From: Anas platyrhynchos
Taxonomy: Eukaryota > Chordata > Aves > Anseriformes > Anatidae
Direction: 5' to 3'
Assembly: GCF_047663525.1 (NCBI RefSeq)
Contig: NC_092591.1
Coordinates: 35,373,001-35,437,000, forward strand
DNA: 64,000 bases
A program made the position numbers and the translations under genes. The notes beneath the pieces are model-generated. The model saw only the letters and a program-made list of their open reading frames with translations, was not told the origin of the DNA and ran no database searches. Every line of letters begins with the position of its first letter. Within the stretch, counting starts at the first letter, position 1. Positions 1-64,000 of the stretch are shown piece after piece.

Positions 1-350
1 GACGCAGCGCCCCCTCCCCTCCCAGCTCCCGCGCTTGGATAGTAAGGAGCCAGGGCATAGAGCGGCGGCTAGAAGGGCAGCGTGAGGCAAAGACAGTGTG
101 GGCAGCCGCCATCTTTGGTGCGGGCAGCACGGGGCTCCGCCATCTTGAGGTCAGGTGCGGGTGGCGGGGCTCGGCGGGGGCCTCGCGGCTCCTCTCGCCC
201 CGTGGCCCCGCCGCCATCTCGCAGCTCCGCCGGGCCCCGCTGGCTGCGCCCGGGCTGTGGCGGAGACGGTGCTGGCCCCGGCCCGGTGGAGAGCACAGCG
301 GGGCTCCCTCTGGGTGTGCTGCAGCTGGGCGAGCGTTAACGGCATAAAAA
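1..350 (-). promoter_or_regulatory. CpG island, probable promoter and 5' end of a leftward gene (RBM25 expected)
   Basis: This stretch is strongly GC- and CpG-rich. Three YY1-type motifs (core AAGATGGCGG read on the minus strand) lie at about 105-116, 135-147 and 211-220. YY1 sites of this type usually sit just downstream of a start site in the direction of transcription, so they suggest a start near 200-350 read leftwards out of the window. In mammals RBM25 lies next to ZFYVE1 in divergent orientation, which would place its first exon here. RBM25 begins with non-coding sequence, and no RBM25 peptide can be seen, so the gene name is inferred from synteny only. A plus-strand or bidirectional transcript is also possible. 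Confidence 0.45.
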
Positions 351-3300
351 GCTAAAACAAAGAGCAGTCGGTACATGTAAAGACTGTCTCACCTGAAAAA
401 TTCGTGAGGATTTACAGAATAAAAAGAGGAAGTGCCAGTGCTTCAGGCAGCCACATCCTCAGTTAAAAAAATATATATACACGTATGTGTGCTGTACAAA
501 AACTGGGTCTAGGCATGGTCTGTGGCTGGTAGTTTCCCCAGTCTACTTCTAGCATTTAAATTACATTAAAAAAATGTTTAAAATATACAGGTTCCCCTCC
601 CCATACGTAAGGTTACGTATAAGAGAGTAATTGCCGTTGCCACAATGATGGCAAGCTGTTGCAAACAGAACAAGGAAGTAACTGAGTGAAAGAAAGGTGG
701 TCTCGCAGATGGTTGCAGTAGAGACCACAACATGAGTGTATGTGAACAAAGCTGTTTCGAACATTTTGGATCAGCTAGGGGAGGAAAATCTTGCTATCTA
801 TGCCACGTTTTCCAATGTTTACATACACTGTATAAAAATAAAAATACTCAAGGGATCAGAGTCTAATGACACGCAATCCCTGCCACCTGTACTGGAAAGA
901 AAAACATCCAAGCTAAACACTGACTTCTCCATACAAAGAAGACGAAATCTTTAATTTGTCCTTTCAATTAATACAAATTGAGTAACTACAGTACTAGTAG
1001 TGGGTGGCATCCCTGCCCATGGCAGGGGGTTGGAACTAGATGGTCTTTAAGGTCCCTTCCAACCCAAGCCATTTTATGATTCAATAATACTGACTATTAT
1101 TAATCTTCCAAATAATTTATAAGTCTTTATACCTATGTGGATAAAAATGGCACTCATTTTGCAGCTTGGAGGAAAAACAAGGAAAAGAGAAGAGGCAGAA
1201 TAAGAATCTTCTGAGTTTTCTGTTTCTACACAGTTCTCAGATTGAAACTATTACCTGCTTGAAAAAAAAAAAAAGAAATGTGATATCTAGAGTCACTAAT
1301 GTTGTGGTAACTAGCCCTTTTATTTAAAGGAAAAATCACCAAAGCTTTCCTGATGTAACTTCATCTGGTTTTGTTTAGCCAAAGAGACCATTTTGCATTT
1401 ATTCTCCTTATGCAAGTCTTGAACTTTAGCTTCCACTATCCCTAATCAAGGAAGAATAACATCAGAAACATACAGTGAAAGTAGTTACTTCCACATCTCT
1501 ACTCCATCTGCTGTTGAATTTTAGAATTAACTGTCCCTGAACCTATCTGTGCTTTCTTTTTACTCTTCAGTTATGAAACTTAGATGCTACTTTCCAGTCA
1601 TTGATCCCAGCTAACCTGATTTGACTGCTGTCTCCAAAGTTTCATGCTCAAGTCAGTCAAGAAAAGTCTGGTCTGTGGGCTTTCAAATTAAGCCCAACAT
1701 TTTGAGGCCTTTTTCGTGTCTGCAAGTTTTTCTGCATTTCAAGCGAGAGAAATCATTCCAAACAGGCTAGGCAGAATTTTAGGGTACAAAGGTCAGATTG
1801 TTTCTCGAGTGTGCAACATTTTAAATGTTTTATGGGTGGAATAGAATTCTGGTCCACTGCTCTACTTCTGATAGTTTTCCTGATCTACTTCCAGCATTTA
1901 GACATTAAAAGACTGTTAAAAATGTTGTGCAAAGTGACTTCGTATAACTTCTTACTTTTTGTAGTATTGTAAATGTCTTCAAATGTACTTTCCTTAATAC
2001 TACCAAACTATTTTGTCTTCTCTTCCTCGTGGGACTTAATCTCTCCATCTCTCACATTACCAGTCTCAATACAGACACTTTGAGGAAGATCCCTTAGAAG
2101 CCAAGCTCTCATTGATTTGATTCCTTGGCTCCCTATGAATAGCACTGTGAGATTTAAAAGTTTCTACTTCCTCTGTATTGATTATATGCACTATCTAGAA
2201 ATTTTTTACTCTGAAGAAATTTGGCTCACAACAGTTTATTCTTCCAGACATCAGTCTATTTAATCTTTTTGCTTACTCTTATCTGCAAAGTACTGAATAA
2301 AAATACATCTTTGTAACAGTGTGATAGGGAATATGGAAGACGGCCACCATGCCAATCTTTAGTCATTCACATCACTAAACTGCATAGAAGAGAAATAGAT
2401 AAAACATATATATGCCTAGCTATGCAAAAATACTTAGTAGAATAAAAGTACTTCAGCAATATACTTGAATTCTGACAAGGCCTTGTCTATTCCTAGTGTT
2501 AGAAACTTAAGGAATGCTTCTTTTTTTTTGTGTGGTAGTTGGACCTGCTGACTTAGTTTTTTTGAAATGAAGGTACTTCATCTTACAAATGTAAATTCAT
2601 TATCACTGCTGTCTCGCAGATATTCAGTTAAGTAATTTGCCTCCCTCTTGAAGTTATTGGTAGACAACCAAACCAGGGAACAAAATATCAAAGCACTTCT
2701 TAGCTGCCTTTCTATGTCTGTTGATGTGTAAACCCACTGAAGTGAAACAGCACATCGTCCCCCAGTGAGACAGCCACTAGCACGTGATACAACCAGCCAG
2801 CCAAAAACGTTTTTAAAAGAGAAAGAGAAATTGTTGGTGTGCTGGCTGTAATACTACAAAAATACTTCTGCATGTTACCTAAATCATATACCTTCCTTAA
2901 ATACGCAGCCATTGAAAGATGACTTAGCCTTCCATGTAGCACCCTGCCCTTTCCAGCCTGTATCCCAAGCCAAAACCTCGCAGGGCCGCGGCTGGCTGAG
3001 GTTACTGCCTCACCATGGCACCTCTTGCTCCGACGCCCTGCACAGCCTCCACCACCCATTTCCACAGCTCCGGTTTCTCACTGCCTGTCTGCCATTTTTT
3101 GGCAGTCATGTACTTTGGATCCGTGGTCTCTTTCCACTAAAATAAGTGGTGGTGGCTCACACATTAGCTGTAACTACCATAAGAAATAAATAAAAGGGGT
3201 GACAAGAATTATAATGAACGGTGGTACTCCTTGCTGGGCCTTCTTCTCAGAGAGTGCCAGGCCCAGGCTAGGACGGCACCCTGGTGGATGATGGGCCTCC

Positions 3301-3550
3301 AAGGCCTCGAAATGTCCCCTAGGTGGCTTTTCAAGAAGCAAAAGGACGAGAGCTTCGCTCTGCGAGAAACGGCAGGGACAAGAGCTTCGCTTGGGTTTTA
3401 TCCCTCACACACCTGCTGGGGGCTATTTGCACCCTGCTGGGACTCCCGCTGCCTAGGAGAGCCACCAGCTGGGGGTGGAGAACGAAAATAAGGCAAAGAA
3501 AACAAATATTTATTTACATTTTAATTATTTATTTTTATTTTTCAGACAGG
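351..3550. other. Intergenic spacer between two divergent CpG islands
   Basis: The sequence is AT-rich with many stops in all frames. Apart from the CR1 tail at about 1,000-1,088 and short A/T runs, I see no exon with convincing splice sites or a known peptide. An E-box (CACGTG) occurs at 2,781-2,786 but lacks the full flanks of a TFEB CLEAR element. The 117-codon open frame on the minus strand at 2,712-3,065 resembles no protein I know. Confidence 0.5.
1000..1088 (+). mobile_element. CR1 LINE, 3' end fragment
   Basis: The segment carries the typical tail of avian CR1 elements: a piece reading as catggcaggggttggaa-like sequence, then the 'actagatggtctttaaggtc' and 'ccttccaaccca' blocks, ending in a degenerate attct/atgattc tail. 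CR1 copies are usually 5'-truncated and keep only this 3' part. The copy at 46.16-46.37 kb has the same blocks, so both probably belong to related subfamilies. Orientation is plus. Confidence 0.85.
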
Positions 3551-4110
3551 AAAAGGCGCTGAACCCCCCCCCCCCCACCAAGCCGCCCCCAAGATGTCGG
3601 TTCCCCGCGGACTCCATCTCCCAGCGGGCCCCGCGGCGAGGTAGCGCGCCGCGCACCCCCTCCTCCCCGCGGACTACAACTCCCAGCGTTCCCTCGGCCC
3701 CTCCCGCCGCCGCCGCCGCCTTCCCGGCTCCGCGGTAAGCAAATACCCCCGGGGCGCCCAGCTGGGCCCGGCCGGCGGCGGCGGCAGCGGGCGGCGGAGC
3801 GGCCCCGGCCCGGCCCGGTCGGGCCCTGCGGGAGGAGAGCCGGGCCCAGCCGGCCGCACAGGCGGGGCGGAGCGGGGCTGAGGGAGCAGCGGCGGCCGGG
3901 CCCCGAGCCCTGAGTCACCGGTGCCGGCGGCAGGGAGGGGGCGGCCGCCGGCCTGGGCGCGGAGCCGGGCCCGGGGCCGCCTTTGTCGCGCCGCTGAGGT
4001 GGGTGCGGGGGGAGCCGGGGGGACGGGGGGGCAGGGGACGGGGGGACGGGGACCCGGCCGGAGCCGGCTGCACCCGGGGGGAGCCCCTGAGGGAGCGCCC
4101 CGCGTGTAAA
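3550..4110 (+). promoter_or_regulatory. ZFYVE1: ZFYVE1 CpG-island promoter and probable non-coding first exon
   Basis: This is a very GC-rich, CpG-dense island directly upstream of the ZFYVE1 coding start. Two ZNF143/Staf-type motifs lie at 3,611-3,625 (weaker) and 3,673-3,687 (strong, core ACTACAACTCCCAGC). Such motifs usually lie close to the start site, so transcription probably begins near 3,650-3,750. Possible first-exon donors are gtaagc at 3,735 and gtgggt at 3,999. No TATA box is evident. First-exon borders cannot be fixed from sequence alone. Confidence 0.65.
3673..3687 (+). promoter_or_regulatory. ZNF143/Staf-type binding motif
   Basis: The sequence matches the ACTACAAYTCCCAGM core of the ZNF143/THAP11 motif. 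A degenerate second copy lies 62 bp upstream at 3,611-3,625 (actccatctcccagc). The motif is common at housekeeping CpG-island promoters. Binding is inferred from motif match only. Confidence 0.6.
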
Positions 4111-4169
4111 CACCGAGGGAGGAGCCTGGCCGCGGGGTGCGAGCGGAGAATTTTCTAGTATTGACACAA

Positions 4170-4223
4170 TCCCGTGAGTGTGTGTCTGTGTGTGTGTCTC
4201 TGTCTGTCTGTGTGTGTTTGTGG
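4170..4223 (+). repeat. TG/TC-rich microsatellite-like tract
   Basis: This is an imperfect run of gtgtgt, ctgtct and tgtttg units just downstream of the ZFYVE1 CpG island, probably in the first intron. A possible acceptor (ccccgctttag) follows at 4,265-4,275. Confidence 0.7.
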
Positions 4224-4274
4224 TGCCTCTCTGCCTGCTGCGGTACCGACTGTCTCTGTCTGTGCCCCGCTTTA

Positions 4275-4634
4275 GGAAAACAACGCGCCCTGAGCTGCTG
4301 GAGTACGCCAGGCTGGTTGCTTCTCACCACCGAAGGCACAGTGCACGGCTGAGCGGAGGAGGAATGGATGCTGGCACTGGGGTATAACGATAAGAACCAG
4401 CCACATTGCTTAAGCATATGAGACAGAAGGAAACCTTCACCTGCAGCAAGCAAGGTGCTGTCAGCCTGTAAACTTTACAGAGACATCTCTTAATTATTTA
4501 AAATTAAGTACGGACAGGGCTCCTGTTGTGTTTCTTTCTCCTGTGAAAAATACTAAATTTGCAGCCAACTTTTACACGTATCATTAGTAAAGCACAAGCA
4601 GAGGGGAAAAACGCTGCTTTAAAGAAATCTGAAG
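4275..4634 (+). other. ZFYVE1: Probable ZFYVE1 5' UTR with short upstream ORFs
   Basis: An acceptor-like ccgctttag ends near 4,274 and another (aaatttgcag) near 4,562. Either could begin the exon that carries the ATG at 4,635. If the first is used, the leader contains three overlapping short ORFs: 4,364-4,387 (7 codons), 4,368-4,421 (17 codons) and 4,418-4,471 (17 codons), all ending before the main start. If the second is used, these are intronic. The exon border is uncertain. Confidence 0.45.
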
Positions 4635-5132
4635 ATGAGCGCCCACACACAAACTGCAGAGAAAGGGCAAAACACGACACTCCTGTGCCAGGAAAGCTAT
4701 GTTTGCAGTGGGACAGATGAAGCAATCTTTGAGTGTGACGAGTGCAGGAGCCTACAGTGCCAGCGCTGCGAAGAAGAGCTGCATCAGCCGGAAAGGTTAC
4801 GGAACCACGAACGGACCCGTATAAAACCTGGCCATGTCCCTTACTGTGACTCCTGCAAAGGTGCCAATGGGAATATAATGCACGCCAGCATGACGGGGTC
4901 GAGACAGATAGCGGCTGTGAGGTGCCAGGTGTGTAAAATCAACCTCTGCGTGGAGTGCCAGAAGAGAACACATGCTGGGGGGAACAGGAGGAAGCACCCT
5001 GTCACCGTGTACCATGCTGGCAAAGCCCAAGAGCAGGAAGAGGAGGAGGGGATGGATGAGGAGACCAAGAGAAGGAAGATGACAGAGAAAGTTGTGAGTT
5101 TCCTCTTGGTGGATGAGACTGAGGAGATTCAG
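4635..5132 (+). CDS. ZFYVE1: ZFYVE1 first coding exon, residues 1-166
   Basis: It encodes the start methionine and the N-terminal Cys/His-rich zinc-binding region, with repeated CxxC pairs such as CDEC, CQRC, CDSC, CQVC and CVEC. An acidic Glu-rich stretch and a basic KRRK patch follow. It ends in phase 0 after EEIQ at cag|gtaaga. A 9.3 kb intron follows. Confidence 0.95.
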
Positions 5133-8100
5133 GTAAGAGTTGCTGTGGCCTCTTTGACAGGTGAGATCCTCAGTTCTGCCTTAGTTTAACATAGTGCTGG
5201 GATGCATGGTTAATTCTTGAAGTGTAACTGACAGTAACAAATTTAGGGCCAGGAACTCCTGTTCTCAGTGAGTATCTTGGGCAAAAAAGACAGAGCCTAA
5301 GGCTGGCCTTGCTCACCAGTTCCTCAAAGGGCAAGTTCACGAAGACCTTTTGTGTGGTAAGAGCCTACTTTCAGAGGCTTGGTAAGTGAAGCTGGTGAAG
5401 GAATGGACTGTGCTGAGACACGCACAACTAAGATAAGAGCTCGGGATGCTGATCATTCCTGAACAAAACTGAACCGAGAGGATTGCAGGAGGTATCCTGC
5501 AATGGGAGTGCTGGCTGCCAATCTCCTACCGTATGACTGGGAGTGGGCACTGTACCAAGCTGTGCTAATGGGAAAACTGAAGCCCCCTGCTACCCTCCTT
5601 CACCACCAGTAAATCCATATGATTTTTAGGAACAGGATAAACTATAAATAAGGGTTTTGTGGGGAAAATCATAACTGTGTGCCATCCAGGTCCTACAGAC
5701 ACTGTGGTTAAGCAGTGTTGCTAGTCACAGATACTGTTCTATGTCAGCCTTTTACACAAAGAGGGGGAGATTGGCCATCAATTTGGGACAGGTTTGCTGG
5801 TAATAATGATTTAAATATTTGTTGGCAGTCTCTCAGGAACAGCCTCTCCGACTTGATTTTAGAGTCTAGCATGCAGTATGTGCATTTATTTAACTTTTCT
5901 GTTGGCTTTTATATTTGGTAAGCATAAGCACTTTACAAATGTAAAAATATTCTGTGCATACAAAAGCAGCAACATGTGAAAGTCACAAGGCAGATTAGTT
6001 ATCCAACTAAAAACTTGGTTTCATCTTTGGGCTTCCAATTTGCAGCTTTCATGTTTAGCCTTGCTCAGGAGATACTGAAAGAAAACGTAGTCACCTGATG
6101 GCTCAATATCTGGTTGCCCTAATTTGACATATTCATGCTGCTGGTGGTAAAAAGATGTGTACGGAGGCAAAAGGGGAGAAAGGATGATAGTGACTGTGAA
6201 CTATCATCACGGTTTCAGGTGTGGTAGCAGTCCTAAATTGGTATGCTTTCCCTCAGCACATGTGTTGCCATATAATGCATGTCAGATGCAGCTATTGCTG
6301 TAAGATGCAGGCTCTTCAATAATCTTCACCTGGCCACTAGAGCAAGCTCTGAAGTGTTTCAGAACATGGCTGTCCTAGAAAGTTCTTCACAAGCTGTGCC
6401 TGGGTGTGTTTGTACTGTTTTAAGTTATTTTTATACTCCAGAATCTGTAAGCCTTACTGGGGCAGACTTTTGGCTGCCTCTTGGGAGCAAGTGCATTACT
6501 ATTTCAATATCATGGGTGATAAAGCCAGCTTCCTTATTGGGACTGCAATGGTCCTTTATCAGATCATAACAATTAGATCTGAACATGGTTGGAAAAGCTC
6601 TCTGAAAATGATCCTTCCTCTTACTGGGATCTTGAGTCAAGAGCTCTTCCATCTCAAGTGATTTTCTCTTCCTCATAGCTGACTGCTTGCCTGACAACTC
6701 ACAGCCAGTCTCAGAGCAGTCTGAGAGTTTTCAATTACAGGATGTTCTGGCAGCTGAAACTTTGAGTTCTTGCTATTATGGTGATATTTCTGCTAGTGAG
6801 CACGAGAACCTTTATTTAGAGAGCGTTGTCAGATTATGAGCTCTCAAGACATGTTCTGTAGCATCTTTTGCCCTTGATAATACTGAACAGACAATGCAGG
6901 TATAAGAAAGATTTGAAGTCTTTTGTGCTCATCATTAGCAAGATGATTTCTGATTACTTAAGAAGAAATCTTTAGTTCCTTATTTAAACCAACTTATTGT
7001 CCAAAAAAAATACCAAAGCAGTAATAACCTGAAATGTGAAGATCCAGGGTTTGAGGGCATGTGGCTTTTTAAGCTTGAGCAGCCAGGAGAAGGCTTGATC
7101 AGAGTTAGAGAGTGCAGCTGTCCTCAGGCGTCTGATTTTTGACCTTTGGAACTTGAAGATTGTTATCTTGGTTAGGAAAGCAGAGAGAAAGCTGCTGATT
7201 TGCTCTCAGCAGCACATTTGGCCCTACCAATGTTAAATGCGAGTCCTACAAAATTGGGCAGAACAGGTTATGCTCCTGAACAAATGGGATGGATCAAGAT
7301 ACTTGCTGATGTATACAGGCTTACTAACATCTGACCTGGAAGTAGTACAATAAGATGGGAATATGGGACAAAGACTTTTTTTTTTTTTTGTTATGCTGTG
7401 GAAATTGAAGTTGCTCAGCTCAGGTGGTTGTGTCCCATCTCATCATTCCCTTTGGCTTCTAGGAGCCGGTGATTCTGAAGCCTGAGGATATTTATAGTGT
7501 GTAAGCAACAGCAGCTGGCTTCAAATCCAGAAGCAGTGTAGCTTCACCCATAAGGAGCTGGGCCTCAGCAAATTAGTTGAGCTGAGAGGTGTTCATCTTA
7601 GCTTGGGCTCAGCACTGCACTGTTAGAGCTGTGATAATTCCAAGATCTTCATAACTGTCTTTGTGCCACGTTGCACAGATGCGCTGGCCTGCTCAGAGCT
7701 AGCTTGGAGCTTTTTGCCCTTTGCAGACATAGCCATAAGCTGAAAAAGCTGAGGACTTTTTAGGCTTGTTTCAGATTTGCTTGGAGTTGGAAAGGTCCCA
7801 TTTTAAGCCACCAGTTGTGCAGCAGTTGTTTGTAGAGAACCGACAGCAGCTTAAGCTTATCCCTGTAAAATGCAGGCTTCTCTGTGACTTCTTCATCGCA
7901 GCACTTTATCTGAGCACCTCAGAAAGACGTTATCTCAGTAAAAAAATGCTGCTAAAGGTAAGATCCAAGCTCACTGCAAGGCTGTGGAAGAAGCAGAGAG
8001 GTGGTTCCTCAGGGAGGTCCAACTGCTGCTGTCTCACACACCACACAGCGTGGCATCTTGTGACTTAGTCCCCAGCCATCCTGACCTACTCCACAGATAT

Positions 8101-11100
8101 TTTTTTTTTCCTTCACTTCCTCCAGGACTGAAAAAAATAAAATATCTTGCTGGTGTTTTACAAACTGACATCACTTGCAGTTTAGATCCCATTCTATGTT
8201 CCTTTTCTCAGGCTGTGTTACAGTTTTACGTTTTTTCTTTGCACAATATTAAACTTTTTGCCTTGTCTATCACCTATCTGAAGCTGAAACTTCAAATTGT
8301 TCTTGATAACAGCAGCATTTGTTTGTTAATTGGTTTTGATATATTCGTTCTTACTTGCTTATCTCTACTCAGGGTGATGTTGCAGGAATTATTTCCTCAG
8401 CCAATTGCTTTGGTCTCGTCACTGCTGTTATTAGTCTTCCACATCTCTTCTTTGCCATGGTAGGCCAAAACCCAGCACTGTGTCTTCTTTTCTTATGTAT
8501 GTAAATCCCCCAGCTGAATCTCCTGATCTCGTTCTGAGAAGGTGTCACCTTTCCTTTCCTACCTCAAACCTGCTGAATTTCCAAGCCAGCACGACTGTGC
8601 TATCTCTAATGCTGCCCCTTGCATGTGTGAGGCACTTCTCGCAGGAACTTAGAGAACAGTTCATTGGTCTCATTAAAACTCTCCTTTACTCCTGGACCTG
8701 TTAAGAAAAACACATCAATGAAAACACGACAAGGGTTGGGATAGTTGGTTCGGGTCCTGATACTCTTGAATTCTTCCACTGATCTATGTCTGCCTTTGCA
8801 TTTTGATGTACTTAATGTTTATTCAGTTAGTGAAGCAGCAGCCATCTTTGCTTGGTTGTTACACAACCTTTGCAGCGGAGTGGAGAGTTACCCATCAGCT
8901 GTGTGGTGACCTCTATTTGCTGTTACTTCTGAGGCAGGGGAGAAATGCTTAACGAGGCATCACAATTTGATATTGTTATCTTGGGGACCAGATGTTGAGG
9001 GTTACACAGGATCAGAACTCCGCTTTAGTGGCATCAGTGGCTTCCATGATAACGCTTTGTCCAAAGCTGTAGTTGAGGACTTAGCACATAGAATCTATGC
9101 AAGGGGAGAGGAAGTCTTTCATTTACCCCAGCAGACAGGGAAAATGCTTGATAGTTACAAGGCTGTCTCTGAGTTCACTGATATTTGACCAGAAACAATC
9201 CCTGTCACAAGAAATTATCCATTCTCTGTGTTTCAAAGAAAAATAAAAACAAACTGGCTTTGTAGCCTGTCTTATCATGGAGGCAGGAAGAAAATAAGGT
9301 TAGCAGGGTTAGACACTGGAAGGATTATTAGTTCTTCCCCTCAGCCAGTACTGAGCAGGATCTATACACTGCTCTGCAGTCAGCCAGGATGGCTGAGAAT
9401 GACCCACTGCCTTTATTGAAACGCAGAGCAGTTGATGCAATAAGCAGCCTCTAACAGTGTAACAGCCTGCATGTCCTCCTCTGTCACCTCTTTTTAAAAG
9501 TTCTATGCACAGAATGGTAACTCTTCAGGACTGGTAGCTGCTTTGCTTCTGTCACTTCTGTAAGCCTGATGAAAGTGCTGTGGTTTTTTTCTTTATTACC
9601 TGCTGACGTGAGCTTGGCCCAAGTCTAGGGATGAGAGAAGGGAGAGTCACTAGGAATGCTTTTTCTAATTAAATGTTTCTTGTGGGTCAATGCTAGCTAA
9701 TGTATGTCTTCTAAGAGAAGATCACAATCTCTTAAATTTCATTACTTGCCTCCGTAGCTTAAAAAAAAAAAAAGCAGTTGTCTAACAAAGACTACTAGTT
9801 TCTGTGACACTCTTGCTTGACTTGCTGTTGGGAGAATATTTTTGTTTTGTGCCTTTTTTTTTTTTTTTTTTTACTGCCTCCTGTGAATTTTGTGGGATTT
9901 TATTCCGTATCCCTGTAGCCTGAAGAGTTGCAGCTGGTATATTTTCTATGGGTATAAAGGAGGAAGAAGAAATGCTGAAACATCCAAGGTTTTTTTGTTT
10001 TTTTAGGTCAGTGTGGTCTGTTGGATCAGAGTTTGTAATTTCTGCCCCTGATTCCTGTTGCTGTGCTATTGATGAGTTTTCCTCCTTTTTGTGCTTCAGA
10101 GAGGTTTTCTTGCCAAAGTACTTTGCTGTCTTATACTCCAGGACTATTTTTCTTACTACTTTGCTAGTTTTGAGTATTCTGCCCATCCTACTGTTACCAA
10201 TTTTGCAGTTCCCTCTCCTACAATTCAGTGCGCTGGTTTTCTGTCCTCAGAATGAAGTAGCAGGACAACTATACTTGCATTTACCTTGAAGTCTGTATTA
10301 GTTTTGAGACTTTGCAAAAGGAAGAAGGGAAAATGTAACATTTCAGCTAGCAAAGAGGTTAGGGAGGTGTCTAGTCTTCTGCTTTCAGCAATTTCATTCA
10401 GCTTGGCTGTCATCTACAAGGGTGGGTTATCTGCTAATAAAAACATTTCAGTCAGTATTGTCTCTTGGGTTAGGGAGGGCTCACAGTAGATTACCTCCCA
10501 TCCACCTGTGTTGTGTTCCACCCCTCCCAGGGTATTCTGCCCTATAGCCTTTGACATAGGGTCTATTCCCCTAGCTAGGGTTGAGAAACAGGATTTAACT
10601 CTTATCTCTTTGTCTCTTTCAGGAAAGAGTTTTCTAAATGATAGACGCGGGCTTCACCTGTGGGCAGCCCCTGCCCTTTGCTGCAGGGACCTCTTCCAGC
10701 CTGAATTAGTCTAGGATCGTACTGGAAACAGGGTTTGAATCGAGATAGTCTAAGGCACTTCTTGTGCCTCTACTGATGTGACGGGTTTCATAGGAGTTTT
10801 CCTTCTCTACAGGGAGCCATCCAGTCCTTTTTCTCACTTGGTAGCAAGAAGCATTTGGGAGTATCAGCAAAGGTTTCTCCTGGAGCAAAAGTGGGTTGTT
10901 TCCAGCAACTTTTTTAATAGCCTATCACACCTGAGTTTCTGGGATAAGCCAGCTGTGCTCCTTTGCCTTCCCTTGGAGTTATGGCTGTGTACAGTGGCTG
11001 TGTACATTGTGATACAAAACATCAGATAGTGTGGTGTTCTGGTTTTCAGACAAGTCTAGTGACTCATATGTTTAATGATTAATATAATGATATATTTATT

Positions 11101-14100
11101 TCTTGATTGCAGAAAATGTATTTTTGTTATTAAAAACACTCTGTTAAAATTAGGTTAAGCAAAGAGTAAGATTTCAAAATACACCAACAAAAGTACCACC
11201 ATAACTCACAGTGATGGTGTAACACTAACAAATGAAAGCACTGAGGGATCCTATGCCAAGCACTCTGGGTTTTTGTTTTCAGCTGTTGTGTCATGGCACA
11301 GCTCTAGCTTTGTGCACCGCTTCCATGAATGCTAGCCAGCCTTCAAGGCTTCATGGATAGCTTTAAAAGAAGAAAACTGTGGTTAAAAAAGTGATTCATT
11401 TAATGTGTTTGTTTTGCCTGGAGGCAAAGTTAAAGTTGTATGAGTACAGCTCATTGGAAACCCCTTTCTATTTTATGGGTTTTGTTTCTAAGCTTTAAAT
11501 GTTATTGTTTGAATAACGTTGTTTCCAAGAAATTCATAGGCAGGAATGTCATTTTTATCAGTTCTCGTTTCCAGACTTTTCCTAAACAATTCTACTTTTA
11601 TTATGGCTTGGATCTAGGTAACTTGTTCTGTTAGGAGTGATACATTTCAGAGTACGAGTGATGAGGAGGCTGGACATCCACATGCATTCCAGAGCTGTGT
11701 GGTATGAGGTTTTTGTGTCCTCTTCAGAGAGGACTCTAGCTGCAAAGCTTTTAGTTCTTCCTGCTGAAAGCCTCCACCTCCAGTTCAGCTCAGCTCAAGT
11801 GGTGTGACTGACTGTATGGAGGGTGCATGACCATTGCTAACAGAAACGTAGCTAAAACTGGAAAATGAATCTAGTCAAGATTCTAACCTGTGGTGGAGAA
11901 AAATTATTATTTCTAGAAGGAAGTCTTTTTCTAAGATCCATAACACAAGTGTAAATGAGTCTCTGATACTAGAAATGACAAAATACTTCTGGCAAATAAA
12001 GGAGGAGCTGGAGAGAGATGTCTCTTAGGGAAGATGTTCAAAAATTTTCAGTCTTAATCGTCACTGCTACATGATTTAAGGAAAGCTTCATATCTACTCT
12101 TTGCAGTTTGTGTCAGATGTGGAGCTCTTGGGCAGCACAGGAATGTACATGGCAAAATGTGAATCATTGGCGTGTATAGCAGAAGGTGGTACCAAACAAA
12201 CTGCTGTAGAGACAGGGGAAAGAAGCAGGACATGAACCCCGAATGGTTTAGTGCTTCAGCACACTCCCAGCCTGTCTTTAATTGTCTTTAAATGTCTTAA
12301 ATAAACTTGGTTGAGGGAAGTATATTTGGCCACTGATAGAGGGGTTGTTGTGGATGGTTCTATGTGTGTCATCCCTGTGCTCCGCAGTAATTAAAGAAGA
12401 CAAATTCACAAGAGCAAGGACCACCTCATGAGATACCAGCATCCTCAACAAAAGGAAGGTTTATTCACCTGGGAAGCTCAGCCTGGGACAATTTCAGTGG
12501 AATTTGTATGATCTGACTCCTGTTTCTCACTGGGGGGAACGCACTGCAGAGCTACCCTTATCCCTGTGTTCCCTACTGTACTTTGTATCTTATGCCAATA
12601 CCAACTCAACCCCTTGCAGATGCTCTCCCAAACTGATACCAGAATATCAACCAGTGCTGCTTAAACAACCTTAGTTATTAGCTGCCCTGCCTATGCTTGA
12701 GCAACTGTTTGATACTTCCTTGCACTGTCACGAGAGTGAATAACTGGAGTGATTGGGTCTGATCAGGCGCTTACTCTGGCAAAGAATCTGCTGCTGCCCT
12801 TACGGTAAGAAGTTTGGGAGGCAGTAGAATAAAGAAAAAAATCTGGAGGAAAAAATCATATTCCTTTGTGTTTACATATGTGCAACATCATTATGTAATC
12901 AGTGGCTGCTTTTAGCAGCCATCCCATGAACCAAGAACTTGCTTTCATCTCCAGAGGCGCTAAATGAGACTGAGTCCGTCATCTGAACCACCTTCCTGAC
13001 AACAAACTGCTAATCACAGCTGCCAGAAAGGCAGACCCTTTCTTGTGCACATAGGTCTTGAGAGTGTCTTGATGGTCTCCCACAAACGATTCTATTGAAA
13101 GCATTCTGATTTCTGTATTTCCTGTTTTTCTCCGCATTGTGAGGCTGCCTTGAATGCTTTGAGCCAGCGAGTAGGTGCTGCAGCCCTGCAGTCCCAGCCT
13201 TTCTTTCTGAGCACTGTTCCCAACCACAGCCCGGTGTGCTGGCTGTTTATTTTCCTTCCAAGTCTGGAGGCTGCTGCTAGATTTGACCAGGGCGAGTGAG
13301 ATAGGATGAGCCTTAAACTAATTTACTGATCTAAGAATAAACTTGTTCGAAGAAATCATTTGCTACCCCGTGGCCTCTCTGGATCTTGTATCCTGAGACC
13401 TGCCAGCAGTGCTCTCTGAGGAGCAGAGGGCGAGTAGCCAAGCTGCCTCTAGCCACCAAGAGGGGAAGGAAGCCCCCTTCCTTTTGGCTGCAGGGATTCT
13501 GCAACGAGGGGATCACGGTGGAGGGAGTAGATTGAATTATTCTCAAGAAGTGTCTGTCCTGTTTTTCTCTGTCACATAACGTGTGGGGTAAAAACTCATT
13601 GGGAGACAGAACACCAAGTGATAAGCAACTGTAGCCAGAAGCATGAAACCTTTGATAGCCAAGGCTGCATTCTGCAAGGAAAGCAAGATAGGCCCTCGTG
13701 CAGAGCCCTACCCTGTTGCACTGCTTGGTATCTGTTCCCTGTTGCTCTCTGATCCAAACAGAAAATGCCCTGTTCTCTACCCTAAATAGCACGGTGCTTG
13801 TCACTTAATCTATGTGAAGCCAAAGAAAGGTGATCTGCTGAGGTCTGTCTACTGTCTTTTGGCTGTATGTTTGTTTTTGGGGGAAGAGGAGTTTTTGTTG
13901 TGTGCAGTGTGTTTTTTTGTTCTTTAAATGAAAGCACGATACAGTAAATTATGAAATGAATCATTGAGGTTGTTGTGGCACTTCTGTCAAAGACAGTTTG
14001 ACCTTCTTCAGTCACCGGTGCTCAGACTCTGTGCACGATGAAGTTAAGGCGACAAAAGCACTCACCTGTTTTGTGCTTGAGTTCAGAGACTTGCCAGGGA

Positions 14101-17100
14101 GACCAATGCTGCTGAGAGTGTCTGCCACGCTGCAAGTAGCCGTTTTGGCAGACATAGGAGAAAGGTTTTGCTCTCATCTCTAAAAGGGATTGCCTCTGGG
14201 AATTGGGTAATGTTATAGAAGAGGTTACACTGGACAGATAATCACGGTGAGGCATCACTTCCAGAATGGCTGCGTGATGGACCAGCTTGCATCCCATTGA
14301 TGTGTATGTGTTATAAAGCTGCTTTCTAATATTTTGCTTTGGTGCTTCAAAAACTTCATACAAAATCTGAACAGGAAGTTATTGCTCTCGTTAATCTTAT
14401 GACTCCTGAAGCCAGCTGTGTTCTGAGTTGTCTACTCTAATTGCATGGTTATAATATTTATTTTTTTTCCTCAAGGTAAGGAATGAGGAAGAATTTATCA
14501 AGAAACTGGACTGCAGTCCTGACCAGCATCTAAAGGTGGTGTCCATCTTTGGGAACACGGGGGATGGCAAGTCTCACACCCTTAACCACACTTTCTTCTA
14601 TGGCCGGGAAGTCTTCAAGACATCTCCAGCACAAGAGTCCTGCACAGTCGGAGTCTGGGCAGCGTACGACCCTGTGCGCAAAGTGGTGGTGATTGACACA
14701 GAGGGCCTTCTGGGGGCCACTGTGAACCTCAGCCAGAGAACGCGGCTGCTGCTGAAGGTCCTGGCCATCTCTGACCTCGTCATCTACCGTACTCGTGCTG
14801 ACAGGCTCCACAATGATCTCTTCAAATTCCTTGGTGATGCCTCGGAAGCTTATTTAAAACATTTCACTAAGGAACTAAAAGCTACGACAGCCCGATGCGG
14901 CCTAGATGTTCCTCTGTCAACGTTGGGTCCAGGTGTCATCATCTTCCACGAGACTGTGTACACCAAGCTACTGGGCTCTGGTAAGTAGGCAGTAAAAACT
15001 GCTCACTGCTGTGTAACTGCTGCCTACAGGTTATCAGGCTGCACTGATTGTTCAGTGCTCTTTGCTGTTGTGTAAGAGATGTGGTTTGAGTTTTGCTCGT
15101 GCTTGTCCCAGTCTGTGAGCCAGGCTGTGGAAGGAGCAGAGCGTTCTCTGATGGTGGTCTGACTACCCTAGGTCAGCTGGAATGATTCTCTTAGCCAGCT
15201 GAGCGGTGGCACTGAGTGGTCACCATGGGAGTTGTGCCAGCCACAGGGAGGGTCACTGCACAGGATCAGGAGTATGGATGATACGGCAGACGAAGGTGAA
15301 AACTGAGACACCCTGGGATTTTGGCAGGGATATAGAGAGTCCTGTTGCAAAAGAGAGAGGGGGGAGGAGGTGAGAAGCAAAGCAAAACAAACAAAAACCA
15401 GAAACAGAATATATGTAGGAAATAGGAAGAGCAAGAACAGTGAAATTGATGAACATCAGTACTCATGGTACCCTCAACCAACTCTTTTAATTTCTGTGGA
15501 CCAAGATTGTTCTGAGGCTGGTGTGAGGTTGGGACTGAGACTGGTGGCACAGGGCTGATGCTGCTTTTCTCTGCAGCCACGTTTGATGCAGACAAAGCAG
15601 CAGGCCTGGCACAGTATTATTCCCATCGCTTTCAGTGTTCTTCACCAACATTTTTAACTTGGCTCATGTCGTACTGGATTATGCGTATTTAAATTGTGTG
15701 GTTTATTTGCACGTCTGAGTGAAAGGCACTGTCCTATGGAAGTCAAAGCAAATTTTGTTTTTGACTATACAGGATGTAAATGTCTTTCCTGGCCCTGTTT
15801 TTTCCATGCTTCAAAAGGCACGGTGAAACCCTCCTTCATTCTGTCTGATTCTTTGATGAGCAAAAGCCCTAATGAATGGACTACAATGCATTAGGTTCAG
15901 TCCTGCCCTCTGTGTAATGCCACAGTAGCACCCTGCTGGCCCATATTTTCATTCTTGCCTTCCTAATGGGTGAGATCTTGAGCTAGTAGAATGTGGCATT
16001 CTTTATGCTGATTATTAGAGTGCCTTCTTAATTACTTTGAACTTACCTGCCATGGCAGTTCCTTTTCTTCCATAGCAATTTGCTGATCAGCAATGGGGAG
16101 TTTTCTGTAGCTGTTGAAATTTGCTATTTCAGCAAGTCAGACTGTGACCCACAATGATACTGGCACCTGTGTTCAAAGTCAGGGTTGTAAAAAAATCTGT
16201 TTTATGATCCCTCCTGATCATGGTATGGATAGGAAAGAAACCTTTTAGCGCGTGGATTTACATCAAGTTGCAATTACCCATCTTGGGAGGTAATGGCAAG
16301 ATAAATGTATTTGTGTAGTTTTAGGGCAGGGAAGAAGAGAGGCCTGTGTTATTCTAAAATGTATATGAAATTCTGAAATGTACGTGGCCAGTTAAAATTC
16401 TCCCCTTTGTACAAGGGGCTAACAAACTTGGTCTTCCTCGCTATGGAGCTGGCGTGCAGAATAAGCAGCCCATGTAAGGTTTGTGTCCTCCACTTATCAG
16501 GTGTTAGAAGTAACTATACCAAGTTCTGGTCTGCTGAGAGGAGCTAGCTAGTGTGTTGACGTGGAGTTGCCTTATGTTATAAATTGTTTTTATATTTCCA
16601 AACCCAGATGTTTCCAGCTTTACCTGTGGATTTGCAGTCTCTACAAAGCGTGGTATTAGGATCTAAAGCTACATATCAAAAAAAAAAAATAAAAAGACTG
16701 CATTTTGGAAAAAGTATTTCTTTCCTTGCTTGTGAAATATAATGATAGCTGCATTTCGGATGTATTAGAAGAATTAAGAAAACTAGCACAAGGTAGCATA
16801 TGAAAGCAGTGTGCAATTTAAATATTATCTTAAACCATCTTTTTTTTATATACTTCCTGATACTCTTACATACAGATCATCCTTCAGAGGTTCCTGAGAA
16901 GCTCATTCAGGATCGCTTTCGGAAGCTAAGCTGTTTTCCTGAGGCTTTCAGCTCAATCCACTACAAGGGAACAAGGACATACAATCCTCCAACAGATTTC
17001 TCTGGACTTCGGCGAGCTGTGGAGCAGCAGCTGGAGAACAATACAACTCGGTCACCTAGACAGCCTGGGGTTATCTACAAAGCACTAAAGGTAAGTCCTC

Positions 17101-20100
17101 TGGTTTGGAAATCAGTTTGGTACAATCTGTATTTGTATCGCTGTTGCTAGTAACTGTCAGTCTGGCTAATTAAGCTGGAGCAAGTGAACCAGTGACACAG
17201 AATTGGAAATCAAGCAAGTTTTGGCAAAGACAATGATTTTGTGTAACAACTAGGTAGCTTGGATAATTTTTACATTTAAAAAAGCAGACAAAAAAAAACA
17301 CAACAGATTGCAAGGTCTAGAAAAGTTGAAGAGCAAAACAGATTAAAAAAAAAAAAGTGAGTTGGGAAGAAACTAACTGGGGAAGAAAATGTAACTAATG
17401 CTGTGAGTGGTGAGCACTTGATGAGGGATTTACAAACAGGAGGCCCCTCAGTGCAAGGGAAAGGAATGCAAAAGACTTGGAGGGAGTTAATGGTTGGCAA
17501 ACCTGGCATTGAGCGTAGTGTAGCCAAAGGGCTATGTGGTGAAAAAGAAGAAAGATGTGTTGGTAGCTAGGGAACCAGATGGGACCAAGCCAAAGGATGT
17601 ATCATTTCAGAGGCGCAGCATTAGATCAGAAGGCTGATGAAAAGGAATTGGTGGAGAGAGCAGCTGGTGATTTTTTTTTAAGGTTACCTCGCCAGAATGT
17701 CAGAGGGATTTTCAGGTCTTAAAAAATTGCAGTCCATCCTCTGAGTTTCTACACATTGCTTACCACTACCTGATTAGCAGCATGTTTTCATTGGCCTGGA
17801 AAAACATCTGCCTCACCATGGGAGCGGGAAGCAGGGGCGTATTTGCAGAAGGTGGCAGTGTTAGCAGTCTTTCCTGATGTTGGTCACAGCCACTGGAACA
17901 GAGGACTCCAGCTGCTCTGTATTTGGGGTAACTGAAGCCCAGAAGAAAGTGTTGGGGTAGTGGGTACACCGTTCCTTGCTCTGGGAGCAGACAGGCAGCG
18001 TGGAAGAAACAGCTGGAGTGGTTAATTCAGGTTTAATTTCCGCACACTTACCACAATAATCAAGTAAGGAAGTTTCAGATACAGCTGTCACTCTATGTGA
18101 GCTCACATCCAGAAGGGTGGATGCTGCGTTCAGATCACTACTGAATGCAAACTAACATTTTAGCTTCTCTTGCTGGGGACTTAAGGCTTGCTAGGCATCT
18201 TTGACTATCCCATGTGGCTTCTGAATCCATTGGCCAGTATCAGCCTAGCTTGAAAGATACCTTAAAGATAATTTCCTTGAAGATTTGTTTGTAGAGGTCT
18301 TAGCTGAGAGAAGCTGTGGTGAGAGAGATCTGTATGTGTGTGCATACACACTGTCAATCCCTGTCAGACAGCAGAGATGTTTCCTCCCCCTGCCTATCCT
18401 GGAAGGGAAAAGGGAAGAGTAGCCAGAAAGGTAGTAATTATAGTTCATTCGACTGCAGGAAGAGATTCAGATAGACCTCATGCCTTCAAAGATCTCCATC
18501 AAAAAAAAAAAAAAAAAGTGTTTCAGTGGTTACCAATCTACTTGTTTTTACCATAACACACAGAAGAACTGAAAAAGTGTGCCGGGGTTAAGGGCTGGAT
18601 TAATCTAAGAACAGATGCTCCCAGGAAGGGGAACAAAACCCTTTGTCTCAGGCTTGCAGTTTCACCAGCCTAGAGAAGAACAATAGTTCACACAGCCAGA
18701 GGAACACTCGGCAGCGCTTCCTCAATGAAGGGCAAAGAATGTGTCCTTGTGTACTGTGTGAAATGGCTCTTCAACTCCTAGAAGTTTCCAGAATACAACC
18801 CCCTCTTAGCTAAGTAGGCAATGGACACAAACTGAAACACAGGGTTTCATCTGAACATCAGGAAACCTCACCTTTTCTGTGTGAGGGTGACCGAGCACAG
18901 GTTGCCTAAAGAAATTCAACCACCCATTTCTGCTGTAAAATTCAAGGCAGGGGCAGGAGGAGAGGAGAAAAGTATCTTACAAGCATTCAGGTCATTTCTG
19001 TACAAATGCAAGATTGTCTGTCTTGCTTAACTTCTAATCTTTGTCTTGGTTTCCAGGTTTGCAAGACACCATTTGTTAGCTGCGTGCCCTCTTTCTGCAT
19101 CTGGTTCCAGAAGAGGAGCCCATGCTTTTGCTTGGAAAAGGTTTCATAAAATGTCTGCGTTGCTCTCAGTTCATTGATTCTTTTATGTTTCCCAGGCTCT
19201 AAGTGATCGGTTTAGTGGGGAGATCCCTGATGACCAGATGGCTCACAGCTCTTTCTTTCCAGATGAATATTTCACGTGTTCCTCTGTGTGCCTCAGTTGT
19301 GGGTAAGTGGACGAGAAATGTACCTTCATCCTTCTAGAAGTTAGTGCTGCTCTGGTCTACAGCAGTAAAACAAAGTTTTTGTGATGTCTTGACACCTGGC
19401 ATCTATCATCAGGTAGTACTTCCAGGCAGAGTTTTTTTTGAAATTAGACTCCTATGTGGAATTGGATGGCTGTTATTGTCATGTCCCAGCTAGATACGTG
19501 GCCTTTGCCTACTCTATTTTTGTGTACTGCTGTGAATCTGTTTTGCCCATATCCTTTCCCTGGATGGCTCATGAATAACTTGGCTGAGAATTGCAGACAG
19601 AGCTAGAAGAAGGGAATGTCTAAGGAAATCCCCTGAAGCCTTGTATGATGATATCTACCTGCTGTTTTTATTACATGAACAATACTAAAGCACACATTAT
19701 GGGCCTGGACTGTGCCCTGTGGCTAATTCCAAGCGTACCCCCAAGTTTGATTAGAGCTTGGTTTGTAGCTCTGTGGGAAGAGCACAGAGATTGAGCCCAC
19801 AAGTGCTCTGAGTCTGTAAAGTGCTCCAGCAGCAGGATGCTAGGGCTGATTATGCTTCTGCAAACATTCTCTCCCAAATACGCTGTAGTGCCATGTTCAC
19901 ACTCTTTCGTGTTCGTTAGAAAATTCCTACCAGCTTCTTGTACCGGCTGCAGTGTTAACGCTGTTCTGGCAAATTTCCAAGCTCGGTTAGTCCTACTTAA
20001 AATTTTCTGTGAAATTTAAATTGGCTACAGTGATCACTTCCTACGCTGAGTTGTTTTGTAGTGCTGCTTTGTGCTATGAAACAGCTGCTACGACTCTTTC

Positions 20101-23100
20101 CAAAGAGCCTGCCTTTGAGTATTAGGTGACATCATTGCTTTATGTACAGTTGTTGGGGTTAGAACGCCTACGCAAAGGCAAGATAGTAATATAAATGAAC
20201 TCTTAGTGACATCTGTCCCATATCTAACAGTACCAGCTCACGGCTTGCTTTTGCATACTCAGGTGTGGCTGCAAGAAGAGCATGAATCATGCGAAGGAAG
20301 GAATCCCGCATGAATCCAAAAGTCGATGCAGATATTCTCACCAGTATGATAACAGAGTCTATACTTGTAAGGTGAGTAGAGACACACAAGGACAAGATCT
20401 GAAAAATGAAGAAAGGAAAGGATGGCCCAATGAATGAGGAACATCACAGGCATGTGCCTGTTTTGTTGCTTTCTTTCAAATGGGAGAGGTGCTCTAGCCT
20501 TTGCAAGAAAAATTAATCCCTGTTGAACTTACATTTTTTGATTGGAGATGTCCTCTCCACTATGTGCTGTGTGTCGCTGGCTAAATTGTGAGCTCAGCTG
20601 CTCTAAATTTGGCTGATGTTGACTTTCTACATGCTGGATGCAGTTACTCTCTGTAATTGCCTGTGCCTATTGCTTGATGTTAGCTGATTTTTCTATGGGG
20701 TGTATGCAGGAGACAGGAACATTTTCAGCCACTGTCATGGTATTCAGTATGGTAGAAATATTTACCAGATGTAATTATTGGTAGTGGTTTCTTTATTTGG
20801 TTTTGTTGAGTGGCTTTTTGCTGTGGAGACCACTGTATGCCAATTGCATGCTTTATGGCACCAAACAGCTGCGAGACCTGGAGCCTGGGATTCCGAAGAA
20901 TGTGTTTTTAATTGATCCTTTTTGTTACTATATTATAGGCCTGTTATGAACGAGGAATGGAGGTCAGCGTGGTGCCAAAAACCTCTGCTTCCACTGACTC
21001 CCCTTGGCTGGGCCTTGCCAAATATGCTTGGTCAGGGTGAGTACTGCAGCTACGACCTTTGTTCTGTTCTCTGTTGCTTCTACTCCACCTAGTGTTCTAG
21101 ACTTCCAGCATCTCGCTGAGGCGAGCTGTCTTCCTTTAATCCTCTCTTGCAGATATGTGATTGAGTGCCCCAACTGTGGGGTGGTGTACCGCAGCCGACA
21201 GTACTGGTTTGGCAACCAGGATCCTGTGAACACTGTGGTGAGGACAGAAATTGAGCATGTCTGGCCAGGGGTAAGTCTGGTTGCTGGATAGTCCTTGTGT
21301 ATGTGCGCATCCACACAAGCGTGTCAATTATTTGAGACACCGATGGAGAAAATGGTTTGACTATGATTCGAGCAGGTCCCCTGTCTGCTGTTTAAAACAA
21401 CTTTTGCAAGGGCTTTTGGTCATCTTTTAGCTTTTTTAAACTGGCAATTCAGCCATTTCATGAAATCTCTGTGTGAATATTACATCACTGAAAGCTACCC
21501 CTGTGTTTCAAAGGAGGGCTGGTGAAATTTAGCAGTTTAACAAGGAGCAGTAGGGTCGCAGAGCAATCGGCTTTTGAAAAATCAGATTTTCCTGTTTTTA
21601 TTCTCAAATGAATGAAATTTATTTCAGACTGATGGATTTCTGAAAGACAACAACAATGCAGCCCAGCGTTTGTTGGATGGCATGAATTTCATGGCACAAT
21701 CAGTATCTGAACTTAGCCTGGGACCCACAAAAGCTGTGACCTCCTGGTTGACGGACCAGATCGCCCCGGCTTACTGGAGACCCAACTCTCAGATCCTGGT
21801 AAATAGCAGCTACTGTACTTCCATACTGTAGAGAAAAGCTTTGCATAGCTAAAAATCTTTCCTTACCCTTTAAGTAATATAGGATTTTGCAGATTCTAAA
21901 TGCTTGTTTTATTGCAGCAAGTCCTTCTCCTACAATTTTGACAGAACTGAATGGTTTTCAGCTTTTCCCATTCTTGACTTAGAGTAAGAATGAACAGACT
22001 CTGCCCAGCTCTGCCAAATAGACTGTTCCCTCCCTACTTCTTGTTACGTCTTTTCCCAGCAGTATCACCACTGAAAATCCTGGCTTGCATGAACTTGCTC
22101 TTAGAAGCCATGAATCTACATCTTAAGTCTGGTTTCTGTGGTCGATAGTAGTACTTTTATAGGTGCAGAGATTTAACTCTGCTTTCATACCAGATGCCAA
22201 AATCCGGACCCAACAATTGAACTAGAAAGGAATTCTGTATGTCTTGGCAGAAACAGATACATCTTCAGGGAAAGCAGCCTTCTGAAATCTTAAACCCCAC
22301 CAAGACCAAATACCCACCATTCAGTCCTGCATATGATGTGGCTGTAATTATTGGTGATTGGGACTGAAGGGATCACAGCAATCTATTGGCTTAACCCCCG
22401 TATTTGCGTATAGTTATATACACACCCAGCTGAGTCACTTCCTTGGGGTGAAGGTATGGGGGTGGTATCACCCTAGTCTCAGGTGTAACTGTAGTTTTCA
22501 TAATCTCAGTCTGAGTGATGCCAGCCTGGAATTCTGCTCTATTTTTCTGCCGTGAGACCATTAAGGAAGATTAAGCTAACAGTTTTTCTTTCTACGTTGT
22601 CCTGATCAGAGTTGTAATAAGTGCAACACGCCTTTTAAAGATAATGACACTAAACATCACTGCCGGGCCTGTGGAGAGGGCTTCTGTGATGGCTGTTCTT
22701 CCAAGACCCGTCCTGTGCCTGAGCGAGGCTGGGGACCAGCACCAGTGCGCGTGTGTGACAACTGCTATGAAAACAGGGGCATCCAGTTAGGTAATTTCGA
22801 GTTGACTGTGACAGAATTATTTCTGGGTAGTAGTCTGGAGTCTTTGTCCTTGGCTCGTGGGTGTAGACAGCAATGATCAAGTTGGGCTTTGGTTTAGAGG
22901 TTTTTTTTTTTTTTCTAGTGAAGCTCAAGAGCTTTATATTTTTGGGCAGGAAGATTGCAATGATCTAACAGATATCTGACTCCCTGATAGGATTATTTTC
23001 TAATTGGGTCTCTACTTTCTTTTCCCAATGCCTGTTGGTGGTGTGGAGCTGGCATCAGAGCAGGGATGCTGCTGTTGCAGCAACCTTTGTTTTGTCCTTA

Positions 23101-24712
23101 ATTTCTGAAATGAAGTGAAAACCCTGCAATTGAAGACTGGGGATGTGGGAGATAGATGCTGAGGAGAGGTCCCTATCTGTCTTTTGGGTTTGCTGCTTTT
23201 GGGTTTTTGCTGATGCAAAAGAATAAATTTGGCAGAAATTGTACTGGAAATAGGTGCTGAGTCCTTAACTCTTGTGTCATGCAGATGTGGCTGAGCTGCC
23301 TTCAGATGAAGAAGGGGGGACGCTTATTGCCAGGAAGGTGGGGGAAGCCGTACAGAACACTCTTGGAGCAGTGGTGACAGCCATGGACATTCCCTTAGGT
23401 GAGCTGTGCTCTCTTTTGATGGATTTGCCTAGAGGTATTTTTGATTTCACAGGGCAAAACTTCTGACTGAACTTCAAGAGGTTGTATGATGAGACCGTCA
23501 ACTCCACTATGATGCCACCATTGGCTGACAGTTCTAGAGCCCCCTGCAGCTGATGTTTCCTCTTGATTTTCAGCATGCTATTTTTGCACTCCATATTTTC
23601 TACCTGTTCCTCAAACTTGTGTGCCCCAAACTGCAAGTAGTTCATGCTGCCCTGATGCATCACCTCAGTGACCTACCAGCTGAAGTTCCCTAAGGACTGG
23701 CCGATTAGAAAGCATTTTGTCAGGCTTGGTTTTCTCCCAGAGATGCTGAGTGCATTTGTGTATGTTCATGGAGACTGCTGGCACTTGGTACTTCTGCAAG
23801 GAAGAGCTGAGAATTTGAAGCTGTCCAAGTTGGTTTTGATGGAAAATGATCAGTAATGTTATCTTTCATGTTGAGATTAGTACAGGGAAAGGTTGCTGCT
23901 CTTTCATGTGCTGGGTAGCAGTTCAGGTATGTCAGCAAACGCTTTGCATCTGAACCTTCTGTTGTTGGAGCTGAACTCCTCGTTGCTCAGATCATTGTTT
24001 TGTTGCTTTGCCTGCAGTGTGTCCCACCATCACCTCTGTGGGCTGTTTGTTGCACAACTCAATGAAAGGAAGAATAAATCTCTTCCTCAGTTCAGTGTTT
24101 CTGAATGTGTGGCTTGGTGACTGTGTTTTCTTGGCCACAGCTGAAACTGGAGGTAGCAAAGAGCAACTGTCTCATCATACTCACCTTCTGGAAGAGTATG
24201 AGTAAGGGAAGATGCCACAATTTAAGGAAAAACAATCTGTTCCTTTGAAGAGAGGCAGAATGCGGGAGAAAGCCGTTACCCATTTCATCCATTCTGTCTG
24301 TCTGTTACGCTGAAGTATTGTCAGAAGGTTGTCTTCCCCTTAATGGCAGTGTTACGGCTTGCTGTGCGTGAGGCCTTCCACCTTTGGAGGAACTTTGAAG
24401 GAATGTAGACGTTCTTGACATGCTCGTTTTCACAAATTTTCTTCATCTTTCTCCCCCTGCCCCGTCACTTCCCCCATAGGTCTGGTAAAAGATGCTGCCC
24501 GACCTGCATACTGGGTGCCAGACCATGAAATCCTGCACTGCCACAACTGCCGGAAGGAATTCAGCATCAAGCTCTCCAAACACCACTGTCGGGCCTGTGG
24601 CCAGGGATTCTGTGACGAGTGCTCACATGACCGCAGAGCGGTTCCTTCTCGTGGATGGGATCACCCAGTCCGAGTTTGCTTTAACTGCAATAAAAAGCCT
24701 GGTGACCTTTAA
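4635..24712 (+). CDS. ZFYVE1: ZFYVE1 (DFCP1), double FYVE-containing protein 1, full coding span of 11 exons
   Basis: DFCP1 is a PI3P-binding protein of the ER, Golgi and lipid droplets that marks omegasomes, the sites where autophagosomes form. It binds and hydrolyses ATP (family knowledge). Coding exons are 4635-5132, 14476-14980, 16876-17090, 19196-19302, 20263-20371, 20939-21036, 21153-21270, 21628-21798, 22610-22790, 23285-23398 and 24480-24712. They join in phase to 2,349 nt, or 782 aa; human is about 777 aa. Domain order is: Cys/His-rich N-terminus (about 15-125), P-loop domain with Walker A GNTGDGKS at 192-199 and DTEG at 240-243, a Cys-rich region matching the ER-targeting part (about 435-550), FYVE 1 (about 600-665) and FYVE 2 (about 717-776). 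All introns have GT-AG borders. The start is chosen because the MSA N-terminus matches the human protein and has A at -3. It is convergent with DCAF4. Confidence 0.97.
5133..14475 (+). other. ZFYVE1: ZFYVE1 long intron after the first coding exon
   Basis: This is a 9.3 kb intron with donor gtaaga and acceptor tttcctcaag. Open frames such as the 159-codon one at 7,984-8,463 and the 134-codon minus-strand one at 9,782-10,186 show no known motifs. Homopolymer A and T tracts occur near 7,377, 9,760 and 9,857. I recognise no mobile element or RNA gene in it. Confidence 0.6.
14476..14980 (+). CDS. ZFYVE1: ZFYVE1 exon with P-loop nucleotide-binding domain, residues 167-335
   Basis: The exon starts GTAAGG right after the acceptor, which is itself donor-like (see findings). 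It encodes Walker A GNTGDGKS (192-199) and VVVIDTEG, a Walker B-like segment with D240. The remainder is nearly identical to the human protein. It ends in phase 1 at ctctg|gtaagt, splitting the Asp codon of GSD. Confidence 0.96.
16876..17090 (+). CDS. ZFYVE1: ZFYVE1 exon, residues 335-406
   Basis: It encodes HPSEVPEKLIQDRFRKL and the following YKGTRTYNPPTDFSGLRR block, matching human DFCP1 closely and forming the end of the nucleotide-binding domain. The acceptor is catacag and the donor aaag|gtaagt. It enters in phase 1 and leaves in phase 0. Confidence 0.95.
19196..19302 (+). CDS. ZFYVE1: ZFYVE1 exon, residues 407-442
   Basis: It encodes ALSDRFSGEIPDDQMAHSSF and the start of the Cys-rich ER-targeting region (CSSVCLSC). 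The acceptor is tttcccag and the donor gg|gtaagt, phase 2. Confidence 0.95.
20263..20371 (+). CDS. ZFYVE1: ZFYVE1 exon, residues 442-478
   Basis: It encodes CGCKKSMNHAKEG through YDNRVYTCK, in the Cys/His-rich region. The human protein has GVGC where this one reads GCGC, a Val-to-Cys change inside a metal-binding-like segment. The acceptor is atactcag and the donor aag|gtgagt, phase 0. Confidence 0.95.
20939..21036 (+). CDS. ZFYVE1: ZFYVE1 exon, residues 479-511
   Basis: It encodes ACYERGMEVSVVPKTSASTD then SPWLGLAKYAWSG. The acceptor is tattatag and the donor gg|gtgagt, phase 2. Only 116 bp separate it from the next exon. Confidence 0.95.
21153..21270 (+). CDS. ZFYVE1: ZFYVE1 exon, residues 511-550
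   Basis: It encodes YVIECPNCGVVYRSRQYWFG and on to VRTEIEHVWPG. The CPNC pair continues the Cys-rich region. The acceptor is ctcttgcag and the donor ggg|gtaagt, phase 0. Confidence 0.95.
21628..21798 (+). CDS. ZFYVE1: ZFYVE1 exon, residues 551-607
   Basis: It encodes TDGFLKDNNNAAQRLLDGMN through AYWRPNSQIL, the linker into FYVE 1. The segment WRPN (600-603) holds the place of the usual WxxD motif. The acceptor is atttcag and the donor ctg|gtaaat, phase 0. Confidence 0.95.
22610..22790 (+). CDS. ZFYVE1: ZFYVE1 exon with first FYVE finger, residues 608-668
   Basis: It encodes the zinc ligands CNKC, HHCRACG (623-629), CDGC and CDNC, and the RVC motif. This is FYVE 1 of two; FYVE domains bind PI3P through the basic HHCR patch. 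The acceptor is ctgatcag and the donor ttag|gtaatt, phase 1. Confidence 0.96.
23285..23398 (+). CDS. ZFYVE1: ZFYVE1 exon linking the two FYVE fingers, residues 668-706
   Basis: It encodes an acidic stretch (ELPSDEEGG) then TLIARKVGEAVQNTLGAVVT and AMDIPLG, almost as in human. The acceptor is catgcag and the donor ttag|gtgagc, phase 1. Confidence 0.95.
24480..24712 (+). CDS. ZFYVE1: ZFYVE1 last coding exon with second FYVE finger, residues 706-782
   Basis: It encodes WVPD (717-720), CHNC (726-729), KHHCRACG (739-746), CDEC, RVC (770-772) and the C-terminus NKKPGDL before TAA at 24,710. FYVE 2 has the complete WxxD, HHCR and RVC set, unlike FYVE 1. The acceptor is cccccatag. Confidence 0.97.
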
Positions 24713-26115
24713 CCCCAGGCTCTTCTCCAAATCTTTGCAATTCCTTATGTTCTCAGGGTTACAAATGAAAATATCTGGTCTCCCTTTCACCTCTTAACCT
24801 GTTGCAGCCAGAGTGCATGTTTCCAGTTTCTGGCCTCCTCTCGTGTTATATCCATCTTGGAACGCTGGGAATGAGCTTAACTTCAGCCTTTAGGTTTTAA
24901 TTTCAAATTAACTGGAGAAGGGAGGGAACTCCCTTGTAAATGAGTGAACCAAAATCCAGTGTATTTTATTCCAATTTAAGTACATATATATATCTATATA
25001 TATATCTATGTATAATTCAGTATATTAAGAATGCAGGTGGCTAGTGAAGCATTGAGTATTCCTAGTTCAAATGATGGATAGTGTTGTTCTTTGCTATGTT
25101 GGATCAGAATTATGGCCTTCTAATTCTTCTTTTGGAATGTCTCACTGATCATGATGTCCTGTGAGGAAGGTTTGGACTCTGTGCTGCCAGGAAACCACAG
25201 GCCTCTCCAGTGTTGGTTATACGAATTACACCTGGGAATTCGAGCAGCCCTACATCTGGAGGTGCCATACTTCTGGCCGTGGAAGCTTAAACTCAGATTC
25301 TTTAGCAAGTTTGTTTGAACTGTCATATGAACAGTGGTCTTGCAGTGCAAGAGGTATTAAGTTGAAATAACCCCCTGGGATAGACCAGTAGAGTTTTTAA
25401 AGGTAAAGCAAATCATGGCACAAGGCAAAGCATTCCGAGTTTGCCATTTCAAGTTCAATACCAGATCAAAAGGTAACAACAGGGTCTTCATCTCCCTGGC
25501 AATGTTCTCATGTACTCAGGTTTTTTTCAGCTTCCTTTGCCAGCTTGTTGCAATTAAAAGTTTTGTCCAGAGCAGAACAAGAGGACAAGTTGTGTAGGCA
25601 ATTCTGAGATAAGTTTGAGTTGCTTGGGTTGTGATGACTTTTCTTTTTTCCCACTTTTTAAGTGATCCCTGAGTGTATGGAGCCTCTGTGTTCTCAGACA
25701 TGGTTGCGTAGAAACTGCACAGATATGACGTATCTTTTCTTTTTTTTCTAATAATAAGAACTTTCAAATCCACCTGGAAAATGGGAACCTTTCTTCTTTG
25801 CTCCTAGCAACTGGCATTCACTGGACTTCATCCTTTTATTAAAGGACTGCATTGAATTCATTGATTTTTTTTTTTATTTTTTTATTATCAAAACCACCAC
25901 TTAACCTAACTAATACTGCCTTGTACTGTGGACTTGTGGTTCCAGTTGTAAGAAGAGACCATTGTGGATTGAACTGCCTAAAATTCTCCCTTGTTGGCTT
26001 ACATAGACAAGAATTCTTCCACAACAGGAGGCTTGTCTCCTCTTGGAGTTTGATGCAATGTCCTGGAACTGTGGTATTTTTTTCCCCAGCTTATTAAATG
26101 TGCTCTTGTGTAGAC
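24713..26115 (+). other. ZFYVE1: Probable ZFYVE1 3' UTR
   Basis: This is non-coding sequence following the stop. An ATTAAA hexamer at 26,093-26,098 is followed by a GT-rich stretch (tgctcttgtgtag), a plausible cleavage region near 26,115. Further AATAAA hexamers at about 27,156, 27,649 and 28,003 could give longer forms. The end is inferred and not proven. Confidence 0.45.
24982..25014 (+). repeat. (TA)n-rich microsatellite
   Basis: Two runs of TATATATATC-type units lie within the presumed ZFYVE1 3' UTR. Confidence 0.8.
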
Positions 26116-29100
26116 GAGTGCCCAAGACCCTGTTTTAGGACTGTATTATTAAATTAACTACTATAAAAGACTTTATCTTCTGAGCAAGTGTACCGACTTT
26201 TTCCTTGTAACATGTAGTTCTCACTTGGTTTCTGAAAGACCATAGAAAGCGATTGCCCCTTCACAACTACATCCAGCCTGCACACGGAAGTAGACTTGGA
26301 AGACATTCCAGGATACCTTCTGTTCTGGCCGAGCTTGCTGGGGACTATCTCATGTTTTTATACGCAAAGTCTGCCATAAACTGACAGTTGCCCAAGGGTG
26401 GGCATGAGCAGGTAGAAATTCTCTCTGAAAAGACACTCTGCACATCCAGCATAATTCTGTGCTTCAAAGCCTTTTTATTTTTTTAACAGGTGAGCAACGT
26501 GTTCTTGGTTTGTAGGCTGTGCCCTGTGTGCTGTTAATGCATGAGGCTTTACTACCATGTTAATGCACAAAGAAGACAGCCATGACATTCCTTGTATAAA
26601 ATCTTTGGCATCTGTTTAAGCACCTTGTCTGACTTTTTCCTTGTCACAGACATATTTACAACCAAGTCTAAGTGAAAATATTGTCTAAACATTTTTAGTG
26701 TATATGCTGCCTTAGTAATTTAGCAGCCTGTTGGTATGCAGAGTCCACTCTTGATTGATTATCCTGGAGCTGATTCTTTTATGCTGTTGCTCGATAAAAC
26801 AAAATCTTATTTTGTGCTTAACCTGCAGCAGGCTTGGTGTTACTTTTTCCAGACAATGTTGAGAGGATTATGTGGGTTCTTTGTTTCCCAGAATGAGGGA
26901 AAAAATTATCTCTGAGGCTTAAATTCACTGCCATTTTCTGCAAACAAGAGCTTTTCCTTATTCTGCTTGTATTGGGTGCTGTGAGTACACTAAGCATAGA
27001 ATATGGGTATTGCATGGATTAGTTAAGAGGGATAGCTGCACGTTTTTGCAGAGTGCAGTGCTACCTGATGTCGACGTGTTAAGGTTATCAGGATTTTATC
27101 TGGGGAAAAAAAGGCTCTAAACAATGTCTTTGGATAGAAAGCACAGGAAACTTAAATAAAGGAAATAGAAATCCGCGGGAGGTATTCACTAAAGCAATTA
27201 ACAGGGCAACATCTTGTGTTCAGAGTGGGACCGAGCCTGAAGACAAAGATTAATAGCAGCAGTAGAAACCTGTGGCAGTTTTATTCCTGAACTCTTAGGA
27301 GAGAGGCTTTACTTGCAGAGGTATTGGTAGCATCTAACCAGAGTGAGTCTTTGCAAAATCTGTCTGCATGTAACAGCTCCTTTCTGGAGCTCTGCAGAAG
27401 CCCAGACTGAGTGTTTCATAATGCCAGCACAGTGTTATGAGACAGATCTGACACTTTAATGCAACTTCTGTGCGAGATGTGAAGACTGCTAGATTTAGCA
27501 AGATGCAACTGAGGAAAGAAATTCTAATGCTGGAAAAATGGCTTTGTTTGTTTACCAAGGGTGGGGTTGCCGGTGGGGGGCTGTTTTCCAAGAAATTTCT
27601 AGAAGATAATTGTGTATCTAACTGAAGACAAATTAATGACATACCAATAAATTCCTGTCAGTCAAGGTGGCAGTATGTCATTTGGATCAACTGGAGTTCA
27701 CTGCAGTGTTAATATATCTGTAGTTAAAACAAGTGCACTGTCTTGGGAAGATAACGATTTCACTTGGTCTGAGATGTGGCATGATATAAGCGTGTTCTGA
27801 GTTAGTGAGTGAGACAGTTTGATGTAAATCTATTGCCAGAAAAATGATGTCAGACTGATCATTGGTAGATCAAGCATCTGCACCTCTTCTGACTAGAAAT
27901 TGTGCTGAGAAAACACTAAAAATATGAATTGTGGGAATTAAGTGATGTGCAAAATCCTCCCCAAAGCACTCCCTGGTGAAAAACTAATTCCTAAACACCA
28001 CAAAATAAATCTGGATTTATAGGGGAAGAAATGTCTGATATGACTGCTCTGATGGATTTGTGCCCATTATAGATGCCTATGACAATTCAGCAGAAAGATT
28101 CCCATTCAAACAGGTGGTGTGTGTTGTGGTGTGTGTTTTCTTCTCCTTTGAAGCAGATATATGTGAGCTTCATATAGAAGTGCACGATTCAGTTCCTCTC
28201 TACCCAAAACCTTTGGGCCAGACTTGGCTTAAATGCACACCAGGTGCACCTGAGATTTGCAGCTAGGGAAACAGATGGTTGAACAGCAGAGCTGTAACGT
28301 GTAGCTACTGCCGGGGGTTTGCACAAGGGAAACTGCCTTTGTCTTTCACCTTTTTTTTTTTTTTTCTCCCCTCTAAATATTTATCTTCTATTGGTTTTCC
28401 TGCTCATTTGTTCTCCTGCCCAGTTCCTCACAGGTGAAGTTGCACTTGCAGAAGTTTGCCAGTGTGTCTATCATGTGTGCTCCCCTTTGTGTCGCTTCTC
28501 AGTTGGACCTTTGCTCATGATCTGGAAAACACAACGACGTCAGTAGCTTTTGATGGCAACAAGGGGTTTTGTTGAAATAAAACCTCATCGTGTTACATCT
28601 GCCTGGCATGTATGTAAGATGCCTGTCTGCTGTGGCTCTGCTGAGAAATTCACCGGTTCCCTTGTTGCTTTGGGGAACCTGGGCATTGCAGAAGTCTGGC
28701 TTCCCACCTGCTCATACAGACTGTGCTCCTTTTTTGGTCCGTTTGCCTTCCAGCAGAGCCAGCCATAACCAGATTTCAGTACTAGTGTCTCACTTAGATT
28801 TTGCAGCCTCTTGTTTTCATGTTCCGTTGTTGACTGCTGTTTTCAGTCTCTCTAGCGCCACATATTGTGGCTTTGTCCTTGCATTTAATTTGCCACTGAT
28901 GGCTGTAATAGAAGTTGGCACTAACAGATACGTCTTTGCCAGTAATTTGAGAACAGAGAGTGATTTGGACAAGCGATAGAGCTGTCTGTTTTTTGTTCCC
29001 TGCTGCTTCAGCTGAGCACTTTTTCTTGGTAAAGCAATGTCAACATGTATATTCTGTGGGAACAGCACATAGTAGTGTGTCATAGAACATTTTTGTTCAT

Positions 29101-32100
29101 AGCGCTGGCACGGCAACCATGAAATCATGACAATGCCAAAACAAATAAAATTTACTACGAGGGCTTTCAAAATGATCAGTGTGGTATGACAATAAGAAAG
29201 CCACTGTGGTAGCAGAATGACAACTAGTCTGTTATTTAAAGGCAAAATTAAAATGCATGCAGCTTTTTAACTTCACTTATGTTGTGTATAATTTGAGTTG
29301 ACACAAAGCAATACAGATAAAGGGTGTGGATATGGACATACATATGCACACGTGTATGTATATGCAAATCCTCACGTAGCGAGTGTCTCAACTGCAGTAC
29401 TAGAGAATTTCTAATACAAGAACGTTCAGAGTTGATTTCTAACATTTTGACATGCAGGCTAAATCTTTCTGCTTCTGCTTAAAAGGCACTTTTACAGCAG
29501 AACTGGGGGGAAGCAGCGGTGTAGGTATGATAAGGTACAGATGACTTGTCAAGACAGCATCAGAACGCTTCACAGCTACAGTGGTATTAATAGAGCTTCA
29601 GGTAGGAAAGCAGTTGTTTGAACAAGAAAAGGCAGGTGATTTTGATGATATTTTCAGGCCTTACCTAAAATGATTTATCTGCTTTGTGCCTTTGCTTCCA
29701 TTTTTGAAAAGTGAAGCCAGTTTTTAAGATGTTTTAAACTCTCTGGACAACTATCTTTCAACCTCCAGCTGCTCTCCCCAGAAATCCCTGCCTAGAAAGT
29801 TCTTTGGGTTGGTACTGACTGCTTATTCCAGCTCATGGAGATACTTGTGTAAGGCAGCACATGCAGGCAGTCACCAACAGCTCAGGATTTGGGGACCCAG
29901 TCTGAACTGTTCACTGCCAAATTACATCTTTTCTGAAAGCAGCTGCTGTAAGGGGACAGCTGGAGACTATGTACACATTCCATCTTAAAATCCCACTTCC
30001 TTGCAACAAAATACTTTTTTTCCTGGTTTTGTTAGAATAGGTCACAATTGAACTCAAAATGTAAAAATATCCGAGTGGAGTTGTGGCTGATGATTCGCTT
30101 TTTTAGCGTCTTAAAGTTCAGTATTCATCGGGCTGGTAAAGGAGGAATGGCCATGAAGCCATGCATTGCAGTAAATCAGGGGTAGCAGGAGGACAAAAGT
30201 GAATCCCCTCCCACTTAGACCTATACAAGGTTAAGTTTCCACCTGTTAACATCTAAGCACCGTGTGTGACCTACAAGGTCCCATGTTAGAGAAGCCTTTT
30301 TAAAGGGTGCAAAGAAATGACAGGAGGAACAATTAGAAGGCTGAGACACTGCGGCTTCTGAAATACCCATGGTGATGAGAGGGACTGGCAATTTGCAAGT
30401 TTTTATCACTTATTAAAATACTTGTGGGCTTTTCTTGCAATGGAGCAGGGAAGAAGGATGTGGCAGGCTGTTTTTGGGATTCTCCAATGTCATGCTTCTG
30501 CTCTTAGCACAGAAAGGCAGTCCAGTTCCTCTCTCTTCTCTTACATCCTGGAGGACTCCCACTAGAGCAAAACCACTGTTGTGTCTCCCTGGGGGCAGGG
30601 AGCAAGGAAAATGCTGCTCTTTCATGCAGCAGATGGGTCCCATCCTGCTTTAACTGGAGAGGAGTAACATAATAGCCTCCTTCCCAACAGAGAGGGACAG
30701 CAGTAAAGGGCTGTACACAACAGATGGAAAGTAAAAGGTTTGCTCGACTGTGGGAAAGAGTCAATAATGATCTGTACTTTGGCTTGAGGGAGGTTACGAG
30801 CTCAGGATGACCTTGATTTCCTAGGCTGTAGGAACCTCATTGTGCCTGTTGCTGAGCTCTTGATCTGCATGTACGGTAAACAACCCAGTGTTTGGGTAAA
30901 CCCAAATAACTGGCGTGTATGAAGAAATAATAACTAGTCCAGGACATGAGCATTCTTCAGTAGTTGTTTTGGGCAAGCTTTCTAGAGAAAAGGTGCAGCA
31001 CGTCTCCAGTGGCATTAATAGGGAAAGCACAAAGGTGCTCAGTGTTCTTCCACAGCCCTGAAATTTTTCCTCTGTAGCCTGTCAGTAAGGAGAGCCTGGC
31101 TGTCCACTCTGAGCCTTGCTCCAGTGGGCAAAAAGGACCAAATTGTGCCTGCTGGGTGAAGGATGCTGCAGCCTAGCTTGGAGTGCAGATTTGGCCTTTC
31201 GAAAGTTTTCTACTAGGTTCAGTGCTTGCTGAGAAGCAGAGGCAAAGAAATAGGGTATTTTGATACTGGAGCAAGGGAAGGGAGCGTGCAGTTCCTTTTT
31301 GTTTGTTTGTTTTTTAAGCTACCTTGTGGTCCTAGCTACTGCTGCATAAAGAAATGGTTGATTTAATACGTCAGCTACTGCCTGCGTACTGCTTGCTGGT
31401 TGTCACTGAAGCCAAATTACCTTTTTTACCCTGCTCCCCCTCTCCTTTCATACTGCTCTTACAGGCTTAATTAGAAGCATTGGCTGCAAAAGCATTAGTT
31501 GGGTAAATGGGTTTGCAAGGACGTGTGTGTTTGGCTCCTGAAAACAACAGAAAGCAAATGAGTATCCTTTTGTTTTGTGAGCTTTGGCTAAAAAGGAGCA
31601 AAGAAAATAAACTGTCTTTAGTTACGTAAGATGCCTTTCTACCACAATTCTTAGTTTGTGTTTCCCACAGGAACTGGGCACAATTATTGCAGGGTCTTGT
31701 TCTCACAGAACATGCACTACTGGGGTTAAGAGTATCAGAGAGGTTAAATGCTAACTTGACGTTCTGGAATTAATTCTTAATAAAGGGACTTTATGATGTG
31801 TTTTGCTACCTGTAAGCATTTGAATCACATATGTTTGCTAGTGAGAATATCGATATAAAGTATGTTCCTGTCCAGCTCTGAGTTGATTATCTGATGTAAC
31901 ATCTGGGGTTTGTGGTGGGATGGGGGTTGGTTAGGTTTCTGTTTTGTGACCAGATGCTAGTTGTAGCATGCATTAAGTAAGCCAATGCAAACTCTTCTGC
32001 AACTGGTGCTGTAGGTACTAAGCACTGTGCGTGTGACGTAATATGGCCTAAATGACCATAAATCACAGGGTATTTTCCCAAATTAAAGAGAAAGGCACGC

Positions 32101-33414
32101 CAGGAATTGGTGACTATGCTAACCAAGCTGGTCCCTTGATTGTCCAAGGGGTAGTAAAGCAAATGAGAAGAGCCTGTAAGTGTCAGACTGCAAGCCCTCC
32201 ACTGGGAACAGAGGCCCCTCAGCCTTATAAACAAGTTCTGTAGAAAGAAGTGGCAGCACAGAGTATGCTGTGAGCAGCTTCTGCTCTGCCTTGTGAGAGG
32301 GTTAAAATAGGCTCTGCAGAGAAATGCTAAAGCCAGATGCATCAGAGGAGCTATAACTGCAAGGAATTCACAGCTCAATTCCCGTCTGAGGAAAGGGGAG
32401 TTGGCTGTTGATGGGATACAGGAAAGATTTGGTTGAATGTATACTCAGGGAAGAAACTGTGTTGGGTGTTTGCTGGGATGTATCTTAACTCCCCTTGCAA
32501 CAATTATCATAAGATGAATACATTCTATATGAAAAGATGTTACACTGTTCCCACAAGTGTTCCCACAAGGAGAGTTTTCCTGCTATAATTTTGTCTTTTG
32601 TATTGATTAATAGGTTAAAAAAAAAAAGGCAAGGAGATAACAGCACAAAAATTAAGTGTGATGAACAAAAGGAGCTGCTGAGGAGAAGAGGCAGTTTAAA
32701 CAGTGTATTGCTTAGGCATGAAAGTTGTGAAAAGACAGGAAACGTGAGGGTGGAGCCTTGCAGGACCCTTTGTGGTACTTCAGAGTAATTCCCTCTTACC
32801 CAAATTCACTTGAAAAAATGGAAGGAAACATTCCCCTCCCTTCCCCCAAGAAAACAAAACCTTAAAACTTTAAAACTACAGGATGCTCAGGTTTGCATAT
32901 CGCTCCTGGAGGGGAATCTTCCTGTACTAGACGTGTACTGCAGAGCATGTGGGATGCTTGAATGCAGTTCCTTTCTGGAGGAAGCCAAGAGACTCGCTCA
33001 CAGAGTGTGCTCAGTGAGCTCAGGCTGAGCAGGGATGCAGAGGGATGTGTTGGCTGCACCACCACAACCCTGATGAGCTAAAAGCTTTGGGTGAAGACTA
33101 ATAACTTCTGCTGAGAAAGAAAGACAAGCCAGAAACCTTTGCATCATGCCTAGAATGGTAGTGAAGATTTCCCTGAGGGCAGGGACAGGCTTGCTTTGCC
33201 TGCTGTTGCAGTGCATCCATCACTGCCTTTGGGCAATGGCAGTACAGTTGCTCTTCAGCATACTTACGGTTACCACTATCCCCAGCCTGTGCCTGGATGC
33301 AGGTCTTCTCTCCCCTGTTTCTGCTGCATGATGCCTTCCTGACCCCCTTTTAGCACCCAGTTGGCCCTAAACCCACGAGGGTTTGAGAGAACAGTACAGA
33401 TGCAGAACAACAAG
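26116..33414. other. Spacer between convergent ZFYVE1 and DCAF4
   Basis: This is 7.3 kb between the two 3' ends. I find no spliced exon, RNA gene or clear mobile element. The open frames at 28,590-28,979 (129 codons, plus), 28,817-29,245 (142 codons, minus) and 31,887-32,378 (163 codons, minus) show no recognisable domain or composition bias. Alternative distal poly(A) ends of ZFYVE1 could extend into its left part. Confidence 0.5.
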
Positions 33415-33709
33415 ACAGTAGTCAGCAGTCACCTTTTATTTACAAGATGTCTGACGTATATACAGCAAAAATTGCCAAACCTACTGGAGGTTTGGAAGTT
33501 CATGGGTAAAGCAGATTCAGCAGCACAAGTGACTCAACAACATAGAATCATTAAGGTTGGAAAAGACCTTCATGATCATCTGGTCCAACCATCACCCTAC
33601 TACCACTGTCACCCACTAAAACAGGTCCCTGGTGATCAGTGTAAATATTCTGAATTCATGTATAGGCTAGCAGCTTTGTAGGCCAGTTCTGAGAAGAGTA
33701 TCAATTGTG
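33415..33709 (-). other. DCAF4: DCAF4 3' UTR with poly(A) signal
   Basis: A minus-strand AATAAA at 33,440-33,435 lies about 270 nt after the stop, so cleavage is expected near 33,415-33,425. Part of this UTR (33,540-33,625) is derived from a CR1 tail in the same orientation as the gene. Confidence 0.65.
33540..33625 (-). mobile_element. CR1 LINE, 3' end fragment inside the DCAF4 3' UTR
   Basis: The plus strand reads catagaatcattaaggttgg, then aaaagacctt..atgatcatctggtccaacc, the reverse complement of a CR1 3' tail. The element is therefore on the minus strand, sense to DCAF4. Confidence 0.9.
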
Positions 33710-33903
33710 TCAGTTATAGGAGAAGTGGTAGAGATCCTGTTTGACAGCCATGAGCAAGCCAGGGACTCCTCGTCTACCTCCCAGTCTTGAAGAAAACACC
33801 ACGCTGGGGATAGCATCTTTGGAGGAGGGGTGGGGAGAAGGGATGGTTCTAAGCAGATGGGCATCTTGGAGGCTCCAAATTCTGGTGTAGCAGTCCTGAC
33901 CAA
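33710..33903 (-). CDS. DCAF4: DCAF4 exon 13 (last), residues 436-499
   Basis: It encodes [20 protein letters not shown], then [12 protein letters not shown] and [18 protein letters not shown] before the stop at 33,712-33,710. This is the final WD40 blade. The acceptor on the minus strand is cctttccag. Confidence 0.96.
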
Positions 33904-36900
33904 CTGGAAAGGAAGTACACCAGCAGTCAGCATCATACAAGAAGTACTTTACGTGGCTCTGCAAGACTATCATCAAAGAAGCAGACGGTGATCTACAGAG
34001 AACAAAGCGTAAACATTTCTATACATCTTGTGGGCAAAGTGCTTATCAATACTTTACAGAACAAGATATACATGTAAAATACTGACTACTGCAAAAGTGG
34101 CAAGAATACATATTTCTTATTAGGTTATAAGAGGTATAATAAATCAGTATTTAGAATGCTTTACTCGTTATCAGGCAAAAAAAACAGCTTGTCAAATTAA
34201 GAATTATTCTCATTATTCCATCACTCATTGAAAAACCCAAGGACAGCAGACACTACACGTACAAGAACTTCAATAAGTCTAGCTATACTATAAGGATTTA
34301 GGAATTTTGCTTCATTTATTGTTACCTTTCCTTTTAGGAAAAAAAAAATCAAGATGTAGCCATGAGTATTCAAAATAACCCGAGTGACAGGAACTTTACA
34401 GGGAGTTCAGCGTATGTGCCAGCACTTCAGTCCATCACCACACTACGCCCTGTAGCATCAAAGAAGCCTATACATGGTCTTTGGTCTCTATATAGAGATA
34501 TTACTTCAAGTCTCCTGTTAATACATTGCTTCCCTGACCTTCAAAATCCATTATTTTCTGCTCTACTTTTGGGCCACGCTGTGGAAAGGATAATGGGACT
34601 TCCTGAACATAGTGGATAAAGCACTTGAGAGATACGCAGGAGCGATTACAGTAGGTGTGCATCCATAACATTTTAGTTTTAGTAGTTGATTACAGTACAT
34701 CTAAAGCAAAAGTTCTGATGAATTTTGAAGAATTAACAGCTATCCAGTTTGCAACAGCTGTAGCTAAGAAATAGCCTTCAAGCATAAGAAAATCACTGCA
34801 CTTACAAGTAGAAGGGAAGAAGTCAACCCACCTGCTGTAAGAAGTCCTTCCTCCTCATTTACATGCAAAGGGAGAATAGCATATTCGTTGTGATGACCTT
34901 GGTACTGTTTCACGCACTTCACTGTTCTCAGGTCCCAGAGTTTTATCTGAAAGTTGAAGTATTTTTTCACAAGAGGATACATTAACAAAGCAGAGATCAC
35001 CTGCTGGTTGGTAAATAAGTGGATCTAGTAGTGAGGAGCAAAGACAGCCCAGTGGGGAAATACCACCCAGTTCTGTGCCGCTCTCCAAAGAACAGCCACC
35101 CACCCTCAGGTCTGGAGTAAGCACCTGTCATTGCCCAGATACCTAAAGGAACTAACTGTGTATCCCACAGCAGCAGAAACCTACCTTCCCAGCCATATCT
35201 GCTGCCATCAGGTAGTGTTCAGCCTCGAGAAGCCGAATAGACGTAACTGCCGAGTCATGGAAGAGGCGGATTGCTTTCCAACTCTGGCCCTTGCGGTTGC
35301 GCTGACGCACGTCGATGCTGAAAATCTCACCTGAACGGCAGCCATTGTACAGCATTGGGGTCTGGAAGAATCCAAAAGAAAGAGGTGCACTGCATAGCAT
35401 CTGAAAAGGCTTAGTACCCACTAATGACAATGCTCTGACACAAATGAAGGTTCTTTCTACCTGAGTGGCAAACTGTTGTGCCAAGACATCACTACTGGTT
35501 CCAAATGTCTGTCGATGCCCTGTCACTACATTGGTCACGAGAACTCGTCGTGTCAGGCCTAAGAGAGACAGATTATGTTCATTTAGTTGTAATTTGAGCT
35601 GCAGGTGGGAGATTAAAGCAAGAAGTTTTTCCTGCTGAGATAAAAGTGGTTGCTAGCCTTGCAGATCACCTGTGCTGAAGCAGTTGTCTGCTTGTGGATT
35701 CAGGCACCAAGCACAGGACCAGGCAGTAGATATCTTGAAGCTGCACAACATTCCAGGTCGATCTCCTAGGAGAAATAAATACCACATGAAACATCCATAA
35801 AATGTAAGGACAGGATGATAACTCAGGAAGATTCTCTGGACTTCCATGCTTCTTTGAACATTGTAATTAGAAGCAGAGACAATGATAGCCAGTTAATACT
35901 CCTGTGCTACTCAAGAGACATGAAACAAAAGCAGGACTTCACTGTTGTAAGCTGAAGACTTACAGCCTACACATATACACGACTGTGAAATTTATTCATT
36001 AGTCAGAGGTCTGACCATGATAGTAAAGATCAGAGAAGAGGAAAGTAACATGTGCTTTACAGCACTAAGTAAGCCATTTTTTAAAGACAAGTGGGCTGGA
36101 AACACAAAACATTTTCTTTAGAAGCTGTAGTTTAGCCAAAGCCTAACTTAGAAGTTCTATAAATAATGAAGATGGAAGAATTAAAAAAAAAAAAAAAAAA
36201 AAAAAGTATGGAGGGGAAAAAAAAACAAAACACAAATTAATACTGTCTCTTCCCTGCTTCTCCTGGCCCATCGGTGTTTTTAAAACAGTCTTCAGTGAAG
36301 TAACAGCACTCTAGATTTGATTCTTACTCATGTAGCTCCTGCACGAGGCCTACCAACCCATGTACTTTAACCGCACAGTTTTCACTTTATGGCATGTCTG
36401 CCACAATCATACAGATGTCAGGCAGCACAGGTGACATGTCTAAAACCATGCTGCAGATGGAAGTTTTACTTTTGTTTTGAAGGTACCAGCCTGACTGCTG
36501 TCTCCAAGAACACAGAAAAAAATATATAGATAATACAGCTACAGCCATCAGATTTATGATAAAGGATTTTCTAAATCAATCATGCTTACACAAAACTAAG
36601 CATGATGTCTAGTACAAGGAGCCATGGGCTGAGACATTTACCAGCTTTCCACCTATGATTAATCCACTAAGCACAGGGAGTACCTACGGTGATAAAATAT
36701 CCTGCAATGATTCTAGGGAGTCTATAAGGAAATTTGAGTACTTCTTGTGTGCTGTTTCTGCATGTTACTTAAAAGGCCAAGCTACTCATATGAATAATCT
36801 CAAATGTTTACTTTACAAGCAGGACGTTCTCCTGCCAAAGTGCAACATCAGCAGGAACTAAAAATAAACTAGTGCTTTGAATACTGCTTGCTAATTAATT

Positions 36901-39900
36901 CTTAAGGTAAGTTCTTTCATCTGTTCATTTCTTATACTGGACTTCTTCAGGACATTCTAGATTTTTATTTTTTTTTTTTATACAAGAATACAACTACTGA
37001 AACCAACTACTGAAATGTGGACATCTTTCTCTTGTGCTCTTTGCATTACCATAACTACTATCCAAAATTGGAAAAAAACAACACATCCCACCTGGGTTAG
37101 TGCTGCTGAACAATGATGCTGGAAGCAAACTGGCACAGCCTGGAGTTTCTGCAATTCCCATGAGGCACAGCTTGCTGGAGCGAGTTAAGGAAAACAAAAA
37201 TTTCTTCCTAGAATGGAACAGGCTGCCTAATATTTATAGCTGGGAAAAGTAAGATGCTCTGACACAGTTGTAGTTCATAATGCTTCCCGTTCAGTAATGT
37301 CTTCCAAGAACTTTGTTGTGCCTTACGCTTCACAATTAATTCTTGACACTTCCTTTCTTTCATAGGATGAGCTAGAAAGAACATGACTGTGTATATGTAA
37401 ATACACCATACATGCCGATGACACTGCATTGATATAGAATTGTTTTGACGGAGATGAGCTGGAGAAAGGGTTACATACACTGAGGAGGCAAGAGTCAATT
37501 TAGAGTGCATTGAAATAATTCAACAAAATTATAGTGGGTATAAATAGGTTTTGAAACTGCTTTTCAAGTTTAGTGTGGTAAATCTGTGTCATAGATAGGG
37601 AAAAACATTGAATAACCAAGCAATCTCCAACTCCTAACCATCTCTAAGCAAGACTGATGAAATCCTGCCACCTTCTGGATCAGTTCTGAATTGCATAACT
37701 ATCATAACTTACATAACTATCAGTATCCCTTCCTCTTTTAATAGCCACTTTTAATGCCACTTCGATAGACCTTCTGTTGCTTGTCATCTCCCACTTTAAA
37801 ATTCCATTTTTTTCCTCTCTTTTGTGACTTTGTGTCATCCATTTGTGCTTCCTCTACTACACATCAACTTTTCTTTTCTTTTGAGATAAAGCTGCAGGAC
37901 ATGCTCTGGCACTGAGCTCTGCCACTTTCAATGAGTTGCTGCCCTTCTCCTCCCCTCCAGTCAACATGGCAATGGTTTACAACAGAAACCAAACAACCCC
38001 CTTTCAAAGAGCTCCGCTTTTTTAAAAAGAAAGTTAGTTGTCTTGATTCTCTCTTTTGTTGTTTTATTACACTGGAACAGAACTCCATACATCTGTAACA
38101 GCATGATACATCTGTTTCACTAGCCCCAACAGCTTCCAATTTAATTCATTTTGGACAACTTTCCCAGTCTTCTAGAAAACAACATTTCTGGGGCAACTAC
38201 GTGAGATGTCTTCTGAAAATGTTCTGTTCTGTGCAGCATGATGCAGAATAGTCAAAGCAGCACTGACATTTTGCTTTTGTAAAAGGATATAAAACATGAG
38301 AGTCTGGATGTGTCAGTGATGCCCAGCACACAGAATTCACCTTCAGACACAAGAAGACATGGTGTTTGTGTAGACCTCATACACAATTCACGAAAGGGCA
38401 TTTCCATGCAAAGATGGCATGAAACTACGCACTGGGCACACTTCCTTAGCTCATGCAATAGCGTGGTAGCAGCACACGAGCAGTTTATCCCTATTCTCCT
38501 CTTAGGTGTACAGAAGAGAGGGCAGCACTGGGAAGTGCTGGGAAGGCACCAAGCACATCCTATTATTTAAGGGATCATCTTTACTAGAATCTGAGCATGA
38601 AGAGGTTACACAAATCTGGTTTAAATATTCTTCATGTATACAGATAAACACATTTTCCCGAAGTTATTTTAAAGAAAGAAGCATACAAATCTTACTTTCT
38701 CAACATAGTGTTTTCAGCTATGGCTGAACGAAACCCTGAAGCGCTATCCTTGGAAGGTGATACGTCTACATGGTCTTCTGTTCCGATGGCAGCATAGCAT
38801 TCCTGATAAATAATGCTGGTCCTCAGGACTATCCGAGGCAAGTTTACTGCGATTCTGTGACATCACGCTGCTAGATTCTTCCTTTCTCTCCTACTAGCCC
38901 CTTCCCCTCATGCATTTCCCCACGTGCCTACCAAGCAACAGCGTTTTGAGAATGCAGCAATTGAAGGAAGCAGGAACAGAACACAGTACTTTGCGGTTTG
39001 TGAAGTAGAGGTTGTCATACATCTCTACAGTGAGAGACTCCTTCCCCAAACCACTGAGGTTGATGATTCCATATTTACACCCTCCGTGCTCTACGTCGTT
39101 CACGGTGAATATCCGCTCACAAGCAACATCTGCCTGTAAAATAAAAGCATCGTTGCACTTAGTGGAAACTTGCTGGAAAAAATGGCTTGAGGCAGCTGCA
39201 TTAGATCTAAAATGGAGAAACATTAATTAGTCACTTTAACACCATCAACTTTCCATTCATCCTTAAAACAGTGGTCAACACCTTTTTTAATGCAGGCATA
39301 GAAAAATTATCATTAAAAAATAAAATTATTCAGTCCTTACACAATAATAAAAACTCTTTCCCATTATATCAGATACTTCTCTGGTTGTTATTAGTAAGCA
39401 CAGACTGGTATCAGTAGAGGACTCAAAGAACAAAATAGTAATTAAATCTTATCAAAATGAATGTGGAATTCTCCTATGCTGCTTAAGTGTAGGAGATTCT
39501 CCTCCTGCTGGATCACGTCACAGTAAAAAGGATGCTGCTGTATTTCAACTTTTATAACACTAAGTTTCCAACCCTGTTCTGGCTCCAGCTACCGATGCAG
39601 TGCTCTGTTTGTAAGCCTAGGAGCTGATCCTCGAGAGCCTCCTACAGGAATTATATTTGGTCCAGAAACCTTTTCTGCACAAACACGCCACCAAAACCAG
39701 TAGAAACTGCCTTCAGAGTATGAGGTGTAAAATCATTACAGTCATTTACATAGATTCCCTATACTACAGGCTTTGCTATTCCCCAGTTCTCTTCAATTTT
39801 CCTCTTCTTCCCCTTCAAAAAACCCACCATACTAATTATCCACTCAATTCCTGTTTATTTCCAATAGGACAAATTGATCAGCTCCCCAAATCGCTTACAT

Positions 39901-42900
39901 ATCCAACCTTTTCATCATTTTCCTCTTTAAGGAAGGACACCCTCTTCCTACCTGTTTAAAAACTACTGAGCTCAGATTTTGAGACCTGACCCAATGGGAA
40001 TAATGCACCTTTGAAAGCAAAATGTGACATATAGGATTTGATCTCAAGATCCTCAGTTTTCACTGAAGACAGACTTTCTGTATCTTAAAAGTTTAAGAGT
40101 TATCGTAACGTACCACAACTATTTTAAAATTGTTGGTTCCAGCAACCGAGGAATCTGGACTGTGAATTTCTATCTTCCTCCTCTGCATGCAGTTCACTTT
40201 TAGTTCATGGACCATCCTGTAAAAGCAGGTGGGGCAGGAGGAGAGAAGGAATTCAGGTAAGCCTATGTTTAAGAATTTTTGATAAGACAGTCAGAACTGC
40301 TTCTCAGTCACAGAAGATAAAATGCCTGAAAATTAGCATGCTACAATTTCACTTACATAACCATTGAATTTCATCCCATCATTTTGAACCCCAGCACATC
40401 TCAAGTAGCAGGAACAACAACATAGCAAGCCACTAACTTCCTTTCTACACTGTTATTGTACTTGAGCATAAAGATTCTAATGGTGGGGAAAACAACCACA
40501 TCAGCTGAAGAGCACTGATCCAAAGAAAAGCTGAACTGTGTTCATAGAGCACAATGTGGTAAAACAGCATGTATTGGAAAAAAAAAAAAAAAAAGTGAAA
40601 GTTCAAACTCCAGTTATCTGAGATCGGGACATACCTTCCTCATCTCAATTCTCACCACTTCGGAAATGATAGAAGAATATAACTTTTTTGTTATTATAAA
40701 TAACATTACTCTGTCCTACGTGGAAGGGTGAGGGATGCAAAAAAAAAAAAAAAAAAAAAAAGCAACAACTGACAGGAATGGTTGTACGAGTAGCAGAACT
40801 TGATATTGCAAACAGAAGACAATTCAGATTATTGTACCTGCAATAACTCGTGGAGCTGAGCAAACCTAGCTGCCTTTTCTGTAACAGCATGGATGAATTT
40901 AGTCCAGGCCTTGTTGTTTTCTGGAAGAGAATAAAATGAAAGTGTTCTCAGTTATTTTCTTGTTTATGATTCAACCGTGGCCATTGGTCTTTGATATTTG
41001 GGATATTCGGGTAACTTCTTCCTCGAGCCTATGTATAATAATATTTTCAAGTCTATAAAATGCATTTCAGCAACATTTCCTTGGTCTACTACAGAAAGTA
41101 CACAAGAAAGAGAAGTATTCTTGTGAATCTACTCTTGCGAATTTCAAGTGCTTCTATAAATACAAAAACTGGGAAAAAATCTTTTGTTTTTGCTTAACAC
41201 AATCAATGGTACTAGCTTGAGGTGTGAAGTCACCTTGTGTTTTTACTCTGACACCTTAAAACTTATTATATAGCAAAGCTCTATCACCACAAGACTGCTG
41301 TTAACGTGCAGTCTTATTGCTGCACTAAGTTTCTTTTCCATTCATCACTTTTTAAAATTGCATGTGAACACTTTATAAATACTAGGGAGAGCAAAGGATA
41401 GAGAACTTTGCAGTGTTAGGGATTAAGAAATCTCTTTGATAATGCTCTGTCAAAGTATTGAAGAGTCAGAACATTCATATCCAGGAGGCTGATTCAGATG
41501 TCTGATTCTATAACCAGATTTTGAGAAGAAATGTATCTTCACAGTTCCCATTAACAATTACATGGCCGGCAGCTGTATAGGAACTATGAAAACTAAACTT
41601 CTCATGGAAACAGCTTAAGAGAAACCCTCCACCACCACCATCCTCCCACCAAAAACCAGCACTTTCATAATGAAGATGGAAGAGCTGAATTGCTGCTTGA
41701 AGAACGAACTTTATTACCTAAGGAAAAATATACTATACTCCTCTCCCAAACAACAGCATATTTAAGGTGAGCTTCAGACACTGATTTGCTAAGTTATAAG
41801 ACTTGGCTTTCAAGCAATTAAAACCACCCTCCCTAGGTATTTTACTCAGGTTTCAGACGTGTACTATTGCTATCAACTCTGCTGTAACACTTTATGTCTG
41901 AAAAGCCTGTATACTTTCCATTGTAAACTTGAAAGTATAAAGATAAGACTAAATTTGATGTCACCTGTACGAAGGAAATTCTTTGTTACAACACTGTTTC
42001 CCCAAAACATCGTTAGTATTATTTCCTCAGGGTCTAGGTACACAGTCTAAATATTTATTAAACACATGGAAAGCCTACAATTGAGATCCCACTTTGCCAG
42101 TTCACAGCAGGGATCTGAAACCTGGCATCCAATGTCCTGACTCAACCGTAATTGTTGGACAATTTGTTATTCTGAGAGTTCCTGTCTCTTTACAAGTTTT
42201 TTTTTTTTTTTTTTTTTTTTTGTTTGTTTGAAAGTGACTTCCTTTCATTCCTGTGTGGAACAACCAAACAAAAGACTTCAAGAAATATAAATTCTCAGCA
42301 AAAAGAATTTTTTGCTTCTTCAGACAGCTTATGGGACTGTACTACAGTCAAAAAAAACCTAAGGATTTTAGCTCATCATCTGTCTTCAGACTGAACACAA
42401 CAAAGGATAATTGCAGTCTCTTTCAGAACGTACCTTGTTTTGTTTTTCTTCCTCTTCTAAGAGTCTCAGTCTTTTACTCTCCATTGCCTTGTGCTGAATA
42501 CTCTCCTTGGTGAGTGGGTTGCAGTTATTATGCCCAGGCAGTAGGCGAAAATAGCGTTTTTTTTCTGGGTCATAGTAAAATCCTGGCAGTTCTAAAAGGT
42601 AGTAAAAATAAACAAAATCAGATGCATAGCCAAATTTATTTGTTACTCTTTGACATCCCACATCTTCATGGAAATGTCAGGCTCACAAGGCTCAAAGTTC
42701 TTGCTCCTAGTTGGTCCCAAGCATGATAGGCAGACCAGGAATAGATGGCAGCCACTTAGAGGAAAAAAGGATTTTATTCAGAAGAGGTGAACACTAACAT
42801 CTTTGAGGGTTTTTATTTAAACCTTTATCTACTACTATAACCTGCATTTGAAGTAACCTCTTTTTGCTGCTGCTTATAATTCATCTCCCTGTCAGTATGT

Positions 42901-45485
42901 CTTAGGTTTCAGCTTGGCAATAAATGACCAAGATTTATTCAACTTGAAAAAATTTAAAGTTAGTTGGTAAGAGTACACTGCATGTAGTATACGGAATCTG
43001 TTTACGCAGCAATAAATGTTTTGAATGATATGTATTATTTCCTAACAGGCTCACAAACTCTTAAGCACAAGAGTGATACACACACAAAAAAAAAATCACT
43101 TTATGCTCTGGCTTTGTCTGTTGCTAAGAGGTTGCAGAGTCAGTGGTGTTTCAGGACTCTCCTGCTGTGGAGCTATGCATGTTCCCACAGGCCTAGCTTT
43201 TCCTAGGGATGTTTAATGAGTCAGAAAACCAGAATGCAAACGGAACATCATCTTTTATAGCATTGCTACTGCATCAAGTCTGGTTTTGCCAGTTGACTCC
43301 CTAATAACGAATGCACAGATGATTTAACCAGACAGTATTTCTTACAGATTATAAACACACTGAAGGCATAGAGATGAGTTTGTATTTTTCCAAAGTGGTG
43401 GATAGTTGTGTCTTTTAGAAGACTGAATAATTTGATCTACATTACTTTTTTATATGCTGTCCTTTTATTTTTATTGAAAGATATATAACATCTTCATCAC
43501 AGATAAGAAAAAAGTTCATATGCTTCCCAAACCAAGATTTCTGGAGAGAAAAACAAAATTCTATTATTGTCAGTTTATAATAGCTTGGCTAAGCACACAA
43601 GCTTTCATACAAAAGATGGAGTTCTGGGCCTGAAAGTGTTTTATTCCTGCTCTCCAGATTTTCACTTACTACATCTTTTTAGATCACCTTTTCAGATACT
43701 AATTTTCTCTACGAACTTTATTGTTTATATCCATCCTTTAACACCATACTATTAACACAGCTGCTACCACATTTTTTTTCATAAGATCAGCGTACAGACA
43801 CTGATTTTCTTACCTGGTACTACAGAGTTCTGCGTCAAACTGGATGAAGAAGGATTTCCACTGCTGCTGGGGTCTGCATTCACTGAGGTTTGTGGTTCCT
43901 CCTGTTCAGACCTAAAAAAAATAATAGCATTGCCTTCAAGACAGGCCCACAATTGCCCTACACATCTTTTCCGCAAAGCCTCTTTAAAGCAGCTTGTTAG
44001 TCACATTAATAGAGTGCAATTTTGCAGGTCTGTGATAAGCACACTGTGTGTATCACTGTATGCCAACCAATGAAAAAGGAACAGTACAAACACTCAGCTT
44101 TAAAACCTCTCAAGAACACAAGAGATAACAGTATCTTAAAGTCCGAATTACTTGCTAAAACATTAGAGGTGGTTGCTGCTTCTTTATGTGTAGTTAACTC
44201 TGCAGCAAAAGATTAGTTCTGGGCACATTACCATACCCTCTGTTTCAAAGAAAAGCACGTCCTTGAAAGTAGGATAACGCTTTAGAGCATGAAGTGAAAG
44301 AAATGGCATGGATAAAAAAAATGACATCAGGTCAGAAGTATTTTGCTATTGTCTTCATGACAGGAAGCTCATGAAGGAGCTTCAGAAGCATGCAAACCAA
44401 GGAAAAAATTCAGGAAAACTCTAGGAAAGAAAAAAAATGTAATCAGTGTCACAGTGAAGTAGTAACTGCAGCTTTCTTCTTTGAGAAGCCATTTAAACAG
44501 GCACAGTCAGTACTGAGGGGTGAAATTCCACTGGGATGTTTTCTGAATCGCCCCTACGATTCTCACTTTTTGAGACAGGTCATCTTAAAAGCATTAGGCC
44601 AAAATGTTTTTCATGAGTCATAATTTACTGAAACAAAATAACAAGGCAATTCTGGTTTTAATACCAGCTCTGTTGCTGTTCAGTTATACAAGTTTGCAAT
44701 TGTTAAAGAATGTAACTGATATATTGGGCGGGGAACCACTGAATTCTAGCACTTGGGTCTAAAGCTTATTAGTGAAATACTTTATTCTATATTTGTGAGT
44801 TAGGGGCCATTTGCATTTCTAACGTTTTACACAGCTAGAATTAATGGGGCAACTCATACACGTGTGCATATCTTTCCCTGAAAATCCTTTTTACAAGAAA
44901 TGCTTGTAGTATTAAAGGCCTGGCCTGCTTTACTCCTGTAAGAGACCAATGACAGAACACAGCAGAGAACGAGAGCCATCCACATAGCCCTAACACAGGT
45001 AAGCAGAGGTTCTAAACTTTAAAACGTCTTTTTCTGAAAGCATCGGCTCTCAAGGCAACACAACTCCTAAGACCTCGTCCCAGTTTCCTGACCTATGTGC
45101 GGCACTATCGCCCCAATACTTCACGTGTCTTTAAACTTCCAGGGCGATTTAAGGCTCGTTTTTACCCCGGCGGTCCCTGAGGCGCGAGCTGGATGGCAGG
45201 GAAGTGCTTACCCACGGTTCTCTTCTCCCTGAGCCCCCTGCGTGCTGCTGACGGGCTGTGGGGGAGATGAGACCCCCCGCAGCCCCCTCCCAGCGGGGGC
45301 ACGTTTGCAGGCCCGGAGGGGGCCCCCCCAGCTCCCACACAGCCCCCGGCCCGGCCCCCCCACCCCCGCGCCCCCACTCGCCTGTCGGGGCGGTGTCCGG
45401 GCCGCCTGCGCCCGCGGGGCCGCTGCCTGTGCCCGCGGCCGCTCCAGCCCCACTTCTCCTCGCCTCTCCAGCGGCCTCCCCGCAT
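33710..45485 (-). CDS. DCAF4: DCAF4 (WDR21), DDB1- and CUL4-associated factor 4, full coding span of 13 exons
   Basis: DCAF4 is a WD40 protein that binds DDB1 and serves as a substrate receptor of CUL4 ubiquitin ligases (family knowledge). Coding exons in transcript order are 45485-45382, 43911-43814, 42591-42434, 40920-40838, 40216-40114, 39133-38990, 38340-38291, 37171-37092, 35765-35670, 35558-35461, 35361-35185, 34946-34832 and 33903-33710. They total exactly 1,500 nt (499 aa plus stop); human is about 495 aa. Landmarks are [20 protein letters not shown] (68-87), RIFTVNDV, the WDLR (WDxR) DDB1-contact motif at 401-404 and the C-terminal [11 protein letters not shown]. Most introns are GT-AG. 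The first appears GC-AG, and the one after exon 7 is U12-type starting AT. The first exon is the least certain. Confidence 0.95.
34832..34946 (-). CDS. DCAF4: DCAF4 exon 12, residues 398-436
   Basis: It encodes [20 protein letters not shown] and on to [15 protein letters not shown] is the WDxR motif typical of DDB1-binding WD40 proteins. The acceptor is aactttcag and the donor gcag|gtgggt, phase 1. Confidence 0.96.
35185..35361 (-). CDS. DCAF4: DCAF4 exon 11, residues 339-397
   Basis: It encodes [20 protein letters not shown] then [20 protein letters not shown] and DMAGK, two WD40 strands sets. The acceptor is attcttccag and the donor aag|gtaggt, phase 0. Confidence 0.96.
35461..35558 (-). 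CDS. DCAF4: DCAF4 exon 10, residues 306-338
   Basis: It encodes [20 protein letters not shown] and [12 protein letters not shown]. The acceptor is tctctcttag and the donor cag|gtagaa, phase 0. Confidence 0.96.
35670..35765 (-). CDS. DCAF4: DCAF4 exon 9, residues 274-306
   Basis: It encodes [20 protein letters not shown] and [11 protein letters not shown]. The acceptor is atttctcctag and the donor cag|gtgatc, phase 1. Confidence 0.95.
36183..36205 (+). repeat. Poly(A) tract of about 23 bases
   Basis: This is a pure A homopolymer within a DCAF4 intron. Similar tracts occur at 40,739-40,761 (A) and 42,197-42,221 (T). No retroposon body is recognisable beside them. Confidence 0.9.
37092..37171 (-). 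CDS. DCAF4: DCAF4 exon 8, residues 247-274, after a U12-type intron
   Basis: It encodes [20 protein letters not shown] and FSSTNP. The preceding intron ends after a perfect U12 branch site (ttccttaac, 37,192-37,184). The exon start is 37,171 if the intron ends in AA (keeps V-L-L-C as in human), or 37,174 if it ends in AG (adds one residue, V-F-K-L-C). Both keep the frame. The donor is ccag|gtggga, phase 1. Confidence 0.9.
38291..38340 (-). CDS. DCAF4: DCAF4 exon 7 (50 nt), residues 231-247, ends at a U12-type donor
   Basis: It encodes [16 protein letters not shown] plus two bases of the next codon. This is required to bridge NRK (exon 6) and LCLMG (exon 8), as in the human protein. The acceptor is gtgtctgaag. 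The intron begins ATATCCTTTT at 38,290-38,281, the consensus for AT-type U12 donors. Confidence 0.92.
38990..39133 (-). CDS. DCAF4: DCAF4 exon 6, residues 183-230
   Basis: It encodes [20 protein letters not shown], then [20 protein letters not shown] and NLYFTNRK. The acceptor is ttttacag. The donor aaa|gtactg is weak but required by the next exon and by homology. Confidence 0.94.
40114..40216 (-). CDS. DCAF4: DCAF4 exon 5, residues 148-182
   Basis: It encodes [20 protein letters not shown] and on to NNFKIVV, aligned to human HELRLSCMERKKVQI. It is less conserved than its neighbours. The acceptor is cttttacag and the donor gtg|gtacgt. It enters in phase 2 and leaves in phase 0. Confidence 0.92.
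40838..40920 (-). CDS. DCAF4: DCAF4 exon 4, residues 121-148
   Basis: It encodes [20 protein letters not shown] and LSSTSYC, matching human FNASSMLRKSQLGFLNVTNYC in pattern. The acceptor is ctcttccag and the donor cag|gtacaa, phase 2. Confidence 0.92.
42197..42221 (+). repeat. Poly(T) tract of about 25 bases
   Basis: This is the longest homopolymer in the window. It lies in the DCAF4 intron downstream of exon 3 and reads as poly(A) in the DCAF4 pre-mRNA. No target-site duplication or element body was recognised. Confidence 0.9.
42434..42591 (-). CDS. DCAF4: DCAF4 exon 3, residues 68-120
   Basis: It encodes [20 protein letters not shown], then [20 protein letters not shown] and [12 protein letters not shown], the most conserved N-terminal block of the family. 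The acceptor is ccttttag and the donor aag|gtacgt, phase 0. Confidence 0.96.
43814..43911 (-). CDS. DCAF4: DCAF4 exon 2, residues 35-68
   Basis: It encodes [20 protein letters not shown] and [12 protein letters not shown], the Ser-rich low-complexity segment that precedes ELPGFY in human too. The acceptor is a T-run then tttag; the donor is ccag|gtaaga, phase 1. Confidence 0.9.
45382..45485 (-). CDS. DCAF4: DCAF4 exon 1, coding part, residues 1-35 (probable)
   Basis: It encodes [20 protein letters not shown] and a basic Arg-rich continuation, comparable in composition to the human MNKSRWQSRRRHGRR start. G is at -3 of the ATG. It joins exon 2 in phase only if the donor is cag|gcgagt, a GC donor. 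The nearby GT (gcga|gtgggg) would shift the frame. An in-frame upstream ATG at 45,683 would add 66 residues. The exon is inferred from phase and composition. Confidence 0.7.
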
Positions 45486-45594
45486 GGCTGCCTGCGGAGA
45501 CAACGGACACACACGCGTGGGGGTGCCCGCCGTGCCAGCCCGCCTCCGCACCGGGGCTTTCGGCGGTGGGAGCCCCAGCGGAGCGCCTCGCCCC

Positions 45595-45620
45595 GGGGCC
45601 GGGGCCGGGGCCGGGGCCGG
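45595..45620 (+). repeat. GGGGCC hexanucleotide repeat, 4 copies
   Basis: There are four perfect GGGGCC units followed by GG. They lie in the DCAF4 promoter or 5' leader, where they would be read as GGCCCC. A shorter version with three units lies in the CpG island near 57,958-57,976. Confidence 0.9.
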
Positions 45621-45718
45621 CCCGGAGCCGCACGCCCTGACGCGGGGCCGCAGCCCCCCCCCGCCGCCCCTCACCGCTTCCACACAGGCGCCCCGCCCAC
45701 CCCGGTGGACGCTCGCTG

Positions 45719-45723
45719 ATTGG
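45719..45723 (-). promoter_or_regulatory. CCAAT box (NF-Y type) of the DCAF4 promoter
   Basis: ATTGG on the plus strand sits in the context ctgattggttc, matching the extended NF-Y consensus. A GC box lies about 20 bp downstream in the minus direction. Confidence 0.6.
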
Positions 45724-45853
45724 TTCTCGGCGGGCCCTGCCGCCTGACAGGCAGCTCCCTCAACAAATAGGAGGGCAGCGCTCCGCCTGCCTCGCTGCCT
45801 GCATCTCGAGGAGGGGCGGGAGGGAAATGGCGGCCGGCGGGAGGCGCGCGCGG

Positions 45854-45974
45854 CTCTGAGGGGGCTCTGAGGGGGCTCTGAGGGGGCTCTGAGGGGGCTC
45901 TGAGGGGGCTCTGAGGGGGCTCTGAGGGGGCTCTGAGGGGGCTCTGAGGGGGCTCTGAGGGGGCTCTGAGGGGC
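45854..45974 (+). repeat. 11-bp minisatellite, about 11 copies
   Basis: The unit CTCTGAGGGGG repeats every 11 bases with no visible interruption from 45,854. The last copy fades at about 45,974, and a stray related copy occurs near 46,017. The regular G5 runs separated by 6 bases could form G-quadruplexes. It lies about 200-350 bp upstream of the likely DCAF4 start. Confidence 0.97.
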
Positions 45975-46159
45975 TGGGCGCCGCAGCAGCCCCTTTCCTC
46001 AGCTCTGGGAGGCTTGGCTCTGAGGGGACGTCCCAGCTGGAACGGTTGCACTTTACTTTTACATAGCAAGCTTGCTATGGTGCTTGACGTGAGAGTAACT
46101 TTGGTGAGGTAATCAAGGAGTAATGACTTCAAACTAAATACGGGCAATCTGAGGCTAGG

Positions 46160-46372
46160 CTCTGTGAGGAAATGCTTTACTCAGAGAGCAACGAGGCCCT
46201 GGCACAGGCTGCCCGGAGAAGCTGTGGGTGCCCCATCCCTGGAGGTGCTCAAGGCCAGGCTGGATGGGGCTTTGGGCAGCCTGGTGTGGTGGGAGGTGTC
46301 CCTGACCATGGCAGGAGCATTGGATTTATGTCATCTTTAAGGCCCCTTCCAACCCAAACCATTCTGTGGGTC
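46160..46372 (+). mobile_element. CR1 LINE, 3' end fragment of about 210 bp
   Basis: Typical CR1 3' blocks appear in order: cactcagagagcaa-like start, ggcacaggctgcccggagaa, ccatccctggaggtgctcaa, ggccaggctggatggggctt, tgaccatggcagg and ccccttccaacccaaaccat, then an attctgtg tail. The 5' part is missing, as in most copies. Confidence 0.93.
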
Positions 46373-46375
46373 TTA

Positions 46376-49300
46376 AATCCTCTCTCTCTCACTCGGCCTG
46401 TGTTTTAAGTTCAAAATGCATAGAAATAGAAGTGGCCAGTGAAAATATACCTTTAGGGGTAGGAACAGTCAGGGAACTCCTTTGTAGCTCGTGCAGCTTG
46501 TGAACTCTGTTTATTTGCCTCTTTAAAAGGCAGAGGACCAGTGTGGTCTGGCTCTAAGGCATTTTTCATCGATTAGGCCTGTTTTTCAAGGTGGTTTAGC
46601 AATACCGGCTTTTCAGCTTCCACAAGGTGATTCTGAACTTGCACACATTAACTGGAGGGTAGAGTAAAAGGCCCAGAGAAAGCTGCATGAACAGGAGCTG
46701 TTAAGCCATTAATCCTGCGAATGCCGTAGACTGGATCCAGAATGACAGGTTCGAAGGTATTGATACTTGATCATCTGAAATTTGATGATATGCCTGTGGC
46801 CAGGAGTCTAGGAAATACAGTTTTCCCTGGTGTTTCTGACTTGTACATAGTATTTCAGAACATCAAATGTTTTACAAGTAATGTTATACCTGTGTTGTTT
46901 TTTTTTTTTTTTGTTTTTTGTTTTTTTTTGCTAGCCTTATTTCAGCTTTTTAATTTCTGATGCCAGCGAGCAGTGTTAAAGGTTTTGTGACCAATGCGCT
47001 GTTTGTAAGCTGCGGGTTTGACTCCACCAAGATAGAATTACCTTCGGGGAGAAGTATGATAAATGATCTGTTTTCTCACTTGTATTGCAAGCTTATTATA
47101 GAAGCTTGTACTTGTAAATAGGCTGGAAGAGAATTCAGAGGTCACTGGGTTGCCCTGTGTGTGTATGTATGCAAATAAAATATATAAAACAAATAAAAGA
47201 CCCCCTTCCACACATACGCTTACCACCCCTCCATTGTTCCTTAGCAATTGTTTGTTTAATCTGTTTTAAGAACAGATTAACAGAAACAGCCTTTTGGTTC
47301 ACTGTGTTCTGGTTATTTTGTTGTATCGCCCACTGAAAGATTTTTCAGATGTTACCTGAGTGCTTATTGCTGCAATTTAAAATCATTGCTGCTTTTCCTT
47401 CTGCCTTTCATGGATGTAGAAAACATTTTTTTCCCTCTTGTCTGCAACCATATTACATATCTGAAAATTGCTTATGGTGTCCCACTTGAGTCTTTCTCTA
47501 GATTAAATGCTGGCTAAAGAATGCCAGTTCACTCAGGTATTATGGATGACGATTCCCAGCTCCAGTCATTCTTGCTTCCTCTTTTGGACCCTTTCCACAG
47601 GGAACACAACTTCCCTTGAGTCATGTTCCCCCAAAGGCTTTCCTAGTGCTGGCTGTGTTGCAGCCTGTACTCACGTAGAGAGCTCTGCGATGTTTTATAG
47701 TGGCCCAACTTTCACAAAGCTTAACGATCAAAAAGTAGGGGAAAGTTTCAGTTTGAGAAGCACAGCACAAGCGGTTATTTTCAGTCTGACTTTGTGCAGT
47801 TGGCTGTGCTGGGGCTGTTGCTACTGAATGCTGCTCTTCTTCAGCCAGGTCTTGCTCTGCAGCATGCAGGCTGACCTCAAGTTCTGTCCCCCATTTGCTC
47901 TGGTGTTTTTTCTATTTATGTCACTTGGGACTAGAGCTATACCTGGGTAGCCCAGCTTTCAGTCTGTACTTCATTTGCTAATTAAATATAATTGTAAATT
48001 GCATTAAAACATTCTGTAAAAAACAAACTTTGTTATTGACATTGGAATTTATGCTTCAGACATCGGGTTGGATTATTGCAGTTCAGTGTGTTGTCTCTCA
48101 GCTGAGCTGCAATACCTGAGCCTGTGTCCATTTTAATAGTCACTTGTGAGAACTAGGGTGAGTTTGCACAAATGTCTTTTGTGCTGAGGATTAAGCTATG
48201 TATTTTATCTCATACTTGTTGGGGGCTAAATATATGTGGTCTGCTAGTTATAGCTTAGCTTACTCAAGGCAACTCATTAAGCTATGGTAACTGGAATGTG
48301 TACAGGGGCCCACGAGTGTGTAGGGTAATCAAAAGCAGGATTTTGTCTAATGGTACAATTAAGCCTTAATTTAATTCCAGTGAAATCAAAGCAGTTACAT
48401 TAAGATCCTGTGTAACCTTGTATGCCTTTTGCCTTATGTGCTGCAGTAGTTCTGCAGCAGCACTCTTGAGAGCTTTAGATATTTTTGCATATGAAAGTTG
48501 CTGCTTGACTTTATTTTAGTTCTTAGAATATTTTGCTGTCCCACAGGGTAGATCTGCTGTCCATGGTGAAAATTGTTTTTGGGTTCTCCTGCATCAGATC
48601 ATGGAGGAAGGAACAAACCACTGTACCACTGAAGCATTTGAGGTGATGAATCATTATCATTTATATAAGGATTAATAATATGCTACGTTAATTTTATTTT
48701 CAAATCTGGAGCTCCCAAAGCAGTCCTGATGATTTTAGAGATGCAACTCCCTTCAGGGTCTGCTAGGTGGTGTACAGATAGGGGAGAAGATCTGATCAGC
48801 TCCAGCAGAGAGCAGCAGAGCACTTACACAAAACTGCAGCCTCTCGGCTCTGTAGGACACTTCGTTTTGATCTCTTTGTAGCAAGTATTGAATTTCTATG
48901 AAAATCGATTTAAAAAGCAGAAGTACACCAACAAATCCCTTTGCAATGCTACTTAGTCTGTTTATTTGTATTTATAGCTGTAAGGTGCAGGGGCGCTGAT
49001 GTTACATATTTTAACCAGAGTTCTCTCCAAGTAGGAAGGAGAAACTTTGTTCTCCTGACATACCAGCTTTGTCTCCCCTGCAGGTCGTGAGGGAGTGGGT
49101 GGCTAAAACTGGAAAGCTGGCAATGCACCTGCACTTTCACAGTCCTTCACTGCATTTACTAAGAGGAATTTTAAAGAATAATGGGGAAAAAAAAACTCCA
49201 ATACTTTTGGCTGTTAATATGGCAAGAAGTACTTCTATGCCAGTGAGTGGCACCTGGAAACCCCGTGGTAGCCTCTGCATCTGTCAGGCCTTAGTATTGT

Positions 49301-52300
49301 ACACACGTGCACAGGAAGGTTTCACCAAAAGACAGTAGTGAAGATATTTAGGTTATACTTTTGATGATTTTAGTGGAGGGATTTCATGAGTTTTGGTGTA
49401 GTCAGAAGATTTACCGTAGGTTATGCAAGCATAGGTAGGTACCAACAATTTATATTGGTAGAAATGGAGTTGTTGTATCATGGGTCTCATTAAATAGGCC
49501 GGTATGTTCCAGGAGGTGGTCTCTGGTAAAAGCCCCTTTCTGAGATCTTCCACTTTCACCTTCCACTTTCTCCTGTGGGGAGTACAGGTGGCTGGGCTGT
49601 GTTTGCTGCCTCAGGAACTGCAGATTGCTTCCTGCGACTGCAACAGCCCAGTGCACAGAGCTGCGGTGCTGCTGCCTCCACTTGGAGCTGGTTGCGGAGG
49701 GGGGTAAAAAAAAAAGGAGAAGGAGAAAAAAATTAAGATTCTCCCCCAGCTATTGACTTCAGTAAGGGGGTGGTTGCAGGGAGATTCCTGGTCCGTGTAC
49801 CTATCCTGATGTAGGTATATGTACCTTGTATGTACATACACATATATGAACATACCTCAATCTACAAACCCAGGACTTCCATACTGCATTTTTGTGTATG
49901 CATAGAGAGAGTGCTGGTTTGAAGGCATGGGATTTGCAAGTGCTTTTAAGGGCAGAAGTGACTGCTTTGTCTTTTTTCCTGTGGTGCTGTAGGTCTTATG
50001 TCTGTAACTTCAGAACAAAACTTGACCCATTTGTTAATAATTTTAGTGCTTTTGTGAACTTTTTTTGGTTTAAAAAAAAATAAAAATCCTGTCTGTAGGT
50101 GGTAAAATCATCTGTCAGGCAGGTAAGGATTGTAACTAGGTTTTACACTGCCAGAACGCAGAACTGGAACTGGACTTTTTATTCCTTGCAGAGCCATTGT
50201 AGAATACAGTATACCTATGGTGTGGTTGTTCAAGAAAGCTGTGTTGAATACTGCTGTTCTGCCTCTTCATAGGGGAAAAAATAGGATTCTGTGTTGGCAG
50301 GTTAAGTTCATGGTATAAATAATGTTATTTCTAGAATAGTGGCAGCTAGCAGCTCTTTCATTTTTCTCCCAGACTAATTTGTTCAGTTTATGGGTATCTA
50401 ATACACAAGTGCTGCGATTACAAGATTGATTTTCAGTGTCATATTTAAAAATGTGTCAGTGAGAAGCATTGGTCAGAATCTACTAGGAAGTATTTTCTTT
50501 TGGGGTCAAAATCTTGTGTACTGCTTCTTCTCCCCTGTCTGCTTTGGATGTGAGGTTGTACTATTATACAGAGATGTGAACTGTTTTGCTTTACGCATCA
50601 ATAGTGGATGTCAGGTCTCTGACAGATGATTTCCCACTGGAGGAAAAATTGGTGGCATAGACCACAGGAATCATCTTTTTAGCGGATTTTTTTATATTAA
50701 ATACAAAGGCTTTGAACAGATGTAGAGACCTGTGATAATGCAGAGGAAAAAAAAAACAACATATCTCCAGTAATGTCAATCTGGAAACAGTGGTTCACTT
50801 TCAGAAAGCAACGCTTTATCTTTGAAGTTCATAGCAACTTAGCTAAATACACAGTGTCACAGGGCTGCTAATGCTTCATTTCTCAGTCTATATCCTGCTT
50901 GCATCCAAAGGAAAGTAATTTGTAAGACTTGAGTGCGGGAAGCATTATAATCATGTGAGTGTGGTTCTCAGAAATGCACAGTAAATGAACAGTGCTGTCT
51001 TGGAGCATGAGCTAGCTCAATTATCTTGTATTCTGTGCTGTAGATGTACCCTCTTGTAAAAGTATTGTTTGAACAGTACGAAAATTAGTTGCTTAGTGTC
51101 TCTCCCCACCCTGCTTCTCTTGTTTATGAAGATGTATGGTGGAATTTCTTGTTTCAAGTGGTCTCTTTTTTAAGAGAGAAAAGGGATTGAAAGTCTTATC
51201 TAGTAAGAATTCTTGCTTCTCAATCCTCTTTCGGGAAGAACAGAGCAGGAGGAGGAAGAAGCTCAGCCCAGTGTTTACAGACTAGCGTGGGAGGTTTTTG
51301 AGATGTAAAGTATCAAGAGTAAGTTGTTGCTTTTTTTGAGGTCTTTCAGGAGTATATCCTGAAGGAAGAAGGGTGGGAGGAGGGAAGGTTAGTTTCCATA
51401 TATCAGTACGTTCTGTAGAGGGCATGTGTGGGTTCTTTGATTTTTTTGGTGATAAGGGTTTGAAGGGAAGTAAGAGATCAATCTGCAGATACCTAGGCTC
51501 AAAATGATAATATGTATCTTCTACTCATGTCTTGATTACTATTTATACACCCTTTCATTATTCTGGATACTTCCAGAGCTATCATTGTGGCCTCAGTCTT
51601 AAATTTTATTCTTAGACCACTGTGCCTTCAGTCATCTTAATTGCATGTATACACTGGTATTTGGTTGGTCTTGGTAGTGCCTTCACCCTGCTGGGGTGCC
51701 TGTTTCACATCTCCTAGATGGCTCCACAGACACTCTGCTTCATTGCATGGAAGCTGGGGAACAGTGAACTGTGGGCAGTTGTAATTATCAGTGTGGATGT
51801 CAGCCTGTTTATTTCAGTACATACGCTTAGTGAAGAAGTCTGCCCATGGGAATGGCATTGCAGGATCTGTCCCATATCTACAAACTAATAGAATTCTGTG
51901 CTGTCCGTGATCTGTCACCTCCACTGTAGCTGGGGAAAAAAAAAAAAGGTATTGTAGACCGAGATATACAACAGTTATGGGGAAATATTTAACTATTTCT
52001 GAAAAGGGATACTACATAAATCACTGAATTAAAACAAAACTGCAGATGAGGATAGTCTCTTACCCCTAGCAGTATTTTGTAAGGCCTTCAAAAAGTATAA
52101 AGACAACTGAAATGGCATGTCTTCTTTGTGGAACTGAAACTGTAATTGTTTCAAATACAAGAACAAATTTATCAGTTTGAAATTTAAAAAAAAAAAATAA
52201 AGAAGGCAAACTTTAGCTCTCAGATTAATTGGATGGAAATTGAAAGAGGAAGTAGGATATAGAAGATGGTGTACAGGGTTGGTTGAGCTATCATTTTCCT

Positions 52301-53640
52301 GAGCAAAGCACTTCCTAATTGGGAGCTGGAAAGTTCTGCAGGTTGCAAAGAAAGAATAACTGAAGTAACTGGCTGTAGGATAATACAAGTTGTGTATTAG
52401 AACCTTGTGGGAAATCAGGAAGGATGACAGAGCCCTCAATATAAAATGGTTAAGACCTTCCACAGACTTTAAGATGCTACCAGACCATGGGGTTTGTGCT
52501 GTATTAATTACCCAGCAAGATGTAGTGTTGTGTTTTTTTTTTTCTCTTTCTTTCTACCTGGGTAACTATTGAGTGTATGCTGACTAATAGCATTTACTTT
52601 CTTTCTTTATAAAATGTGCCTGCTTTCCTACAGCTAACAGACAGTGCAATTATGTCAGCTGGTAGAGCATCCTCACCTTGAATGCTGAATTTATTTTATC
52701 ACCTCAGTTCAGAATGCCAAGTCTGAAAGAAGAGAAAAATTCATGTGGTGTGTGCATGTGTGTAAGGTCAAGGTCTAGGAGAACTTCTCTGAGAACAGCA
52801 ACATAAAGGGGAGGAGGAATTGTATGATGATAAGTAAGCAAAGTAAAATTGCTCCTGTAGGTTCTAGATAAATTTAAAATAAGTGGTGAATGTTTTCACG
52901 TGGTATGTATACAGTGTCCAACAGAGAAGTACTTCTGACCTGAGGAGACTGTCCGTCTTCTAAACATGGCTTCTAAGAGGGATGCCAGCGTTACGTGGCA
53001 GTTGCATGCATTTGTGCAGATAAGAATATAAGGTCAGTCTCAGCCCCCTGAAATGAAGAATAACCCCTTTTTGGTAAGAATTTCCTAGTATACTGTTTTG
53101 ACAAGTTTCTTCCTCTAAAAATAAATGTATCATGTTAAATGGAGGTAAAAGAAATAGCAGAAAATATTCTGAGGGTCGTCTTTTTTTTTTTTTTTTTTGA
53201 ATCCTTTGACCTGCTTATTATCATCTCTTTGGGTTGAACTTTGAGGCAGATTGGCCAAGTTATTGAATAATTAGTCCACGGATAATTGTACCTGAGAAAT
53301 GCTTACTGTTCAGTAGTACGCTATGACAGGAGGCTAAAAAAAAAAGCTTAGATTGGGTAGATGGCTGAAAGCAGGACATTAGAGATAAAATAAACATTGC
53401 AATCAAGTGTAGATTGCTTAGAAATCTGCAGGCATAGCTATAGACTAAGTAATGTAAACTGGCTCTACTGAAGGGTAATGACAATTTCATTGAAGAAAAT
53501 CACTGAAAACCTTAAAAGTATTACGAAATAATCAAAACCACAGTTGCCTAGCCAGGAGAAAAAAAAAAAAAAGGAAAGAAAAAGGCAAACAAACAAACAA
53601 AAACCCTACCCCCCTCAAAATAAACTGACAAGGCATTCCA
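46376..53640. other. Intergenic or intronic sequence without recognised genes
   Basis: The region is AT-rich with poly(T) runs near 46,896-46,930 and poly(A) runs near 49,706 and 51,935. No conserved peptide flanked by splice sites was seen. It may be 5' flank of DCAF4, or upstream region of DPF3, which follows DCAF4 in other vertebrates. No DPF3 exon was identified. Confidence 0.5.
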
Positions 53641-53649
53641 TAACTTAAT

Positions 53650-54005
53650 TGTTAACAACCTGAAGAAGTCCCTTTGGTGTTAATTTTGAACCTGCCTTTT
53701 AGAAATTGTTTGGCACGTGACATCTTTATTTTAAGATGGGTTGCAAGTGCTATGCTCCTTCTGGTGGTTGCCATAGACTTCTAGTGTATCTCACCCTGAC
53801 CATCTCTTCCATCTCTTCCAACATTTGACCCCCCTGCCCTGTCCTTTTGTTTGTACAAACAACAGAAGTTGTTCTATACCTTTGACCATCCTTGATATCC
53901 TTATTTGTGTCTTTTCTAGCTCTAACAAACCGTACAGAGTACTGAGAAATCAGGCACACCATAGATTCTTCCATTGTGGCATGGTGCCTAGAGTGTGCTG
54001 ACTTT
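53650..54005 (-). mobile_element. Ancient CR1/L3-like LINE relic
   Basis: The plus strand shows, in order and heavily decayed, blocks I recognise from old amniote CR1/L3-type 3' regions in reverse orientation. These are ccctttggtgttaattttga, atagacttctagtgtatctc, gaccatctcttccatctctt, tacctttgaccatccttgat, gtgtcttttctagctctaa and accatagattcttccattg. The assignment is from memory of repeat consensus patterns. A 91-codon minus-strand open frame here is a by-product. Confidence 0.5.
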
Positions 54006-57000
54006 GACTTGTGGCTGAATAGCAAGCTGCCGTTCTCAGGCAGCTCCTGGTTATACCCTAAAATCTTTTTCCTGACTCATAATAAGTAATTCAGAGACTA
54101 AAGTTGTATATGGAAAGTTAGGCTTTTTTCCATGTCTGTCACATGCTTTACCTGCCATTTTAGTGTCTTATGATTCAGCGTCTCTCCTGCTGGGTTCAGT
54201 TGTGTGGGAACAATAAAGTTCAGTTCCTAAAAAAGCTTCTCTGCAAGTTGGTTGGAAACTGTCACAGAGACCTTCCTGAAAACTTACTTTCAATGTCCTT
54301 TCGTTTGGGGGACTGAGGGGACCTTGCTTCAGGGCAGAGCTCAGAAAAAAAATCTGTTACTTCCAGATCCTCGATTTTACTGCTGATGAAATGACTTGGA
54401 ATGCACTAGAAATGTACTGTCTGATAGTCAATGGTTACAGCCTTTCTGAATTAGTGCAAGATGGTTTGATGCAATGAAAGAGTTTCAATGGAAAGGGTTT
54501 ATTGAGTGGCCCCGATTTCTTTCTCAATGTTGCTGCTAGTGACAAGCAGTGCTACAGGAACTAGAAATGATGTTATTAAAAGTTTTGTGTGCAGCACAGC
54601 CACAAAGGATGTGGCTGTGCCTAATGAGGGCAAGAGCTTGGTACTTGCAGTTACAAATTAATTTATTAGGGCTTGGCTATTGCTGCAGAATCTGGGGTCT
54701 GTGCTGCTGCTGGCCTGTGTCAAGCTACGATATGCAAGGTGTGGCTTAGAAGAAATGCATAGTTTGCCAAATGCTTGCTGAATGTGTGCCACAGATAGGT
54801 TCTATTGGTTGTGTTATAGTAGATATAATCTAAGGATATAAGCAATGCCATTAAGAGATTGTTGTATCTATCTAAACTGTACCAGTCTTAACATGTTAGA
54901 TGTATCCTACCCATTAGGAGGAGTGAACTCGTAAGTGTTCCAGTTCAAAGTAGCCTCCTAAGTATTTTGTAAAAACATTACTGACAGACTATGCTGCCTT
55001 GTGAAACTATCTTTCCTCTTCCATTTCTGAAATTCAGACTTGTGACCAGCATTTGTGGTGTGCTTGTGTGAAAGCTTTGTAATGATGGAGCTTGTAGAGG
55101 GGCTGCAAGTCAGCGTCCATGGCTGTCTGCAGAACCAGGAGCTGTAATGCCTCACCTGCATGGAACAGTGCCTGAGACACCAAGTCCTGTAGGATGGCCC
55201 AGCAGCTCCTTTCTCATGCCAAGTTGTGCACAGCTTTGTTCACCTGTAAAGCATGCAGTAAGCATGGCACTTGGCTAGTGTAGTTTGTTGCAGTAATTTG
55301 GCCCAGTTTACCCAAGCTAGCTGCAGACAGCTCCAGGTTGACTGTGTCATGATGTAGCTACCAGGTAGGCAAGACTGGCCGTGGAGTATAAAGACACACC
55401 CAGAAGATCTGATGCAAAGCCTATTTAAGTCTGTAGGGTTATTTTTATGGAATTTGGATTAGGTGCTAAATCCTGGAAAGGTATTTAAAGGTTCCTTACC
55501 TAAAAACCTTTTGCATTTCCCTCAGAGATTCCGGTACACCTTTTGGATCTTCTTGCTGAGCCATTGACCTAAAATATCAAAATATGTTTGTTAGAGTTTT
55601 TGGTTATTTATAAGTATTCTGGATCAGATGTGTGATGTGACTACCTAAATTCACACGAGGAATGAAACAAGCAGAGTCTTGTTAATTTTGGGTGTAGCAA
55701 TTGGATCGTGTCCTTTAATGTTCCTAATGGTAATGGATAAATTATAAGACTTCATTTATTTGGCTTTTCCACTGCATTTTGTTTCAACCTGCCACAGCAC
55801 CTTCTTTCTTGTAGGAGGCTCTCTGTGTGCATTCTGTTCATGGGCAGCTATTTGGTATTAGCTTCTGCCACTGGCTTATTTCAGGCTGTTCCATTCTGCC
55901 CTGCCACCCATCTGTGGCTGGGTGTGGTGTGAGGGATTGGATGGGTTAAGGTGGAAAAGTGGGAATTTGCTGTGTTAGTGTGGCAGCAGAAGCGTCCTGC
56001 CCCGCTTTCAAAATGCTCAAGAGTAATGTCGGGTGCACTGATGCCAAGGCCGGTGACAAACCATTTCGCCACTGTGTCCCTTTCCCAGGCAATCCATCAA
56101 ACTCCTTCCACTTCAGCACAAGTTGGGCTAAGTGGAAGGATTTAAGATGTTTAGGCTGCTAAAGGCTTTTTTTTTTTTTCTGGAGACAATTACTTGGGCT
56201 GAGTGTTATGTTTACGCTTCCTCCTTGGAGGAGGACATTTTCTGTAGGCTGAAGAAATGCCTTACCTGTTGATCTTTGTTTCAGCTATAAGGAGAGATCT
56301 ATCTGTAATAAGCTTGAAACGTACTTTAAGTTTGACAAATGGAAACAATGCCGTAATGTATGTGCTCTTAACACAAGAAATATCTGATCTTGAAATTCTC
56401 AGTTTGCTTTTGTCAAGGGTGTCCACTTTGGCTTTGTTTGGAGCGTGGCAAGCTACTGAGTGATACTTGCATTTATGAAAGAAATCTGTTTAAATACTTC
56501 TACTTAAATGACTTTTTGTTGTAAGACTATCAAAGTAAATGTCTCATATGCTTCTTTGGCTCTATAGGCTGTGCTTAACAAGTCTCATGTTATTTGATAG
56601 ACACACACGGATTCACAATCAGTCACTGGGGTCAGGTTTACTCTCCTGAAAGATCACTGTATGGTGAAGAAATGCTAACCTTCATGTAGATGACACTTCC
56701 TGCATGCTTTTTCATCCTTCGCCTACCTGATTTTTTTCCTGACTAAAAATTTTGGCATGAAAGCACTACCTCTGTGTAGGTGTTCCTCTGATCCTTCTGT
56801 TTTGTTCTTCACCTGAAGCATCATCATCATCCCTATAAAATCAGACTTGGCTCCTGTATGAATAATTAAAATAGTACAAACAGAACTATGATTTCAAGTG
56901 AACAGAGCAAAAGTAGATAAAGCACTTCAAAAAATGCCTTTTGAGAAGCATCTCTGTACTAAGAAAGCAGAGTGAAAAGAAAAACTAATAATGCTGTGTG

Positions 57001-57800
57001 TATAGCACTATCTTTTTAAGTTGTTTTTGGATGTAGTTTTGACATTGTCCCAGGGCTTCCAGCCTGACTTCAAAGGTTAAATGAGACTCGGTAGGTCTGT
57101 GTTCATGCTTGCACGTGCATGCCCAGATGCCGCAGAGGGACTCTGTTTGCATGTTTGTGTGTTTGCATGTGTACCAAGGATGGTCAAAATAAAAGTCCTG
57201 GGACGTAACCTCTTTGTCCTAGCAGCAAGACGTGTGCTCAGTGTTCTGGGAAAAGCAGAGTGGCGCACAGCCATCCGTGACAGCTATGTACATTTAATAT
57301 CGTGTGTATATATGATAGATTAAAGAGAAATAAAAGTAGTATTAAGGCTGCAAAGTCAAGCCCTCAAAAAGTGGGAGAAGCCAGAACAAAGGTTTTCTTC
57401 AGAGTTTGAATTCCGCTCCTTTATGTGGATTGCATTATCATAATGTTCAGTTGCAGGGCCGAGTGCTTTCTCCCACTCTCCTGTCTTCTGCCCTGCCTTC
57501 CACTGTGCATGGGGAGAGAAAATGCAGAGGAGTGCCGGCCCTTCCTCCCTGCTACCTGCTGTAGTAGTCCCTCATCCAGAGGTTGTTACTGAAAGACAGA
57601 ACCACGCCAAGCTGCTGGACTGCTGGGGAACTGAGGTGCTTCATCGCCACAGCTTTCTGGTGGTGCTTTTCAGTGACATACCACGCAGTTGTGTGACTTG
57701 TTTGTTTGTTTTTTATACAGGAAAAAAATTGTGAAGACACAGCTTGTTACCAAATTGACTGAGTCTTCTGAATTTCAAAGCTGTGAAGGCGTACAGTCAC
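54006..57800. other. Non-coding sequence, nothing recognised
   Basis: No exon, RNA gene or mobile element could be supported. Short purine- and T-rich tracts occur (for example near 56,167-56,180). Open frames here are short and lack known motifs. Confidence 0.45.
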
Positions 57801-57849
57801 TCAAACTCATCAGATTTTCTTTTAATACATCACGTTTGCTTTTGCAATG

Positions 57850-58350
57850 CCTGAACTGCCCCGCGTCAAACCCTCCTGCCCCCCTTTCTCCCCTCCCGGC
57901 CCGTGTCCTGGGCGGGCTGCAGGGAGCCGCGGGGTCCCCTCAGAGCCGCCCCGCCGGGCCGGGGCCGGGGCCGGCCGCCAGGGGGCGCCGTAGGGCCGGG
58001 CCGCTGCCGCCGGGCAGCCGGGGGGCTCGGCGGGCTGAGGCGGCCCCCTCGGAGCTGCCTGCCCCCGGTGCCTGGTAATTAAGGCCCCGCAATGATAAAG
58101 GCGCACCGCGTGTGGGCCTAGGCCCGTGGGGACGTGAAGAAATGCTGGTTCTGGGACCGGGACCTCTGACCTGAGGCGAGACCGCCTCTCTCAAGGCTCC
58201 ACGCGGGGAAAGGTCCGCAGAAAGTTCCGAGCAGCAAGCACGCCTTTGCCAGCTCCCAGCTGAGCGCTGAGAGGGCTCTGCTTTACCTCAGGAGGTGCGG
58301 GGTGAAACCCAGTGGCAGAGCCCCACAGCCCTCCGTCAGAGCCGAGCCTT
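57850..58350. promoter_or_regulatory. Orphan CpG island with CTCF-type motif
   Basis: About 300 bp of very CpG-rich sequence (57,860-58,060) grades into moderately GC-rich flanks. It contains three GGGGCC units and a CTCF-like site at 57,975-57,990. No start codon followed by a recognisable protein was found on either strand, and the DPF3 N-terminus is not here. It may be a promoter of an unrecognised transcript, an alternative 5' end of DPF3 or an insulator. Confidence 0.6.
57975..57990 (+). promoter_or_regulatory. CTCF-type binding motif
   Basis: CCGCCAGGGGGCGCCG matches the core CCRCCAGGGGGCGC of the vertebrate CTCF consensus at nearly every position, read on the plus strand. Occupancy depends on methylation of the two CpGs in the motif, which cannot be judged from sequence. 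Confidence 0.7.
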
Positions 58351-61300
58351 TGGGTTAGAGCTGCGCACCTCACATGGGAGCAGTCTGACCGGCAGAGGTT
58401 TTTGCTTGTTTGTTTTTAATGCCTGTAGCCCAGGCGTTCAGCATGAAGGAGACTAAAACTAGGTCCCTAAAACCACTAACTCCCGGAGTTACCCAACAGG
58501 AACCACCAGGCGTAGGGACCTGCGGGGAATGTAGGCTGCGTGGCTTACACAGCTGTATTGCAGCACACCAAGTCCTTCAGTCTGCTCTTCCAGGGTGTCC
58601 TGTAGTTGTGCGCTCTTGGTCTGTAGTGACTCTACGTTAGCTATATAATCCCACTCTGATTCTAGATCCTTTCTTCCAAATATCCTGATTTTAGCAGCCG
58701 TTGCTTCCTAAATTATGCCCCGGTCCTGTTGCACCCCAGCACTCTCTGTAAGTTACCTGAAGGGCTACTTCTCCTCATCTTTTTTCCCACAAGGTCTTTG
58801 ACAGTATAGCTCACCTTTAGCGAATGAATGGCGTCAGTGACTATGCATAGACAAATGTGTTCTCTTGATACAGCTTCCCTGAAAGCACTGTAGGTCTTCC
58901 AAATTCATTTAAGGAGAAGAATTAGGGTATCTGTGTAAGGATAGGGCCTGGAAAGGAAACCTTGCTAGCGGGTTAGAGTGTGTCTGTATGTTTTGGGGGT
59001 GGGGTGGAATTTAAATATGCAGTGATTGCAAAATGAATGTCTATTTTCCCAGCATTCCTTGATGCTGTGCTGACAAGTAGGCCAGGCTTGGATGTCCCCA
59101 GCACTCCGGTCTGGAATAGCGCCCAGCTTTGGAATATAACATGCTTACGTTTGTATCTGGAATACAAGTGGGATTCTCATGTTCAATAATCAGAAGGAGG
59201 GAGCGTGAGTGAGGGAAACAGCTGCATGTCTCTGGCACCGTGCTTTGTATACTGACCCTTGTTGTGTAACCTCAGTGCTCCAGAAGTTTGAATCCATTTC
59301 AGGAGGTGGGCATTTATTTAGCTGGGAAAAGTGTTAGCTGGTGAATTATTCCAAGTATATAAATAGAGTAAGGGAATCCATCGCTTGTCTGATGTGAGAA
59401 TGATCTTAAGCAATAAGCACCTCTCACCCACAGCAAATGCAAGTATATTTCAGACCATTCTGTGCTATCCTTCCCCTTCTCCCTAAATGGATTTAGCCAA
59501 TGGCTCTGTCTAGAAGAATGACGAGAGTGGATGGTTATGATTGCTAGGAGAAATTATTACTACATAGGGAGAGAAAATGTTTTAATAAAAGAATTCAGGA
59601 AGAACTAGCCAGTGGCTAGGAGAGGGTAAGAAGCTATTGCAGGGCCAAAAGGGAGCAGCAAAGAATGCAGGTCAGTTATGCTTGCTGGTACAATTACTGA
59701 AGAGTTGTACAGAGAATCAGGTAAGGATCAGTCCTAAGGCTTTCTTCTGTAGCTGTTGGCTGCATAGAGGTCCTGGAAGCTGGATTCCCACTGCTCATGT
59801 TTGGTGGTGAGATGCTGATGCCTGCAGGAGCCAGGCAGGGAAAATCTTCCCTAAGAAAATAATTTAGTAAACTAGTCTACTTTGTGCAGGCTGGAGCATT
59901 GCAGCAGCAGCTGTAATACTGTTCTTTGTAAATGTTTTTACTTTAACAAAATTGTTCTAATGCCTTTAGATCGTATTTCATAAGGGCTTTAGTCATAATA
60001 GACACCAGATGGGAGGGAGCATTCTGCTATGTGTGAGATGGGCAAACCCTTTGGGTTTTGCAAGTGAGTGTAGAATTCAGCACGTAGAAGACACTGACCT
60101 TAGTAGGTGACTGGTCTTACCCTAACTCTACAGAGTTTTGCTCTGTTTAAAACGGTAGTGCTTGATTGCTCCTGAACATGATAGGCAGCAAAATATTCTA
60201 AATGTTACAAGGTATCCTCAGGTATATCTGGTGGCATGCTGTGTTTGTTTTTTGTTTTTTTTTTTTTTTTTTTCTGATGTTGAAGATGCCTGTGCTTTCT
60301 CTTTCAGAAAGAGATGCTGGAATGCTCCTAGCTGGTTGACCTTTACAACAGAAAAGACACTGGAAAGAAGAGCAAGGTAGGGCACTTGGGTTTTCTGCAT
60401 GTGGCACAGCTGGCATGATAGACTGTAAACTTCCTGTGATCATGCCATGTTTAGACTTGCATTCTACTCTCAGCTCTTGGGTAGCAATCCTTTCTATCTC
60501 CTACCAAGATCCAAAGATGGGTTAAATATGTAGTGTACATGAGTGCTACTTGTAGCAGTGTAGGGGAAAGAGTATGTGGCTGTCAGGCATACCAGTGAAC
60601 AAGCTTGAGCCTCTATTGTCTGCTTGAGATCACTCGTAGCAGTTATTAACTGTGATTTTTGGGACAATGCCTGTCTAAACTTACACTTGTAGATATTGGT
60701 ATAAATCAGAAGCAGTAGTAGTGATGAAATGAGTAGTCCCATATTTGCAACACACATGCAGATGAGAATCTGGCTCCGTATATATAGATACAGACACATA
60801 CATGCACACACAGACACACAAGCAAATCCTGCACTAGGCAGTATTTCTTGGGGTTGCACAAGGACTCTAGAGGATAGTCCTAGAAACAGCCTAACAAGTA
60901 GCATCAGTAACAGCAAAAATATGGGCTTTGAATCAAGCATTATCCTGTCAGCCACTTTCTTTGCTTGGAATTTCATAATAATCTTTGACACGTTCTTCTT
61001 AGCTGCTTTCTGTTGAGGCAGCACAGTACCAGTGTTAGCAAAGGCCTGTCAACTCAGGCAAAAGCCTCAGCTTTTGTGGAAGATTTGACGCACAGGCTTA
61101 GATGTGGTACAGAAATGGATGGAGCAAGAGTTGTATGGCAGAGCTTCCTGCTGGAGAGGTGGCCTCTGTGTTAGAAGGAGGTGGCCTTGACAGCAAAGCT
61201 GTTCCACCCTTGGAACACCTTGGGGTGTTAACACACCCCACCTCCCAAAACCCAAACAACAACAAAACAACCCCCCCAGCAACCAGCACTCCACCCTGGG

Positions 61301-64000
61301 TGAAGCTGTTCCTGTGTAAGGGATTTGACCACTGCAGCTCTCTCTGTTCAAGTGTATCAGCAAAATTCTGAAGGAGAGAATTCTGGCCCGAGAGCCTGTT
61401 TGGATTAGGGAAATGTATGTCAAATTAGCTTCACAACTGCAAGTTATTGAGGAGACTTGGGGGAGCAAGTAAATCAGGACTGGCTGTACTGTGACTTAGG
61501 CTGCAATTACTTTAATAAATTCCCAAGATCTATTCTGTGTTACACCAGTACCTTGTGTCCACTGAGATTTCCAGGAGTCTGCCAACTTTAAAGTTAGGCT
61601 TGTCCAAACCTGGTATTTTAGGCAGGTCAGTCAGTACTTTTTTGTTGTTCCTCTCCTCTACCAAAGTAAAGCTGGATGGGAAATGGAAAAACAATTGCAT
61701 GACACTTTTAAAGCTGTTTCTATTTCGCAAGTTTTAAAAGATAACAAAACCCGAAGTATTTTATTTCCCCCTTACTTGTGCTTTCTTCTGGCATTTGGCC
61801 AATCAGCGCAATGAAATGAACTAGTGCCTTCTTATCCCCTCACTAATTCCAGTCTGCAGTTTACATGGATTTTATTCTTTCCACCTCGACCAACCCTTCA
61901 GGTTTTATTTTTCTCATTCTGAACTTTTACAAAGTGAAAGATATTTTAAGTTATAGATTGGCAAGATTAATCTTTTTGTACCCAATTTGTTTTGAAAGTA
62001 ATGGAACAAAACAGAATGAAAGGAAAAAAAAAAGTGGCATGGTATTTTTTCCATATTTATATGGAAGATGAACTGAAAGCATTAAAGATTTTATTAATTA
62101 AGATACTGAAAATAAATGTTTGACAGATGTTAACTAAAAATATTAGCAGGTGGGAAATTTTCTGGGTAAGTTTAATTTTAATGTAGTTGAAATAGATTGG
62201 TTTTATTATAAACTGTATAAGTAGTCTGTGTGCTACAAAAGTAACCTGTTTTAATGTATTTATGATAACATCTGTTCCCTTGGCCCTATAAAATCTGAAA
62301 TACATCTTATAAAAAAAAGAAGTTTGGATACTGAAAGAAAAGTTGTTGTTATTCTCAAGCTGTGTCTGCACAGCTCGCTTCTGCCTCCAGTTTAAATGAA
62401 TAAAAATACCAATCTCCACAGTGGAGTCACCAGATAGTCAGTGAAATATTCATTCCTTTCTTCGAGGTGGTCCCATTAGTAATGAAGGTGAAGCTGTTCA
62501 GATCAAGAGCAAAATTCAAAGTTAACACTCTTTGAATGAATGTGGCAGTTTGTTTTTTCTCCGAGTTGTTAATTTTCTCAGGTAGAACGCTATCACTATT
62601 CATTATGCTCAATCCAAATGTTAAACCTGTCTTAGAATCATAAGAATTACGGTGTGTGCTCAGTGCTTATTAGAGATAAGATGGAGCAGCAAGGTAATAC
62701 ATTCTGTTTTCTACTCCTGGGCAAGAGGAGGTCATCATGTTACTGTGCTCTTTGGCCTCAGCTGAAATCTGTTTCAATTAAAAAAAAAAAAAAAAAAGTG
62801 GTTAAAACTGTATGAAGTCAGACCCTCCTGATTCCATCCACAGTGGTGATGTGTAACTTGTTTGGAGGGTCAAATCAGACTTTATGTACTTTACTCCTTT
62901 ACTCAGGTCACTTAGGTAAGATTCATCCGTGTTACCAGACGGGTACCAGACCTGTAGCATCTGGTCCAACTGACTCGGCAACAGTTTGGGCTGTGGGACA
63001 GCCTGCACCTGCCCTGATGTGTACCATTGGCTACCTCCGAGATTCAAGGCACCTTATAAACTGCTTTTAGCCCTGCACCAGGAATAGGTGGAGGCAGGAG
63101 GCATAACATTATCTCAGATGAATTAGAGGACCATCTCCATGTCCCACTAATGGATGTAGATGTAGAAATTCTTTTCCCTGCCTTTTAATGGAGGGGAGTG
63201 AAAAGGACACTGAAATGGTTCACATCTCTTTTATTTTCCCTAGCTAGCTATTCATTTAAGGAATTACAAGGAAGACAAACCTGTGAGCATGGATATTAAA
63301 TCTTGCGCTTTAGGAGATAAAGATATGCATTCTTCAGGAGATAAAGATATGCATTTTCCTTCAGAGTCAGTTTGTTCTTTAGCTTGTTTTAGGCAGTTGG
63401 GGGAAACTAAAGAACAATCCATAATAACATAAAAGGATTTTCTAACCACCCTAAATAGATTTTCAGCACTCTGTCAGAGCGGAAACTAAAACTTGGAGCC
63501 TCAAACAAATTCCATTTCCCCAAACTTTTGAAAACTTCAGAACAAGACCTTAGTGTACTTATCTAGCAGCAGAGACTCATCTTTAGTGTGAAAAATACAC
63601 TTCTTTTGTCACTTATTTCATTTAAAAATAAAGAGGCTTGAGCCCATATCTTGGCAATATGTAATCCAGGAGTAATATGATAGAAAACTGAATAGTGAAT
63701 ACAAAATGAAAACCTTGGGTAGTCAGAATCAGGCCCGGAATGAAGTGAGTCTGAAGGCATCTGAAAACTGTTGCTGTAGCTGTAGAGGGGAGTTTTGCTT
63801 TTAGGAAAGGAGGAAGAGGGGAAAAAAAGAAATTGAGGTCACCTTTTAAGAATGTGATTCCCAAAGTTACAAAGAATGAATCATTGGCGCCAATTTTTAC
63901 GCTGTGTAGCTCCCTGGTTATCTTTGTTATGCTGACTGTGTAAGATTTTTGGTGATGTGTCTGTAGAGAGCTGGTGTTGAGTCTGTAACATTGACACTCT
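58351..64000. other. Non-coding sequence to the window end, nothing recognised
   Basis: It contains a poly(T) run near 60,255-60,273, a poly(A) run near 62,780-62,797 and a 24-bp tandem duplication at 63,312-63,355. The 176-codon minus-strand open frame at 60,494-61,024 has hydrophobic and repeat-derived stretches but no known domain or splice context. No DPF3 exon was recognised. Confidence 0.45.
63312..63355 (+). repeat. 24-bp tandem duplication (two copies)
   Basis: The 20-mer aggagataaagatatgcatt occurs at 63,312-63,331 and again at 63,336-63,355, a 24-bp period. Identity over the 20 bases is complete, so the duplication is probably recent. Confidence 0.9.

Follow-up and report, generated by a model that had tools for sequence, protein, structure and literature searches.

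A probable AT-AA terminus in a minor intron of the Anas platyrhynchos DCAF4 gene

In this analysis of a 64,000-nt window (the whole stretch of DNA that was analysed), an intron of the DCAF4 gene at 38290-37172 on the minus strand was found to be almost certainly of the U12 type, as judged from its sequence elements, and its main 3' end is probably AA. From the sequence elements, reading frame and family fit shown here, we infer that the intron is removed by the minor spliceosome and that the AA end is used in the RNA. On the preferred AT-AA reading the intron is 1119 nt long (37172..38290, minus strand) and represents a well-bounded likely example of this terminus, with an AG and an AA lying 3 nt apart past one branch site and no AC. 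The intron thereby offers a clean natural setting in which to test 3' end choice by the minor spliceosome, and annotation limited to GT-AG or AT-AC introns would be expected to err at it.

U12-type signals in the DCAF4 gene

The coding region of DCAF4 was modelled at 33710..42592 on the minus strand as 11 exons in one open frame, with an approximate 5' limit, upstream of which further exons may lie. Its spliced product matched PF23761 (Beta-prop_DCAF4, the Pfam DDB1- and CUL4-associated factor 4 beta-propeller) across positions 1-353 of 353 with an E value of 2.2e-216 and a score of 717.9 bits, against a cut-off of 27, which identifies the gene as DCAF4. All introns in the model but one are GT-AG (nine of ten), the exception being the intron at 38290-37172. 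A PF23761 search of the 1.26 Gb, 42-contig genome found no second DCAF4 copy or retrocopy with the spliced junction; all eight matches (18 candidates scored, E <= 0.001) fell inside the window's own gene, such counts being minimum values where repeats or large families are concerned. The 50-nt exon upstream of the exceptional intron was absent among those eight matches, probably because it is so short. The best explanation is that DCAF4 is here an ordinary gene with one minor-class intron.

U12-type introns are recognised by consensus strings at the 5' splice site (RTATCCTTT) and at the branch site (TTCCTTRAY). The upstream coding exon (38291..38340, minus strand; 50 nt), which joins its neighbouring exons in frame and ends in the two bases TT, closes with ...TCTCATGTTTT and is directly abutted at 38290 by the 5' splice site ATATCCTTTT (38281..38290, minus strand), an AT-class sequence that agrees with the U12 consensus at 9/9 positions and with the U2 donor consensus at 2/9. 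At the other end of the intron, the branch site TTCCTTAAC (37184..37192, minus strand) is likewise a 9/9 match, with A37185 or A37186 as the branch A, and the downstream coding exon, followed by GT, occupies 37092..37171 on the same strand. The first-pass annotation had described both elements, the donor after the upstream exon and the branch site at 37,192-37,184, as perfect, and both descriptions were confirmed.

The exact 9-mer TTCCTTAAC occurs once in the window, both strands counted, and the looser TTCCTTRAY five times, the copy at 37192-37184 included, while the other nine introns of the gene match the U12 donor at 3-5 of 9 positions and the branch site at 5-7 of 9 at best (last 45 nt scanned). 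Under a first-order Markov description of the strand sequence, 0.56 donor 9-mers (RTATCCTTT) and 1.8 branch 9-mers (TTCCTTRAY) are expected per 64 kb, and by the same estimate a donor and a branch site would both be well placed at one of ten introns with a probability of about 3e-8. Taken singly, the donor decamer is uninformative, since its copies in the 1.26 Gb genome (3188 + 3253) are no more numerous than those of a reversed control (3762 + 3765).

Minor introns that begin with AT and end in A plus any base (A-type, or AT-AN) are an established class according to PMC8280824, which also reports that 92% of A-type introns respond to CENATAC depletion and that 84% of human A-type minor introns are AT-AC, so that about 16% end otherwise. 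PMC10639083 names AT-AA as the non-canonical minor terminus most often found in animals, and a passage in Parada et al., quoting earlier work, has a 5' A splicing to any 3' base with C preferred. The earlier description of AT-AA and AT-AG ends as rare was, on these sources, overstated, and the DCAF4 intron belongs to a known kind. It shares with the CENATAC-dependent A-type introns the AT start, the U12 donor, the branch site and an A-N end, both of its in-frame ends at a plausible distance being AN, with no essential difference seen. AT-AC introns of the U12 type are alike in donor, branch site and spacing, but the DCAF4 intron falls outside that group, ending in AA (or AG) with no AC in range.

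Candidate 3' ends and the protein family

Downstream of the branch site the strand reads TCGCTCCAGCAAGCTG, and at a plausible distance two ends in frame with the AT donor follow: the preferred AA at 37172..37173 (minus strand), with the exon starting at G37171, and an AG at 37175..37176 (minus strand), with the exon starting at C37174. Measured from A37185 they lie 13 and 10 nt away, respectively, and from A37186, 14 and 11 nt. The optimum given in the review PMC3584512 is 11-13 nt, and since either A may be the branch point, spacing alone cannot pick between them. No AC was found at a usable distance, as had been claimed earlier; the sole AC between the branch site and the exon (37185-37184) lies inside the branch site itself. 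An end at that AC (37184) would be in frame, but it is 1 nt from the branch A, would add four residues and gave a local peptide score of 104.7 bits versus 116.1. Also rejected were in-frame AT ends at 37160 and 37154, which at 25 and 31 nt exceed the spacing rule and lie inside conserved coding sequence, and the AG at 37171, which cannot be joined in frame to the AT donor.

Comparison with the protein family separated the remaining candidates. The AT-AA product aligned its residues 79-431 to PF23761 positions 1-353 with zero net gap at the 717.9 bits given above, whereas the AT-AG product, one residue longer, scored 710.0 bits (7.9 lower). When the peptides flanking the junction were scored separately, the upstream one (NLYFTNRK plus 16 residues) covered PF23761 positions 78-101 and the downstream one (37170-37093) positions 103-128, so that a single residue should fall at the junction, which is what AT-AA supplies. 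A trial of seven residues at that place ranked Leu best (116.1 bits), ahead of Ile (114.6), Val (114.3), Phe (114.0), Ala (113.0), Lys (112.7) and Ser (112.5), and adding Lys after Leu lowered the score to 109.9 bits, a bare one-residue insertion costing 6.2 bits. The junction reads V-L-L-C with AT-AA and V-F-K-L-C with AT-AG; the AG end would thus put Phe-Lys in place of Leu, and not simply add a residue as the first-pass annotation had it. That annotation had left the choice between AA and AG undecided; both ends are indeed in frame at a plausible distance, but the family fit narrows the choice toward AA. V-L-L-C-L-M, which it had called the human form, was compared here with the Pfam profile of the family. 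The family fit reflects what the family has kept and not the RNA of this genome, and the lineage could have moved to AG.

The mechanism that best accommodates these observations would have the donor ATATCCTTTT pairing with U11 and U6atac and the branch site TTCCTTAAC pairing with U12. For lack of a downstream AC, splicing would then be completed mainly at CAGCAA/G, 13 nt past the branch A, in the second step; the AA end would hold the beta-propeller stretch V-L-L-C-L-M at family length.

Alternative readings of the intron

Several features count against AA, namely that AG 37175 is the first A-N dinucleotide past the branch site, that its approach is pyrimidine-rich (81% C/T over 21 nt) and that branching at A37186, which would place AG at 11 nt and AA at 14, would favour it. 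A U12-type intron ending mainly at that AG, in frame and 10 or 11 nt from the two possible branch As, would give V-F-K-L-C-L-M, and PMC4176328 records human U12-like AT-AG sites, two of which (in NUP210 and CRYZL1) were reported as edited to GT-AG. We nevertheless regard AG as an improbable main end: in addition to its lower family score and the cost of the extra residue, a Lys would enter a hydrophobic run, and AT-AG is disfavoured according to PMC3584512. Appreciable use of both ends, giving two DCAF4 isoforms one residue apart, is somewhat easier to accept but still unlikely, and it overlaps with the preferred AT-AA reading where AA is the main form. The pair resembles NAGNAG tandem acceptors, which are U2-type, in having two in-frame acceptors 3 nt apart at a workable distance, but it is CAG/CAA within a U12-type intron and its dual use is only putative, no sequence feature indicating that both ends are used. 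Published views of such use diverge: PMC6717393 has alternative splicing near minor introns as commoner than formerly thought, whereas the review PMC3584512 describes U12-type alternative splicing as almost entirely absent and is unsure if alternative 3' ends of these introns are regulated or errors. The further proposal that the CAG/CAA tandem yields two forms of DCAF4 whose propeller carries either Leu or Phe-Lys, in a ratio set by minor-spliceosome activity is very doubtful, and a regulated two-isoform switch in DCAF4 is possible but unsupported.

Two other readings would remove the unusual terminus altogether. A single A to C change at 37172 would put an AC at the same place as the AA, so that a base error or a recent polymorphism there, with C as the true or common base, would leave an ordinary AT-AC intron; this is highly unlikely. 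No sign of such an error was seen, and the assembly comprises 42 contigs for 1.26 Gb. Least credible of all, to the point of near-dismissal, is a U2-type GT-AG intron at 38295-37171, which has canonical ends, is in frame (H/LCLM, two residues shorter) and could be picked by an annotation pipeline restricted to GT-AG. Its donor, CAT/GTTTTA, agrees with only 4/9 U2 positions where the model's nine GT donors agree with 5-8, its product scored 705.6 bits against PF23761 (12.3 lower than AT-AA and two residues short), and it would leave the perfect U12 signals unexplained.

Relatives, missplicing and genomic setting

Searches for relatives matched neither one exon's peptide nor the DNA pattern of the 3' end among viral contigs, and gave no match among phage records. 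Among genome contigs a single 30-residue match was obtained, in a planctomycete, and was taken as an unrelated WD-repeat. Solved structures yielded 414 distinct matching sequences at E up to 1; none of the best 60 of these 414 bears the name DCAF4, and their best stretches fall within residues 290-397, away from the junction, so that no structure among those 60 bears on it. In the literature, no paper was found whose main text combines DCAF4 with 'minor spliceosome' or 'U12-type', and the accessible text of PMC2831892 and PMC10853796 does not name the DCAF4 intron. Lists of introns sit in supplements, outside the scope of this main-text search, and we therefore make no claim that the intron is unreported.

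If the intron is retained, a stop is predicted 47 codons past the point where the upstream exon begins. If that exon is skipped, a downstream exon start at 37174 or 37171 would shift the frame, which would be kept only with the AG at 37171 (exon from 37170), at a loss of 17 residues. In-frame joining at that AG (37171-37172, minus strand) to the exon that ends at 38990 would drop the 50-nt exon, and such a skip may serve as a U2-type fallback if the minor intron is left unspliced.

Elsewhere in the window, an Rfam search of its whole length returned nothing above the gathering score. On the strand opposite to DCAF4, open frames at 4623-5186 and 14455-14985 (plus strand) resemble parts of what we take to be ZFYVE1, presumably a neighbour of DCAF4 in human too. 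Upstream of the DCAF4 exons found, at about 45850-45990 (minus strand), lies a short repeat that gives PSEPPQSPLRA-like units when translated, and next to it is sequence in which Gly, Ala, Pro and Arg codons abound, perhaps the promoter region.
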